Part shown: piece by piece, positions 1 through 64,000 of the stretch
How positions within the stretch are numbered: position 1 is the stretch's first letter
Layout of the letters: the number at the start of each line of letters is the position of its first letter
Assembly (NCBI RefSeq): GCF_019048845.1
Contig: NZ_CP077426.1
Span: 295,501 to 359,500, forward strand
DNA length: 64,000 nt
From: Vibrio mimicus
GTDB lineage: Bacteria > Pseudomonadota > Gammaproteobacteria > Enterobacterales > Vibrionaceae
Direction of reading: 5' to 3'
Notes under the pieces: generated by a model
The model's input: the letters and a program-made list of their open reading frames with translations, nothing else
The model's database searches: none
What the model was told of the DNA's origin: nothing
Position numbers and translations under genes: made by a program

Positions 1-998
1 TTCCATGCGGGTTGTTTATCTTTCCACAATTCTTTTTCTGCACCACGATAACCGTGGCGTTCATCGTAGGCCAATAAGTTATTGATCGCCGCTTGGTTGG
101 CTGCTTTTTGCAGTTTCGATTCAACTGTCATATACACATTCATACCAGAAGTGTAAGCCGCTTCTTCACCGTAACGCTCAACCATCCAAGCGCGGGCAAT
201 CTCCGCGACATAAGGAGCGTTCAGTTCAATCTCTGCACCGTGATATTTGGATGTGACAGGCTCTGCTCGTGCCGCATCATACTCAGCTTGAGTGATGTAC
301 TTCTCATCCAACATACGCAGCAAAACCACATTGCGGCGGTTGGTGGCACGTTCTACCGAGTAGATAGGGTTCATGGTTGAGGGAGCTTTCGGTAGACCTG
401 CAATCAGTGCAATCTCACCTAAGGTCAGATCTTTTACCTCTTTACCAAAATAGGCTTGTGCGGCAGCGCCGACACCATAAGAGCGGTAGCCGAGATAAAT
501 CTTGTTCAGGTAAAGCTCTAAGATCTCTTGCTTGCTTAACAGCTGCTCAATATGGATCGCAATGAAGATCTCTTTGATTTTACGCATCACTTTCTTCTCA
601 TTAGAGAGGAAAAAGTTACGTGCAAGCTGTTGAGTAATGGTACTCGCCCCTTGAGAGGCGCTACCCGAGGCGACCACTGCAAACGCAGCACGGGTGATAC
701 CAATCGGGTCGAAACCGTAGTGTTCGTAATAGCGAGAGTCCTCGGTGGCAATCACCGCTTCAATCAACTCTTTGGGCATATCTTCCAGTTTGAGCGGAAT
801 GCGGCGCTTTTCGCCAAATTGAGCGATCAGCTTGCCATCCTGACTAAAGACCTGCATTGGAGTTTGTAATTGGACATCACGTAGAGTGGCCACATCTGGC
901 AATTCTGATTTCACGTAGAAATAGAAACCAAAGATTGTAGTGACTCCAAGAATAATGCAAATCAATGAAAATACTAATAAACGCTTTATGAACTTCAC
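1..998 (-). CDS. mrcA: Penicillin-binding protein 1A (bifunctional transglycosylase/transpeptidase), 5' part only
   Basis: This is a class A PBP that polymerises and cross-links peptidoglycan at the inner membrane. The gene runs off the left edge, so about 332 N-terminal residues are visible. Reading the minus strand from a GTG at 998 gives a short cytoplasmic start (KFIKRLL), one membrane anchor (residues about 5-27), then a GT51 glycosyltransferase domain with EDSRYYEHYGFDP, the GASTITQQLARNFFLS motif and the LYLNKIYLG motif. The start of the PBP1A-specific linker follows. The transpeptidase domain lies outside the window. The gene diverges from pilM, the arrangement known in many gammaproteobacteria. 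The start rests on the family N-terminus, because the ribosome site is weak. Identification is firm. Confidence 0.95.
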   Translation of the reverse strand, partial: MKFIKRLLVFSLICIILGVTTIFGFYFYVKSELPDVATLRDVQLQTPMQVFSQDGKLIAQFGEKRRIPLKLEDMPKELIEAVIATEDSRYYEHYGFDPIGITRAAFAVVASGSASQGASTITQQLARNFFLSNEKKVMRKIKEIFIAIHIEQLLSKQEILELYLNKIYLGYRSYGVGAAAQAYFGKEVKDLTLGEIALIAGLPKAPSTMNPIYSVERATNRRNVVLLRMLDEKYITQAEYDAARAEPVTSKYHGAEIELNAPYVAEIARAWMVERYGEEAAYTSGMNVYMTVESKLQKAANQAAINNLLAYDERHGYRGAEKELWKDKQPAW

Positions 999-1054
999 CG
1001 GAGAATCCCTGTTTAGTTGAGGCTGCACTAATGCAAACCCTTGTACTCTAGGCT

Positions 1055-1077
1055 AAAACCTTAGCTCGCAAAATATC
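1055..1077. promoter_or_regulatory. Possible CRP-S (competence-type) site upstream of pilM
   Basis: One half-site is a perfect TCGCAAAA (1066-1073; TTTTGCGA on the other strand), which is the competence CRP-S core. The other half, six bases away, is poor (AAAAC at 1055-1059). It sits about 70 bases before pilM. CRP-S sites for Sxy/TfoX-dependent control of pilMNOPQ homologues are known in gammaproteobacteria. That this half-degenerate copy works here is inference. Confidence 0.3.
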
Positions 1078-1139
1078 ATCTGCCTATTTTTTGAGAAATA
1101 GGCCTGTCGAGCTGAACCTCTTTACTGGAGCTTAGCCTC

Positions 1140-2156
1140 ATGGGTAAATCATTAGTTACGGGTATTGATATCGGCCATCACAGCATAAAAGCGGTGGTGC
1201 TCAAACCTATGGGCGACACTTATGCGCTTGTGGGGTATGAGGAGTTGCTCGTTACCGCTGATATTTTCACCGATAATCACACGCTCGATTATCAGAAAAT
1301 TGTAAAGAAACTCAAAGAACTAAAAAAGGGGTTACCACTATTTAGTCACAAAGTCGCGGTTGCAATTCCGGATAACGCAGTAATAAGCAAAGTATTACAA
1401 ATAGATAGCGATCTTGAGCATAGAGAACAAGAGTTTGCGATCTATCAGGCTTTTTCTCATCAATCCCCGTTTCCGGTCGAAGAACTTAGCCTCGATTTCG
1501 TTAAAGTGGCAGAAAAAAATTTGGCACGCACGGCGACCACTACCTTTCATGTTTATGCCACCAAGCGAGATGTGGTCGAAAGTCGTTTACAAGCCAGTAA
1601 AAAAGCGGGCTTTGAACCGATTTTGATGGATGTGCAAGTGCATAGTTTGCTCCATTTATGGCAACTCGCGAGTCGTGCTTATCGACGCCCTGATTGGATG
1701 CTGATTGATGTTGGCTATACCCAAAGTTCATTGTGTCTCGATTTCACGGAAAAAATGCCTTTCTATAAAGATGTGCCTTTGGGCACGCGCGCTCTTGAGG
1801 GGGATTCGAATGGTGCTCAAGCCTTTGGTCAGACATTCGCGCAAGATCCGACTCAGCGCTTCATCAACGAGTTTGTTGATAAAGTCGCGCGTCAAATTCA
1901 ACTATTTACTTCAGTGCATGGCGCACAAAGCTTGAGTGGCTTGTGGCTCTCTGGTGGTGGAGCAACGATAGCGGGATTGGAGGAGGCGCTCTATCAGCGA
2001 TTGTCACTGCCTTGCGAAGTCTTGAATCCGTTTTCACTGTTCAAAATGAACGTTACAAAGCGTAAACGTCAAGTGATTGATGGGCAGCGCTTTAGCACTG
2101 CAGCAGGCCTTGCATTGCGTGGTTTAGCATGGTTGGAGAGTGAACATGCTGCATAA
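1140..2156 (+). CDS. pilM: Type IV pilus assembly protein PilM
   Basis: PilM is an actin-like cytoplasmic protein that binds the short N-terminal tail of PilN and links the cytoplasmic pilus motor to the inner-membrane alignment complex. The 338-residue product begins with GIDIGHHSIKAVVL, the ATPase-fold phosphate loop. It carries a second nucleotide-binding stretch (LIDVGYTQSSL, about residues 188-198) and an LSGGGATIAGLEEAL adenosine-type motif near residue 270. An ATG with CTGGAG about 8 bases upstream sets the start. It is the first gene of pilMNOPQ and overlaps pilN by 11 bases, which suggests coupled translation. In V. cholerae this set serves the chitin-induced DNA-uptake pilus, so that role is likely here. 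Confidence 0.95.
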   Translation: MGKSLVTGIDIGHHSIKAVVLKPMGDTYALVGYEELLVTADIFTDNHTLDYQKIVKKLKELKKGLPLFSHKVAVAIPDNAVISKVLQIDSDLEHREQEFAIYQAFSHQSPFPVEELSLDFVKVAEKNLARTATTTFHVYATKRDVVESRLQASKKAGFEPILMDVQVHSLLHLWQLASRAYRRPDWMLIDVGYTQSSLCLDFTEKMPFYKDVPLGTRALEGDSNGAQAFGQTFAQDPTQRFINEFVDKVARQIQLFTSVHGAQSLSGLWLSGGGATIAGLEEALYQRLSLPCEVLNPFSLFKMNVTKRKRQVIDGQRFSTAAGLALRGLAWLESEHAA

Positions 2157-2730
2157 CATTAACTTACTACCGTGGCGAGATGAACGGCGCGAAGCGCATA
2201 AACGGCGCTTTTTGGGGTTAGTGACACTTGGTGTTTTGCTAGCGGTACTGATGCAGTTTGGTGCTGGTGAATACTTAAGTGGGCAAATGGCCAAACAGCA
2301 AGAGCGCATCGGCTATTTAAAGCAGCACATTTTCGCGTTGGATCAGCAGATCGCCAAACTGAAAATTGCTGAAGAGGATCATAAAGCTCTACTGACGCGT
2401 TTAACCGTGGTTGAGCAGTTACAGCAAAAGCGTAATAAAACCACCGAGTTTATGAACCAGATGCCAGCTCTCATTCCTGAGGGAGTCTATGTCGACAAGA
2501 TCAAAATGAATGGTCGTGAGATAGAAATGACAGGGATTAGTGATTCCACTGCACGTTTGGCAACCATGCTCGATAACTTGGAAAAATCGGCCAAATTGAG
2601 TGAGGTTGAAATGCACGAGATTGTTTCGGGCAACAAGCGATTTGGTAAGCAATTTCAGAGCTTTAAAGTCTCATTCCAGATCTTAACCCCAACCTCTAAT
2701 CCGCAAGAGGGAGGTGCGCACAATGGCTAG
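2146..2730 (+). CDS. pilN: Type IV pilus inner-membrane alignment protein PilN
   Basis: PilN is a bitopic inner-membrane protein that pairs with PilO and is held by PilM through its tail. The N-terminus reads MLHNINLLPWRDERREA, containing the INLLPWR motif that docks into PilM. One transmembrane segment (about residues 24-42) and a coiled coil (about 45-90) precede a small ferredoxin-like periplasmic domain. I chose the ATG at 2146 over an in-frame GTG at 2140, because GGAG at 2135-2138 is correctly spaced only for the ATG. The gene overlaps pilM upstream and pilO downstream, so the cluster is tightly coupled. Length (194 aa) is normal. Confidence 0.95.
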   Translation: MLHNINLLPWRDERREAHKRRFLGLVTLGVLLAVLMQFGAGEYLSGQMAKQQERIGYLKQHIFALDQQIAKLKIAEEDHKALLTRLTVVEQLQQKRNKTTEFMNQMPALIPEGVYVDKIKMNGREIEMTGISDSTARLATMLDNLEKSAKLSEVEMHEIVSGNKRFGKQFQSFKVSFQILTPTSNPQEGGAHNG

Positions 2731-3313
2731 TTTTCAAGAGTTAGAACTCGATGAAATCACTGAGTGGCCACTGCTGCCTCAATTGATGGTGATCTTGCTG
2801 TTGATGTTACTGATTCAGGGGGCTGGTTATTGGTTCTATCTCATGCCCAAGCAAGACGAGATTGCCGTGTTAAAGCAAGAAGAAGAAACCGTTAAAGCTA
2901 CCCTGCGCATCAAGGCGAATAAAGTAGCCGCATTACCGCAAATTCAAGCTCAATTGGATGAGCTCAAAGAGCGTTACGATTTTTTATTGCGCCAATTACC
3001 GGTGCAAAAAGAACTTGCCAGCATGCTCGCTTCCGTCAACCAGCTTGGTCTCGATAATTCCTTGACGTTTACACGGATTGATTGGGGGGAGCGAGAAAGC
3101 CAAGAGTTTTTGTACCGTCTGCCACTCAATATCGAACTGACTGGTAACTATCACGACATAGGCGATTTTTCTGAAGCGATTGCCAAGCTGCCGCGCATTA
3201 TCAACTTTGATGATGTGGATTGGCAGCGGGTAAGCCAAGAGAGTAGTACGTTGCACTTTCGAGTCAGGGCTTACACCTACCAATTTAAACAGGAGGTAGA
3301 AGATGAAAAATAG
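2723..3313 (+). CDS. pilO: Type IV pilus inner-membrane alignment protein PilO
   Basis: PilO forms a heterodimer with PilN and contacts the lipoprotein PilP, spanning the periplasm below the PilQ secretin. The product has a cytoplasmic start, one membrane helix (about residues 20-42, LMVILLLMLLIQGAGYW), a coiled coil (about 48-95) and a periplasmic domain with the family pattern ELTGNYHDIGDFSEAIAKLPRI (residues about 137-158). The ATG at 2723 follows GAGGGAGG with good spacing. An in-frame GTG at 2714 lies inside that ribosome site and was rejected. The gene overlaps pilN by 8 bases and pilP by 11 bases. Confidence 0.95.
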   Translation: MASFQELELDEITEWPLLPQLMVILLLMLLIQGAGYWFYLMPKQDEIAVLKQEEETVKATLRIKANKVAALPQIQAQLDELKERYDFLLRQLPVQKELASMLASVNQLGLDNSLTFTRIDWGERESQEFLYRLPLNIELTGNYHDIGDFSEAIAKLPRIINFDDVDWQRVSQESSTLHFRVRAYTYQFKQEVEDEK

Positions 3314-3821
3314 CCGTATTGGGTTATTGCTTGTTGCCTTGTTTAGTTTGGCGGGGTGTAAGGCCAACCAAGAGGACCTTGCTTTCTATGTAGCGCAAGT
3401 TGAGCGAGATGCGCGTAAGGAAGTGACCAAGCTAAAGCCTATCTTAGAATTTGAAGTTACTACCTACCAACAACATAAGGGGCGCGAGCCTTTTGTGTTG
3501 CCAAAAGAGGCTTTAGTGCAAAACCAACCAGTGGCCAAAGCCGATTGTTGGCAACCTGTACCGCGTGCGAAAAATGGTCCGCTAGAGCGCTATCCTCTGC
3601 ATCAACTGCGTTTAAAAGGGGTGATGAGCAGTGGTGGAAGTATATCCGCCCTTGTGCAAACTCCTGCCGGTAATGTCGAGAAAGTCAAAGCGGGGCAGTA
3701 CGTAGGGATTAATAACGGAAAGGTCACACGAGTTGACGACAACTATTTGTTAATTAATGAAACCTTGCCTGATGGCTTAGGGTGTTGGAATCAGCGTAAC
3801 GTCAAGCTGGCTTTAAAATAA
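3303..3821 (+). CDS. pilP: Type IV pilus assembly lipoprotein PilP
   Basis: PilP is a lipoprotein that connects the PilN-PilO complex to the N0 domain of the PilQ secretin. The 172-residue precursor has a lipoprotein signal (IGLLLVALFSLAGC, lipid-carrying Cys19). A flexible linker follows, then a beta-sandwich domain from about residue 95, containing LRLKGVMSSGGSISALVQTP and a later VKAGQYVGINNGKVTRV. The ribosome site AGGAGGTAGAAG precedes the ATG and lies within the end of pilO. Position and motifs agree fully with the family. Confidence 0.95.
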   Translation: MKNSRIGLLLVALFSLAGCKANQEDLAFYVAQVERDARKEVTKLKPILEFEVTTYQQHKGREPFVLPKEALVQNQPVAKADCWQPVPRAKNGPLERYPLHQLRLKGVMSSGGSISALVQTPAGNVEKVKAGQYVGINNGKVTRVDDNYLLINETLPDGLGCWNQRNVKLALK

Positions 3822-3846
3822 TAGGTTGAAGTATAGAGATATAACG

Positions 3847-5562
3847 ATGAGAAATGGATTGAAAACTTATGTCGCACAGACTTGGCTGACCTTGTGGGTT
3901 GGTGTTGCTCTTTGTGCTTCTTCCGTGGCGATGAGTGCGGATTCTGCGGCCGCTAATCAGCTCGAAAACATCGATTTTCGGGTCAATAAGGATAAAGCTG
4001 CAGTATTGATTGTCGAGTTGGCTTCACCATCAGTGGTAGTAGATGTACAAAAAGTTCAGGAAGGGCTGAGTATAGAACTGCTGAAAACCGATGTGGCAGA
4101 TGACAAACTCTATCTATTAGATGTGAAAGATTTTTCTACACCAGTCCAAAGTGTCGAAGTGTTCCGTAAAGAGCCTAGTACACAACTCGTTGCAACTATC
4201 GAAGGTGAGTTTAAACATGACTACAGCTTAAAAGGTAAATACCTTGAAGTTGTGATCAGCAAGCTTAAAGAGAACGAGCAACCCAAGCCAAAAAGTATTT
4301 TGGAAAAAGAGGGCAAGCTTATCTCGATTAACTTCCAAGACATTCCAGTGCGTAACGTATTGCAGCTGATTGCCGACTATAACGGTTTTAACTTAGTTGT
4401 CTCCGACTCGGTTGTCGGCAATCTAACGTTACGCTTGGATGGCGTACCTTGGCAGCAAGTGTTAGACATCATTCTGCAAGTCAAAGGGCTTGATAAACGG
4501 GTGGATGGCAATGTGATTTTGATTGCGCCAAAAGAGGAGCTCGATTTGCGCGAGAAACAAGCGCTCGAAAAAGCCCGTTTAGCGGAAGAACTTGGGGATT
4601 TAAAATCTGAAATCATCAAAATCAACTTTGCCAAAGCGTCTGACATTGCGGCGATGATTGGCGGAGAAGGCAACGTCAACATGCTGTCTGAACGGGGTTC
4701 GATCAGCATAGACGAGCGAACTAACTCACTGCTGATCCGAGAGCTACCCGATAACATTACGGTGATCCGTGAAATCATTGAATCGCTGGATATTCCGGTT
4801 AAACAAGTGCAGATCGAGGCTCGTATTGTCACCGTAAAAGAAGGTAACTTGGATGAACTTGGTGTGCGTTGGGGCGTGATGTCGACCAATGGTAGTCACT
4901 CCGTAGGTGGAACCATTGAAAGTAACTTATGGCAACAAGGGTTATTGGCGGAAGATGAATTTCCGGTTGATGAATTCTTGAATGTTAACTTAGCGGCCGC
5001 TTCAACAAACGCGTCTTCGATTGCTTTCCAAGTGGCTAAGTTAGGTTCTGATACGCTGTTGGACTTAGAGTTATCGGCTTTACAAAATGAATCGAAGGCA
5101 GAAATCATTTCGAGTCCTCGTCTGATTACCACCAACAAACAGCCTGCCTATATCGAACAAGGTACAGAGATCCCTTACCTAGAATCTTCATCTAGTGGTG
5201 CAAGCACCGTATCGTTCAAGAAAGCCGTTTTGAGCTTGAAAGTCACCCCACAAATTACGCCGGATAACCGTTTGGTGCTCGATCTGAGCGTGACTCAAGA
5301 CCGCCGTGGCGAAACGGTGAAAACGGGAACCGGAGAAGCCGTATCCATTGACACTCAACGTATCGGCACTCAAGTGCTAGTGAATAACGGAGAAACTGTT
5401 GTGCTGGGTGGCATTTTCCAGCACAGCATCAATAATTCTGTGGATAAGGTGCCATTACTTGGCGACCTGCCTGTTTTGGGGGCGTTATTTAGACGAACGT
5501 ACGAGCAAATGGGTAAAAGTGAACTACTGATTTTTGTCACGCCGAAAGTGGTCATTCAATAA
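3847..5562 (+). CDS. pilQ: Type IV pilus outer-membrane secretin PilQ
   Basis: PilQ forms the outer-membrane ring through which the pilus, and in competent vibrios incoming DNA, passes. The 571-residue precursor has a signal peptide (cleaved near MSA-DSAA, about residue 33), an AMIN-type beta domain (about 40-130), an STN/N0 domain (ISINFQDIPVRNVLQLIADYNG) and an N1 domain. The secretin core ends with VPLLGDLPVLGALFR and LLIFVTPKVV. I place the start at ATG 3847 (MRNGLKTY). An in-frame TTG at 3826 would add residues unlike a signal peptide and has no better ribosome site. Known secretins of competence systems are about this length. Last gene of the operon. Confidence 0.95.
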   Translation: MRNGLKTYVAQTWLTLWVGVALCASSVAMSADSAAANQLENIDFRVNKDKAAVLIVELASPSVVVDVQKVQEGLSIELLKTDVADDKLYLLDVKDFSTPVQSVEVFRKEPSTQLVATIEGEFKHDYSLKGKYLEVVISKLKENEQPKPKSILEKEGKLISINFQDIPVRNVLQLIADYNGFNLVVSDSVVGNLTLRLDGVPWQQVLDIILQVKGLDKRVDGNVILIAPKEELDLREKQALEKARLAEELGDLKSEIIKINFAKASDIAAMIGGEGNVNMLSERGSISIDERTNSLLIRELPDNITVIREIIESLDIPVKQVQIEARIVTVKEGNLDELGVRWGVMSTNGSHSVGGTIESNLWQQGLLAEDEFPVDEFLNVNLAAASTNASSIAFQVAKLGSDTLLDLELSALQNESKAEIISSPRLITTNKQPAYIEQGTEIPYLESSSSGASTVSFKKAVLSLKVTPQITPDNRLVLDLSVTQDRRGETVKTGTGEAVSIDTQRIGTQVLVNNGETVVLGGIFQHSINNSVDKVPLLGDLPVLGALFRRTYEQMGKSELLIFVTPKVVIQ

Positions 5563-5606
5563 CTTAGCGTGCGCGTAACAAGCGAACAAAAATTAAAGTT
5601 GCAATA

Positions 5607-5669
5607 GTGGCACCATATCTAGATAATTTCGGGTCTTATCACGAAATATCGGTGAGGAATAGGTGCCAC
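5607..5669. repeat. Nested inverted repeat between pilQ and aroK
   Basis: The outer arms GTGGCACC (5607-5614) and GGTGCCAC (5662-5669) are perfect complements. Inside them, GATaATTTCG and CGAAATATC pair with one bulge. Together they can form a long interrupted stem-loop in the 186-base pilQ-aroK gap. No T-run follows, so it is not a classical terminator. Function unknown; it could be a leader structure for aroK or a processing site. Confidence 0.5.
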
Positions 5670-5748
5670 AAGCATTCCTACGGTTGGCTGATGTCCAACA
5701 ACTCTTGTGGCGATGTCATTGAATTAACGTTGTATATTACTGCTGAAC

Positions 5749-6273
5749 ATGGCTGAGAAACGCAATATTTTCCTTGTTGGCCCTATGGGCGCTGGCAAAA
5801 GCACAATTGGTAGACACCTAGCTCAACAACTGCACATGGAGTTTATCGACTCTGATACGGTTATCGAAGAACGTACCGGAGCGGATATCGCATGGGTGTT
5901 TGATGTTGAAGGTGAAGAAGGCTTCCGCAAGCGCGAAGAGGCCGTTATTAATGATCTAACCGAGCAACAGGGTATCGTACTGGCGACGGGTGGCGGCTCA
6001 GTAATTAGTAAAGAGAACCGCAACCGACTGTCTGCTCGTGGTATCGTTGTATACCTTGAAACCACAATCGAAAAACAATTGGCACGTACCAATCGCGATA
6101 AAAAGCGCCCACTACTGCAAACCGATTGCCCACGCGATGTGTTAGAGCAATTGGCTGAAGATCGTAATCCTCTGTATGAAGAGATTGCCGATATCACGGT
6201 ACGTACCGACGATCAAAGTGCAAAAGTGGTAGCCAATCAGATCGTAAAAATGCTAGAAGAACACATAATGTAA
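5749..6273 (+). CDS. aroK: Shikimate kinase I
   Basis: AroK phosphorylates shikimate with ATP, the fifth step of chorismate synthesis, in the cytoplasm. The 174-residue protein has the P-loop GPMGAGKST at residues 11-19, the shikimate-binding DSD (34-36), an FRKREE region (Arg binding the carboxylate), LATGGGS near 79-85, and the lid segment [10 protein letters not shown]. The MAEKRN start matches the family, but no clear ribosome site precedes it. A TATATT hexamer at 5733-5738 lies only ten bases before the ATG, so a very short leader is possible (inference). It forms a shikimate pair with aroB 27 bases downstream. Confidence 0.97.
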
Positions 6274-6300
6274 TATTTCTTCGAATTGGAGTGCAAAACC

Positions 6301-7386
6301 ATGGAGCGGATTACGGTCAACCTCGGTGAACGTAGCTACCCAATCTCAATCGGTGCCGGATTGTTTACCAATCCGGCCCTTCTTCCTCTCTCAGCAAAAC
6401 AGAAAGTCGTGGTCATTACCAATCAAACGGTTGCCCCTCTGTATGCTGCTTCTATTCTCTCTTTACTCGATCAGTTAGGCTGCCAGCATACTCTGCTAGA
6501 ACTGCCCGATGGCGAGCAATACAAAAGCCTAGAAACCTTCAATACGGTGCTGAGTTTTTTGCTTGAGCACAATTACAGCCGTGATGTGGTAGTCATAGCC
6601 CTCGGTGGTGGTGTGATTGGTGATCTGGTCGGTTTTGCTGCCGCTTGTTATCAGCGTGGCGTTGATTTCATTCAAATGCCGACCACACTTCTATCGCAAG
6701 TTGATTCTTCGGTGGGAGGGAAGACCGCTGTCAATCATCCACTGGGCAAGAATATGATTGGCGCTTTCTATCAACCTAAAGCGGTCGTGATTGATACCCA
6801 CTGCCTAGCTACTTTGCCTAAGCGCGAGTTTGCCGCTGGCATGGCAGAAGTGATCAAATACGGCATCATCTACGACCAAGCGTTTTTCTACTGGTTAGAA
6901 GAGCATATGGATGCGTTGTATGCGTTGGACGAGCAAGCGTTGACTTACGCGATTGCACGTTGCTGTCAGATCAAGGCTGATGTGGTGGCACAAGATGAGA
7001 AGGAATCTGGGATCCGAGCGCTGCTCAATCTCGGTCATACCTTCGGGCATGCGATTGAAGCACATATGGGCTACGTCAATTGGTTGCATGGTGAGGCGGT
7101 GGCGGCTGGTACTGTGATGGCAGCAAAAACTGCTTGGCTACAAGGCCTTATCGATCAGGCTCAGTTTGAGCGCATCGTGGCTATACTGAAAAAAGCACAG
7201 CTGCCGATCCGCACGCCGGACGACATGACCTTTACTGACTTTATGCAACACATGATGCGTGACAAAAAAGTCTTGGCGGGTGAACTGCGTTTAGTGTTAC
7301 CGACTAGCATCGGTACTTCTGAAGTAGTGAAAGGTGTACCAGAAGCGATCATTGCCCAAGCCATTGAGTTCTGCCGTACGGTATAA
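6301..7386 (+). CDS. aroB: 3-dehydroquinate synthase
   Basis: AroB converts DAHP to 3-dehydroquinate, the second shikimate pathway step, using NAD and a divalent metal. The 361-residue product shows [13 protein letters not shown], the nucleotide-binding [19 protein letters not shown], a [17 protein letters not shown] substrate loop, the metal-binding [11 protein letters not shown] and LHGEAVAAG. The ATG at 6301 follows TTGGAG with good spacing. An upstream in-frame start would add five residues not seen in the family. The aroK-aroB-damX-dam-rpe-gph-trpS order is the well-known enterobacterial and vibrio superoperon. Confidence 0.97.
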
Positions 7387-7439
7387 ACTAGGTTTTTGCG
7401 AATCATTTTGAATTTTGACAATTGTCATAGGATGGCCCG

Positions 7440-8900
7440 ATGAGTTTGGCACATGAACTGGATTTAGAGTCTCAAACGGAATTACTGGAGCGGTTGCAAC
7501 TGCTGACCCGCTTTGGTTCTAATTTAGTGAATGTTTGTGGTCGCCAAGGCGCGGGAAAATCTTGGTTAGCACAGCGATTTTTAGAGAGTTGGGCACAGGA
7601 CAAAAACCAAGCTCTGCTCATGTGCCACCCTAATCAAAATGATGAGCAGCGCCGCGTCACTATCTTGTCGCAACTGTTTTCTGAGCCATTGTATAACCCA
7701 AAAGATGCATTGGCTGAGAGTTTTGCTCGCCTGTTTGAGGAGCAAAACTGCGATATCGCGATTGTGGTCGATGACGCCCATCTTCTCACTGAGTCTTTAG
7801 TGTCTGAATTGTGGATGCTGGTGTTAGAGGCACAAAGCAACCCGTGTTGGAATATCAACGTGGTGCTGTTTGCTCAAGACAATGGACTAGATGCACTGTT
7901 GACTCGCTTAAGCTATGGGCAAGAGCACAAGCCGATCGATTTAGAAATTGAGATGTTGTCCGAAGATGAAGCGGATCGCTTATTCGAAAATCGAGTTATG
8001 CGCTATGTTGAGCCACAACTTGAGCGTAAAGTGCGTAATGCATACAAAAAAGTGAATCCATTACCGGGGGAGATTATGGCGTTGGCGGAAACCAAAAGTG
8101 AAAAACGGGTCGTGATCCGCTCGATCATCGGTTCACCGTTTAATATTGCTCTGGTTGTGTTGCTACTACTGTTGCTACTTGGTGGTGGCTACTGGTGGCT
8201 ACTCTCTAAACCGGTTCCTGAAGAGATGCAGACCACGGAAAGCGCTACTGGTGAGCAAACGGCGATTCCAACGCTTAATGCAAATGCCACTTCGGGGGAA
8301 GTTTCTCAAGAGAGCTTGGGTGTAAACGGTGAGTCTAGTTCTGCAGCTCATGGTGCTGATGATGATACGGCGGCGTTGCCACCAGATGTGGTTGACACTA
8401 CCGCGAGTGTTGGTATTGAGGATGACGGAAAGCGCGTGGTGATCAATTCAGATGTGGTCGATGCCTTGTTGCAAAATAAAGCGGAAAGCACGGACACTTC
8501 TGCCATTAACCATGTGGTTGAATCAACTCAAGCGGCGACTGAGCTGAAAACGAAAACCTTAGAGCAAACGCCTGCTGCTCAGCCTAAACCAGTACGTTTT
8601 TCTTTTGCGCGTGATGAACTAAAAGCCATGTCGCCACGCAGCTACACTCTACAGCTCGCAGCGATGAATTCCATGTCTGATGTTCAAGCATTTATTGATG
8701 AACACAAGTTGGAAAACCAGGTCTACATCTACCCAACACTGCGTAATGATGTGGAATGGTTTATCGTCACTATGGGAAATTACCCGACCATTCAAATGGC
8801 GCGTGATGCTTCAGAAAAACTCTCTGCACCGCTACAAGCTTTAGGCCCTTGGGCGAAATCGCTCAGCCAAGTACAGCGGGAAATTGAGCGTAAGAAATAA
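7440..8900 (+). CDS. damX: DamX, septal-ring SPOR-domain protein with N-terminal ATPase-like domain
   Basis: DamX binds septal peptidoglycan through its SPOR domain and takes part in cell division. Visible layout of the 486 residues: an AAA/ExeA-like domain with Walker A GRQGAGKSW (about residues 34-42) and Walker B-like IVVDDAHLL (about 107-115), one transmembrane segment (about 237-258, very Leu-rich), a long acidic and Ser/Thr-rich periplasmic linker, and a C-terminal SPOR domain (about 400-475, SYTLQLAAMNSMSDVQAFI). The N-terminus is cytoplasmic and the C-terminus periplasmic. It lies between aroB and dam, as in other gammaproteobacteria. Linker regions of this family vary freely. Confidence 0.93.
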   Translation: MSLAHELDLESQTELLERLQLLTRFGSNLVNVCGRQGAGKSWLAQRFLESWAQDKNQALLMCHPNQNDEQRRVTILSQLFSEPLYNPKDALAESFARLFEEQNCDIAIVVDDAHLLTESLVSELWMLVLEAQSNPCWNINVVLFAQDNGLDALLTRLSYGQEHKPIDLEIEMLSEDEADRLFENRVMRYVEPQLERKVRNAYKKVNPLPGEIMALAETKSEKRVVIRSIIGSPFNIALVVLLLLLLLGGGYWWLLSKPVPEEMQTTESATGEQTAIPTLNANATSGEVSQESLGVNGESSSAAHGADDDTAALPPDVVDTTASVGIEDDGKRVVINSDVVDALLQNKAESTDTSAINHVVESTQAATELKTKTLEQTPAAQPKPVRFSFARDELKAMSPRSYTLQLAAMNSMSDVQAFIDEHKLENQVYIYPTLRNDVEWFIVTMGNYPTIQMARDASEKLSAPLQALGPWAKSLSQVQREIERKK

Positions 8901-8969
8901 ACCTGAGCTTCACTGAAAAATATGTTACATTCCGCAGCCTTATTTTGTGGCGAAAGATTAGAGCAGTAG

Positions 8970-9803
8970 ATGAAAAAGCAGCGCGCCTTTCTGAAATGGG
9001 CTGGGGGTAAATATAGCCTAGTAGAAGACATTCAACGTCATCTACCTGAGGCTCGTGAGCTCGTGGAGCCTTTTGTTGGCGCTGGTTCGGTTTTTCTTAA
9101 CACCGATTTCGAGCGTTATCTGCTGGCAGACATCAATCCGGATCTGATCAATTTCTACAATTTGCTGAAAACGCAGCCGCAGTCTTACATCTCGGAAGCC
9201 AAGCGTTGGTTCGTGCCGGAAAATAACCGCAAAGAAGCCTATCTCGACATTCGTAAGCAGTTTAACCAAAGCGATGATGTGATGTTTCGCTCATTGGCTT
9301 TCTTGTATATGAACCGTTTTGGTTTTAATGGCTTGTGCCGTTACAACAAAAAAGGCGGTTTCAATGTCCCCTTTGGTTCCTACAAAAAACCCTATTTCCC
9401 AGAGCAAGAACTCGAGTTTTTTGCTGAAAAAGCGCAGCGTGCCACCTTTATTTGTGCCTCTTATCATGAGACTTTTGCTCGTGCGCAAAGCGATAGCGTG
9501 ATTTATTGTGATCCGCCATACGCACCGTTATCGAATACGGCCAACTTTACCTCTTATGCAGGTAATGGTTTCACTATGCTAGATCAGAAAGCCTTGGCAG
9601 ATATGGCTGATAACACGGCAAAAGAGCGTAGAATTCCTGTGCTGATTTCTAATCATGATACGGCTCAGACTCGAGATATTTATCAAAATGCAAAGCTTAG
9701 TGTAGTCAAAGTGAACCGTACCATCAGCCGAAATGGGGCTGGTCGTAATAAAGTGGATGAGCTACTGGCGCTGTTCACCCCTCCTCTTCAACACGAACAG
9801 TGA
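8970..9803 (+). CDS. dam: DNA adenine methyltransferase (GATC)
   Basis: Dam transfers a methyl group from S-adenosylmethionine to the adenine N6 of GATC, directing mismatch repair and replication timing; it is essential in V. cholerae. The 277-residue protein has the alpha-group order: FLKWAGGK (residues 7-14) and the AdoMet motif EPFVGAGSVF (33-42), then the DNA-recognition region, then the catalytic DPPY at 181-184. The RNKVDELL tail is typical. It sits in the aroK-trpS cluster, 69 bases after damX. The spacer carries plausible promoter-like AT-rich sequence but no site I can fix. Confidence 0.97.
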   Translation: MKKQRAFLKWAGGKYSLVEDIQRHLPEARELVEPFVGAGSVFLNTDFERYLLADINPDLINFYNLLKTQPQSYISEAKRWFVPENNRKEAYLDIRKQFNQSDDVMFRSLAFLYMNRFGFNGLCRYNKKGGFNVPFGSYKKPYFPEQELEFFAEKAQRATFICASYHETFARAQSDSVIYCDPPYAPLSNTANFTSYAGNGFTMLDQKALADMADNTAKERRIPVLISNHDTAQTRDIYQNAKLSVVKVNRTISRNGAGRNKVDELLALFTPPLQHEQ

Positions 9804-9811
9804 TCTTGTAG

Positions 9812-9838
9812 GCTAAACGGGGGATTTCACCGTTTAGC
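9812..9838. repeat. Hairpin in the dam-rpe gap without a T-run
   Basis: GCTAAACGG (9812-9820) and CCGTTTAGC (9830-9838) form a perfect 9-bp stem with a 9-base loop just after the dam stop. It lacks the following T-run of an intrinsic terminator. It may damp read-through or protect the dam mRNA 3' end (inference). Confidence 0.5.
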
Positions 9839-9929
9839 TGCAGGCTGTGCGCTAGGATCTCATCTCGAGCTTAGGTAGAATGGCGGCCACATTGTGTTCA
9901 GCTCGCATTCCATTCCACATGAGGTCGGT

Positions 9930-10604
9930 ATGAAAGATTTTCTCATTGCTCCATCCATTCTCTCCGCAGATTTTGCTCGTTTAGGTGAAGACGTTGCCAA
10001 GGTACTGGCCGCTGGCGCGGATGTGGTGCATTTCGATGTGATGGACAACCACTACGTACCGAACCTGACGTTTGGTGCGCCGATTTGTAAAGCCCTTCGT
10101 GATTACGGCATTACAGCACCCATTGATGTGCATTTGATGGTGAAACCGGTTGATCGCATCATTCCAGACTTTGCCAAAGCTGGTGCTTCCATGATCACTT
10201 TCCATGTCGAAGCCTCAGAGCACGTGGACCGTACTTTGCAGCTCATCAAAGAGTGCGGCTGTCAGGCGGGCGTGGTACTGAATCCAGCGACACCTCTACA
10301 TCATCTGGATTACATCATGGATAAAGTCGATTTGATTTTGCTGATGTCGGTGAACCCAGGCTTTGGAGGACAATCTTTCATTCCGCATACCTTAGATAAA
10401 CTGCGCGCGGTGCGTGAGCGTATTAAGCAAAGCGGGCGTCCAATTCGTTTGGAAATTGATGGTGGCGTGAAAGTGGACAATATTCGTGAAATTGCTGAAG
10501 CGGGTGCCGATATGTTTGTGGCAGGCTCTGCCATTTTTGGCCAGCCTGATTACCAAGCGGTGATTGAGCAGATGCGCGCTGAACTGGCGAAAGCCAAGAT
10601 TTAA
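9930..10604 (+). CDS. rpe: Ribulose-phosphate 3-epimerase
   Basis: Rpe interconverts D-ribulose 5-phosphate and D-xylulose 5-phosphate in the pentose phosphate pathway. The 224-residue TIM barrel starts [14 protein letters not shown] and contains [17 protein letters not shown] (metal His and catalytic Asp), DVHLMV, the [11 protein letters not shown] phosphate loop, and EIDGGV with the second catalytic Asp. The ATG at 9930 follows GAGGT with 4-base spacing. A longer in-frame reading from 9894 lacks a ribosome site and adds non-homologous residues. Its place between dam and gph is conserved. Confidence 0.97.
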
Positions 10605-10623
10605 TCTGATTTAGGATCGTGTT

Positions 10624-11304
10624 TTGAAATCCATAAAATTAATTGCTTTTGATTTGGATGGTACGCTGCTCGACAGCGTGCCGGATTTAGCGGTAGCGGC
10701 GGATCAAGCGGCGCGTGCGGTCGGCTATCCAGCGGTGAGCGAAGCGCAAGTGCGTGATTATGTCGGCAATGGTGCGGATGTGTTGATTGCGCGCGCTCTG
10801 AGCCAGAGCTTAACGATCAATCCTGAATTAAGTGAAGAGTTGCGTGCACAAGCGCGCCACCTGTTTGATGAGTTTTATGAACAAACAGGGCACAAGCTGA
10901 GCCACCTGTACCCTAATGTTAAAACCACGCTTTTAGAGCTGCATCAAGCGGGCTTTATTCTGGCGCTCGTGACCAATAAGCCTTCTAAATTTGTGCCAGA
11001 TGTTCTAGAGCAACACGGCATCGCGCACTTTTTCAGTGATGTGATTGGCGGTGATACCTTCCCGAATAAAAAGCCGGATCCGATGGCGCTGAATTGGTTA
11101 TTAGAGAAACATCAGTTGAACGCTGAGCAAATGTTGATGGTCGGGGATTCGAAAAACGACATTCTGGCGGCAAAAAATGCTGGGTGTTATTCCTTCGGTT
11201 TAACCTATGGCTACAACCACGGTGAACCGATTGCCAATGCGGAACCAAACTTCGTCTCCGATGACATTGGTACTCTGCTTGAAGTGGTGCTCGTTTCGGC
11301 GTAA
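10624..11304 (+). CDS. gph: Phosphoglycolate phosphatase (HAD family)
   Basis: Gph removes phosphate from 2-phosphoglycolate, a product of 3'-phosphoglycolate DNA-end repair. The 226-residue HAD hydrolase shows motif I DLDGTLLDSVPDL (residues 9-21, nucleophile and acid Asp), a helical cap, motif II LVTNKPSKF, motif III lysine in FPNKKPDP, and motif IV MVGDSKNDILAAKNAG. The start is a TTG at 10624 behind AGGAT; homology begins there (KSIKLIAFDLDGT), so the rare start codon is likely real. It is 19 bases after rpe. Confidence 0.94.
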   Translation: MKSIKLIAFDLDGTLLDSVPDLAVAADQAARAVGYPAVSEAQVRDYVGNGADVLIARALSQSLTINPELSEELRAQARHLFDEFYEQTGHKLSHLYPNVKTTLLELHQAGFILALVTNKPSKFVPDVLEQHGIAHFFSDVIGGDTFPNKKPDPMALNWLLEKHQLNAEQMLMVGDSKNDILAAKNAGCYSFGLTYGYNHGEPIANAEPNFVSDDIGTLLEVVLVSA

Positions 11305-11353
11305 AAGTTGCCGTTCACACTAGTAAAATACTCGTTAATGAGTACACTGCTTG

Positions 11354-11381
11354 AACCGCGCCGATTCCGTGCGCGGTTTTT
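11354..11381 (+). terminator. Intrinsic terminator between gph and trpS
   Basis: AACCGCGC (11354-11361) pairs with GCGCGGTT (11371-11378), followed by a short T-run. It could end the aroK-gph transcription unit or act as an attenuator in the trpS leader. Confidence 0.75.
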
Positions 11382-11429
11382 GTCACTTTGTTTTGTGTAA
11401 TTTCAATTTCATTCAAGGAAATCAAACCC

Positions 11430-12446
11430 ATGAGCAAACCCATTGTATTGAGTGGTGTTCAACCGTCAGGTGAACTAAGTATCGGTAACTACTTGGGTGC
11501 TCTACGTCAATGGCAACAGATGCAAGATGATTATGACTGCCAGTACTGTGTTGTGGATTTGCATGCGATTACGGTTCGTCAAGACCCGAAAGCACTGCAT
11601 GAAGCGACATTGGATGCTTTGGCTATCTGTCTCGCGGTTGGCGTTGATCCGAAAAAGAGCACGCTATTTGTTCAGTCACATGTACCTGAGCATGCTCAAC
11701 TCGGTTGGGTTTTGAACTGCTACACCCAGATGGGTGAGCTGAGCCGTATGACTCAGTTTAAAGACAAATCGGCACGTTATGCCAACGATGTTAACGCGGG
11801 TTTGTTTGGTTATCCGGTGCTGATGGCGGCGGATATTCTGCTGTATGGCGCACACCAAGTACCGGTGGGCAGCGACCAGAAACAACATTTGGAATTGGCG
11901 CGTGATATCGCGACCCGTTTCAACAATATCTACAGCCCAGAGCAACCGATTTTTACGATTCCTGAGCCTTACATTCCAACCGTGAATGCGCGGGTAATGA
12001 GTCTGCAAGATGCGACAAAGAAAATGTCCAAATCAGACGATAACCGCAAAAACGTGATCACCTTGTTGGAAGATCCTAAATCGATCATCAAGAAGATCAA
12101 TAAAGCGCAGACCGATGCGGAAACCCCACCGCGTATCGCTTACGATGTTGAAAACAAAGCAGGCATCGCGAACCTGATGGGACTCTATTCTGCAGCGACA
12201 GGTAAAACCTTCGCCGAAATCGAAGCTCAGTACGCAGGCGTTGAAATGTACGGCCCATTCAAGAAAGATGTGGGTGAGGCTGTGGTGGCCATGCTTGAAC
12301 CCGTGCAAGCAGAATACCAACGCATCCGTAACGATCGCGAATACCTGAACAGTGTAATGCGTGATGGCGCAGAAAAAGCCTCGGCAAAAGCGCTGCAAAC
12401 GCTGAAAAAAGTCTATGCGGCGGTTGGTTTTGTGGCGCGTCCTTAA
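11430..12446 (+). CDS. trpS: Tryptophanyl-tRNA synthetase
   Basis: TrpS charges tRNA-Trp in the cytoplasm. The 338-residue class I enzyme has the HIGH-type signature [12 protein letters not shown] (residues 12-23), the specificity region [25 protein letters not shown], and the KMSKS loop (KKMSKSDDN, about 194-202). The ATG at 11430 is preceded by CAAGGAA with good spacing. An upstream in-frame extension of 14 residues is discarded because it is not family-like and covers the leader. The gene closes the aroK-trpS cluster and is followed by a strong terminator. Confidence 0.97.
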
Positions 12447-12478
12447 GCCAAAGCGAGCACAATCAAGTCACAGTGAAT

Positions 12479-12508
12479 AAAGCTAGGGTTTCCTAGCTTT
12501 ATTTTTTG
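12479..12508 (+). terminator. Intrinsic terminator after trpS
   Basis: AAAGCTAGG (12479-12487) pairs with CCTAGCTTT (12492-12500) across a 4-base loop, followed by ATTTTTTG. Confidence 0.9.
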
Positions 12509-12611
12509 CACGCGAGATAGGTTTGCACAGAGCGAAAGTATTTGCGGAATTCTCCCATCTGCGTTTCACACGGCTACACTTAAAACACCGAAATTTAAAA
12601 GAGTGTTAGCC

Positions 12612-13376
12612 ATGAGATTCATGTTGCTGTTGATGCTAGTCGGGATGGCGCATGGAGCGCTAGCCAACCCCTTACGTGTCTGCGTTGGGGACGTTAATGT
12701 CTGGCCACCGTTTACCTATTGGCAAGGCAGCTCTGCACAAGAAAAGGCAGAATCATTGACGGGATCAGCCACGACCTTGGTGCTCGAAGCTCTGAAAAAA
12801 CAAGAGATCGAATACCAACTGCATTTCATGCCATGGGCTCGGGTTCAACAAGAATTGGCGCAAGCGACAGGTCGCTGTGACCTAACTTGGGATGCTAGCT
12901 ATCGAGCCGAAAGGGTGGAATACAGCTATTTCTCGGTACCGCTCTATACGATCCAGTTGGGCTATTTCACCTTGCCGGAAAACAGTAAAGATTTGAATCT
13001 GGCTACCGATAGCGATGTGCTGTGTGGGGTCAATGGTTTTAACTACCAAAATTTCGCATTACCACGAGAGCCATCACTGACACTCAATTCTGTCCAGCAA
13101 GCCTTAAATATGCTGCAAAAAGAGCGTTGTGATTGGTTCGTGAGTGAAATTGAGCCAATTTATGGCGGGATCATGTTAGGACTCTATCAGTTAGATAGAC
13201 CGATTCAGCATCATTTTTTAGGCAAAACCAAGGAGTATCATGTGCAGGTTCGGCGTAGCCTACCGAACGCGATGCCACTATTAAACGGCCTCAATGAGTA
13301 CATTTTACAAGCCCAATCCAGCGGACATGCGCAAGTGGTTTTTGATCGCTTCTTGTCGATAACGCAAACCGAATAA
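12612..13376 (+). CDS. Periplasmic substrate-binding-like protein (family 3 fold)
   Basis: Exported protein of 254 residues with a signal peptide (MLLLMLVGMAHGALA, cut before NPLRVCV). The mature part starts LRVCVGDVNVWPPFTYWQ, the opening strand typical of amino-acid-type solute-binding proteins, with later blocks FMPWARVQQEL and CDLTWDASYRAERVEYSYFSVPLY. These resemble the short stand-alone binding-protein-like family common in Vibrio and Shewanella. No permease or ATPase gene lies nearby, so transport is not implied; it may be a sensor or an orphan binder. Start at ATG 12612; the in-frame GTG at 12603 is less likely. It is transcribed alone between the trpS terminator and xds. The ligand cannot be named. 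Confidence 0.75.
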   Translation: MRFMLLLMLVGMAHGALANPLRVCVGDVNVWPPFTYWQGSSAQEKAESLTGSATTLVLEALKKQEIEYQLHFMPWARVQQELAQATGRCDLTWDASYRAERVEYSYFSVPLYTIQLGYFTLPENSKDLNLATDSDVLCGVNGFNYQNFALPREPSLTLNSVQQALNMLQKERCDWFVSEIEPIYGGIMLGLYQLDRPIQHHFLGKTKEYHVQVRRSLPNAMPLLNGLNEYILQAQSSGHAQVVFDRFLSITQTE

Positions 13377-13645
13377 ATCGACGCCGTGGCCGTTATGGCT
13401 TCTTTCTCCTCCCAGAGTGGCTCATTCGCCGCTCTGACTATTTACCCCGCATGTTGAAACTTTGCGATGCATTCAAGTATTTACTCTATTGATGAGATGA
13501 ATATCTCGATATCAATGCTGAATGTTTTTGTGTTGCATTAAAAACAGTAACACTCATCGCGTAAAGTCGTTTTTCTTTAACACAATACTGGTTCAATACA
13601 CCCTGTTTTGTCTGTTAACCGCAAATAGGGAGGAGAAGGTACATC

Positions 13646-16264
13646 ATGGAAATGAGATCAACCCCGAATTTAACGCGCTCAACGTTAGCTTTAGCGATTA
13701 GCTTTGGCTTAGTGGCGCCAAGCTACGCTGACGTATTGATTTCTCAATACGTTGAAGGCAGTAGCTTCAATAAAGCGATTGAAATTGCCAATACGTCCGA
13801 TCACACGGTGAGCCTGAATGGCTACCAACTGGCGATGTCGACCAACGGCAGCGGCACTTGGGATAAAACTTTACCGCTCGATGGCCAAGTGATTGCGGCG
13901 CGCGATGTGCTGGTGATTGCCCACGGTAGCGCCAATAGTGCGATACTGGCGACCGCCGACCTAACCAACAACACAGTGGTTAACTTTAATGGCAATGATC
14001 CGATTGCGCTGCTCAATAGCGATGGTTCGGTGCATGACGTGGTCGGCAGTATGGGCGGCGCAGATTTTGCGAAAGACAACACGCTCGCCAGAACAACACT
14101 CACCCCAAGCGCTACTTACCAAGCTTCCGATTGGGCGACCCAAGGCAAAGACAATATTGATGGGCTTGGCGCACTGGATGTCACCACGCCACCGAGTGCC
14201 TTCAATTGTACGCTAGATGGTGCTGAACCAAGCTTTACCACCATCCAACAAATCCAAGGTGAAGGCAGCACTTCTCCCTATATCCAAGGTTATCCCTACA
14301 TCACCAATGAAGATTTCTTTGTCAAAGGTGTGGTGAGTGCAGTAACGACAGGACTGACTAAAGGCTTCTATCTGCAAGCGCTGGAAGATGACTACAACCC
14401 GAACACCTCGGAAGGTTTGTTCGTGTTTACCAACCAAAGCAGTTCTGATTTAGCACCGGGCGATGTGGTGTGCGTGAAGGGCAAAGTGCAGGAGTATTAC
14501 AACCTGACGCAGCTCAAAGCGGAAAACAATCAGTGGGTGAAACAAGGCCAGCAAGCTGCGCCACAAGCGCAAGCCATCGAGATCTTGCCTTCCGATGAAC
14601 ACTTTGCCCAGACGCTAGAGCGTTACGAAGGTATGTTGGTAAAAACGACACCTGAGCTGGATATGCGTGTGACTCGCACTTTTGGTTATGACTATGATTC
14701 GCGCCGTAACAACATGGTGCTGGCACAAGGTCGCATCAATATGCAGCCAAACCAGCAGCATCCTGCCGGTTCAGAGCAAGCTTCGCAGCAGAAGCTGGAT
14801 AACGCGCAGCGCCGCTTGTTTGTGGAATCCGATGCCAAAGCACCTGATGGACAAATTCCGTATTACCCGACATTTGGTCGTACCGATGTCGATCAAGATG
14901 GTTCAACCGAAGACTATATCCGAATTGATGATACGGTTTCAGGCCTCGAAGGGGTTGTGAGCTACAGCTATAACGAATATCGCCTGATTGCAACCAACAC
15001 CATCTCGGCAGAAAATCTGGTGCATAACGCACCGCGTCAAGCTAAGCCAGATCTGGATGAAGGCGATCTGCGCATTGCCACGTTCAACGTACTTAACTAT
15101 TTCAACTCGCCGTTTGGTGGCGATGCTAACCAACATGGGGATAACCGTGGCGCCAACAATCTGGCTGAATTTGAAGTGCAGCAAGCCAAGATTGTGAATG
15201 CGATTGTCCGTTTGGATGCCGATATCGTGGGTTTGATGGAAATTGAGAACAACGGCTTTGGTGAAGGTTCGGCGATTGCGCAATTGGTTAATCAGATCAA
15301 TAGCCAAATCGCGGATAAGAAAAAACATTACCGCTTTGTGGCGATTGATTCGAATGGCGATGGCAAAACCGATGCTGCCGATTCACTGGGTACCGATGTG
15401 ATCACCACAGGTGTTATCTACCGCGATAAAGTGGTGAAGTTGGCGCAAAATCGTGTCATCCCAATGCCAAGCCAGCAAGCACCAGAGGTGGTAGATACCA
15501 ATGGTAAAGTGATTGAAGATGGCAAAAACTATCAGCGTGATACGCTTGCCCCAACCTTTAAAATCAAAGGTGGCAACGAGAAAATCACTGTCGCGGTGAA
15601 TCACCTCAAATCGAAAGGATCAGCGTGTTGGGAAGATGCCGCGCCCGTTGAGCAAGGTGGACAAGCAGGCCAAGATCTCGATTACCAAGGCGCTTGTGAA
15701 AACTTCCGTGTCGCCGCAGCGGTAGCGTTGGGTGATGCGCTGGCGAAAATCGATGGGCATAAAGTGATTCTCGGTGATATGAACTCATACGGCATGGAAG
15801 ATCCTATGCTGGTGCTGACGGACTACACACCTGAGAAATACGGCAAAACCATTCGCGCCGCACGCAATACCTACATTGCCGGTGTGGAGCAGTTTGGAGA
15901 TGCAGGCGCAGAGATCAAACACAGCTACGGTTATCTCAACGCAGTTGCCATCAAACATCCAGACAGTTGGAGCTACTCATTTAATGATGAAGTCGGCGCG
16001 CTGGATCATCTGTTGGTTAGCCCAAGCCTTAAACATAAAGTCGTGGATGCGACCGATTGGCATATTAACGGTGCAGAGTCGACCTTGTTTGACTACAACG
16101 ATGAGTTCAAAGGCAACCTGCCGAAATACAAGGATCAGTTCCGCGCCTCGGATCATGATCCTGCGGTACTGGAGCTTAACATCTACGGCGGCTCATTAGG
16201 TTTAGGCGCACTGCTTGGCTTATTGGGGCTTGGTATTTGGCGTCGCCGTACTTCGCACGCTTGA
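13646..16264 (+). CDS. xds: Extracellular nuclease Xds-type, with GlyGly-CTERM sorting tail
   Basis: Large secreted nuclease of 872 residues. Order seen: signal peptide (ending near SYA-DVLIS, residue about 29); lamin-tail-type beta domain (about 30-160, ISQYVEGSSFNKAIEIAN); an OB-fold segment (about 195-400); and an endonuclease/exonuclease/phosphatase domain (about 475-840) with IATFNVLNYF, GLMEIENNGFG, VNHLKSKGSACW, ILGDMNSYGMEDPM and SDHDPAVLEL, the acidic and His residues of the family. The C-terminus is a GlyGly-CTERM tail: YGGSLGLGALLGLLGLG, then RRR. Such tails mark type II secretion substrates processed by rhombosortase. In V. cholerae Xds degrades extracellular DNA, feeds on it and shapes biofilm. 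A strong GGGAGGAGAAGG ribosome site precedes the ATG. Confidence 0.93.
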   Translation: MEMRSTPNLTRSTLALAISFGLVAPSYADVLISQYVEGSSFNKAIEIANTSDHTVSLNGYQLAMSTNGSGTWDKTLPLDGQVIAARDVLVIAHGSANSAILATADLTNNTVVNFNGNDPIALLNSDGSVHDVVGSMGGADFAKDNTLARTTLTPSATYQASDWATQGKDNIDGLGALDVTTPPSAFNCTLDGAEPSFTTIQQIQGEGSTSPYIQGYPYITNEDFFVKGVVSAVTTGLTKGFYLQALEDDYNPNTSEGLFVFTNQSSSDLAPGDVVCVKGKVQEYYNLTQLKAENNQWVKQGQQAAPQAQAIEILPSDEHFAQTLERYEGMLVKTTPELDMRVTRTFGYDYDSRRNNMVLAQGRINMQPNQQHPAGSEQASQQKLDNAQRRLFVESDAKAPDGQIPYYPTFGRTDVDQDGSTEDYIRIDDTVSGLEGVVSYSYNEYRLIATNTISAENLVHNAPRQAKPDLDEGDLRIATFNVLNYFNSPFGGDANQHGDNRGANNLAEFEVQQAKIVNAIVRLDADIVGLMEIENNGFGEGSAIAQLVNQINSQIADKKKHYRFVAIDSNGDGKTDAADSLGTDVITTGVIYRDKVVKLAQNRVIPMPSQQAPEVVDTNGKVIEDGKNYQRDTLAPTFKIKGGNEKITVAVNHLKSKGSACWEDAAPVEQGGQAGQDLDYQGACENFRVAAAVALGDALAKIDGHKVILGDMNSYGMEDPMLVLTDYTPEKYGKTIRAARNTYIAGVEQFGDAGAEIKHSYGYLNAVAIKHPDSWSYSFNDEVGALDHLLVSPSLKHKVVDATDWHINGAESTLFDYNDEFKGNLPKYKDQFRASDHDPAVLELNIYGGSLGLGALLGLLGLGIWRRRTSHA

Positions 16265-16272
16265 TTGATGAA

Positions 16273-16305
16273 AAAGAGCGCGGCGTTGACCGCGCTCTTT
16301 ACTGC
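16273..16305. terminator. Strong bidirectional intrinsic terminator after xds
   Basis: AAAGAGCGCGG (16273-16283) pairs with CCGCGCTCTTT (16290-16300) across a 6-base loop. A-rich sequence on the left gives a T-run on the minus strand, so it can also stop transcripts coming from the hydrolase gene. Confidence 0.9.
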
Positions 16306-16331
16306 TTAAAGTCAGGAGTAGTTGCTATATT

Positions 16332-16441
16332 TATCCCTTTCCTACTTGACGCAGCAATGATGTTTATTTCACACCAATTACATTATCTATGCTCATGGGG
16401 ATGAACTCACTGCGCCTACCTGCAATTACAAGTCGTTTTGG
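16332..16441 (-). repeat. Dispersed Vibrio intergenic repeat, copy A
   Basis: Read on the minus strand this shares long blocks with the copy at 18705-18812, for example GTGAGTT-ATCCCCATGAGCAT. It ends in a GGGATA-like terminus at 16332-16338; its other end abuts the stop codon of the hydrolase gene. The overall pattern (a CCCAAA-type beginning, TTGCAG, CCCCATGAGC and an AAGTAGGAAAGGG-type end) is that of a widespread palindromic repeat I recall from Vibrionaceae and Yersinia genomes. Its termini are more decayed than those of copy B. Confidence 0.7.
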
Positions 16442-16443
16442 CC

Positions 16444-17760
16444 TTACTCTATATTAACATCGTAAGCTCCCGTTGTTGCATCGTTGCTTACGTTAACCTT
16501 GAACAGAGTATGCGAAGGTGTTGAGCCTGTTGCAGAACCCAGTTGAACGGTACGAGTGCCGAGTACGCCATCTCGCCATGAAGAGAGTTGGATAGTGGCG
16601 GTACGGCCTTCAGCGCGTGAATAATTAGCGACAGAGATGGTGTAAATTCCCGTTTGCAGCTTGTTGATATCACAAGAAGCAAAATAATGTTCAGGCCCAT
16701 TCGCGACCGTATTATCTACGTCTAAATAGCCTGTTGATCCTGTGAGATTTGAATAGTAAACATGTGAACCATTCGGTTCATAAGTGTGCAAATCGACATC
16801 CCCTGGGCCATCCCAAGTCAGAGTCGCAGTGAAAAATCCCGAAGAGGCTTGAGCCGGAGGGGAGACCAGAGTATCTAGTGCGTGTTGGATATGTGAATTA
16901 ACACGGTTTGCAACAGAAAGCGCACCGTTAATATAAATTTCGATAAAACCATGACCTAATGGATCGCGTTTACCATTGGTACCTGCTGGGCGCAGCAAAT
17001 AGCCAGGGATGCTATCGGTGTTATCGGCGACATTCCCCGTCAATCTCAGTCCGTTGATCACAAGATCGAGATCGGCGAGCGAGTGAGGGCCTGATAAACG
17101 TGGAGAAGCTGGTGCAATATGGACCACACTGACCGATTCTCCTGGTAGAAGCCTGAGCGCGTAGTCATAGGCTGGATTAACAAATAAGTTACCTTGCGAG
17201 TGAGCAACAAACAGTAGTTTTTTCCCTTCTAGTGCCCAGTTTTCAATCCGTGCTCTATGTTCTGCGTAGTTGACATTGGTAGGGGGATTTCCAAAACTGC
17301 CTGTGAGCAAAGCAATGGTTTTTGCCTTAGTCCATTCAACAAATCCCTCAAGAATACCTGCTGTACTACTGACGGTATCAATAATTTTCCGCCACCATGG
17401 GCCATCGCCTCTGATCGCTTCGAAGAAGAGTTCAAAACGTCCTTCCAACAGCGCACCATGTTCGAGCAAGCGTTGTTCAAAAGTTTCAACAAAATCTTCA
17501 AACCCAGCGGTGTAGTTATACAACAGCTCGTAACGGATGGGTTCTTCTTGTGCATTCTTTACACCATGAATACGCTTGAGTTCAAAAAGCGACATAGTGG
17601 CTTGAAGAGCTGTATTTTGCACACCATTAAAAAAACCAACGACAATGCCATTATCTTGGCAGGCGGAAGGGGGTGTTTGAGCTACAGCAGAGGCGGGAAT
17701 ACTGAATATCAGTAGAAGCGCTAAGGAATAGTGCAACATAATCTGAATGAGTTTATTCAC
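16444..17760 (-). CDS. Secreted alpha/beta hydrolase-like protein with C-terminal DUF2135-like domain
   Basis: Exported protein of 438 residues, function unknown. Signal peptide at about residues 9-28 (LHYSLALLLIFSIPASAVAQ). A hydrolase-like domain contains VAHSQGN with putative nucleophile Ser188, a nearby DLDLVINGL acid region, and DPLGHGF with a candidate catalytic His270. From about residue 311 a beta domain begins LTWDGPGDVDLHTYEPNGSH, the pattern of DUF2135/YfaP-type modules that may bind metal or ligand. The start is a GTG at 17760 with AAGGAGAAACTT upstream. It overlaps the stop of the preceding chitin-binding-like gene by 8 bases (17753-17760), so the two are translationally coupled. 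The substrate could be a lipid, an ester or a polysaccharide decoration; I cannot choose. Confidence 0.7.
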   Translation of the reverse strand: MNKLIQIMLHYSLALLLIFSIPASAVAQTPPSACQDNGIVVGFFNGVQNTALQATMSLFELKRIHGVKNAQEEPIRYELLYNYTAGFEDFVETFEQRLLEHGALLEGRFELFFEAIRGDGPWWRKIIDTVSSTAGILEGFVEWTKAKTIALLTGSFGNPPTNVNYAEHRARIENWALEGKKLLFVAHSQGNLFVNPAYDYALRLLPGESVSVVHIAPASPRLSGPHSLADLDLVINGLRLTGNVADNTDSIPGYLLRPAGTNGKRDPLGHGFIEIYINGALSVANRVNSHIQHALDTLVSPPAQASSGFFTATLTWDGPGDVDLHTYEPNGSHVYYSNLTGSTGYLDVDNTVANGPEHYFASCDINKLQTGIYTISVANYSRAEGRTATIQLSSWRDGVLGTRTVQLGSATGSTPSHTLFKVNVSNDATTGAYDVNIE

Positions 17761-18547
17761 AAGTTTCTCCTTCTGGAATAGCCCAAGTCGTTCCATCAAG
17801 CGCTTTGTTAAAAGCTAAATAAGTAGTTAAGCGTAGTTTGGTATTTGATGTGATAGATTCAATTTCCTGGATAACGTTGGATGGAGATTTTAATTGGCTT
17901 GGACTATTAAACCGATCATAAATACAACTGATGGCTCTCGTGTTATCTCTGTTGGATTTTTTAACTAAGATAATATCTGTTGTATCAACAGAAAGAGAGT
18001 TTTGCAGACTTTTCGCCAATTGTTGTACGGCTTTTTGTTGCGATAGTTCGGGATAGTGGAATTCGATAAATAGATCGATGTCATCACGAATGCCATTTTG
18101 ATTATCGTCAATGCCCAATAAAGATTCTTCTCTTTCTAAATTGGGAATTATTTGGTTCTGAGTCAATTCATCTATTTTATCTTGGTCAGAAACCGGCAAA
18201 TTGATATTTAATTTAAGCCAGACATTATCAGAGCTAGGATTCGCTTTTTGGTTCCACCAGCGAGCCAAATAAAACTGTTGTTGGTATTTAACGATTTGTC
18301 CACCTTGATAAGCTTGTGAATTATTCCAATCGTTGACCTGATCTATATTTAAAATAACCCACCCGTCCCAACTTTTACCATTGGGTTGAGGTTGCTTATT
18401 TATATTCCAATAAGTTGCGACATAAGTGGTACTGTTCAACTCTACAATATCACCAGCGACATAAACCGTATTCTTCTCCCACGTATTCATAGCATGAGCT
18501 ATGCTGCTAAAGAATAAGAAAATCCATATGATGAATCTAAATTTCAT
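17753..18547 (-). CDS. Secreted protein with two chitin-binding-like modules and a Ca-loop-like motif
   Basis: Exported protein of 264 residues, function unknown. Signal peptide about residues 1-19 (ends SSIAHA). Two modules of the CBM5/12 type follow: about 21-68 (TWEKNTVYVAGDIVELNSTT, YVATYWN) and about 72-114 (NDWNNSQAYQGGQIVKYQ, FYLARWWN), with the aromatic pattern of chitin/cellulose binders. Residues 147-158 (DDNQNGIRDDID) resemble a calcium-binding loop. The C-terminal part (about 159-264) matches nothing I can name and has two cysteines. ATG 18547 follows AAGGAG. Base composition is visibly AT-richer than neighbouring genes, and the gene overlaps the hydrolase gene. Likely a partner that brings the hydrolase to a surface or substrate (inference). 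Confidence 0.7.
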   Translation of the reverse strand: MKFRFIIWIFLFFSSIAHAMNTWEKNTVYVAGDIVELNSTTYVATYWNINKQPQPNGKSWDGWVILNIDQVNDWNNSQAYQGGQIVKYQQQFYLARWWNQKANPSSDNVWLKLNINLPVSDQDKIDELTQNQIIPNLEREESLLGIDDNQNGIRDDIDLFIEFHYPELSQQKAVQQLAKSLQNSLSVDTTDIILVKKSNRDNTRAISCIYDRFNSPSQLKSPSNVIQEIESITSNTKLRLTTYLAFNKALDGTTWAIPEGETCE

Positions 18548-18553
18548 AATCAC

Positions 18554-18704
18554 TCCTTGGTAAGAAATTAGTTAAAACTAGATTAGAACAATTTATGAAT
18601 TACATATGAATAAACTTTTATATATCGACCGGTGCGACTTTTTCTCTGGAAGTGAAAAATAAAATGTATCAAAACTGGGATGTTACTGATGCTCTAAACA
18701 ATAT
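18554..18704. other. AT-rich intergenic stretch upstream of the chitin-binding-like gene
   Basis: This is the promoter-side region of the minus-strand two-gene unit. It is AT-rich and holds no open reading frame. I could not fix a convincing promoter pair. The 343-base gap up to rimO is otherwise filled by a dispersed repeat and the rimO terminator. Confidence 0.5.
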
Positions 18705-18812
18705 CTATACCCAAACGGTTTGGAGTTGCAGCTAAACGGTAAGTGAGTTTATCCCCATGAGCATGACAGGGCAGAACGAACGTAACCAATATTGCTAGTT
18801 GGAAGGGTATAG
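18705..18812 (+). repeat. Dispersed Vibrio intergenic repeat, copy B, with terminal inverted repeats
   Basis: 108 bases bounded by CTATACCC (18705-18712) and GGGTATAG (18805-18812), an 8-bp perfect inverted pair. The interior contains TTGGAGTTGCAG and GTGAGTTTATCCCCATGAGC, shared with copy A on the opposite strand. It has no coding capacity, so it looks like a MITE-like or palindromic repeat. Confidence 0.75.
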
Positions 18813-18854
18813 GCGTAGCGGGGGATTTGTGGAGAAGCGTGGCGTTTTCAGGGC

Positions 18855-18882
18855 ATAAAAATGCGGCCAGTTAGCCGCATTG
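18855..18882 (-). terminator. Intrinsic terminator of rimO
   Basis: ATGCGGC (18861-18867) pairs with GCCGCAT (18874-18880). On the minus strand the stem is followed by a run of T. It lies directly after the rimO stop. Confidence 0.85.
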
Positions 18883-18897
18883 AAATGTTGTAAGGTA

Positions 18898-20310
18898 TTA
18901 TTGTGCTTCGTGCAGTACGCTGCCCCACAGGTCGTATTCATCGGCGTGTTCGATCACAACGTTAACCAGCTCACCCGGTTTCAGGTTGGTTTCACCGTTG
19001 AGGTAAACCAAGCCATCAATTTCCGGTGCATCGGCGTAAGTACGGCCGATCGCGCCTTCTTCATCGACTTCATCAACCAGCACTTGCATGGTGCTGCCGA
19101 TGCGTTTTTGCAGTTTGGCAGCACTGATCTCTTGTTGCACCAGCATAAAGCGTTCGAAACGATCTTGTTTCACGTCTTCTGGGATTTGATCTTCAATCTC
19201 GTTCGCTGCTGCGCCTTCAACTGGCGAATACTTAAAGCAGCCAACGCGATCGAGTTGTGCTTCTTTCAGCCAATCGAGCAGGATTTGGAAATCTTCTTCA
19301 GTTTCGCCCGGGAAGCCCACGATAAAGGTGGAGCGGATCACGAGTACTGGGCAGATCTCACGCCATTTTTTGATGCGCTCTAAAGTGCGCTCCGCTTGCC
19401 CCGGACGCTTCATCATTTTTAGAACACGAGGGCTGGCGTGTTGGAATGGAATATCCAAGTAAGGCAGCACTTTTCCTTCTGCCATCAATGGGATGATTTC
19501 ATCCACATGTGGGTAAGGGTAAACGTAGTGCAGACGAACCCAAATGCCCATCTTGCCCAGCTCTTCACTCAGTGCTTTGATGTTATGGCGTACAGGAGAA
19601 CCGTTAGCGAAACCTAAGCTGTGTTTGGTATCCACACCGTAAGCACTGGTGTCTTGGCTGATCACGAGCAGCTCTTTCACGCCAGCGTTTTTCAGACGTT
19701 CTGCTTCACCGATGATTTCACCTACAGGGCGGCTGACTAAGTCCCCACGCATCGATGGGATGATGCAGAAAGTGCAACGATGGTTACAGCCTTCAGAAAT
19801 CTTCAGGTAGGCGTAATGCTTTGGTGTCAGTTTTACCCCGTGATCGGGCACTAGGCTGGTAAACGGGTTATGGGCTGGTTTTGGTGCAAATTGGTGTACA
19901 TGCTCCAACACGTTTTGGTAAGCGTGTGGGCCTGTAATACCGAGTACATTCGGGTGTACTTGGCGAATTTCATCTTCGCGTGCACCTAGGCAGCCAGTCA
20001 CAATCACTTTGCCATTTTCTTTCAGCGCTTCGCCAATGGTATCCAGAGACTCTTGTACCGCACTATCGATAAAACCACAGGTGTTGACGATCACCACATC
20101 AGAATCGTGGTAGCTGTTGACGATTTCATAACCTTCGGTGCGCAGTTGGGTCAGAATGCGTTCTGAGTCCACTAAGTTTTTTGGGCAACCTAAGGAAACA
20201 AAACCAATTTTATTGCCAGTGGTTTGGCTGCCTTGGCTTTGCTCTGCGATGGTTTTTTTCGCCGTTTCCAGAGTCGTGGTTTGATTTGGCGTAAAAGTCT
20301 GAACTGTCAT
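18898..20310 (-). CDS. rimO: Ribosomal protein S12 methylthiotransferase RimO
   Basis: RimO is a radical-SAM enzyme that adds a methylthio group to the conserved Asp of ribosomal protein S12. The 470-residue product has an N-terminal UPF0004 domain ([32 protein letters not shown] supply the three Cys of the auxiliary cluster). The radical-SAM domain follows with [18 protein letters not shown] (CxxxCxxC). A C-terminal TRAM domain (about 400-465) completes it. The first 30 or so residues are a low-complexity extension, Thr/Gln-rich, so a shorter start is possible. It is a single gene with its own terminator. Confidence 0.95.
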
Positions 20311-20470
20311 TGCTCTGTGTGCTACCTAATTATGTTTATTCGCCCGCCGATTCGATGTTGCAAATACAGGCAACAGAGAACGTGAGCGGGGTCTAAAAAG
20401 TCGGCGAATTATAACTGACGAGAAAAAATTGAATAGAGGCGAAGTGGAAAAAATGAACAAAAAACGGACA

Positions 20471-20497
20471 AAAAAGGAGGCGGCGAAATGCCGCCTC
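20471..20497 (-). terminator. Intrinsic terminator of the sulfide:quinone oxidoreductase gene
   Basis: GAGGCGGC (20477-20484) pairs with GCCGCCTC (20490-20497). The minus-strand T-run is the A-run at 20471-20475. It lies just past the gene's stop codon. Confidence 0.85.
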
Positions 20498-20517
20498 AAG
20501 TTGAGGACAACTCATTG

Positions 20518-21789
20518 CTATTTTGTTCTATGAATTCCAACGGCTCCCATAATGTATTTTTCGTAAATCGGTTCACTGGTGCCGTGTTTGACCTTGCAAA
20601 TGAAGTATTTTTCAAAGGCGATTTTCGCGATGTGTACCCATTGCCCCATCGAGGTCCAGTTGGTATTGCGTGGTGGGTTTTGCGGTAGCGCCACAAAGGC
20701 AGCCCCTTTGTCACCCATATCGGCAAGACACACTGCATTCAGGGTTGGACGAGTGGACATCGGCTCGCCTCTTTCCAGACTGAGGATATTCTCCACAATA
20801 CTGGTGGTCATGGATTCAATCATAAAGCCGGTTTTGGGCGCTCCGACAGGGACTGGGGTTTCTTCTAACGGAGGAATGGCAACGCAAACCCCAGCGGCAA
20901 AAATATCGCGATAGGTCGGATTACATTGGAACTCATCAGTGAAGACAAAACCTTTTGGGTTACACAGTTTCTGCACAGCCGCAATCGCGGGAGAACCTTT
21001 AAAAGGCGGTAAGAACATCGCCATTTTGAACGGCAGATGGTGTTCAAAGTCCACTTCGCCTTTGCGGTTTAGCTCCTCAAAATGCGCGGTATCGGGATCG
21101 AAGCTCGTGGCGCGAGCGTTGCAAATCCATTTGATACCACGGTCGCGGAACTCATGTTCCATCAGTGCTTTCGAGTCGCCGACGCCACCTAGCCCCATAT
21201 GGCCGACATAGGGTTCGCTCGTAACAAAGGTGATCGGAATTTTGTCGCGGATTTTCAGTTTACGCAACTGGCTCTCTAAGGTCAGGATATATTCGTACGC
21301 AGGGCCAAAGCAGCTCGCGCCTTGCATTGCCCCAACCAATACCGGACCGGGGTTCTCGATTAACGCTTGATAAGCTTCATAGGCTTTTACTGCGTGATCT
21401 ACAGTACAAATGGACTGGGTATAACTCGTTTCTGGTCCTGCCCCCGGAACAGTTTCAAAGGCCAGTTTAGGGCCAGTGCAGATGACTAGGTAGTCGTAGC
21501 TATATTGGGTACCATCACCCGCGAGTAGGGTCTTTTCATCGGGCAAGATTTGCGTAACCCCTGTTGGATTAAAAGGGATTTTGAATTTTTTAGCGTAAGG
21601 GGTGAGATCCAAAACCACTTGCTCTTTGGTTCTTTCCCCCAAGGCAACCCAAGGGTTGGAAGGAATAAAGTGAAACTCGTTGTGTTCATTGATCAATATG
21701 ACTTCATGATCTTTTGGGAGCTTTTGTCGTAACTCGTAAACGACTGACATTCCCCCTAAGCCTGCACCGATCACTATGGTTCTTTTCAT
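20518..21789 (-). CDS. sqr: Sulfide:quinone oxidoreductase
   Basis: Flavoprotein that oxidises sulfide to sulfane sulfur and reduces membrane quinone. The 423 residues open with the FAD-binding motif VIGAGLGGMSVVYEL (6-20). All three redox cysteines of the Acidithiobacillus-type enzyme are in place: Cys128 (SICTVD), Cys160 (GASCFGPAYEY) and Cys354 (NAVCLADMGD). Other family blocks are TSEPYVGHMGLGGVGDSK, GAPKTGFMIESM and the amphipathic C-terminal KIAFEKYF membrane-docking region. It is a single gene divergent from pabA across 295 bases. In a vibrio this suggests sulfide detoxification or use of sulfide made by neighbours. The ribosome site GGGGGCAACC is only moderate. Confidence 0.9.
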   Translation of the reverse strand: MKRTIVIGAGLGGMSVVYELRQKLPKDHEVILINEHNEFHFIPSNPWVALGERTKEQVVLDLTPYAKKFKIPFNPTGVTQILPDEKTLLAGDGTQYSYDYLVICTGPKLAFETVPGAGPETSYTQSICTVDHAVKAYEAYQALIENPGPVLVGAMQGASCFGPAYEYILTLESQLRKLKIRDKIPITFVTSEPYVGHMGLGGVGDSKALMEHEFRDRGIKWICNARATSFDPDTAHFEELNRKGEVDFEHHLPFKMAMFLPPFKGSPAIAAVQKLCNPKGFVFTDEFQCNPTYRDIFAAGVCVAIPPLEETPVPVGAPKTGFMIESMTTSIVENILSLERGEPMSTRPTLNAVCLADMGDKGAAFVALPQNPPRNTNWTSMGQWVHIAKIAFEKYFICKVKHGTSEPIYEKYIMGAVGIHRTK

Positions 21790-22090
21790 GGTTGCCCCCT
21801 AATGGATTTAAGTCTTATCTATATTAGCCAAACCTAAATTAATGCTGGTCGATATTAGTCAGGTTGCCATAAAGAAAATGCAGATCAGTGAGTTCCGTCA
21901 TTTCGATAGCATCAAGTGATTTAAAGTGTAGGTGGCTATTGTGGATTTTATGTGTGATTGATTTCATATTTTTCTTTGGTAATCAATGAAATTTCTGCAG
22001 AGCCGTTGGGGGCGATGAGGAGGTTTCGATTGAAAGTGTGGGTGAGATTCGTAGAATGCCACTGATTTCTCGTCACCAAGAAGGATGCTT

Positions 22091-22669
22091 ATGCTGTTGA
22101 TGATCGATAACTACGATTCATTCACCTACAACCTGTACCAATACTTTTGTGAGCTAGGCGCGCAGGTGAAAGTCATACGTAATGATGAGATCGATCTGGA
22201 TGGGATCCGTGCTCTGGCTCCGACACATTTGGTGATTTCTCCGGGACCATGCACGCCTAATGAAGCGGGGATCTCACTCGCGGCGATTGAGGCGTTTGCA
22301 GGACAACTGCCAATTTTAGGGGTTTGCTTAGGGCACCAAGCTATCGCACAGGTATTTGGTGGGCAAGTGGTACGCGCTCGGCAAGTGATGCACGGCAAAA
22401 CCTCCCCCATTCGCCATACGGGGCAGGGCTTATTTAGCGGATTGAATAACCCGCTAACGGTGACGCGTTACCATTCTTTAGTGGTGAAAAATGACACTCT
22501 GCCCGAGTGCTTTGAGTTGACCGCATGGACTGAGCTCAATGATGGCAGCATTGATGAAATCATGGGATTCCAACATAAAACCTTAGCGCTTGAGGCGGTG
22601 CAGTTTCACCCTGAGTCAATTAAGACTGAGCAAGGTCACCAATTGCTTGCTAATTTTTTACGCCGCTAA
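22091..22669 (+). CDS. pabA: Aminodeoxychorismate/anthranilate synthase glutamine amidotransferase subunit
   Basis: Class I glutamine amidotransferase that supplies ammonia to PabB for 4-amino-4-deoxychorismate (folate). The 192-residue product shows [29 protein letters not shown], nucleophile Cys79 in GVCLGHQ, and His173/Glu175 in FHPESI. The ATG at 22091 fits AAGGA with 6-base spacing. An in-frame ATG at 22085 is too close to that site. No pabB or trpE lies nearby, as usual for pabA in vibrios. Some close paralogues serve TrpE, so a dual role cannot be excluded. Confidence 0.92.
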
Positions 22670-22782
22670 TCACTCTTTTGGCTTTAGGCAGCGTCTTGCT
22701 TAAGGCGGTTAGATGTATCTTATGATCATGTCCAATCCCTGAGCATTTTCATCATTTGATGCTTTCACGGTGTGTCACAACC

Positions 22783-22798
22783 TCTGATGGCGATCACT
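22783..22798. promoter_or_regulatory. Possible CRP site upstream of argD/astC
   Basis: TCTGA-N6-TCACT matches the CRP consensus TGTGA-N6-TCACA at 8 of 10 core bases. It lies about 350 bases before the gene, which is far for direct activation. Tentative. Confidence 0.3.
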
Positions 22799-22953
22799 TT
22801 TTTTACTTTCTATCAAATATTTAAAATGACTCACTAGGACTTAGCGCTTATTCATAGTGAATTCTGCTATCTCTGCCAGTGATTGATTTACCTGAGTCGG
22901 CCATTCATTTTTCTTCTCTTTATAAAAATAACTTCATAATTAATCTTTTTTGT

Positions 22954-22970
22954 TGCATAAATATCCATTC
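22954..22970. promoter_or_regulatory. Possible ArgR box upstream of argD/astC
   Basis: TGCATAAATATCCATTC resembles the ARG box TGNATWWWWATNCA with one displaced half. Regulation of this gene by arginine would be expected, because the enzyme serves both arginine synthesis and breakdown. Single-site evidence only. Confidence 0.35.
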
Positions 22971-23146
22971 GTGGTGAGCCATTGACAATGTTCTGTATCG
23001 GATACGGGATATTTCACCATTGAAATGGTTAAATAAATGTAAATACAATGCTGCAAATGCTTTAAGTAAATACATAATCTAACACAGAGGCATTTTGTGG
23101 AAGATTTGCTTATCTCTAGGCTTGCGGTATCAAGAGGGAATGGGGA

Positions 23147-24358
23147 ATGACGGTGGAAATGAGTGTGAATCGGGGTTCGTTTGATGAGGTGATGGTGCCT
23201 TGTTACAACCCGATGGAGTTTATTCCGGTAAAAGGTTTTGGTTCACGGATTTGGGATCAGCAAGGTCATGAGTACATTGATTTCGCTGGTGGGATTGCGG
23301 TGAGTTGTTTGGGGCATTGCCACCCTGTGATGGTGCAAGCTCTGACCACCCAAGCCAATAAACTGTGGCATTTAAGTAACGTAATGACTAACGAACCAGC
23401 CCTGCGTTTGGCAAAAAAACTCACCCAAGTGAGTTTTGCCGAAAAGGTCTTTTTTGCCAACTCAGGTGCGGAAGCGAATGAAGCGGCGCTCAAGTTAGCA
23501 CGCCGTTATGCAGCCGATGTGTATGGCCCTGAGAAATCTGAAATTATTGCTTTTAACCAAGGTTTCCACGGACGCACTTTCTTTACAGTCTCTGTGGGTG
23601 GCCAAGCGACTTACTCTGATGGCTTTGGCCCTAAACCGGGTGACATTGTTCATCTGCCTTATAACGATCTGGCTGCGTTGCAAGCACAGATTTCCGATCG
23701 TACCTGCGCGGTAATGATGGAACCACTGCAAGGTGAGGGTGGTATTGTTTCTCCGAGTGCCGAATTTGTGCAAGCGGTGCGCGAGTTGTGTGACAAACAC
23801 AATGCGCTACTGATTTTTGATGAAGTGCAGACGGGGAATGGTCGTACCGGTGATTTCTATGCGTACCAAGGGATTGGTGTGACGCCAGATATTCTGGCCA
23901 CCGCCAAATCTCTCGGTGGTGGTTTCCCAATCGGTGCCATGCTAACTACCGCGAAAATTGCTGAGCACATGAAAGTCGGCGTACACGGTTCGACATATGG
24001 CGGTAACCCATTGGCGTGTGCTGTAGCGGAAGCGGTGGTTGATTTCGTTGCCCAACCTGAAATTCTAGCCGGTGTGAAACAGCGTGAGCAGTGGATGCGC
24101 GCTGAACTCACCAAGCTCAATGAGAAATACCACATTTTCAAAGAGATCCGCGGTAAAGGTTTGTTACTTGGTGCGGCACTCAACGATGAATGGCAAGGCC
24201 GTGCGCGTGACATTCTGGTCGCAGCGGGTAAGCAAGGCTTGATGGTGTTAGTAGCTGGGGCGAGCGTGGTTCGCTTTACGCCATCTCTTATCATCAGCCA
24301 ACAAGAAATAGAAGAAGGTATGGCTCGCTTAGACAAGGCGATCGCCACACTGATGTGA
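23147..24358 (+). CDS. argD: Acetylornithine/succinylornithine aminotransferase
   Basis: PLP enzyme of 403 residues that transaminates N-acetylornithine (arginine synthesis) and N2-succinylornithine (AST catabolism, the AstC role). It shows [36 protein letters not shown] (PLP phosphate site), [37 protein letters not shown] and the PLP lysine in [15 protein letters not shown]. Start at ATG 23147; an ATG at 23159 is an alternative matching the E. coli AstC length. It heads argD-astA-astD. Only one such gene is visible, so it probably does both jobs, as reported for related bacteria. Confidence 0.93.
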
Positions 24359-24365
24359 TAGCGAT

Positions 24366-24384
24366 GGGCTTGTACTGCAAGCCC
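24366..24384. repeat. Hairpin in the argD-astA gap
   Basis: GGGCTTG (24366-24372) and CAAGCCC (24378-24384) form a 7-bp stem with a 5-base loop. A second small palindrome (AACCTCGGAGGTT, 24393-24405) and a third weak GAACG/CGTTC pair follow. No T-run. They may tune astA relative to argD or protect mRNA ends. Confidence 0.5.
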
Positions 24385-24498
24385 TGACTGCGAACCTCGG
24401 AGGTTTGTGCTATCACTTACTGCAGTTCTAGGTCGAACGGGGATAAAGCGTTCGCCCTATTTTGAAATGCAGAGATTACGCATCGGGAGGGAGTAAAG

Positions 24499-25518
24499 AT
24501 GCTAGTTGTTCGTCCGATTAGAATGGCGGACTATGAGGCGCTACATACCTGCGCTGTCGAGTCCGGCCATGGCTTCACATCATTGCCAGTAGATCAAGAG
24601 CTACTGACCAATCGTATTACCCACTCAGAATACAGCTTTAGCAAACCGAACGTCACCACGCCCGGCGATGAAGGCTATTTGATGGTCGGGGTTGATAGCG
24701 AAACCGGACAAGTGGCGGGTACCACGGGTATTGAAGCCTCAATTGGTTGGGATGTGCCGTTTTATTCCTATCACATCAGCACCATAGTCCACTCGTCACC
24801 TAAATTGGGTGTCAACAATGTGGTGAAGTTGCTGACGTTTGGTAACAACTACACCGGATGCAGTGAAATCTGCACCCTGTTTTTACGCCCCCAATTTCGC
24901 CAAGGCTTGAATGGTCGTTTGATGTCGAAATGCCGTTTTTTGATGATGGCGGAACACTCACACCGTTTTTCCAAAACCATTTTTGCTGAGATGCGCGGCG
25001 TTTCCGATGCCGATGGCAATTCACCATTTTGGAAGTGGCTACAAGAGCACTTTTTCTCGATCGATTTCACTTTGGCCGATTATCTGACCGGAATTGGCAA
25101 AAAAGGTTTTATCGCTGACTTGATGCCCAAGCTGCCAATTTACGTCAACTTGCTGAGCAAAGAAGCGCAAGCGGTGATTGGTCAGGTGCATGAAAACACG
25201 CGACCTGCCTTGGTATTGCTTGAGAAAGAGGGCTTCACCTGTCGCAATTACGTCGACATTTTTGATGCGGGCCCAACCGTGGAATGTGAGCTGAACAACA
25301 TCGAATCGGTGCGCCACTCAGTACGCGCCATTGTTGAAGTGGCAGAGCACTCCAGCTCGCAGAATTTTATTATGTGTAACACCTCGTTTGAGAACTTCCG
25401 CGCTACGGCGGCCAAAGCCGCATACAGCCAGGAAGATAACGCGGTGATCATCTCGCCCAAAGTCGCCGCAGCATTAGAAGTGAGCACTGGGGATTATTTA
25501 CGGATTTTGGCGCAGTAG
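24499..25518 (+). CDS. astA: Arginine N-succinyltransferase
   Basis: AstA transfers succinyl from succinyl-CoA to arginine, the first step of the ammonia-producing arginine succinyltransferase pathway. The 339-residue product starts MLVVRPIRMADYEAL (GNAT-like fold) and has TGIEASIGWDVPFYSYH, CTLFLRPQFRQGLNGRLMSKCRFLMMAEH, and the family block FAEMRGVSDADGNSPFWKWL. The GGGAGGGAG ribosome site lies before the ATG. It follows argD by 140 bases and precedes astD by 9 bases. Confidence 0.95.
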   Translation: MLVVRPIRMADYEALHTCAVESGHGFTSLPVDQELLTNRITHSEYSFSKPNVTTPGDEGYLMVGVDSETGQVAGTTGIEASIGWDVPFYSYHISTIVHSSPKLGVNNVVKLLTFGNNYTGCSEICTLFLRPQFRQGLNGRLMSKCRFLMMAEHSHRFSKTIFAEMRGVSDADGNSPFWKWLQEHFFSIDFTLADYLTGIGKKGFIADLMPKLPIYVNLLSKEAQAVIGQVHENTRPALVLLEKEGFTCRNYVDIFDAGPTVECELNNIESVRHSVRAIVEVAEHSSSQNFIMCNTSFENFRATAAKAAYSQEDNAVIISPKVAAALEVSTGDYLRILAQ

Positions 25519-25527
25519 GGGATTGCC

Positions 25528-26985
25528 ATGACACATTGGATAGCAGGTAATTGGGTGACGGGAACCGGTGAAAAACTGGAATCACATACACCTTATAGCC
25601 ATGAGCTTTTATGGCAAGGCTACAGTGCCAGTGTTGAACAAGTGGAAGCCGCGGTAAACGCGGCTCGCCGAGCGTTCGTGGACTGGAAAAAACGCCCATT
25701 TGCCGAGCGTGAACAGAAGGTGTTGGCCTTTGCGGAATTGGTGAAAGCCAACAGCGAACAGATTGCGCAAGTGATTGCCAAAGAAACGGGCAAGCCTTTG
25801 TGGGAAACGCGCACGGAAGCGGCGTCGATCGCCGGAAAAATCGCGATTTCGATTCGTGCTTATCATGAACGTACCGGTGAAACCGTGCGTGAAGCGGCGG
25901 GTAATCAGCTGGTATTGCGCCATCGGCCACTGGGCGTCATGGCGGTGTTTGGGCCCTATAACTTCCCTGGCCATTTGCCGAACGGACACATAGTGCCTGC
26001 GCTGTTGGCGGGCAATACAGTGGTGTTTAAGCCTTCTGAGCAAACACCTTGGACTGGCGAAGTCTTGATGCAGTTATGGCAACAGGCTGGCTTGCCTGCT
26101 GGCGTGCTCAATTTGGTTCAAGGCTCAAAAGAGACGGGGATTGCGCTAGCGCAATCACGCGGGATTGATGGTTTGCTGTTTACGGGGAGTGCCAATACTG
26201 GGCATCTGCTGCATCGTCAGTTTGCAGGTCAGCCGGACAAAATGTTGGCGCTGGAAATGGGTGGTAATAACCCCATGGTGATTTCGGATCACTATGGCGA
26301 TTTGGACGCGACTGTCTACACCATTATTCAATCGGCGTTTATCAGCAGTGGTCAGCGTTGCACCTGTGCGCGCCGCTTGTATGTGCCACTAGGGACGAAA
26401 GGCGATGTGTTGCTAGAGAAACTGGTTGCGATAACGGCCAAGCTGCGTATTGATCAGCCCTTTGCTGAGCCTGCCCCCTTTATGGGCCCCTTAGTTTCGG
26501 AAGCGGCAGCACGAGCAATTCTCAACGCGCAAGCTCACTTACAAGGGTTAGGCGGAAAAAGTCTACTTGAAGCTCACGCTTTGCATGCGGCGTTTATCAC
26601 ACCGGCCATCATAGATGTGACGGCGATTGAGCGCTTGCCGGATGATGAATATTTCGGACCTTTGCTACAAGTAGTGCGTTATCAAACTTTGGCGCAAGCG
26701 GTAGAGCTTGCCAATGATACCCGATTTGGCTTATCCGCTGGACTCGTCTCGACTGACGATGACGAGTGGGATTACTTTGTCGATCATATTCGTGCGGGCA
26801 TCGTCAATCGTAACCGCCAATTAACCGGAGCCAGTGGTGATGCACCGTTTGGTGGCCCTGGCGCGTCTGGCAATTTACGCCCCAGTGCTTTTTATGCCGC
26901 CGATTATTGCGCTTATCCGATGGCCTCAATGGAGGGGGAGACAACATTGCTTCCTGCCACTTTGAGCCCGGGCGTTGAACTCTAA
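25528..26985 (+). CDS. astD: N-succinylglutamate 5-semialdehyde dehydrogenase
   Basis: AstD oxidises succinylglutamate semialdehyde to succinylglutamate with NAD in arginine breakdown. The 485-residue aldehyde dehydrogenase has [31 protein letters not shown], general-base Glu243 in ALEMGGNNP and catalytic Cys278 in [11 protein letters not shown]. The C-terminal [20 protein letters not shown] is the AstD-type ending. Its start is nine bases after astA, so they are co-transcribed. The hydrolases AstB and AstE that complete the pathway are not in this window. Confidence 0.95.
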
Positions 26986-26999
26986 TCATAATTTACTTT

Positions 27000-27029
27000 G
27001 TGCCTGCGCAGCCAAGTAGGCACTTTTTT
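27000..27029 (+). terminator. Intrinsic terminator after astD
   Basis: GTGCCT (27000-27005) pairs with AGGCAC (27018-27023), followed by TTTTTT. It separates astD from the DUF1338 gene. Confidence 0.8.
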
Positions 27030-27081
27030 CGTCACAGGTTGATATTTCTTACTCTTGCTACAGGACTAACAAGGAGGCGCT

Positions 27082-27873
27082 ATGACGCCAACCGCTTTAT
27101 TTCAATCGCTCTGGAATGATTATATTGAGCGCCTCTGCCCATCGGCAGAGAAAGTGCATCAACTCTTACAAGAAGATGAGCCACTGATTAATGATCACAT
27201 CGCGCTGCGCACTTTTAATGTCGCGCCGCTAGGATTAGAAACGATGGCGAAGCCGTTTTTGGCGCTCGGCTATCAGCCGTGTGGTGAGTATGAATTCAAA
27301 AGCAAAAAGCTGGCAGCCAAGCATTTTGAACATCCTGACCCTTTGCAACCGAAAGTCTTCATTAGTGAACTGAAAGTCGAAGAGTGTTCACCAGAGCTGC
27401 AAGCCATTGTGGAGAAGTTGGTGGCTCAGGTCGATGCCGAAGCGTTATCTGGTGAGGCTTTTCTGTATGGTGGCCGTTTATGGGACTTAAGCCATGCCGA
27501 TTATCTCACCTTAGCTAAAGAGAGCGAGTATGCGGCTTGGCTTGCGGCGCATGGCTATGGTGCAAACCACTTTACGGTGAGTGTCAATCAGCTCAAGGCG
27601 CTGCATGAAGTAAAACAGGTCAATGACCATCTGCGTCAGCATGGCTTTAGCATTAATGAATCGGGTGGTGAAGTGAAAGGCACGCCGGAAGTGTTGCTAG
27701 AGCAATCTTCAACTATGGCCGATAAAGTCTTAGTGCGTTTTAACGAAAGTGCGCAGATGATCCCCGGTGGTTTTTATGAGTTCGCCAAACGTTATCCAAT
27801 GGCCAATGGGTTGCTCTACCCCGGATTTGTCGAAGCATCGGCGGATAAGATTTTTGAAAGCACGAACCGTTAA
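27082..27873 (+). CDS. DUF1338 family protein (2-oxoadipate dioxygenase/decarboxylase-like)
   Basis: 263-residue cytoplasmic protein of the DUF1338 family. A characterised relative, HglS, is an iron enzyme that turns 2-oxoadipate into 2-hydroxyglutarate in lysine catabolism; this shorter version is less studied. Likely metal ligands are visible: His in NDHIALRTFN (about residue 39), His in GANHFTVSVN (about 165) and Glu in GGFYEFAKRYP (about 240). An ATG follows AAGGAGGCGC, a strong ribosome site. It stands behind the ast genes but is separated by a terminator, so a direct part in arginine breakdown is only suggested by position. Confidence 0.85.
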   Translation: MTPTALFQSLWNDYIERLCPSAEKVHQLLQEDEPLINDHIALRTFNVAPLGLETMAKPFLALGYQPCGEYEFKSKKLAAKHFEHPDPLQPKVFISELKVEECSPELQAIVEKLVAQVDAEALSGEAFLYGGRLWDLSHADYLTLAKESEYAAWLAAHGYGANHFTVSVNQLKALHEVKQVNDHLRQHGFSINESGGEVKGTPEVLLEQSSTMADKVLVRFNESAQMIPGGFYEFAKRYPMANGLLYPGFVEASADKIFESTNR

Positions 27874-27893
27874 GGTTGCCGTGTGATACAAGC

Positions 27894-27927
27894 AAAAAAA
27901 TAGCCACCGCTGGGTGGCTATTTTTTA
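27894..27927. terminator. Bidirectional terminator between the DUF1338 gene and crp
   Basis: TAGCCACC (27901-27908) pairs with GGTGGCTA (27913-27920), flanked by an A-run on the left and a T-run on the right. It therefore serves both convergent genes. Confidence 0.92.
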
Positions 27928-27938
27928 TAACGGAATGC

Positions 27939-28571
27939 TTAGCGAGTACCGTAAACCACGATGGTTTTACCGTGGGCAGAGATCAGGTTCTGCTCTTCCA
28001 GCATCTTCAGGATGCGGCCAACGGTTTCACGAGAACAACCAACGATTTGACCGATCTCTTGACGAGTGATCTTGATTTGCATGCCATCTGGGTGAGTCAT
28101 CGCGTCTGGCTGACGCGCAAGGTTCAGCAGAGTTTGAGCGATACGGCCAGTTACGTCTAGGAACGCAAGGTCGCCAACTTTCTGGCTGGTCACTTGCAGA
28201 CGACGAGCCATTTGACCTGAAAGGCGCATCAAGATGTCAGGGTTTACTTGGATCAACTGACGGAATTTCTTAAATGAGATTTCAGCCACTTCACACGGTG
28301 TTTTAGCACGAACCCAAGCGGTACGCTCTTGGCCTTCTTCAAATAAGCCAAGCTCACCGATAAAATCACCTTGGTTTAGGTAAGAGAGAATCATCTCTTT
28401 ACCTTCTTCATCTTTTATCAGTACCGCAACCGAACCTTTCACGATGTAATACAGCGTTTCCGCCTTCTCACCCGCGTGGATCAATGTGCTTTTTGATGGG
28501 TACTTATGAATGTGACAATGTGAAAGAAACCACTCTAGTGTTGGATCGGTTTGAGGTTTACCTAGAACCAT
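27939..28571 (-). CDS. crp: cAMP receptor protein (CRP)
   Basis: Global regulator that binds cAMP and then TGTGA-N6-TCACA sites. The 210-residue sequence is nearly identical to E. coli CRP. The cAMP pocket [19 protein letters not shown] (about residues 71-90), the dimer helix, and the helix-turn-helix [21 protein letters not shown] (about 168-188) are intact. In vibrios CRP controls carbon use, competence, biofilm and virulence genes. It is a single gene with its own terminator and a candidate autoregulatory CRP site upstream at 28765-28780. Confidence 0.98.
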
Positions 28572-28764
28572 AATAATCTCACTTCCTCTGCAGGGTACGC
28601 TTGCCGCTATCCATATTTTAGCGAAGCCTCAATTGGGCTTACTAGAATAAGAGGTGTTACCCAAGGCTGCAAGCTATCTTATGTTTCGGTTAAGAATAGT
28701 ATCCTTTTTCGAAATCGATTTCTTGATTTTAATCGTGTCACCAGTCCGATTTGCTACGCAAAAT

Positions 28765-28780
28765 TGTGCACATGATCACG
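28765..28780. promoter_or_regulatory. Candidate CRP-binding site upstream of crp
   Basis: TGTGC-N6-TCACG matches the CRP consensus at 8 of 10 core positions. It lies about 190 bases before the crp start in the 242-base crp-prkB gap. Autoregulation of crp is known in E. coli; its use here is inference. Confidence 0.45.
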
Positions 28781-28813
28781 GTATGAAAAGTAAGCATTCA
28801 TCACTGTTCGGAT

Positions 28814-29683
28814 CTAGCCGATTTTTCCGGTTTCGATCAGTTGTTGCAGTAGCGGACGCACAATCAAATCCATGGCAAAACTCATCTTGCCACCAGGAAC
28901 CACGATGGTGTTGTGGCGTGACATGAATGAACCATCAATCATCGCCAGTAAGTACGGGAAATCGACGTTTTTGATGCCACGAAAACGGATCACCACAAAA
29001 CTCTCATCCAGTGTTGGAATGCCTTTGGCATTGAGTGGGTTAGAGGTATCGACCGTAGGAACACGTTGAAAGTTGATATGGGTGCGTGAAAACTGTGGGG
29101 TGATGAATTTGAGGTAGTCGTCCATTGAACGCACGATAGAATCCATCACCGCTTCGCGTGAATGGCCGCGATCGCGCGTATCGCGTACGTATTTTTGGAT
29201 CCACTCAAGGTTAACGATAGGTACCATACCAATCAAAAAGTCGACGTGTTGCGCGACATTGACATCACCATCGACCACACCGCCGTGTAAGCCTTCATAA
29301 AACAGCACATCTGAGTTTTCGGGCAGTGATTGCCAAGGCGTAAACGTGCCGGGCATCTGGTTATACGGCACTGCTTCATCAAAGGTGTGCAAGTAGCGGC
29401 GTACTTGGCCGGTGCCTACTTTTCCGTATTGGCGGAAGAATTCTTCAAGGGTTGGGAAATCGTTGGCTTGGGGACCAAAGTAACTGATATGGCGACCTTG
29501 CTCGCGCGCTTTGCGGATTTCCACATCCATTTCTGGGCGAGTAAAACGGTGGAAACTGTCTCCTTCCACCCAAGCGGGTTTGATGTTCATCATATTGAAC
29601 ATCTTGCGAAAGGCTTCTGAGGTGGTGGTGGTACCGGCGCCGGAAGAACCGGTCACCGCAATAATCGGATGTTTGGCTGACAT
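28814..29683 (-). CDS. prkB: Phosphoribulokinase-like protein PrkB
   Basis: P-loop kinase-like protein of 289 residues, similar to phosphoribulokinase, conserved next to crp and yheU in gammaproteobacteria. Visible: P-loop VTGSSGAGTTTTS (residues about 10-22), EGDSFHRFTRPEMDVEI, and YEGLHGG with a Walker B-type acid (about 127-133). The organism has no sign of a Calvin cycle here, so the real substrate is unknown and the name is by family only. Start at ATG 29683 (MSAKHPIIAVTG). Confidence 0.9.
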   Translation of the reverse strand: MSAKHPIIAVTGSSGAGTTTTSEAFRKMFNMMNIKPAWVEGDSFHRFTRPEMDVEIRKAREQGRHISYFGPQANDFPTLEEFFRQYGKVGTGQVRRYLHTFDEAVPYNQMPGTFTPWQSLPENSDVLFYEGLHGGVVDGDVNVAQHVDFLIGMVPIVNLEWIQKYVRDTRDRGHSREAVMDSIVRSMDDYLKFITPQFSRTHINFQRVPTVDTSNPLNAKGIPTLDESFVVIRFRGIKNVDFPYLLAMIDGSFMSRHNTIVVPGGKMSFAMDLIVRPLLQQLIETGKIG

Positions 29684-29779
29684 GACAAACCTTGTCCTTT
29701 AAGTCCTTGATTTTGGTGCTAACTTAGACACCTTCCGAAAAATGACTATAGCACGGAAAATGCTGTCGTCACGGCATGG

Positions 29780-29989
29780 CTAAAACGGATGGCATTTAAT
29801 ATCCACGGTTTCATGCAATTCTGAATAGACGATCACAGCTTGTCCAGATTGTAATTGAGTACGTACCTGAGCAATTTTCTCTTCTAGCGAGACTTCAATA
29901 TCGCCATAGTCGGTGCCTTCACGCAGCACAAATTCACGGATCAAATTATCGAGTGTTTCCGGCGCAATTTGTTGCCATGGAATGATCAT
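29780..29989 (-). CDS. yheU: YheU family small protein (UPF0270)
   Basis: 69-residue cytoplasmic protein opening [29 protein letters not shown], the signature of UPF0270/YheU. It is acidic, with no membrane segment, and of unknown function. A good ribosome site (AGAGGT) precedes the ATG. It is conserved between yheT and prkB, as here, and is probably co-transcribed with one of them. Confidence 0.9.
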
Positions 29990-30098
29990 AAATACCTCTT
30001 TATTTTATGACGGATCCCAACTCGACTTGGAGCGTTCACTCCAAGTCGTTTGAGTCTTTCCCCTTACAATGATACTGCATTAAAAGAGGAGGGGCGCG

Positions 30099-31088
30099 TT
30101 AGGATTGATGCAGAAAGTCATCACGCAGATGTGAGTAATACTCGGGCAGGGTTTGCTCTAGCCAAAAGCGGGGCTTTAGCCATGATCCACTCAGAAAGCC
30201 CACATGGCCGCCGTGCTCAAACAAACGGTAATCGATGTTCGCTGGCAGTGGGAAATTTGGGATCACGGCTTCGGTCATAAACGGATCATCTTTGGCATGG
30301 ATGATCTGTGTTGGGACGCGGATCTGGGTGAGTTGCTTGAGTCCCGAACATTGCTGATAGTAATCAGCTGCATCTTGAAAACCGTGTAGTGGCGCGGTGA
30401 TCACATCATCAAACTCAGCGAGTTTAGCGATGGCGTTGATCCGCTCTGAGCTCAGTGGCAAAGCGTTTTCCAGCAGTGTGTATTTAGCCATGGCATTTTT
30501 CTTTAAAGAAGAGAGCAGATACGCGCGATACACTTTAGAGAAACCTTGCTCGATACGTTGTGAGCAGGCGGCTAAATCGAGTGGAGCGGAAATCAAGGTT
30601 GCGGCGCTGACGATAGGATCATCACGATACTGCGCAAGATAGTTCGCGAGCATGTTGCCGCCGAGTGAAACACCAACGGCAACGATAGGGCGCCCGGGCA
30701 ATTGTTTGCGCAGGTACTCAAGCACAAAACGCGCATCCCCCGTTTCACCAGAATGGTAAGCGCGTGCTAAGTGGTTGGGTTTACCACTGCAACCGCGAAA
30801 ATGCATCATGACTGAGAGCCAGCCTTGCCTCGCAAACGCGTGCATCAATCCGTTGGCATAGGGGCTATTAAAGCTGCCTTCTAAGCCGTGAAACAGAACA
30901 AACAGTGGCTTGTGCTGTGCATGTGGCGTGCGCCAGTCTTCACTCCATGCTAAATCGAGGAAGTCTCCATCTGGAGTGAATAGGGTTTGCCATTCGGCAG
31001 CAAACAGCGGCTGTTTACGCAGTAAGCGTGGCAGCAGAGTTTGTAAATGGGGATTAGCAAGCCCCTTGGCAGCAATAAAATGAGTCAT
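30099..31088 (-). CDS. yheT: YheT-type alpha/beta hydrolase
   Basis: 329-residue esterase-like protein of the AB-hydrolase 4 (YheT/Eht1) family. It has FHGLEGSFNSPYANGLMHA, the nucleophile elbow VGVSLGGNMLANYL (Ser about residue 143), an acid in IHAKDDPFM, and a final His in FEHGGHVGFLSG. The bacterial substrate is not known; eukaryotic relatives are acyltransferases/esterases. Its ATG overlaps the stop of the upstream TIGR02444 gene by 4 bases (31085-31088), so translation is coupled. Confidence 0.9.
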   Translation of the reverse strand: MTHFIAAKGLANPHLQTLLPRLLRKQPLFAAEWQTLFTPDGDFLDLAWSEDWRTPHAQHKPLFVLFHGLEGSFNSPYANGLMHAFARQGWLSVMMHFRGCSGKPNHLARAYHSGETGDARFVLEYLRKQLPGRPIVAVGVSLGGNMLANYLAQYRDDPIVSAATLISAPLDLAACSQRIEQGFSKVYRAYLLSSLKKNAMAKYTLLENALPLSSERINAIAKLAEFDDVITAPLHGFQDAADYYQQCSGLKQLTQIRVPTQIIHAKDDPFMTEAVIPNFPLPANIDYRLFEHGGHVGFLSGSWLKPRFWLEQTLPEYYSHLRDDFLHQS

Positions 31089-31570
31089 GATTTTGAATTA
31101 TGGTGTTCACAGTGCGGAGCAGAAAATTGCTCGGCTAAGTATTCAGCGCCGAGCATCTTACAGTATTGCTGCGTGAGCGGTATAGCTTGCGCGGGATAGA
31201 GTGTTAACCGATTGAGACATTCTACCAAATCTGCTTGCTGCTGCTTTTCCAGTTGCAGCTCAAACTGCAGCGCTTCGCGATAGAGGGTGTCCGGAAGATG
31301 GGTTTTAAGCCGACGCCGCAAATCGCGAAAACTGTGCAACAGATTTTCTGAATGATTGAGACATTCCAGCACGGTTGGCCAGTCGGCTTCGGTTAAGGTG
31401 AGTTGCTGTTCATCGATCCATTTGAGCAACAGCAGCAGATTGACATTGCCGTTGTGGCTATTTTGCAATCGTAAGCACGCCTCTTTCACCTCGCGTACAC
31501 TGTAATACTGCAAACTGAATTGCCAGAGTCTTTCCAGTGTTAATCTTGGTTTGGCGTGCTCATCACTCAT
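31085..31570 (-). CDS. TIGR02444 family protein of unknown function
   Basis: 161-residue helical cytoplasmic protein that matches the TIGR02444 pattern: LWQFSLQYYSVREVKEACLRLQNSHNGNVNLLLL near the start, then a long charged helical region. No catalytic motif is visible. Its ATG directly abuts the stop of the ABC-F gene and its end overlaps yheT, forming a tight three-gene unit (ABC-F, TIGR02444, yheT) seen in many gammaproteobacteria. Function unknown. Confidence 0.85.
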   Translation of the reverse strand: MSDEHAKPRLTLERLWQFSLQYYSVREVKEACLRLQNSHNGNVNLLLLLKWIDEQQLTLTEADWPTVLECLNHSENLLHSFRDLRRRLKTHLPDTLYREALQFELQLEKQQQADLVECLNRLTLYPAQAIPLTQQYCKMLGAEYLAEQFSAPHCEHHNSKS

Positions 31571-33487
31571 TTAACCGTTGAACTCCCGTTCCATCTCTTC
31601 CAAGGTTTCCTGCTCGGCCATCCATTCTAGCTCGACTTGCTCTAGCTCGGATTTGGCGGCGGCTTGTTTAGCCAACACCTCAGTCAGTGTCGCTTTATTC
31701 TGTGCTTCGTACAGTGAGGTGTCCGACAATTGTGCTTCCATCTCACTGACAACGTGGTTCAACTTATCGAGTTTCTCTTCTAATTGTGTCAGCTTTTTGC
31801 GAATTGGTGCAGTGAGCTTACGAAAATCGGCTTCACGGCGCTTTTGCTCTTTTTTCGCCGCGGCACTGTTCGCGCTATTCGCAGTATTGGTCGGTTGGGT
31901 TTCTTTACGCTCGGCTTTTTGCTGATCGGTTAGCCATTTGTAGTAGTCATTCAAGTCGCCATCAAACGGGCCGACTTGGTGATCATGCACTAAATAGAGA
32001 TCATCAGTGGTGGCTCGCAGTAAGTAGCGATCATGGCTGACGATCACCATCGCCCCTTCATAGCTTTGTAGCGCAAGCGTTAGTGCCTGACGCATATCCA
32101 AATCCAGATGGTTGGTGGGTTCGTCGAGCAGCAGTAAGTTGGGCTTTTGCCATACAATCAGCGCCAGTACTAAACGGGCTTTTTCACCGCCAGAGAAGGG
32201 CGCGACTTTTTCGAGCGCTTTCTCACTATGGAAACCAAAGCTGCCTAAGTAGTTACGCAGTTCCAGCTCATTTTTATCCGGCGCGATTTGCATCATGTGT
32301 TGCAGCGGCGTCTCTTCTGGATGCAGTGTTTCCAACTGATGCTGCGCAAAGTAACCAATTTTCACCCCTTGCGAGTATGTGCAGTCACCCGATTGCGGTT
32401 TGAGCTCACCCGAGAGCAGTTTGATCAAGGTGGATTTACCTGCGCCGTTACGACCAAGCAGACCGATGCGACTGCCCGGCACCAGATTGAGGCGGATTTT
32501 CTCGAGGATGAGGTTATCGCCGTAGCCCGCCGCGACCTGATCCATCATCAGGATCGGGTTAGGTAGTGCAGCGGGTTCACGAAATTCAAAGCTGAATGGG
32601 TTATCAAACTGTGCAGGCAGCACTTTTTCCATCCGCTCCAGCGCTTTGATCCGACTTTGTGCTTGGCGAGCTTTCGACGCTTTATAGCGAAAGCGATCAA
32701 TATAGCTTTGCATATGTGCCATCTGCTTTTGTTGCTTTTGATAGATAGCTTGTTGCTGAAGCATTTTTTGTGCGCGCTGAGTTTCAAACGACGAGTAGTT
32801 ACCCGTGTATTCATTCAGCGTCTGATTTTCAATATGCACAATGCGATTGACGATTGGGTCGAGGAAATCGCGGTCATGGGAAATCAGGATTAGCGTGCCG
32901 GGGTAGCTTTGCAGCCAACGCTCCAGCCACATCACCGCATCCAAATCCAAGTGGTTGGTCGGTTCGTCGAGCAGCAGTAAATCTGAGCGGCAAATCAGCG
33001 CTTGCGCGAGGTTTAAACGCATCCGCCAGCCACCAGAAAATTGGGTCAGGCTCCAGCTCATCTGCTCTTGAGTAAAGCCTAAGCCGTCAAGCAGTTCTGA
33101 GGCGCGAGCGCGAATGCTGTAACCACCGACCATCTCGATTTTGCCATGCAAATCGGCCACTTTGGTGCCGTTGTCGGCCGCTTCTGCGTCCATCAATTGG
33201 CGCTCAAGTTCGCGATATTCGCGATCGCCATCGATGACGTATTCCAATGCTGTGCGATCCAGCGCCGGGGTTTCCTGTGCTACCCAAGCCAGCTCCCAGT
33301 GCGCTGGCTTGCTGAAGGAGCCCGCATCAATGGTGAGTTCATCTTTCAGCAGTGCAAAGAGAGTGGATTTGCCGCAGCCGTTTTTGCCCACTAAGCCGAC
33401 TTTGTCGCCGGGATGAATGGTAGCTGAAGCTTGCTCAAGGAGTGGTTTGCCGCCACGCAGTAGCTGAATCTCAGAAAAGGTAATCAT
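31571..33487 (-). CDS. yheS: ABC-F family ATPase, YheS-type
   Basis: 638-residue soluble ATPase with two ABC domains and no membrane domain. Domain 1 has GKNGCGKSTLFALL (about residue 34), LTQFSGGWRMRLNLAQAL and LLLDEPTNHLDLDAVMWLE. Domain 2 has GRNGAGKSTLIKLL and FSGGEKARLVLALI. The inter-domain arm (about 240-290) and the charged coiled-coil C-terminus (about 540-638) are typical of YheS. ABC-F proteins act at the ribosome E site, and YheS relatives help with stalling peptides. Heads the yheS-TIGR02444-yheT unit. Confidence 0.92.
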   Translation of the reverse strand: MITFSEIQLLRGGKPLLEQASATIHPGDKVGLVGKNGCGKSTLFALLKDELTIDAGSFSKPAHWELAWVAQETPALDRTALEYVIDGDREYRELERQLMDAEAADNGTKVADLHGKIEMVGGYSIRARASELLDGLGFTQEQMSWSLTQFSGGWRMRLNLAQALICRSDLLLLDEPTNHLDLDAVMWLERWLQSYPGTLILISHDRDFLDPIVNRIVHIENQTLNEYTGNYSSFETQRAQKMLQQQAIYQKQQKQMAHMQSYIDRFRYKASKARQAQSRIKALERMEKVLPAQFDNPFSFEFREPAALPNPILMMDQVAAGYGDNLILEKIRLNLVPGSRIGLLGRNGAGKSTLIKLLSGELKPQSGDCTYSQGVKIGYFAQHQLETLHPEETPLQHMMQIAPDKNELELRNYLGSFGFHSEKALEKVAPFSGGEKARLVLALIVWQKPNLLLLDEPTNHLDLDMRQALTLALQSYEGAMVIVSHDRYLLRATTDDLYLVHDHQVGPFDGDLNDYYKWLTDQQKAERKETQPTNTANSANSAAAKKEQKRREADFRKLTAPIRKKLTQLEEKLDKLNHVVSEMEAQLSDTSLYEAQNKATLTEVLAKQAAAKSELEQVELEWMAEQETLEEMEREFNG

Positions 33488-33618
33488 AAAAAATCGTTTA
33501 TCGCCCGTTGAATTTTCGCTCGGAATAGTAGGAGGAATAAGGATAAATGTCGATCATTATACAAATTGGGTTATGATGCTGAGTAACGGATTAGTAACAA
33601 ATCAGCGGAGTGCGCAAC

Positions 33619-34200
33619 TTGGTCAACCGAGAGCAAACGAAAGCCAAAGTGCTGGTGGTGTATGCGCACCCCGATCCACAACACTCCGTTGCCAATCAGG
33701 TGATGATGGAAAAGATTGCCGATTTAGAGCATGTTTCGATTATCGACCTCTACGCCACTTACCCCAATTTCTTTATTGATGTGCATGCTGAGCAGCAGCG
33801 CTTGCGGGAACATGATGTGCTGGTGTTGCAACATCCCCTCTATATGTATTCCTGCCCTGCTCTTTTGAAAGAGTGGATTGATCGCGTGTTGAGCAAAGGT
33901 TTCGCCTTCGGTAAACAGAGTGAGCTGAAAGGGAAACTTTGGCGCAGTGTGATTACCACTGGCGGCAACCACACCGCCTACGATCAACGCGGTTATAACC
34001 GTTATCCGCTGAATGAAATCCTGCAGCCGTTCGAGCTCAGTGCGGCTTTGTGTCAGATGCACTGGATTGAGCCTTTGGTGCTGTATTGGTCACGCAACAT
34101 CAGTGATCAAGAGCGTGCGCAGCATGCAGAGCGTTATCGGCAATGGCTACAAGAGATCGCCCACTGGCAAGGAGAGCCGTATGACGCCACTGACCAGTGA
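33619..34200 (+). CDS. kefG: Glutathione-regulated potassium-efflux ancillary protein KefG
   Basis: Flavodoxin-like NAD(P)H oxidoreductase that activates the KefB efflux antiporter. The sequence KAKVLVVYAHPDPQHSVANQ (flavin phosphate loop), FQHPLYMYSCPALLKEWIDRVLSKGFAFG and the YNRYPLNEILQPFELSAALCQMHW region match KefG/YheR. I chose TTG 33619, because CGGAG (33606-33610) is spaced properly for it. A GTG at 33610 in frame would lie inside that ribosome site. Its end overlaps kefB by 20 bases, so the two subunits are coupled. Confidence 0.9.
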   Translation: MVNREQTKAKVLVVYAHPDPQHSVANQVMMEKIADLEHVSIIDLYATYPNFFIDVHAEQQRLREHDVLVLQHPLYMYSCPALLKEWIDRVLSKGFAFGKQSELKGKLWRSVITTGGNHTAYDQRGYNRYPLNEILQPFELSAALCQMHWIEPLVLYWSRNISDQERAQHAERYRQWLQEIAHWQGEPYDATDQ

Positions 34201-35983
34201 TTTTCTCAGTAGCAGCGTGGTGTTTCTTGCCGCTGCGGTGATTGCAGTGCCTATCGCGCAGCGGGCGGGCTTAGGAACCGTATTGGGTTATTTGCTCGCA
34301 GGTGTTGCGATTGGTCCATGGGGATTGGGCTTAATCCGCGATGTGGAAGCGATTATGCACTTTGCCGAATTTGGTGTGGTGCTGCTGCTGTTTTTGATTG
34401 GCTTAGAGCTGAACCCGAAAAAATTGTGGAATTTGCGTGGACCTATTTTAGGTTTGGGTGGTGCGCAGGTAGTGGTGACGACCGCAGTGCTGGCCAGCGT
34501 AGCGCATTTACTGGGGTTGAGCTGGCAAAGCGCGTTAGTGATAGGTATGGGGCTGGCCCTTTCTTCCACCGCGATTGCCCTGCGTGTTATCGAAGAGCAT
34601 GAATTGACACGCACTGAGGCCGGGCAATCTGGATTTGCGGTGTTGCTGTTTCAAGATATAGCGGTGATTCCCATGTTGGCTTTGCTGCCGATCCTCGCAG
34701 GTAACAGCAGTGGCGATTGGCTGAGTGCATTGTGGATGATGGGCGGGATCGCCGCGTTATTGCTGGGCGGACATTTTTTACTGAACCCACTGTTTCGTTA
34801 CATCGCATTAAGTGGCGTTCGCGAACTGTTTACTGTCTCGGCTTTGCTCTTGGTGGTAGGTATCGCGTTGCTGATGCAAAAGGTTGGCCTTTCGATGGCG
34901 CTAGGCACTTTTTTAGCTGGGGTGATCCTCGCAGAAAGTGAGTTTCGCCATGAATTAGAAATTGCCATCGATCCCTTTAAAGGACTGCTGCTCGGGCTGT
35001 TTTTTATTTCGGTCGGTATGGCGGTGGATGTGGGGTTGTTACTCGTCAAGCCGCTGCAGATTATGCTAGCTGTGTTGGGCTTGGTGATCGTCAAAGGGCT
35101 GATCTTATATCTGCTGGCTCGGCTTTCCGGCACCGTTGCGAAAGCACGCAGTAAAATGGCGGTAATTTTAAGCCAAGGGGGGGAATTCGCCTTCGTGATC
35201 TTTACTGCCGCCAACACAGAAGGCTTGTTGAACCATGCACAAGTCTCCTTTTTGTTGGTGGTTGTCAGCTTGTCTATGGTTACCACTCCTTTACTACTTA
35301 GCGCTCAAAAACACTGGTTTGCCCGCCAACTCAATACGGAAGAAGCCCCTCTTACGCCAGATGTAGAAAACAAAGAGCCGCGAGTGATCATCGTCGGCTT
35401 TGGTCGTTTTGGTCAGATTGTTGGCCGCTTGTTGTACGCCAATAAAATTAAAGTCACCATTTTGGAAAGCGATGCCAGCCAAGTGCGCTTGCTGCGCAAG
35501 TATGGTTATAAAGTCTTTTATGGTGATGCGAGTAACCTTGAGTTACTGCGTGCTGCCGGTATAGAGCAAGCCGAAGCTTTGGTGATTTGTACTGATGACC
35601 CAGAGCAAGTGATCAAAATTGTTGAGCAGTGTCAGCACCATTTTCCTAAGCTCAAACTGTTGGCACGAGCTCGAAGCCGAGTGGAGGCTTACCAGTTATT
35701 GAGCCTTGGTGTGCAAAACTACACCCGAGAAACCTTTTTAAGTGCGCTGGATTTGGGACGCAAAGCCCTCATCCAGTTGGGAATGCATCCTTATCAAGCG
35801 AAGCGTGCTGAAGAGCATTTTCATCGCTTAGATAAAGCCATGCTCAAAGAGTTGCTACCGCAACACAATGAAGATAAACAACTCGAACTGCGCGCCAAAG
35901 AAGCACGCACTGAACTTGAAGAGATTTTCAACCGTGAGATGGACAGTGACCAACTCTCACGTCGATATTGGGAAAAGGAGTAG
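34181..35983 (+). CDS. kefB: Glutathione-regulated potassium-efflux system protein KefB
   Basis: K+/H+ antiporter gated by glutathione adducts, protecting cells from electrophiles by acidifying the cytoplasm. The 600-residue protein has a CPA2 membrane domain (about residues 1-385, some 12 helices). A RCK/TrkA-N domain follows (about 400-520) with RVIIVGFGRFGQIVGRLLYA and a following FYGDAS. A short helical C-terminus ends it. ATG 34181 (MTPLTSDFLSSS) follows AAGGAGAGCCGT. A longer in-frame reading from 34013 runs through kefG and is not coding. Confidence 0.93.
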   Translation: MTPLTSDFLSSSVVFLAAAVIAVPIAQRAGLGTVLGYLLAGVAIGPWGLGLIRDVEAIMHFAEFGVVLLLFLIGLELNPKKLWNLRGPILGLGGAQVVVTTAVLASVAHLLGLSWQSALVIGMGLALSSTAIALRVIEEHELTRTEAGQSGFAVLLFQDIAVIPMLALLPILAGNSSGDWLSALWMMGGIAALLLGGHFLLNPLFRYIALSGVRELFTVSALLLVVGIALLMQKVGLSMALGTFLAGVILAESEFRHELEIAIDPFKGLLLGLFFISVGMAVDVGLLLVKPLQIMLAVLGLVIVKGLILYLLARLSGTVAKARSKMAVILSQGGEFAFVIFTAANTEGLLNHAQVSFLLVVVSLSMVTTPLLLSAQKHWFARQLNTEEAPLTPDVENKEPRVIIVGFGRFGQIVGRLLYANKIKVTILESDASQVRLLRKYGYKVFYGDASNLELLRAAGIEQAEALVICTDDPEQVIKIVEQCQHHFPKLKLLARARSRVEAYQLLSLGVQNYTRETFLSALDLGRKALIQLGMHPYQAKRAEEHFHRLDKAMLKELLPQHNEDKQLELRAKEARTELEEIFNREMDSDQLSRRYWEKE

Positions 35984-35992
35984 TACAATCTC

Positions 35993-36193
35993 GTGAAACA
36001 GAAAAAACGTTTTATAGCCGGAGCAACCTGTCCTCAGTGTAAAACTGCAGATGCATTGCAATGGTGGATGGAGAACAGCATCGAACTGGTAGAGTGCGTC
36101 GAATGTGGGTTTCATGAACAGCGTAAACCTAAATCCGTTGAGCAGAGTCAGCACGCCAATGAACAGATGATCGGGATTTTTAAGCCAGAGTAA
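35993..36193 (+). CDS. yheV: YheV family putative zinc ribbon protein
   Basis: 66-residue protein starting with GTG (35993). Two CxxC pairs (ATCPQCKTADALQ and ECVECGFHEQR, about residues 12-15 and 35-38) form a zinc-ribbon-like knuckle, matching YheV/DUF2387. An AAGGAG at 35976-35981 serves as ribosome site, overlapping the kefB end. The function is unknown. It is conserved between kefB and slyD in gammaproteobacteria. Confidence 0.9.
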   Translation: MKQKKRFIAGATCPQCKTADALQWWMENSIELVECVECGFHEQRKPKSVEQSQHANEQMIGIFKPE

Positions 36194-36284
36194 TTGAGTT
36201 TCTGCGCATGATCTTCATAATATCGGCAACATTCCTCTCTTGGTTCGTATTTGACGGCGAAGAGACAACCTCCCTGGAGCAGTT

Positions 36285-36893
36285 ATGAAAATTGAAAAAA
36301 ACACGGTAGCAAGTCTTGCTTACCAATTGACTATCGAAGATGGCGTGGTGGTGGATCAGTCTACGGTTGATGCGCCACTGGATTACCTGCACGGCCACAA
36401 CAACCTGATTACAGGTCTTGAGCGTGAGCTGGAAGGCAAAGTGGCTGGCGATAAATTCACAGTAACGATCGCACCGGAAGATGCGTACGGTGAGCACAAC
36501 GAAGATCTTGTGCAACGTGTTCCTGCCGAAGTGTTCCAAGGCGTTGATGAGCTAGAAGTAGGTATGCGCTTCCTGGCGGATACTGACCAAGGCCCAATCC
36601 CAGTTGAAATCACTGAAGTTGACGGTGATGAAGTTGTGGTTGATGGTAACCACATGCTGGCTGGCCAATCACTGACTTTCACCGTTGAAGTGGTCGCTGT
36701 TCGTGCAGCAACAGAAGAAGAAATGGCTCACGGCCATATCCATCAAGGTGGCGGCTGCTGTGGTGGTCATGACCACGATCACGACCATGATCATGAAGGC
36801 GGTTGCTGCGGTGGCGAAGGCCACGGCCACGATCACCACGGTCATGGTAAAGAAGGCGGCTGCTGTGGCGGCGGCAGTTGTGGTTCTCACTAA
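36285..36893 (+). CDS. slyD: FKBP-type peptidyl-prolyl isomerase and metallochaperone SlyD
   Basis: 202-residue isomerase/chaperone. The FKBP core has VASLAYQLTIEDGVVVDQS, DYLHGHNNLITGLERELEG and ITIAPEDAYGEHNEDLV. The insert-in-flap chaperone domain spans about residues 70-125. The C-terminus (about 147-202) is a metal-binding tail with repeated His-Asp pairs and GGCCGG blocks. SlyD supplies nickel for hydrogenase or urease in other species and folds diverse proteins. A CTGGAG ribosome site precedes the ATG. It is a single gene closed by a strong terminator. Confidence 0.95.
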   Translation: MKIEKNTVASLAYQLTIEDGVVVDQSTVDAPLDYLHGHNNLITGLERELEGKVAGDKFTVTIAPEDAYGEHNEDLVQRVPAEVFQGVDELEVGMRFLADTDQGPIPVEITEVDGDEVVVDGNHMLAGQSLTFTVEVVAVRAATEEEMAHGHIHQGGGCCGGHDHDHDHDHEGGCCGGEGHGHDHHGHGKEGGCCGGGSCGSH

Positions 36894-36950
36894 TTAGTGA
36901 ATCTATTTACTCCTAAGTAATACGTAATTCTCGTAGTTCGACAGGTTTGA

Positions 36951-36984
36951 AAAGCGCTAACCGCGATCCGGTTAGCGCTTTTTT
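36951..36984 (+). terminator. Intrinsic terminator after slyD
   Basis: AAGCGCTAACCG pairs with CGGTTAGCGCTT (36952-36963 with 36969-36980) across a 5-base loop, followed by TTTTT. Confidence 0.93.
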
Positions 36985-37336
36985 ATTGTTGAGACTTTTG
37001 TAGTGAGGGTGTGGATTGCCATGCCATTCTTCTTTCTTTAACCCATAATTGAAATCAGTAAGTAATCGTGTTTCTGTTGCACTGCATGATGTTATTTCAG
37101 ACTTGTATCACTATTAGCTAACAGGGAGAAGTTATCAAAATTGTTCCATGTTCTTAGTCATCACCGAATAGAGGAAACTTCATGATGGGGATTCTGATAG
37201 TGTCTAATAATAATTAAAACAACGATATAAATATAAAATAAGGTTTTTATTATTTATTGTGAGTTTTTATGTTTTGTCTGTTTTATCGCCGAATGATTAG
37301 CATGCCTGCAAATATTCATCTCAACGGACAATTCTC
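36985..37336. other. AT-rich region upstream of the lipoprotein gene
   Basis: 352 bases without a credible gene. The last 150 bases are very AT-rich (several runs like ATATAAATATAAAATA) and probably hold the promoter of the lipoprotein gene, but I could not fix hexamers with confidence. Confidence 0.5.
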
Positions 37337-38371
37337 ATGAACAACAAACTGATTCCTCTCTCTCTTTCTGTTCTGCTTACTGCATGTGGCGGTGGAGGTG
37401 GCGGCAGCTCTGAAGTGAAGACCGAAAAACCAATCGAAAAATTAACAACCTCTGTTTTGCCAAGTGGTATGTATTTAACCACGCTAAGTGACTCACAAGA
37501 TATTTTGCGTGCAGATAACGCATCTGCTCGCTTTGTTGGTGTTGCAGTGATCTTGTCAGAAAAGGAAAGTGAGACGAAAAACAATAGCCAACTGTTTGGT
37601 CACACCTTAGAAAGTTCTATTCCAAGTGGTGCAGAGAATCGCCGTTCTTTGAGCTTTATGGCAGAAAGTGAAACTGAGAATGGTGTAACAACCAGCCAGT
37701 TTCTGTGGTGGGATAGCGCATCACAGGCAAATGAAAGTACTTCTGCGGCATCTTCACCATCAGTGATGCCAAGTGCGGCACCAGAAACTTTAAAACATCA
37801 GTGGCTACCTGAGCTCGATAAAATGGGGATTACTGCGGCTGGGCAAACTTTGAGCAAAGCAATGAAAGATGGCACCTCTTTTCTTTTGCTCCAGAACGTG
37901 AAAACCATTTCTGCAACGGAATTTCTTGAAGCAAGTCCCCAAGCAAAATGGAAAGCTTCTGCTGAGCAAACTTACGCTGGCGGCTATAACCAATATCAGC
38001 TGAATTATTTTGGTAGTAAGCAAATCACAGTCAATGCCGATATTGATGGCGCGTGTAACATCGCTGCTAATGGAGAGTTAGTAGAGAATAACCTCTGGAT
38101 TTTCTCATCTGAGCCGATGAATCCGCTGTGGGTTGACCGCTGCCGAGCAAAATTAGAAGTGCTTTGGCAAGATCAATCGGCGGATGATCGTGAACAACGT
38201 ATCCGTCTTATCACTGAAAAACCTCACTCGCTAGCGATTGCACTCTTGCCTAATTCTAATGGTGAGCCGATTTTGGCTGTGAGTCACATCATCATGGCTG
38301 ATGATTTAAACAGCATGACTTTCGATCCGATCAACGTTAATGGCCATGGTTTGTTCAACTTGACTCACTAA
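37337..38371 (+). CDS. Putative lipoprotein of unknown function
   Basis: 344-residue exported protein I do not recognise. It starts with a lipoprotein signal (LIPLSLSVLLTAC, lipid-carrying Cys17) followed by a Gly-rich tether (GGGGGGSS). The rest is mixed, with a Ser/Ala/Pro-rich stretch about residues 135-155, two cysteines near 240 and 268 that could pair, and no enzyme motif. The residue after Cys is Gly, so outer-membrane sorting is expected. It is followed on the same strand by a ToxR/CadC-like regulator after 164 bases. The pair may be a surface factor and its sensor (inference). Confidence 0.75.
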   Translation: MNNKLIPLSLSVLLTACGGGGGGSSEVKTEKPIEKLTTSVLPSGMYLTTLSDSQDILRADNASARFVGVAVILSEKESETKNNSQLFGHTLESSIPSGAENRRSLSFMAESETENGVTTSQFLWWDSASQANESTSAASSPSVMPSAAPETLKHQWLPELDKMGITAAGQTLSKAMKDGTSFLLLQNVKTISATEFLEASPQAKWKASAEQTYAGGYNQYQLNYFGSKQITVNADIDGACNIAANGELVENNLWIFSSEPMNPLWVDRCRAKLEVLWQDQSADDREQRIRLITEKPHSLAIALLPNSNGEPILAVSHIIMADDLNSMTFDPINVNGHGLFNLTH

Positions 38372-38412
38372 GCTTTGCTCTTAACTAACTGATCTGAATT
38401 AGCTAAGTTTCA

Positions 38413-38494
38413 GGATATCCATAAACCATTACGTGTGAGTGGATATCCACTTTTTTTCTGGTGATATTTTACCCGCCCTTTGGTAATATCCACC
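38413..38494. promoter_or_regulatory. Array of four related palindromic sites before the ToxR-like regulator gene
   Basis: GGATATCC (38413-38420), GTGGATATCCAC (38439-38450), GGTGATATTTTACC (38460-38473) and GGTAATATCCACC (38482-38494) share a GGnnATATCC-type core. Their ATAT centres are spaced about 28, 21 and 22 bases, so the last three lie on one face of the helix. This looks like an operator for a dimeric regulator, perhaps the downstream product. GTGGATATCCAC with its T-run could instead or also be a weak terminator of the lipoprotein gene. Confidence 0.5.
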
Positions 38495-38535
38495 TCCCCA
38501 ATAAATAGCATCAAATACATTCCCCCAAGATCTAC

Positions 38536-40044
38536 ATGAAAAATATATTGAGCCAAGCCAAAAAAACTCATGGTCTGATCGCTATTGGTTCTCTTCGCTA
38601 CAACGTATTGAGTCGCCAACTCTGTAGTAAAACCGAAGTTATTGAGCTTGAGCCACGTAGTACAGAGCTGCTAGAAATATTGCTTGATCATGTAGGGGTG
38701 CCACTGAGTGCAGATAAAATCATTGAGTTAGTCTGGCAAAGTAAGTTTATTTCTCGCAATGTACTGACTAATCGAATCAGTTTGTTACGCACAATTTTAA
38801 AACAACATGATCCTGATTTGGATGTTAACCGAGTCCTCATCACTTACCCAAAGAAAGGGTATTTCTTCAATCAAGACAAAGTTTATCTAATCAATCCAGA
38901 ACCGTTAGCGGAAGTTGTGGATACAAAACGTGAAAGAGTGAGTCATCAGCCCTCTCACTGGAAAACGGGATTAGTGGTATTGCTACTTTGTTGTTTGTCT
39001 GCCTTTATGGGGTATTCATTTTTCCATCTTCAGCAAGCGAAGATACCGCAATATGATGATCGAGCACCTGTGGTTGAACTGCTACTTAACAGCATCAAAG
39101 CGGCTGACCCGTATGCAAAAAAGTATTTGCTATCTATCAAAACCTTATTGCTGAATGAACAGATTAATTACCCATATACCTCTTTAGCCAATCAAGATGC
39201 CCCTAATTATTTTTTGACTCCACTGGATGAGACCCATTACTGGCCTGGAGCCAAAAGCATACTCAGTAGTGATTACAAATTGGATTTGGAGCTAAGAACG
39301 GCTTCAGAAGGAGACCAACTGTTAGCGGTTTTAAAGATAAGCCATTACCCAAGCCAAAGAGTTGTGTATCAAGAAAGTTCTAAGCTCGATCCCGAAAGCC
39401 TAGAGAAAAGCGTTCACGAGCTGAATCAAATGGTGGTGGCTTTCTTCAATCTTCCAGAGTGGGATGCTCCGCTCAGTGCTACGCCGTCAATTAATCAACT
39501 GGTGAATCAACCCTTGGAAATAACGTTGCAACAAATGGTGCAACGCGGTCATGTAAATGAATTAGAGGCTGGCTATATTTCACGAGCCTTGTTATCTCAG
39601 AAAAAAATTCAACCTACTGTATTAAAATCTTGGTTAAACGTTGTTGAAACCAGTTTCCAATTTCACAGTGAAGAGACTGGCATTTGGTTAGGCCTACTCT
39701 ATTACCGTTCAGAGGATTTTAATATCGCCCATGAGTATTTGGTGAAAACACACTTCAACAATCAGGTGGATAATGCCTTTTTGTACCTAATTTTATCGGA
39801 TATCGCTCTTGAACAAAAACAGGCCAATGACTTTCGGAACAATTACTTGAAATCGATGGTGGCACTCACACGAACAATTCCATCCGAACAAATATTTCAG
39901 CGTTTATCACAACGTGAGAGCCGAGATACCTGTTTAGCACCGTGGGATAATATGTTTAAAAAGGCCAACATTCAGGAACAGCTCACACCGTGGCAGAATC
40001 GCTTTTCTGACTATTGTACTAAGGCTGAACGTTACTTGTATTAG
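38536..40044 (+). CDS. Membrane-anchored winged-helix regulator (ToxR/CadC type)
   Basis: 502-residue one-component regulator. The N-terminal OmpR-type winged helix (about 15-111) has IELEPRSTELLEILLDHVG and the recognition helix region SRNVLTNRISLLRTILK. The YPKKGYFF ending is the usual wing. One transmembrane helix (about 144-164, GLVVLLLCCLSAFMGY) leads to a large periplasmic domain (about 170-502) that I cannot match. Two cysteines lie near the C-terminus (DTCLAPW and SDYCTKAE), which may form a sensing disulfide. It lies after the lipoprotein gene and the palindrome array. Not ToxR or TcpP themselves; the signal sensed is unknown. Confidence 0.85.
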   Translation: MKNILSQAKKTHGLIAIGSLRYNVLSRQLCSKTEVIELEPRSTELLEILLDHVGVPLSADKIIELVWQSKFISRNVLTNRISLLRTILKQHDPDLDVNRVLITYPKKGYFFNQDKVYLINPEPLAEVVDTKRERVSHQPSHWKTGLVVLLLCCLSAFMGYSFFHLQQAKIPQYDDRAPVVELLLNSIKAADPYAKKYLLSIKTLLLNEQINYPYTSLANQDAPNYFLTPLDETHYWPGAKSILSSDYKLDLELRTASEGDQLLAVLKISHYPSQRVVYQESSKLDPESLEKSVHELNQMVVAFFNLPEWDAPLSATPSINQLVNQPLEITLQQMVQRGHVNELEAGYISRALLSQKKIQPTVLKSWLNVVETSFQFHSEETGIWLGLLYYRSEDFNIAHEYLVKTHFNNQVDNAFLYLILSDIALEQKQANDFRNNYLKSMVALTRTIPSEQIFQRLSQRESRDTCLAPWDNMFKKANIQEQLTPWQNRFSDYCTKAERYLY

Positions 40045-40134
40045 TTGATAAAACAAGATTTCACTGTGCTAATTTATGTATGGTAGTTTCCCTAAATAGT
40101 AATTAAGCCGCTTACGCTACGGAGAACACAAGTT

Positions 40135-41115
40135 ATGTCACAGCCTTTTGCGATTGCCATCCATGGTGGTGCAGGTACGATTTTGCGCGAGCAGATGAGT
40201 GAATCACTGCGTGCGGACATTCTTAACACCTTAGAACAGGCCGTTCGAGCCGGACATCAATTGTTAACACAAGGTATGGATGCTCTGGATGCAGTCGTTG
40301 CTGCGGTGACGGTATTGGAAGACTCTCCGCTGTTTAATGCTGGCAAAGGATCGGTACTGACGCACAATGAAATGGTGGAGATGGATGCCTCAGTCATGCA
40401 TGGTGCAGCGCGTGAAGCGGGCGCGATTGCGGGCGTGCGCCACATCAAAAATCCCATTCAACTTGCGCGCGATGTGCTGCGCCATAGTGAGCATGTATTT
40501 TTGATCGGTGAAGGGGCTGAGCAGTTTGCCTTCCAGCAAGGTCATGTTTATACCGAACAGGATTATTTCTTTACTGAGCGCCGTTATGAACAGCTGCAAA
40601 ATATGAAGCAGCAAGATCGCTTCGCACTTTCAGAAGCTACCTACCAATCTGGATCTGCGGAACAAGAGCCGCAAAGTGAATATCCCGATGATAAGAAATT
40701 TGGCACGGTAGGCGCGGTGGCGCTGGATCAACAGGGTAATTTAGCGGCGGCGACCAGTACGGGGGGGATCACCAACAAGCGTTTTGGTCGGGTGGGAGAT
40801 TCTCCACTGATCGGCGCAGGAACAATAGCAGAAAACGGGAATGTTGCGATTTCATGCACCGGAATGGGGGAGTATTTCATTCGTTATGCGGTGGCTGGGG
40901 ATGTTGCTGCGCGAATGCGTTATCTCAAAGAAGATGTACACACAGCTTGTGAAACTGTGGTGCAAGGTGAATTAAAAACTGTGGGTGGCGAAGGTGGTTT
41001 AATTGCTATCGATGGTGGGGGTGATATTCACTTTGCGATGAACAGTTCTGGGATGTACCGCGCCTGTATTGATCGCCATGGGCAATTCAGCGTGAAAATT
41101 TACGCTGACGAATAA
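40135..41115 (+). CDS. iaaA: Isoaspartyl peptidase/L-asparaginase (Ntn hydrolase)
   Basis: 326-residue N-terminal-nucleophile hydrolase that cleaves beta-aspartyl dipeptides and asparagine. The precursor has AIHGGAGTI, NAGKGSVLT and MDASVMHGAAREAGAIAG in the alpha part. The autocleavage site is before Thr191 in KKFGTVGAVALD, and the beta part has ATSTGGITNKRFGRVGDSPLIGAGT. The subunits are therefore about 20 and 14 kDa after self-cleavage. It lies alone between the regulator gene and purA. ACGGAGAACAC supplies the ribosome site. Confidence 0.93.
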   Translation: MSQPFAIAIHGGAGTILREQMSESLRADILNTLEQAVRAGHQLLTQGMDALDAVVAAVTVLEDSPLFNAGKGSVLTHNEMVEMDASVMHGAAREAGAIAGVRHIKNPIQLARDVLRHSEHVFLIGEGAEQFAFQQGHVYTEQDYFFTERRYEQLQNMKQQDRFALSEATYQSGSAEQEPQSEYPDDKKFGTVGAVALDQQGNLAAATSTGGITNKRFGRVGDSPLIGAGTIAENGNVAISCTGMGEYFIRYAVAGDVAARMRYLKEDVHTACETVVQGELKTVGGEGGLIAIDGGGDIHFAMNSSGMYRACIDRHGQFSVKIYADE

Positions 41116-41196
41116 GCGATTCTTAATTATCGTTTGCTAATAACCGAATGGATTTTCAAGGTCGTTTTATATGAAATTTTCATGCTTAAAAAATGA

Positions 41197-41225
41197 CTGC
41201 AAGGATTCAAATTCGGTGCTAGAAT
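41197..41225 (+). promoter_or_regulatory. Probable promoter of purA
   Basis: CTGCAA (41197-41202), a 17-base spacer and TAGAAT (41220-41225), about 30 bases before the purA start. The -35 element is moderate. Confidence 0.45.
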
Positions 41226-41235
41226 CCTTTTTTAA

Positions 41236-42555
<1,320 letters not shown>

Positions 42556-42574
42556 TCTTGAGATGAAAAATAGT

Positions 42575-42603
42575 AAGCCGACTCACTGAGTCGGCTTTTT
42601 TTT
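42575..42603 (+). terminator. Intrinsic terminator after purA
   Basis: AAGCCGACT (42575-42583) pairs with AGTCGGCTT (42589-42597) across a 5-base loop, followed by a long T-run. Confidence 0.93.
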
Positions 42604-42668
42604 GCCATACTGTTGGTGGTATTTTGTTCATCTGTGGCAAAAAATTGCCGCAAAAGGGTAAATGAACC

Positions 42669-42695
42669 TAAAGCGATGGCATTCCATGCCGATAT
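42669..42695 (+). promoter_or_regulatory. Sigma-28 (FliA) type promoter of motX
   Basis: TAAA (42669-42672), exactly 15 bases, then GCCGATAT (42688-42695). This matches the flagellar sigma-28 consensus TAAA-N15-GCCGATAA at all but one base. It lies about 68 bases before the motX start and fits the late flagellar class known for motX in vibrios. Confidence 0.8.
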
Positions 42696-42762
42696 AGAAA
42701 GCAAACCGAGTCAGAGTGCAATGTGGCACGCGATGGCTGCGGTGTTGTGTAAGAGTGCAGGT

Positions 42763-43398
42763 ATGAAGCTACGAACGGTAGCCGCTTCCTTATTGCTTGC
42801 ATGGCACTCCTCATATAATCCTGCTTATGCAGCGGATTTAGGAGAGCCAGTGCCTATCTATTCGGAAGCTGAGCTAATCAAACTGATTGAAGAAAATAAA
42901 CATCTTGAGCGCGTAAAAGCCGATAATTGCCAGATTGTGGAAGACATTGTCGCGCGTGCAACGCGTATCAGTCTGCCCTCGTATGAATTCCTGTATGGTG
43001 ACATGCTGGCGTGGGGCGTGTGTGTTGATCAGGATGTCGAGCTTGGTCTCTATTATATGGAGAATGCGGCGCACCAAGGACTACCAGCTGCACTTGAGCA
43101 GCTTGGGCGTTATTACTCACGTGGCACGTTAGTACAACAAGATAAAGAACGCGCAATCCCATATCTGCGTGAAGCTGCGGCTATGGGCAACTTGAATGCA
43201 CGCATTCAGTTGGCTGAACTGTTACTGCGTGATTACGGTAGCCCGCTCGATTATGAAGATGCGTATCGTTGGTTATATAACTCGGTAACCGCTGATCAGC
43301 GTACTCACAACCGTATCGCACTTCTTCGTCAGGGCTTAGAACGCCGTATGCCGGAGAACATTATCGCGCGAGCAAAACGTAGAGAAACGTTCTGGTAA
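42763..43398 (+). CDS. motX: Sodium-driven flagellar motor protein MotX
   Basis: MotX is a periplasmic T-ring protein that, with MotY, anchors the PomA/PomB sodium stators. The 211-residue precursor begins MKLRTVAASLLLAWHSS with cleavage near AYA-ADLGEP. Sel1-like repeats follow (YEFLYGDMLAWGVCVDQDVELGLYYMENAAHQG, GRYYSRGTLVQQDKERAIPYLREAAAMG). The start ATG 42763 lies downstream of the sigma-28 promoter. A longer in-frame reading from 42613 would begin upstream of that promoter and hide the signal peptide. MotY is not in the window. Confidence 0.95.
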   Translation: MKLRTVAASLLLAWHSSYNPAYAADLGEPVPIYSEAELIKLIEENKHLERVKADNCQIVEDIVARATRISLPSYEFLYGDMLAWGVCVDQDVELGLYYMENAAHQGLPAALEQLGRYYSRGTLVQQDKERAIPYLREAAAMGNLNARIQLAELLLRDYGSPLDYEDAYRWLYNSVTADQRTHNRIALLRQGLERRMPENIIARAKRRETFW

Positions 43399-43438
43399 AT
43401 TGTCTTTACCAGAACGCAGATTTCTCGTGTAAAAGTTA

Positions 43439-45268
43439 TTAGCGCAAAAACTGACGCATCTCCTGCAGTGCTTGCATAATCTGCTGACTGGAAATTTGTC
43501 GCTCCTTCTCAGGCATCAGATCCGCACTTAAGGCTTCAACTCGGCCACTCGGGTAACTGACCAACATCTCCTTATCACTTACCAAAGCATAGTTAAAGTA
43601 GCTGCCGATAATCGTCCATTCCCTCTGCGGACTTGCTTGCCAAAGCGGATACCCTAACGCAAATTCATTCATCGGGTTTTGTACCCCTAACACTTCTTGC
43701 ATCAGCATAGGCGCCACATCAAGGTGCGTGGTTTTATGGGTGAGCACAGTACCTTCTTTCTCTGGAATATAGATATACAGCGGCACATGAATCTGCGCCA
43801 TGCTGTAGTTACTGCCATGTCCCCAATAATTCTGTTGATTGTCATTAAACTCCTCACCATGGTCAGAAGTAATGATCACGATCGTATTGCTCAGCTCATT
43901 GCGGGCTTTCAGCTCATTGAGCACTTTACCGATCAATGAATCTGCGTAATAGACCGCGTTGCGATAACGGTTACGATAGGGTTCAGGATCAAAACTGTTG
44001 TTGAGTTTGATGTGATCGACGCGTTCCCAATAAGGAGTAAACGGCGGCGTCATAGTGGATGGAAAATCTGCCGCATGCGCTGAATCGTAAAACAGAAACC
44101 CGAAGTAAGGCTGCTGGCGATCCCGCTGATTGAGAAAGCTGAGAAAGTCTTCGGTAATCCGTTCATCGCGTTGCGGTGGTGTTTCACCCGGTGTCACTGT
44201 GCGTAGTTGTTGGATTTTGCTAAAGATCGTCCGATCAAAAGGCGGACTGTTTAAAGGTGCCGAGCTGTAAATCGCAAATTGATAATTGAGATCGGCGAGT
44301 GCCTGCATCAATTGAGGGCGCGTCTGACTACTTTGAAATTCTTCCCAATAAGTAGCAGGTAAACCATAAAACAGACTAAATAGCCCAGCTTGAGTTGAGT
44401 TACCACCGCTTAAATGATGGGTAAAGCGAGTTGTACTTTGACCAAAATTCGCAATGTTTGGAGTCACTTCGCGATTGGCATCATCAAAACGCCATGCATC
44501 AATGCCAATCACCAAAATGTTAGGGCGCTGTGCGGGTGGCTCAATGCGCAGTGGGCGCAGAGGGTAGTTTAAAGCGCTACTGGTTGGGGCATGAAAATCC
44601 ACTTGCTGACGGCGAGCCGCTTGCGCATCGACAACATCCAGTTGATCGAAAAAGCGCTTAGCCGTCAAAGGATAATAGAGCGGCCAGTGGTAACTGTAGC
44701 TTGGGATTTCGCTGTCATAAGTGGCGTCTTTCCATGCATGAATCATTTGGCTGCTCAGTAGAGCCAGTAGCCAGAGGCTACAGACAGCGCCAATTAAGCG
44801 CGGACTTTGGATATGCTGTGCCAGTTTCATCACTAACCATTGTGCAAGACCAACAATCATCACGATCAAGCTTGCCATCACTAGGGTGTACCAAGACACA
44901 CTGATGACCTGTTCTCCACCATGCAGCAGTAGATCCCACACAAAGCCACTGAGATGGAAACGGTATTGTTGGTACACCTCAATATCGATCAACAGCAAAA
45001 TACTGACCAGCCAAGACACCAAAAAGACAGCGCCATGCAACAATCGACTTGGTAGCCAGACCAAGACGAGTGCGCTGAGGGTAATCGCAAAGGCGAATAA
45101 GCCAAACCAGCCAAACTGAGTGGTCAAAAGATAAGTATAAGCCGTCGTGTTGCCAGCGCTGACCTCCATCCATTTCAGATAAGGCAGACCTAACACACTC
45201 AATAAAACGGCGTTCAAAATAAAGTGACTAAAAAGCCACTGTATATTCTTTTTTATCATCAATAACAT
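43439..45268 (-). CDS. PbgA/YejM-like inner-membrane sulfatase-fold protein
   Basis: 609-residue protein with a DUF3413-type membrane domain (about residues 1-190, five helices) and a periplasmic sulfatase/phosphoethanolamine-transferase-fold domain (about 245-609). Blocks NILVIGIDAWRFDD, LSGGNSTQAGLFSLFYGLP, VIITSDHGEEFNDN and WGHGSNYSMAQIHVPLY contain the usual metal and nucleophile positions. E. coli YejM controls LpxC turnover and so lipopolysaccharide amounts; an equivalent role is inferred. Start chosen at ATG 45268 (MLLMIKKN) over a TTG at 45307. It is divergent from rnr. Confidence 0.85.
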   Translation of the reverse strand: MLLMIKKNIQWLFSHFILNAVLLSVLGLPYLKWMEVSAGNTTAYTYLLTTQFGWFGLFAFAITLSALVLVWLPSRLLHGAVFLVSWLVSILLLIDIEVYQQYRFHLSGFVWDLLLHGGEQVISVSWYTLVMASLIVMIVGLAQWLVMKLAQHIQSPRLIGAVCSLWLLALLSSQMIHAWKDATYDSEIPSYSYHWPLYYPLTAKRFFDQLDVVDAQAARRQQVDFHAPTSSALNYPLRPLRIEPPAQRPNILVIGIDAWRFDDANREVTPNIANFGQSTTRFTHHLSGGNSTQAGLFSLFYGLPATYWEEFQSSQTRPQLMQALADLNYQFAIYSSAPLNSPPFDRTIFSKIQQLRTVTPGETPPQRDERITEDFLSFLNQRDRQQPYFGFLFYDSAHAADFPSTMTPPFTPYWERVDHIKLNNSFDPEPYRNRYRNAVYYADSLIGKVLNELKARNELSNTIVIITSDHGEEFNDNQQNYWGHGSNYSMAQIHVPLYIYIPEKEGTVLTHKTTHLDVAPMLMQEVLGVQNPMNEFALGYPLWQASPQREWTIIGSYFNYALVSDKEMLVSYPSGRVEALSADLMPEKERQISSQQIMQALQEMRQFLR

Positions 45269-45450
45269 GTGGAATCCCCGTATCAGATGGGATTGGTTGG
45301 ACAGCAAAATCGTTGCAAATAATAACTTAAAAGTTGACTCAAGTCACGTTACCTAGAATGATGAACTGGTTCTGTGCGTTGTCATTAGTTGTTAGTAGTG
45401 ACAAAGCAGTAGGATATAACTAACACCTTCCTAGATAAGCAGGTCTGCCT

Positions 45451-47916
45451 ATGTCTGATACCACACATCTTGATCCTTTCGCTGATCGCGAAGCCGACAA
45501 TTATGACAATCCAATTCCGAGTCGTGAGTACATTCTCGAATTTTTAACCCAAGCCAATGTTCCCATGAATCGCAACGATCTGTTCGAAGCCCTGAAACTC
45601 GAGGGTGAAGAGCAATATGAAGGGTTGCGTCGCCGCTTACGAGCAATGGAACGAGATGGCCAACTGGTGTTCACGCGCCGTCAATGCTATGCCTTACCAG
45701 AAAAACTGGAAATGGTGAAAGGCTATGTGATTGGCCACAAAGACGGCCACGGCTGGGTTCGTCCAGAAGGAAGCTTAAACAAAGAAGGCGATATTTTATT
45801 GCCCCACCACCAGATGCGTACGCTAATCCATGGCGATTATGTATTAGTGCAACCAAGCGGTACTGATAAACGTGGCCGCAAAGAGGGGCGTCTGGTACGC
45901 ATTTTAGAAGAGCGCAATGGTCAAATTGTTGGGCGTTTCTTCTTTGAATATGGTTATTCCTACGTGGTGCCGGATGACTCACGTATTCACCATGACATTT
46001 TGATCCCGAATGACTTACGTGCCGGAGCACGCATGGGCAATGTGGTGGTGATTGAAATTACTGATCGTGGCACGCGCAATCGCGGCATGATGGGTAAAGT
46101 GGTTGAAGTTCTTGGCGAAAATATGGCGCCGGGTATGGAAACACAAATTGCGATTCGCACTCACCAAATTCCTCATGAATGGCCAGCTGAAGTTGAACAG
46201 CAAGTCGCAGGGCTAGGCGAAGAAGTGCCTGAAGAAGCCAAGCAAGGTCGTGTCGATTTGCGTGCTTTGCCATTGGTGACGATTGATGGTGAGGATGCCC
46301 GCGACTTCGATGATGCGGTGTATTGTGAAGCGAAGAAAGGGGGCGGCTGGCGTTTATGGGTGGCGATTGCCGATGTGAGTTATTACGTACGACCTGATAC
46401 GGCTCTGGATAAAGAGGCGATCAATCGCGGTAACTCGGTTTACTTCCCATCGCAAGTTGTCCCAATGTTGCCTGAAGTGCTGTCGAACGGCCTCTGTTCA
46501 CTCAACCCACAAGTGGATCGCTTGTGTATGGTGTGTGAAATGACGGTATCGGAAACGGGTAAACTTTCTGGCTACAAGCATTATGAAGCGGTGATGAACT
46601 CACACGCTCGTCTGACTTACACCAAAGTGCACGAAATCCTCGAAGGGGATGAAGAGCTGCGTGAGCGCTATAAAGAGCTGGTTCCGCATCTTGAAGAGCT
46701 GCATAGAATGTATCAAGTGCTCAAAGGCGCGCGTGATGAGCGTGGCGCGATTGAGTTTGAAACCGTCGAAACCAAATTCATCTTCAATGCTCAACGTAAA
46801 ATTGAAAGCATTGAGCCGGTGATCCGTAACGATGCTCACAAGCTGATTGAAGAGTGTATGATCCTCGCCAACATCGCCTCTGCCTCTTTGGTGGAGAAAG
46901 CGAAAGAAGCGGCGTTGTACCGTGTCCATGAGCCACCAGGTGAAGAACGTTTAACGGGCTTCCGTGATTTCCTCGGTGAGTTGGGATTGGATCTCTCTGG
47001 TGGTCTTGAGCCATCACCGACCGATTACGCGAATCTGATGAAACAAATCGGCGAGCGTCCGGACAAAGAACTGATCCAAACCATGCTGCTGCGCTCCATG
47101 AAGCAAGCGGTGTATAACGCGGATAACGCGGGTCACTTTGGCTTGGCGTTGAAACGTTACGCGCACTTTACTTCGCCAATCCGTCGTTATCCGGATTTGC
47201 TGCTACATCGTGCGATCAAATACTTGATTGCTAAGCATGAAGGACGTAACCAAGACCGTTGGACACCCACAGGTGGTTATCACTATTCCTTCGATGATAT
47301 GGATTTCTACGGCGAGCAGTGTTCCATGACCGAGCGCCGAGCGGATGATGCGACGCGCGAAGTGGCTGATTGGCTCAAATGTGAGTACATGCAAGACCAT
47401 GTGGGTGAAGAGCTTGAAGGTGTGGTGGCAAACGTTACCAGTTTCGGCTTCTTCGTGCGTCTAACTGAGCTGCATATAGATGGCTTGGTGCATATTTCGA
47501 CTTTGGCTAACGATTATTACCACTACGATCCGATCGGGCAGCGTCTGGTTGGTGAAAGCTTTGGCGCCATCTACCGCCTTGGTGATGCAGTGAAAGTAAA
47601 AGTGTTGGCGGTAAACCTTGATGATCGACAAATTGACTTTGAATTGGTCGAAACAAGTCGTAAGCTACGCGGCCAAGGTAAAACGGCGAAGAAACGAGCC
47701 GAAGAAGCCAGAGCCAAAGCGCAAGGTAAAAAAGAGGCTGCAACCAAAGGCGGCCGTGGCAAAGCGCCAGTGAAGTCAGAGGCGAAACCTCAGGTAGAAG
47801 CGACACGCTACCCAGATGGCGAAGGTCGGAGTAAACCGAAAAAGACTAAAGCGCCGAAAAAGCGCAAAGACCAAGCTCGTAAGAAAACCAGTAAAGCACG
47901 AGATAAAACCAAATAG
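45451..47916 (+). CDS. rnr: Ribonuclease R
   Basis: RNase R is a 3'-5' exoribonuclease that degrades structured RNA and acts in ribosome quality control and cold. The 821-residue protein has an N-terminal HTH_12 region (about 25-90), cold-shock domains, and the RNB catalytic core with [17 protein letters not shown] and [27 protein letters not shown] (four catalytic Asp). An S1 domain (about 640-730, [19 protein letters not shown]) and a long Lys-rich tail follow. It is divergent from the YejM-like gene and followed by rlmB after 7 bases, the common rnr-rlmB pair. Confidence 0.97.
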
Positions 47917-47923
47917 GTAAAAC

Positions 47924-48664
47924 ATGAGTAACGAATTGATTTATGGCATCCACGCAGTGAACGCGGTGTTACAACGCGATCCCGCGCGTTTTGTCGAAGC
48001 GTATGTGCTAAAAGGTCGTCAGGATGATCGCCTGCTACCTGTGCTCAATGAATTGATGCGTCTTGGCGTTTCAATTCAAGAGATGAGCCGCAAAGCGCTC
48101 GATGACAAAGCGGAAGGCGCAAACCATCAAGGACTGATTGCCCGTGTTAAACCCGCTCGTCAACTCAATGAAAATGATCTTGACGATATCCTCGCTCAGC
48201 ATGAACAACCACTGTTGTTGGTGTTGGACGGAGTGACTGATCCACACAACTTAGGTGCTTGCCTGCGTAATGCCGATGCAGCAGGGGTAGCAGCAGTGAT
48301 TGTACCGAAAGATAAATCGGCACCGATGACCGCAACCGTAAGTAAAGTGGCGTGTGGCGCGGCCGAAACCGTACCGCTCGTGCGCGTCACCAACTTAGCG
48401 CGCACGATGCGTGCGTTGCAAGAAAAGGGTGTCTGGTTTGTTGGTACCGCCGGAGAAGCGACTCATGATATCTACCAAAGCAAACTGACCGGGCCACTGG
48501 CTATCGTGATGGGCGCAGAAGGAGATGGTATGCGTCGTCTAACCCGCGAGACGTGTGATGGCCTGATTAAGATCCCTATGGCCGGGAGTGTATCCAGCCT
48601 CAACGTTTCAGTGGCTTGTGGTATCTGCTTGTTTGAAGCTGTGCGTCAGCGTATGGCTAATTAA
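47924..48664 (+). CDS. rlmB: 23S rRNA (guanosine-2251-2'-O)-methyltransferase
   Basis: RlmB methylates the ribose of G2251 in the peptidyl-transferase P loop. The 246-residue protein has the N-terminal substrate-binding domain ([17 protein letters not shown]) and a SpoU trefoil-knot domain with [36 protein letters not shown] and [23 protein letters not shown], the AdoMet-binding knot. It is co-transcribed with rnr and followed by a terminator. Confidence 0.97.
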
Positions 48665-48690
48665 TAAGCTTACGGTGTATACCTCTGATA

Positions 48691-48718
48691 GCGGGCACGA
48701 AAGTGCCCGTTTATTTTT
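48691..48718 (+). terminator. Intrinsic terminator after rlmB
   Basis: CGGGCAC (48692-48698) pairs with GTGCCCG (48703-48709), then TTTATTTTT. Confidence 0.88.
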
Positions 48719-48806
48719 ATCTTCTCCCAGCCTTATCTATTTCTTCTACAATCTTTCCCGCTACAGCGGCAATTGGATTTAATTCCGTTTATTTTTCAGA
48801 CATCCC

Positions 48807-48834
48807 TTGCAACTGAAACTGTGATCGGTATAAT
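48807..48834 (+). promoter_or_regulatory. Promoter of the S10 ribosomal protein operon
   Basis: TTGCAA (48807-48812), a 16-base spacer and a perfect TATAAT (48829-48834). GC-rich bases follow the -10, as in stringently controlled promoters. Transcription would start near 48841. Confidence 0.8.
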
Positions 48835-48840
48835 GCCCCG

Positions 48841-49424
<584 letters not shown>

Positions 49425-49438
49425 GGGAGATTAGAAGA

Positions 49439-50068
49439 ATGATTGGTCTAATCGGTCGTAAAGTGGGCATGACCCGCGTATTTACTGAAGACGGCGTTTC
49501 TATCCCAGTAACTGTTGTTGAAGTTGAAGCAAACCGTGTTTCTCAAGTGAAAACTCTTGAAACTGACGGCTACGCTGCAATCCAAGTAACTGCTGGTTCT
49601 AAGAAAGCTAACCGTGTTACTAAGCCAGAAGCTGGTCACTTTGCGAAAGCGGGTGTAGAAGCTGGTCGCGGTCTTTGGGAATTCCGTTTGGAAAACGGTG
49701 AAGAGTTTGCAGTAGGTTCTGAACTGACTGTTGAACTGTTCAACGAAGTAAAAAAAGTAGACGTTACTGGTACATCTAAGGGTAAAGGTTTCCAAGGCGC
49801 TGTTAAGCGTTGGAACTTCCGTACTCAAGATATGACTCACGGTAACTCATTGTCTCACCGTGCACCGGGTTCAATTGGCCAATGTCAAACTCCAGGTCGC
49901 GTGTTCAAAGGCAAAAAAATGGCAGGTCACATGGGTGCTGAGCGTGTAACGACTCAAAACCTAGAGATCGTACGTGTTGACGCTGAGCGCAATCTGCTTC
50001 TGATTAAAGGTGCAGTCCCAGGCGCAACTGGCGGTAACGTGATCGTCAAACCAGCTGTTAAAGCGTAA
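49439..50068 (+). CDS. rplC: 50S ribosomal protein L3
   Basis: L3 is an early-assembly large-subunit protein whose loop reaches the peptidyl transferase centre. The 209 residues begin [19 protein letters not shown] and include the central-loop stretch [23 protein letters not shown], which holds the usual Gln methylation site. Second gene of the operon, 14 bases after rpsJ. Confidence 0.98.
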
Positions 50069-50084
50069 CGTCTAGGAGTAAGTA

Positions 50085-50687
50085 ATGGAATTGATGGTTA
50101 AAGGTGCTAACGCACTAACTGTTTCCGAAACTACTTTCGGACGTGAGTTCAACGAAGCTCTTGTACACCAAGTAGTTGTTGCTTATGCAGCAGGTGCTCG
50201 TCAAGGTACTCGTGCTCAAAAGACACGTTCAGAAGTTTCTGGCGGTGGCGCTAAGCCATGGCGTCAAAAAGGTACTGGCCGTGCACGTGCTGGTACAATC
50301 CGTAGCCCAATCTGGCGTACAGGTGGTGTTACTTTTGCTGCGAAACCACAAGATCACAGCCAAAAAGTAAACAAGAAAATGTACCGTGGTGCTATGAAGA
50401 GCATTCTGTCTGAGCTAGTTCGTCAAGAGCGTCTAATCGTTGTTGAAAACTTCTCAGTTGAAGCTCCAAAGACCAAAGCTCTGGTAGCTAAGCTAAAAGA
50501 ACTTGAGCTGAACGATGTTCTCATCGTTACTGGCGAAGTAGACGAGAATCTGTTCTTAGCTGCTCGTAACCTGTACAAAGTTGACGTGCGTGACGTAACT
50601 GGTATCGACCCAGTAAGCCTGATCGCATTTGACAAGGTTCTTATGACTGCTGCTGCAGTTAAGCAAGTTGAGGAGATGCTGGCATGA
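50085..50687 (+). CDS. rplD: 50S ribosomal protein L4
   Basis: L4 lines the exit tunnel and, in gammaproteobacteria, represses the S10 operon through its leader. The 200 residues include [18 protein letters not shown], the tunnel loop [20 protein letters not shown] and [16 protein letters not shown]. The gene overlaps rplW by 4 bases, giving translational coupling. Confidence 0.98.
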
Positions 50688-50986
50688 TCCGTGAAGAGCG
50701 TCTACTAAAAGTTCTACGTGCTCCGCACATCTCTGAAAAAGCAACTATGTCTGCTGAGAAAGCGAACACTATCGTTTTCAAAGTAGCAAAAGATGCAACT
50801 AAGAAAGAGATCAAAGCAGCTGTAGAAAAGCTATTTGAAGTTGAAGTTAAGTCTGTAAATACCCTGATCATCAAGGGTAAGACCAAGCGTCAAGGTCTGC
50901 GCCAAGGCCGTCGTTCAGACGTGAAAAAAGCGTACGTGACTTTGAATGAAGGTCAAGATCTTGACTTCGTTGGCGGCGCGGAATAA
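50684..50986 (+). CDS. rplW: 50S ribosomal protein L23
   Basis: L23 sits at the tunnel exit and docks trigger factor and SRP. The 100-residue product ([40 protein letters not shown]) is of normal length. The ATG overlaps the rplD stop (ATGA). Confidence 0.98.
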
Positions 50987-51002
50987 CAGGAGTAGTTGAA
51001 AA

Positions 51003-51827
51003 ATGGCTATTGTTAAATGTAAGCCGACTTCGGCTGGTCGTCGTCACGTTGTTAAAGTTGTTAACGCTGACCTGCACAAGGGTAAGCCATACGCCCCTCT
51101 TCTAGAGAAAAACTCTAAGAACGGTGGTCGTAACAACAACGGTCGTATCACAGTACGTCACATCGGTGGTGGCCACAAGCAACACTACCGTTTGGTTGAC
51201 TTCAAACGTACTAAAGACGGTATCCCAGCGAAAGTTGAGCGTCTAGAATACGATCCAAACCGTAGCGCAAACATCGCTCTAGTTCTGTACGCAGACGGTG
51301 AGCGTCGTTACATCATTGCACCTAAAGGTCTGCGTGCTGGTGACGTTATCCAATCTGGCCCTGATGCGCCGATTAAAGCGGGTAACGCAATGCCGATGCG
51401 CAACATCCCAGTTGGTTCAACTATCCACAACGTTGAATTGACTCCAGGAAAAGGTGCACAGCTGGCTCGTTCTGCTGGTGCGTACGCGCAACTAGTAGCT
51501 CGTGACGGTGCTTATGTAACTATCCGTCTACGTTCTGGTGAAATGCGTAAAGTGCTGTCTGAAGGCCGTGCAACTATCGGTGAAGTAGGCAACGCTGAGC
51601 ACATGCTGCGTGAACTAGGTAAAGCTGGTGCAGCGCGCTGGCGTGGTGTTCGTCCAACCGTTCGCGGTGTGGTAATGAACCCGGTTGATCACCCACACGG
51701 TGGTGGTGAAGGCCGTACTTCTGGTGGTCGTCACCCAGTATCTCCTTGGGGCGTTCCAACCAAAGGCTACAAGACACGTAGTAACAAACGCACTGACAAG
51801 TACATCGTACGTCGTCGTAATAAGTAA
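51003..51827 (+). CDS. rplB: 50S ribosomal protein L2
   Basis: L2 is needed for subunit joining and peptidyl transferase activity. The 274-residue protein has [20 protein letters not shown] and the C-terminal [20 protein letters not shown], containing the essential His. A CAGGAG ribosome site lies before the ATG. Confidence 0.98.
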
Positions 51828-51844
51828 TCTATTTAAGAGGATAA

Positions 51845-52126
<282 letters not shown>

Positions 52127-52136
52127 GGGGTAAATA

Positions 52137-52469
52137 ATGGAAGCTATCGCTAAACATAACTTTGCTCGTATTTCTCCTCAGAAAGCTCGCTTAGTTGCAG
52201 ACCAAATCCGCGGTAAATCTGTGGATCAAGCGCTAGAACTTCTGACTTTCAGCAACAAAAAAGCGGCTGAACTGGTTAAGAAAGTTCTGGAATCTGCAAT
52301 CGCGAACGCAGAGCACAACGAAGGTGCAGACATCGACGATCTACGTGTCGCTAAAATCTTCGTAGATGAGGGCCCAGTCATGAAGCGTATTATGCCTCGT
52401 GCTAAAGGCCGTGCGGATCGTATCTTGAAGCGTTCAAGCCACATTACTGTGGTTGTCGCAGATCGCTAA
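52137..52469 (+). CDS. rplV: 50S ribosomal protein L22
   Basis: L22 forms part of the exit-tunnel constriction; its loop is where macrolide resistance changes occur. The 110 residues include [20 protein letters not shown] and the loop [20 protein letters not shown]. Ten bases after rpsS. Confidence 0.98.
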
Positions 52470-52488
52470 GAGACTAGGAGAGTAAGCA

Positions 52489-53193
52489 ATGGGTCAGAAA
52501 GTACATCCAAATGGTATTCGTCTGGGCATCGTTAAGCCTTGGAATGCTACATGGTTTGCTAACACCAAAGATTTCGCTGACAACCTAGACGGCGACTTCA
52601 AGGTACGTCAATACCTGTCTAAGGAATTGGCAAACGCGTCTCTGTCACGCATCGTTATCGAACGTCCTGCGAAAAGCATCCGTGTGACTATTCACACTGC
52701 TCGTCCAGGTGTTGTTATCGGTAAGAAAGGCGAAGACGTTGAAAAACTGCGTGCAGCAGTAGCAAAAATTGCTGGCGTACCAGCGCAAATCAACATCGCT
52801 GAAGTACGTAAGCCAGAGCTGGATGGTCAGCTAGTGGCTGATAGCATCGCGTCTCAACTAGAGCGTCGCGTAATGTTCCGTCGTGCTATGAAGCGCGCAG
52901 TACAAAACGCAATGCGCCTAGGCGCTAAAGGTATCAAAGTGGAAGTAAGCGGTCGTTTAGGCGGCGCTGAAATCGCTCGTTCAGAGTGGTACCGTGAAGG
53001 TCGTGTACCTCTACACACTCTGCGTGCTGACATTGATTACGCAACTTCTTCGGCTCACACCACCTACGGTGTAATCGGCGTTAAAGTCTGGATCTTCAAA
53101 GGTGAGATCCTAGGCGGTATGCCAGCAGCAACTGAAGCTGCAGAGCCAAAGGCTGACAAGCCTAACAAGAAGCCGCGTAAAGGCCGTAAGTAA
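52489..53193 (+). CDS. rpsC: 30S ribosomal protein S3
   Basis: S3 lies at the mRNA entry site and has helicase-like function with S4. The 234-residue product shows [22 protein letters not shown], the KH motif [14 protein letters not shown] and a Lys-rich C-terminal tail ([15 protein letters not shown]). Normal length for vibrios. Confidence 0.98.
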
Positions 53194-53204
53194 GGAGTCG
53201 ACAG

Positions 53205-53615
53205 ATGCTACAACCTAAACGTACTAAGTTCCGTAAGGTTCAGACTGGTCGTAACCGTGGTCTCGCGAAAGGCACTGAAGTAAGCTTCGGCTCTTTTGGT
53301 CTTAAAGCTATTGGCCGTGGTCGTCTGACTGCTCGTCAAATCGAAGCAGCACGTCGTGCTATGACGCGTCATATCAAGCGTCAAGGTAAAATCTGGATCC
53401 GTGTGTTCCCAGACAAGCCAATCACTGAAAAACCACTAGAAGTTCGTCAAGGTAAGGGTAAAGGTAACGTTGAGTACTGGGTAGCCCAAATCCAACCTGG
53501 TAAGGTTATGTACGAAGTTGATGGTGTACCTGAAGAATTGGCACGTGAAGCGTTCCGCCTAGCGGCTCGCAAACTGCCATTCAAGACTACATTTGTAACT
53601 AAGCAGGTGATGTGA
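53205..53615 (+). CDS. rplP: 50S ribosomal protein L16
   Basis: L16 binds near the A-site tRNA elbow in the large subunit. The 136 residues start [20 protein letters not shown] and contain the [21 protein letters not shown] block. The stop overlaps the rpmC start by one base (TGATG). Confidence 0.98.
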
Positions 53616-53806
53616 TGAAAGCACAAGATCTACGCGAAAAGAGCGTTGAAGAGCTGAACTCTGAGCTACTGAATTTGCTGAAAGAACAGTTCAACTTGCG
53701 CATGCAAGCTGCGACTGGTCAACTGCAGCAGACTCATACTCTGAAAGCTGTACGCCGTGATATCGCACGTGTGAAAACTGTTTTGACTGAGAAGGCAGGC
53801 GCATAA
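53615..53806 (+). CDS. rpmC: 50S ribosomal protein L29
   Basis: L29 is a small helical protein near the tunnel exit. The 63-residue product starts [20 protein letters not shown] use the ATG at 53615, which overlaps the rplP stop. A GTG one codon earlier (53612) is unlikely because the family starts MKA. Confidence 0.97.
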
Positions 53807-54060
53807 TGAGCGACAAAATTCGTACTCAACTAGGTCGTGTTGTTAGCGACAAGATGGACAAGTCTATCGTTGTTGCTATCGAGCGCATGGTGAAGCACCC
53901 TATCTACGGTAAATTCGTTAAGCGCACGACTAAAGTACACGCACATGACGAAAACAACGAGTGTGGCATTGGTGACACTGTTGAAATTCGTGAATGTCGT
54001 CCACTGTCTAAGACTAAGTCTTGGACTCTGGTGAAAATTGTAGAAAAAGCGAAGATCTAA
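53806..54060 (+). CDS. rpsQ: 30S ribosomal protein S17
   Basis: S17 is a primary 16S rRNA binding protein with an OB fold. The 84 residues include [22 protein letters not shown] and [23 protein letters not shown]. One-base overlap with rpmC (TAATG). It is the last gene of the S10 operon, because a terminator follows. Confidence 0.98.
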
Positions 54061-54082
54061 TCTCCACTCTTTCTCGCAAATC

Positions 54083-54119
54083 AGGCGGCTCCAATTATTT
54101 TTGGAGCCGCTTGTTTTTT
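54083..54119 (+). terminator. Intrinsic terminator between the S10 and spc operons
   Basis: GCGGCTCCAA (54085-54094) pairs with TTGGAGCCGC (54101-54110), followed by TTGTTTTTT. A 10-bp perfect stem. Confidence 0.92.
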
Positions 54120-54142
54120 GACTACCCAATCAAAAAAAAGGG

Positions 54143-54151
54143 TGGTACAAT
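54143..54151 (+). promoter_or_regulatory. Probable extended -10 promoter of the spc operon
   Basis: TGGTACAAT has a TGn extension and a TACAAT -10, 72 bases before rplN and just after the S10 terminator. No clear -35 at 17 bases, which is tolerated by extended -10 promoters. Confidence 0.5.
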
Positions 54152-54210
54152 TCGCGTCCCTTTAAAGAGGCAGCCCGACCCGAGATGGGTCTAGTTTTTT
54201 TAATATTTAG

Positions 54211-54594
<384 letters not shown>

Positions 54595-54606
54595 GGAGCG
54601 GCAACA

Positions 54607-54924
54607 ATGGCAGCTAAAATCCGTCAAAATGACGAAGTAATCGTTCTTGCTGGGAAAGACAAAGGCAAGAAAGGTAAAGTAACTAAGGTTCTGGCAACTG
54701 GTAAAGTTATCGTTGAAGGTATCAATCTAGTTAAGAAACATCAGAAACCTGTTCCTGCAATGGGTGTCCAAGGTGGCATCGTTGAGCAAGAAGCAGCGAT
54801 CGACGTTTCTAACATTGCGATTTTCAACGCAGCAACTGGTAAAGCAGACCGCATCGGTTTCCGTTTCGAAGATGGTAAGAAAGTTCGTTTCTTTAAATCT
54901 AACAACGAAATCGTTTCTAACTAA
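54607..54924 (+). CDS. rplX: 50S ribosomal protein L24
   Basis: L24 is an assembly initiator near the tunnel exit with a KOW motif ([19 protein letters not shown]). 105 residues, normal length, 12 bases after rplN. Confidence 0.98.
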
Positions 54925-54948
54925 TTAGAAGTAATTTGGAGTTCTACT

Positions 54949-55488
54949 ATGGCGAAACTGCATGATTACTACAAGTCGTCTGTAGTCGCTGAGCTGACCA
55001 AACAGTTCAGTTACACAAGCGTCATGCAAGTCCCTAGAATTGAGAAAATCACCCTCAATATGGGCGTTGGTGAAGCAATCAACGATAAGAAACTACTGGA
55101 AAATGCTGCGTCTGATATGGCGATCATCTCTGGCCAAAAGCCACTGATCACTAAAGCGCGCAAATCTGTAGCTGGTTTCAAAATCCGTGAAGGCTACCCA
55201 ATTGGTTGTAAAGTAACCTTGCGTGGCGAGCGCATGTGGGATTTCTTGGAGCGTTTGATTTCTATCGCTCTACCACGTGTACGTGACTTCCGCGGTGTTA
55301 ACGGCAAGTCTTTTGACGGTCGCGGTAACTACAGCATGGGCGTTCGCGAGCAAATCATCTTTCCGGAAATCGACTACGATAAAGTCGATCGTGTACGCGG
55401 TCTTGATATCACTATCACGACTACCGCTGGTACCGATGAGGAAGGCCGTGCTCTGCTGGCTGCCTTTAACTTCCCATTCCGTAAGTAA
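54949..55488 (+). CDS. rplE: 50S ribosomal protein L5
   Basis: L5 binds 5S rRNA in the central protuberance. The 179 residues include [20 protein letters not shown] and [26 protein letters not shown] is the ribosome site. Confidence 0.98.
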
Positions 55489-55505
55489 GGTGAAGGGTTA
55501 CTGTT

Positions 55506-55811
55506 ATGGCTAAACAATCAATGAAAGCACGTGAAGAAAAACGTGCGAAGCTGGTAGCTCAGTTCGCTGAAAAGCGTGCAACTCTGAAAGCTATCATCAG
55601 CGATGTAAACGCATCTGAAGAAGATCGTTGGAACGCGGTTCTTAAACTGCAATCTCTCCCACGTGATTCAAGTCGTTCTCGTCAGCGTAACCGTTGCAAC
55701 CAAACTGGTCGCCCACACGGTTTCCTACGTAAGTTCGGTCTAAGCCGTATTAAAGTTCGTGAAGCTTGCATGAAAGGCGAGATTCCAGGACTTCGTAAGG
55801 CTAGCTGGTAA
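55506..55811 (+). CDS. rpsN: 30S ribosomal protein S14
   Basis: S14 is a head protein of the small subunit. The 101-residue product ([40 protein letters not shown]) is the long zinc-free form, since it lacks the CxxC pairs of the short form. Confidence 0.98.
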
Positions 55812-55840
55812 TTGCCACTTAATCATTTGGAGTAAAGTTT

Positions 55841-56233
55841 ATGAGCATGCAAGATCCGATTTCGGATATGCTGACCCGCATTCGTAACGGTCAGGCAGCA
55901 AACAAAGTTGCTGTAAAAATGCCTTCTTCAAAGCTGAAAGTTGCAATTGCTGCACTTCTGAAAGCAGAAGGTTATATCGCTGATTTCGCTGTTGAAGGCG
56001 AAGTGAAAGCAGAACTGGAAATCACTCTTAAGTATTTCCAAGCAAAACCAGTAATCGAGCAAATCAAACGCGTTTCTCGTCCAGGTCTTCGTGTTTACAA
56101 GAAGAAAGACGAGCTGCCATCTGTAATGGGTGGTCTAGGCGTTGCTGTCGTTTCCACTTCCAAGGGTCTGATGTCAGACCGCGCTGCTCGTAAAGCAGGT
56201 CTTGGCGGTGAAATCATTTGCTACGTAGCATAA
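55841..56233 (+). CDS. rpsH: 30S ribosomal protein S8
   Basis: S8 binds the central domain of 16S rRNA and in E. coli represses the spc operon at the rplE site. The 130 residues include [18 protein letters not shown] and the C-terminal [20 protein letters not shown]. Confidence 0.98.
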
Positions 56234-56247
56234 TTAAGGAGTAGAAC

Positions 56248-56781
56248 ATGTCTCGTGTTGCTAAAGCACCTGTCGCTATTCCAGCTGGCGTAGAGGTGAA
56301 ACTGAACGGCCAAGAGATCACTATCAAAGGTGCTAAAGGCGAATTAACTCGCGTTTTCCACAATGGTGTAGTGATCGCACAAGAAGACAACCAACTGACT
56401 TTTGGTCCACGTGAAGGCGTAGCCAATGCATGGGCACAGGCAGGTACTGCACGTGCTCTTGTTAAGAACATGGTTGTTGGTGTTACTGAAGGCTTTACTA
56501 AGAAACTCGTTCTGAAGGGTGTTGGTTACCGTGCTGCTATGAAAGGCAACGCTGTAGGCCTGACTCTGGGTTTCTCTCACCCTGTTGAGCACGAGCTGCC
56601 AGCGGGTGTTAAAGCAGAATGTCCAAGCCAAACTGAAATTGTCCTAACTGGTTGCGACAAGCAAGTCGTTGGTCAAGTTGCGGCTGACATTCGTTCTTAC
56701 CGCGCGCCTGAGCCTTACAAAGGCAAAGGTATTCGTTACGCAGATGAAAATGTGCGTAGTAAAGAAGCTAAGAAGAAGTAA
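56248..56781 (+). CDS. rplF: 50S ribosomal protein L6
   Basis: L6 lies near the sarcin-ricin loop. The 177 residues start [20 protein letters not shown] and contain [15 protein letters not shown] and [20 protein letters not shown]. Fourteen bases after rpsH, with AAGGAG as ribosome site. Confidence 0.98.
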
Positions 56782-56790
56782 GGTAACACT

Positions 56791-57144
56791 ATGGATAAGA
56801 AAGCATCTCGCATCCGTCGTGCTACACGTGCACGTCGTAAGATTGCAGAACTGGGTGCAACTCGCCTAGTAGTACACCGTACTCCTCGTCATGTGTACGC
56901 ACAAGTGATTGCAGCTAATGGCTCTGAGGTTATCGCCGCCGCTTCTACTGTAGAAAAAGCGATCCGTGAGCAAGTGAAATACACCGGTAACATCGATGCT
57001 GCGAAAGCAGTGGGTAAAGCTGTTGCAGAGCGCGCACTTGAAAAAGGCGTAACTGTAGTTGCGTTTGATCGTTCTGGTTTCCAATACCACGGTCGAGTAG
57101 CAGCGCTAGCAGATTCTGCTCGCGAAGCTGGTCTGAAATTCTAA
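56791..57144 (+). CDS. rplR: 50S ribosomal protein L18
   Basis: L18 brings 5S rRNA to the large subunit with L5 and L25. The 117 residues are [20 protein letters not shown] onward, ending in [20 protein letters not shown]. Normal length. Confidence 0.98.
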
Positions 57145-57158
57145 GGTAGGGTTGGAAG

Positions 57159-57662
57159 ATGGCTAAAGAACAACAAGTTCAAGCGAATGATTTGCAAGAA
57201 AAATTAATCGCAGTTAACCGCGTTTCTAAAACGGTTAAAGGTGGTCGAATCATGAGCTTTACTGCACTGACTGTAGTTGGTGACGGTAACGGTCGTGTAG
57301 GTTTCGGTTACGGTAAAGCCCGTGAAGTACCTGCTGCGATCCAAAAAGCAATGGAAAAAGCACGTCGTAGCATGGTTACGATCGCGCTGAACGAAGGTAC
57401 TCTTCACCACCCAGTGAAAGGTCGCCATTCGGGCTCTAAAGTTTACATGCAGCCTGCTGCAGAAGGTACTGGTGTAATCGCAGGTGGTGCGATGCGTGCA
57501 GTACTTGAAGTTGCTGGTGTACACAACGTTTTATCTAAAGCGTACGGCTCTACTAACCCAATCAACATCGTTCGTGCAACGATTGATGCGCTAGTAGACG
57601 TTAAGTCACCAGAAATGGTTGCTGCTAAACGTGGTCTAACTGTTGAAGCGATTTCGGAGTAA
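57159..57662 (+). CDS. rpsE: 30S ribosomal protein S5
   Basis: S5 affects decoding accuracy and mRNA unwinding; changes in its N-terminal loop give spectinomycin resistance in other bacteria. The 167 residues include [20 protein letters not shown] and [20 protein letters not shown]. The spectinomycin loop (VKGG) looks wild type. Confidence 0.98.
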
Positions 57663-57668
57663 GAACAC

Positions 57669-57845
57669 ATGGCAACTATTAAAGTAACTCAAACTAAAAG
57701 CTCAATTGGTCGCCTGCCAAAGCATAAAGCTACACTGCGCGGTTTAGGCCTTCGTAAAATCAACCACACAGTAGAACTTGAAGATACGCCATGTGTTCGT
57801 GGCATGATCAACAAGGTTTACTACATGGTTAAAGTTGAGGAGTAA
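57669..57845 (+). CDS. rpmD: 50S ribosomal protein L30
   Basis: L30 is a small large-subunit protein. The 58-residue product, read directly from the sequence, begins [19 protein letters not shown] and continues to VKVEE. ATG 57669 lies six bases after the rpsE stop; the stop TAA ends at 57845, five bases before rplO. Position and sequence are as expected. Confidence 0.97.
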
Positions 57846-57850
57846 TCATA

Positions 57851-58285
57851 ATGCTATTGAATACTCTATCACCGGCTGCGGGTTCTAAACATGCTCCTAA
57901 GCGTTTAGGTCGTGGTGTCGGTTCAGGCCTTGGTAAAACAGGTGGCCGTGGTCACAAAGGTCAAAAGTCACGTTCTGGCGGCAAAGTACGTCCAGGTTTT
58001 GAAGGCGGTCAAATGCCTCTGAAACAACGTCTACCAAAATTCGGCTTCACTTCTCGTAAGAGCTTTGTGTCTGCTGAAGTTCGTCTGTCTGAACTGGCGA
58101 AAGTAACTGGTGACGTAGTTGATCTGAACGCTCTGAAAGCGGCAAACCTTGTTACTAAAAACATCGAGTTTGCAAAAATCGTTCTTTCTGGCGAGATCAA
58201 CAAAGCAGTGACTGTAAAAGGTCTACGCGTGACTAAAGGCGCTAAAGCTGCAATCGAAGCTGCAGGCGGTAAAATCGAGGAATAA
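57851..58285 (+). CDS. rplO: 50S ribosomal protein L15
   Basis: L15 is a late-assembly protein. The 144 residues include the Gly-rich N-terminus [20 protein letters not shown] and [18 protein letters not shown]. Normal length and context. Confidence 0.98.
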
Positions 58286-58305
58286 TCTCGAGGATTGAGG
58301 TACAG

Positions 58306-59640
58306 ATGGCTAGAAAACCAGGACAAGATTTTCGTAGTGCTCAGAGCGGCTTAAGTGAACTGAAGTCGCGCTTATTCTTCGTAATTGGTGCACTTTTAGT
58401 ATTCCGAGCCGGCTCTTTTGTGCCGATTCCTGGTATTGACGCTGCTGTACTTGCCGAATTGTTCGAACAGCAAAAAGGTACCATCGTAGAAATGTTTAAC
58501 ATGTTCTCCGGTGGTGCTCTTGAGCGTGCATCTATTTTAGCACTGGGCATTATGCCGTATATTTCGGCGTCAATTGTTGTCCAGTTGCTAACGGTAGTTC
58601 ATCCAGCGTTAGCGGAACTCAAAAAAGAGGGTGAAGCAGGCCGTCGTAAGATCAGCCAATATACGCGCTACGGCACGCTTGTACTTGCAACATTCCAAGC
58701 TATTGGTATTGCAACAGGCTTACCAAACATGGTCAACAATCTGGTCGTCATCGACCAAACCATGTTTACCCTGATTGCGACCGTGAGTTTAGTAACCGGT
58801 ACCATGTTCCTAATGTGGTTAGGTGAACAAATTACAGAGCGTGGAATTGGAAACGGTATTTCGATACTGATTTTCGCAGGTATTGTTGCTGGATTGCCTA
58901 AAGCAATCGGTCAAACAATCGAGCAAGCGCGTCAAGGTGAACTGCATGTACTTCTTCTGTTGTTAATCGCAGTGTTGGCTTTTGCTGTGATTTACTTCGT
59001 TGTTTTCATGGAGCGTGGTCAACGTCGTATCGTTGTTAACTACGCAAAGCGTCAACAAGGTCGTAAAGTGTTCGCAGCGCAAAGCACTCACTTGCCGTTG
59101 AAAATCAACATGGCTGGTGTGATTCCTGCGATTTTTGCGTCAAGCATTATCCTGTTCCCAGGAACATTGGCGCAGTGGTTTGGTCAGAACGGTGAAAGCA
59201 GCACATTCGGTTGGCTAACTGATGTGTCTTTGGCTTTGAGCCCAGGCCAGCCTCTGTATGTAATGCTTTATGCAGCGGCAATTATCTTCTTCTGTTTCTT
59301 CTATACCGCGTTGGTATTTAACCCGCGTGAAACAGCAGATAACTTGAAGAAGTCTGGTGCATTCGTACCCGGTATCCGCCCAGGTGAACAGACAGCGAAA
59401 TATATCGATAAAGTAATGACACGATTAACCCTTGCGGGTGCACTGTATATTACTTTTATCTGTCTGATCCCTGAGTTCATGATGGTCGCGTGGAACGTAC
59501 GTTTCTACTTTGGCGGCACATCACTACTGATTGTAGTTGTCGTGATCATGGACTTTATGGCACAGGTACAGACCCATTTGATGTCTCATCAATATGAGTC
59601 TGTGTTGAAAAAAGCAAATCTGAAAGGCTACGGCCGTTAA
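58306..59640 (+). CDS. secY: Protein translocase subunit SecY
   Basis: SecY is the channel of the general secretion system in the inner membrane. The 444-residue protein has ten transmembrane helices, the plug-region [24 protein letters not shown], and cytoplasmic loops with [17 protein letters not shown]. It lies in its classical position between rplO and rpmJ. Confidence 0.98.
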
Positions 59641-59678
59641 TACGGCAGGCAGTTCAGATAGATTTACGGAGTTTAGCA

Positions 59679-59792
59679 ATGAAAGTTCGTGCTTCCGTTA
59701 AAAAAATCTGCCGTAACTGTAAAGTTATCAAGCGTAACGGTGTCGTTCGCGTGATTTGCAGTGAGCCAAAGCACAAGCAGCGCCAAGGCTAA
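59679..59792 (+). CDS. rpmJ: 50S ribosomal protein L36, zinc-binding form
   Basis: L36 is a 37-residue protein read directly as [18 protein letters not shown] onward. Cys11, Cys14, Cys27 and His32 form the zinc ribbon, so this is the zinc-containing (C+) version that many bacteria replace under zinc limitation. ATG 59679 follows TACGGAG. Last gene of the spc operon. Confidence 0.97.
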
Positions 59793-59810
59793 TTAGCAGA
59801 AATTTTTTAC

Positions 59811-59839
59811 TTGAAAATTAAGGTAGTGTCGAGTATATT
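59811..59839 (+). promoter_or_regulatory. Promoter of the alpha operon
   Basis: TTGAAA (59811-59816), a 17-base spacer and TATATT (59834-59839), located between rpmJ and rpsM. Confidence 0.75.
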
Positions 59840-59844
59840 CCTCG

Positions 59845-59945
59845 GCCTACCTTTTGCGTGCAAAAGAAGTAGTATACCGCAACGTATCCTCGACGGGCTT
59901 TGTTGCGGGTAATTCTTTGATGAAAGTACTAGGAGTGCATAGTGG
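59845..59945 (+). promoter_or_regulatory. Alpha operon leader, likely S4-binding translational control element
   Basis: The roughly 100-base leader before rpsM contains interleaved complementary stretches (for example CTTTTG/CAAAAG at 59850-59865 and later GC-rich pairs) ending at the rpsM GTG. In gammaproteobacteria a pseudoknot here lets protein S4 repress the operon. Position and the rare start codon fit; I did not prove the pseudoknot. Confidence 0.6.
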
Positions 59946-60298
59946 CCCGTATAGCAGGCATTAACATTCCTGATCACAAACACGCTGTAATCGCTCTAAC
60001 TGCGATCTACGGTATCGGTAAGACCCGTTCAAAAGCTATCCTAGCTGATTTGGGTATTGCTGAGAGTGTTAAGATCAGTGAACTAACTGAAGAGCAGATC
60101 GATCAACTGCGTGATGGTGTAGCTAAGTACACTGTAGAGGGTGATCTACGTCGTGAAGTTTCCATGAACATCAAGCGCCTAATGGATCTTGGTTGTTACC
60201 GTGGTCTTCGTCATCGTCGCAGTCTACCACTACGTGGACAGCGTACTAAAACCAACGCTCGCACCCGTAAGGGTCCGCGTAAGCCGATCAAGAAATAA
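59942..60298 (+). CDS. rpsM: 30S ribosomal protein S13
   Basis: S13 contacts the P-site tRNA and the large subunit. The 118 residues start [20 protein letters not shown] and end [18 protein letters not shown]. It starts with GTG (59942) behind AGGAG, as in other gammaproteobacterial alpha operons where initiation is controlled by S4. Confidence 0.98.
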
Positions 60299-60311
60299 TC
60301 GGGAAGGGTAG

Positions 60312-60707
<396 letters not shown>

Positions 60708-60734
60708 CGTTTCTAGGAAGATTGGAGAAAGATC

Positions 60735-61355
60735 ATGGCAAGATATTTGGGTCCTAAGCTGAAGCTTAGCCGCCGCGAAGGTACTGACTTGTTCCTTAAG
60801 TCAGGCGTTCGTGCGATTGATACCAAGTGTAAAATTGATAACGCACCAGGCGTACACGGCGCTCGTCGCGGTCGTCTGTCTGAATATGGCGTTCAGCTTC
60901 GTGAGAAGCAAAAAGTTCGTCGTATTTATGGCGTTTTAGAAAAACAATTCCGTAACTACTACAAAGAAGCTGCTCGCCTGAAAGGCAACACGGGTGAAAA
61001 CCTACTTCAGCTTCTGGAAGGTCGTCTGGATAACGTAGTTTACCGTATGGGTTTTGGTGCAACTCGCGCTGAAGCACGTCAGCTGGTTAGCCACAAAGCT
61101 ATCCTAGTGAACGGTAAAGTAGTAAACGTTCCTTCTTTCAATGTTGCGGCTAACGACGTTGTTGCAATTCGTGAGAAAGCGAAAAAGCAATCTCGCATCA
61201 AAGCAGCTCTAGAAGTTGCTGAACAACGCGAAAAACCAACTTGGATTGAAGTCGATGTAAACACGATGGAAGGTACTTTCAAGCGTCTGCCTGAGCGTTC
61301 CGATCTGTCTGCTGACATCAACGAACAATTGATCGTCGAGCTTTACTCTAAGTAA
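60735..61355 (+). CDS. rpsD: 30S ribosomal protein S4
   Basis: S4 starts small-subunit assembly and represses the alpha operon. The 206 residues show [20 protein letters not shown] and the S4 RNA-binding domain [26 protein letters not shown]-type ribosome site. Confidence 0.98.
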
Positions 61356-61379
61356 GGTTTAAACTAAAGAGAGGACACA

Positions 61380-62372
61380 ATGCAGGGTTCTGTAACAGAA
61401 TTTCTTAAGCCACGTCTTGTTGATATCGAACAAATCAGCACGACACACGCAAAAGTAACTCTTGAGCCGTTAGAGCGTGGTTTCGGCCATACTCTGGGTA
61501 ATGCACTTCGCCGTATTCTTCTATCTTCAATGCCAGGTTGTGCTGTTACTGAAGTAGAGATTGAAGGCGTTCTTCACGAGTACAGCACCAAAGAAGGTGT
61601 TCAGGAAGATATCCTTGAGATTCTCTTGAACCTGAAAGGTCTGGCTGTTCGCGTTGCCGAAGGCAAAGATGAAGTGTTCATTACACTGAACAAATCAGGC
61701 TCGGGCCCTGTGGTTGCAGGTGACATCACCCATGACGGTGATGTAGAGATCGTAAACCCTGAACACGTAATTTGTCATTTAACTTCTGACAATGCTGCGA
61801 TCGCTATGCGTATCAAAGTAGAACGTGGTCGTGGTTATGTTCCAGCTTCTGCCCGTATCCATACTGAAGAAGATGAGCGTCCAATTGGTCGTTTGCTTGT
61901 TGACGCGACTTTCAGCCCAGTAGACAAAATTGCCTACTCTGTTGAAGCAGCTCGTGTTGAACAGCGTACTGACTTGGACAAGCTTGTTATCGATATGGAA
62001 ACCAACGGAACTCTTGAGCCTGAGGAAGCAATCCGTCGCGCAGCAACAATTCTTGCTGAGCAATTGGATGCGTTCGTAGATCTTCGTGATGTACGTGTAC
62101 CTGAGGAGAAGGAAGAGAAGCCAGAATTCGATCCGATCCTACTGCGTCCTGTAGACGATCTTGAACTAACAGTTCGCTCTGCTAACTGTCTGAAAGCAGA
62201 AGCGATTCACTACATCGGTGATCTGGTACAGCGCACTGAGGTTGAGCTTCTTAAAACGCCAAACCTTGGTAAGAAATCTCTTACAGAGATTAAAGACGTG
62301 CTTGCATCACGTGGTCTGTCTCTGGGCATGCGTCTAGAAAACTGGCCGCCAGCGTCAATCGCTGAAGATTAA
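61380..62372 (+). CDS. rpoA: RNA polymerase subunit alpha
   Basis: Alpha starts polymerase assembly and contacts UP elements and activators such as CRP. The 330 residues have the N-terminal assembly domain ([25 protein letters not shown]), the flexible linker (about 235-248) and the C-terminal domain ([29 protein letters not shown]) with the DNA/CRP-contact helices. It is fully intact, in its usual place between rpsD and rplQ. Confidence 0.98.
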
Positions 62373-62395
62373 TCGATAATAGTTAGAAGGATTAG

Positions 62396-62785
<390 letters not shown>

Positions 62786-62807
62786 TCAGTTCGTCATGCA
62801 ATAAAAG

Positions 62808-62831
62808 AGCCGGGCTAGCCCGGCTTTTTTA
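62808..62831 (+). terminator. Intrinsic terminator after rplQ
   Basis: AGCCGGG (62808-62814) and CCCGGCT (62819-62825) pair across CTAG, followed by a T-run. Ends the alpha operon. Confidence 0.93.
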
Positions 62832-62910
62832 TTTCTGCTTTCTGCCTTATTTTTTTGCTTGTAGAGTGTTCTACTCTTACTCGCACTCTATCTCGATAGG
62901 CTATGTGGTA

Positions 62911-63387
62911 CTACTGCCACAGTTTACCTAGCGATTCTAAAAGGTTTTGGCTTGCACCTTGCTGTGTCAGGTATTGCATCAAAACAGGTACAAACTGTTC
63001 GACCATGCTGGCATCCAGCCCTAAAGCATTAAAGGCTTGGTTCACTTCTTTGCGTTGTAAAATAGTGCTGAGATTTTGATTAGGGATCAATCCGCTCAAT
63101 TCACTGAGGTTAGGAATCAACTGGTTCAACTCACTATTTTGCTCGGTATTGAGATGGTTTTGTGCTTGTGTGAGCAATGTAGCCACACCGCCACCCGCTT
63201 GTTGTGGAGTTAGTGGTAACTGGCTAGTAAATTGAGTCAGCAAATCTTGAGTTGCTTTAGATTGGGAAAGCGTTTCGCCAACCAATCCGGCGAGATCATT
63301 CGAACCCAGATTTTTTAGATTTGGTAAAGCCAAAGCTGATGTGCTAGCAAGAGTCGAAATAAGTAAGGCAGTAAAACGATAGTGCAT
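62911..63387 (-). CDS. DUF2780 (VcgC/VcgE-like) exported protein
   Basis: 158-residue exported protein with a signal peptide (FTALLISTLASTSALA, cut near residue 20). The mature part is helical and Leu/Gln/Asn-rich: LLTQFTSQLPLTPQQAGGGVATLLTQAQNHL and FNALGLDASMVEQFVPVLMQYLTQQG match the DUF2780 pattern. No cysteine or catalytic motif. The function is unknown. I chose ATG 63387 because GGAGAGTGATC precedes it; an upstream in-frame ATG at 63414 lacks a ribosome site. Confidence 0.85.
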   Translation of the reverse strand: MHYRFTALLISTLASTSALALPNLKNLGSNDLAGLVGETLSQSKATQDLLTQFTSQLPLTPQQAGGGVATLLTQAQNHLNTEQNSELNQLIPNLSELSGLIPNQNLSTILQRKEVNQAFNALGLDASMVEQFVPVLMQYLTQQGASQNLLESLGKLWQ

Positions 63388-63470
63388 GATCACTCTCCAT
63401 ATAACGCGCAACATATTTCCTACGGTTCAGAGATGCGACTCCAAGTAGTAGGTAGTAGACGATAGTCTAA

Positions 63471-63502
63471 TTAAAAAAGAGCGACCCAGTGGGTCGCTCT
63501 TT
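63471..63502 (-). terminator. Intrinsic terminator of fklB
   Basis: AAAGAGCGACCC (63476-63487) pairs with GGGTCGCTCTTT (63491-63502) across a 3-base loop. The minus strand continues with TTTTTTAA. Confidence 0.93.
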
Positions 63503-63525
63503 GTCACAATTCTGCGAAAGTAAAC

Positions 63526-64000
63526 TTACAGGATATCGAGTAACTCTACTTCAAATACTAAGGCAGCAAATGGTGGAATTGCTGCGCCTGCGCCACGCTC
63601 GCCATAAGCAAGATCCTGAGGAATGTAGAGTTTCCACTTAGATCCAACAGGCATTAATTGCAGCGCTTCAACCCAACCGCGAATAACGCCAGTTACAGGG
63701 AATTCAGCGGGTTGACCACGAGAGACTGAACTATCGAAAACGGTGCCATCAACTAATTGACCGTGGTAGTGTACGCGGACTGATTTGTCTGCTGTTGGGA
63801 TGGCGCCATTACCTTCAACCAGCACTTCATATTGTAGGCCAGAGTCAAGAACTGTCACTTCTGAACGCAGAGCGTTGTCTTTCAGGAAGGCTTCACCTTC
63901 AGAAGCTGCTGCTTTTGCTGCTTCTTGGCGAGCTTCTTCTGCGCGCATGTGAATGGCGTGCAGTGCTTGGTTGATCTCATCGATAGAGATAGCTGGCTGT
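63526..64000 (-). CDS. fklB: FKBP-type peptidyl-prolyl isomerase FklB, 3' part
   Basis: Isomerase of the FkpA/FklB type that speeds proline cis-trans turns. The reading frame is open from 63526 through the right edge at 64000, so the N-terminus is missing. The visible 157 residues begin inside the dimerisation helix ([20 protein letters not shown]). The FKBP domain follows with [38 protein letters not shown] and [20 protein letters not shown]. The next residue block upstream would lie outside the window. An internal ATG at 63948 is not the true start. Confidence 0.95.

Follow-up and report, generated by a model that had tools for sequence, protein, structure and literature searches.

A hydrolase gene (H) and a partner gene (P), lying on the minus strand of the window (the whole 64,000-nucleotide stretch of Vibrio mimicus DNA analysed here), were found to form a near-obligate pair, with P adjoining H on the same strand at 83/85 loci. 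It was the best reading of these data, held at about an even chance, that the two genes constitute an effector–immunity module, in which H is a Sec-exported, probably T2SS-exported lipolytic effector and P is its immunity protein. The toxicity, substrate, binding, inhibition and T2SS passage are what we infer for the H–P module. An earlier sequence-only reading of the window had taken the pair for a secreted enzyme with a chitin-binding-like partner; its observation was confirmed, and its interpretation was partly supported. The two genes and the features of H are as follows.

17753..18547, minus strand: partner gene P, 264 aa (ORF call, Pfam, model and family comparison)
16444..17760, minus strand: hydrolase gene H, 438 aa, GTG start
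17753..17760, minus strand: H–P gene overlap GTGAATAA, 8 nt
16861..17661, minus strand: alpha/beta-hydrolase domain of H, about residues 34–300
17197..17199, minus strand: Ser188, nucleophile candidate (AHSQGN)
17065..17067, minus strand: Asp232, acid candidate
16951..16953, minus strand: His270, base candidate
16447..16842, minus strand: C-terminal beta-sandwich of H, weakly DUF2135/YfaP-like by sequence and TerD-like by fold

The claims that the two minus-strand genes overlap by 8 nt and that both products are exported were borne out by the open reading frames and by the signal peptides read by eye at the N-termini of both H and P. That of H comprised residues 1–27, and its N-terminus MNKLIQIMLHYSLALLLIFSIPASAVAQ reads by eye as a Sec signal. 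The unit had also been described as AT-richer than its neighbours, which agreed with the GC content of 0.35–0.39 across P and its upstream region and 0.44–0.48 across H, as against a value near 0.50 for most of the flanking DNA. In those of the 40 aligned H relatives that possessed an in-frame upstream extension, it resembled by eye an out-of-frame P end, indicating that the gene overlap is old. At E<=0.001, 954 relatives of H were obtained among 7,996 candidates scored. For P, 12 relatives were obtained with a single-sequence query and 200 with an alignment query, among 7,997 scored.

The alpha/beta-hydrolase fold found for H, with its nucleophile elbow and alpha/beta core, upheld the earlier assignment of a Ser-hydrolase with an AHSQG elbow. 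At the level of sequence, the candidate residues Ser188, Asp232 and His270 were invariant in 40/40 aligned relatives. No Pfam or NCBIfam family was matched by the window H. Cutinases and lipases topped the list of its structural matches, in which other esterases were also present. The Foldseek search with the model, part of which was poor, gave nothing at E<=0.001, and the first row was PlaB (E of 1.1e-3, probability 0.33). Pfam DUF676, a putative serine esterase family, was weakly matched by 21/40 relatives at E<=1 (best 0.0039), and the single match to Pfam Tle3 (1/40, E of 0.12) was at chance level. As for the tail, which had been called DUF2135-like, a weak likeness in sequence was seen, but there was no DUF2135 Pfam match above the cut-off. 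H is distinguished from cutinase/lipase-type alpha/beta-hydrolases and from Legionella PlaB by matching no Pfam or NCBIfam family and by having a beta-sandwich tail and a partner. The most likely activity of H was concluded to be that of a lipolytic serine hydrolase, with Ser188, Asp232 and His270 as candidate residues.

The pairing was examined at 85 loci, comprising the best 80 of 93 H relatives from a scan of species genomes and five loci from an order-level search; two of them (L002 and L081) look like one locus. The sequence-only reading had held that the genes form a conserved pair, and this was corroborated by the 83 paired loci, of which 67 had P first and 16 had H first. The two exceptions were L073, where H was near a contig end, and L102 (5611–7014), where H and the P end were in one open frame, apparently by deletion. 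At L069 and L070 H was split and P adjoined its first piece, and at some loci (e.g. L075 and L104) P was cut by a contig edge. More than one P match was observed at 10/85 loci: five at L091, four at L051 (two of which look like pieces of one), three at L087, and two each at L065, L068, L071, L078, L088, L093 and L106. L065, L068 and L071 had a second, partial H as well. When the neighbouring genes were clustered, without annotation, no family was common to more than 7 loci, and at this level no tie of the pair to a delivery machine or to a T6SS spike or adaptor was seen. Among the matches listed from the open-licence literature, no title or abstract opening named the H–P pair.

The partner is built from the following parts.

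18350..18490, minus strand: first CBM5/12 module of P, about residues 20–66 (model ranges 18–64 to 20–66)
18197..18346, minus strand: second CBM5/12 module of P, about residues 68–117
17756..18193, minus strand: conserved P core, helical 'NGIRDD' domain, residues 119–264
18074..18109, minus strand: Ca-loop-like DDNQNGIRDDID, family signature, P residues 147–158

The two CBM5/12-like modules reported earlier in the window P proved to be genuine, being above the curated Pfam cut-off and supported by the predicted fold; the model of the first matched the CBMs of chitinases and chitin deacetylases. The core matched no family beyond the CBMs. Among 64 aligned partners, R154, C208, T236 and R239 were invariant. 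The window P showed a plain signal peptide by eye and no lipobox. Most other partners were lipoprotein-like and had no CBM, and CBM5/12 was found in 9/151 partners, one of which (P0007) was a fragment without a start. Three further CBM-bearing partners were encoded at the distant loci L199, L202 and L205, and none of these twelve had a lipobox. By a strict pattern, a lipobox was present in 0/9 CBM-bearing partners versus 108/142 of the others, with a Fisher p of 6e-6, which is too small because the partner sequences are related. The strict pattern misses some clear lipoboxes, and a looser lipobox-like pattern was found in 74/85 partners. Under the enterobacterial rule for the residue after the lipobox Cys (+2), rarity of Asp suggests the outer membrane; this residue was Asp in 2/116.

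The N-terminal additions of P varied between relatives. Close relatives, including those of Photobacterium and Plesiomonas, retained the CBMs, and shorter ones had none or a remnant. The distant Vibrio pairs L199, L202, L205 and L206 had CBM-bearing partners with the same layout as in the window, the CBM part being 34–44% identical to that of the window and the core 21–29%. These observations demonstrated that CBM5/12 is an occasional add-on outside the conserved pair, and that it is a module accompanying the absence of a lipobox. Because the two go together, the CBM modules may have taken the place of the lipid anchor of P in the lineage of the window.

P was found more widely than H. Among 227 Vibrio genomes, the H alignment matched 36 and the P alignment 65 at E<=0.001. 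Since many weak matches were tail or motif matches, the counts were taken at E<=1e-15; P rows weaker than this were left out, and 8/41 H rows were dropped (G178, G249, G021, G462, G499, G469, G425 and a second piece in G443), those of the seven genomes named first being mostly tail-type matches in long frames. For P, no more than 14 first-look candidates were scored in each Vibrio genome, and its counts are therefore lower bounds. On this basis P was present in at least 32 genomes, H in 23 and both in at least 22. The only genome with a strong H and no strong P (G298) had a divergent CBM-type P directly upstream of H (L199). At least 9 of the 32 strong-P genomes had no hydrolase-domain match, although one of the nine, G469, had a tail-type H row (E of 1.2e-5). 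At the genome level in Vibrio, then, H was never found without P (23/23, counting the divergent P of G298) and P was found alone (9/32), which is the pattern expected of an effector–immunity pair; outside Vibrio, the corresponding figure for H with P is the 83/85 loci given above.

Further readings were consistent with this asymmetry. Of 48 strong P copies, 27 lay within 1.5 kb of an H match and 21 farther from any H counted; three of the latter belong to an array in G488, which has five P ahead of one H. H was split, degraded or truncated beside P at L195–L198 (G299, G455, G440 and G199), and the P of L196 (G455) also carried a stop. When 30 loci (L178–L207, the first being that of the window) were read, 27 had a hydrolase-domain H, and P neighboured H at 26 of these. 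At the exception, L200, the nearest P was about 3.6 kb away, so that the rule of no H without P is true at the genome level and not at every locus. It had been supposed that the enzyme and its binding partner are made in a fixed ratio, which does not fit the loci with several P per H or the genomes with P and no hydrolase. The Ca-loop-like DDNQNGIRDDID pointed out in the sequence-only reading turned out to be a family signature: G145, D147, R154, D155 and D156, together with C208, T236 and R239, were kept in 28/28 further P copies that reached 150 aa or more; 22 of these copies lay in stretches with no H match, and two had the same protein sequence. Some orphan P copies were very divergent.

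Both genes were also found in mobile settings. Another genome of the same order, G010, had five P matches and no H match; four of these P were mutually similar, one of them broken, and lay in a cassette-like array. Two segments of this region searched for repeats contained a 157-nt repeat 11 times and a 189-nt repeat 10 times, and the region is like a chromosomal cassette array. In Acinetobacter pollinis the pair was carried by two contigs, 5.2 and 5.4 kb long, which end in identical stretches of 199 nt and, in our own reading, contain relaxase-like frames. Among 72,556 plasmid records, H was matched by 21 (in 12 of these the match covered 80% of H or more) and the P core by 29. Plasmid pAeme3 of Aeromonas media carried P and H with an 8-nt overlap. 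An Aeromonas caviae plasmid encoded a P identical to it at 172/180 residues, with DNA 97.2% identical over 636 nt, ending about 100 nt into H; beside this ~100-nt stub, no H match was found elsewhere in the 8.4-kb stretch. Two more Aeromonas plasmids had the same kind of P match and no H match in a plasmid-wide search, and plasmids of Acinetobacter baumannii and Thiomicrorhabdus had P matches and no H in the stretch. A comparable displacement of an effector with its immunity gene kept is described for the V. cholerae T6SS in passages of Kirchberger et al. (PMC5361080).

Carriage as phage cargo was rejected: a relative of H was encoded by 0/38 pattern-matching stretches of viral_contigs, and in the phage collection 9 records matched the H tail domain only. 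P occurred in 2 viral contigs, with no H match in the stretches fetched. One 62-kb viral contig (L221) had two P-like domains in one frame. A repeat-flanked mobile unit was likewise rejected as a general feature, with flanking repeats at 15/72 testable loci versus 13/213 control placements; the signal was strong at L034 and L069 only.

With regard to the secretion route, GspD was searched at the curated cut-off in 29 H-bearing genomes, which contain the 30 loci chosen from the 80. It was above the cut-off in 27/29 (G527 was just below and G529 had none) and in 2/14 named control genomes; in the order to which one of the H-bearing Campylobacterota MAGs belongs, the background was 59/149 genomes, the 27/29 and 59/149 being raw counts that ignore kinship. 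All 7/7 H-bearing MAGs titled Campylobacteraceae or Helicobacteraceae (G507, G510, G511, G517, G519, G521 and G526) were over the cut-off, and 0/2 Sulfurovum H-bearing MAGs were. Judged by GspD, most of these hosts of H possess a T2SS, as is expected for T2SS cargo. The association favours T2SS export of H, short of proof.

In the proposed mechanism, H would be exported by Sec and would fold in the periplasm, from where the type II secretion system would probably carry it out of the cell. P would be a dedicated partner of H, located on the periplasmic side and in most cases a lipoprotein; it would bind H via the NGIRDD helical domain and keep it inactive in the producing cell. Cells losing H could keep P as protection against neighbours. 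To our knowledge, it is chiefly from T6SS that lipase effectors paired with lipoprotein antidotes have been reported. The module resembles T6SS Tle/Tli pairs such as Tle3–Tli3, in which a serine alpha/beta-hydrolase is matched by its own lipoprotein in the outer membrane or periplasm, and an outer-membrane lipoprotein that neutralises a phospholipase is described in PMC9860674. Immunity genes standing alone or in arrays have also been described for T6SS pairs (PMC5361080). The differences are that H has a Sec signal by eye, which a T6SS effector of this kind would lack; that the phospholipase effectors with lipoprotein immunity in the literature consulted use the T6SS, whereas no link to a spike or adaptor was seen for the H pair among the clustered neighbour families; and that Tli3 has stacked beta-sheets (PMC9860674), whereas the P core is helical.

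The main rival takes H for an ordinary extracellular lipase or esterase exported by T2SS and P for a membrane-bound chaperone dedicated to its folding or secretion, in the style of LipB–LipA or CpaB–CpaA. LipA/LipB and CpaA/CpaB are like the H–P pair in joining an exported hydrolase to an adjacent dedicated helper, T2SS chaperones are encoded beside their cargo in the account given in PMC4713064, the genes overlap, GspD accompanies H as above (27/29) and P is helical, usually with a lipobox. We nevertheless consider this rather improbable. P, mostly with a lipobox and an unrelated domain, does not look like a T2SS helper with an N-terminal transmembrane anchor, the domain attributed to the published T2SS chaperones in PMC4713064. 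P is moreover kept without H, with its core residues, in at least 9 Vibrio genomes and on plasmids and other mobile DNA; it occurs in divergent tandem copies, and is retained where H is truncated. No lipase-chaperone family was present among the 25/64 Pfam families listed for 64 partners. It is unlikely that P plays the double part described for Tli towards Tle in Enterobacter cloacae (PMC10294624), activating H as well as restraining it; this would combine the coupling with the asymmetry, but nothing in the analysis points to activation or to a cytosolic form of P.

A chitin- or surface-polymer-associated activity of the pair had been suggested in the sequence-only reading; taken as P anchoring H to chitin or peptidoglycan, it was not supported and is quite unlikely. 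The two genuine modules of the window P and the same layout in L199, L202, L205 and L206 speak for it, but CBM5/12 was found in only 9/151 partners, most others being lipoprotein-like, and the structural list of H consists of cutinases, lipases and other esterases. Chitinases and chitin deacetylases share Pfam CBM_5_12 and its fold with the window P, but in the H–P pair the module sits on the partner, not on the enzyme. We regard it as very unlikely that the asymmetry reflects an independent role of P in the envelope instead of immunity, with H a later companion. Such a role would fit the varying N-terminal additions and the many loci where P stands alone with its conserved residues, some of these being very divergent. 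But H is rarely without P, and strong P does not behave like a core gene: it is patchy (at least 32/227 Vibrio genomes) and turns up on plasmids and within a cassette-like array. Effector–immunity explains the pairing, the asymmetry, the tandem P and the P kept beside a lost H better than a chitin aid or a chaperone does. Against it, CBM modules would be unusual in an immunity protein, some very divergent orphan P copies may have another role, and the overlapping upstream P and the GspD co-occurrence fit a secretion chaperone equally and are compatible with a dual role as well. The Foldseek outcome for H, the T6SS route of the described lipoprotein-immunity pairs, the distant P of L200 and the high background of GspD also count against it.

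More tentatively, and with some doubt, the pair may represent a so far unrecognised and widely distributed family of lipolytic antibacterial effectors that are exported by Sec/T2SS and have helical lipoprotein immunity, mobile on plasmids and chromosomes, leaving orphan immunity genes behind, and with polysaccharide-binding modules able to replace the lipid anchor. If true, a Sec/T2SS-exported effector–immunity pair would extend bacterial competition to the general secretion route and would provide a testable function for many 'hypothetical proteins', such as the H relatives counted above. The Aeromonas plasmids offer a ready comparison of the pair with the antidote alone.

Several side observations were made. 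A 906-aa Vibrio protein (L008, 607–3327, minus strand; the same protein in L204) showed two CBM5/12-like modules, a DUF2135-like part and an end that by eye looks D,D-carboxypeptidase-type. Frames with a LGEFND/LGDFND motif, nuclease-like by eye, lay upstream of the CBM-type partners (L199, 138–692; L206, 61–348), much as xds lies near the window pair; downstream in L199 and L206 were transposase-like frames. The rimO-like protein at 18898–20310 of the window had relatives of 51–74% identity in 6/12 other genomes of the order, and 18 other genomes of the same genus searched gave only matches of about 29–32% (MiaB-level), so that it seems patchy in the genus. L034, a 3.1-kb contig whose title gives a very high coverage, had a 122-nt repeat, 95% identical, directly flanking the pair (248–369 and 2260–2375), with a VapC-like frame adjoining by eye. 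The window pair itself was bracketed by two copies of a repeat.

16340..16446, minus strand: dispersed Vibrio intergenic repeat, left copy, Rfam V_AS5 model 1–129, 29.8 bits
18705..18807, plus strand: dispersed Vibrio intergenic repeat, right copy, Rfam V_AS5, 29.4 bits

Both matches were below the Rfam gathering score of 96. This V_AS5-like repeat looks like the ERIC type of enterobacteria and Vibrio. With up to 2 mismatches allowed, its core was found at 19 genomic sites, compared with 0 for a reversed control pattern, and the left copy covers the H stop codon (16444–16446). The copies are inverted relative to each other, with 23-nt arms (16389–16411 and 18742–18764) that are 96% complementary, a layout that could in principle permit inversion of the segment.
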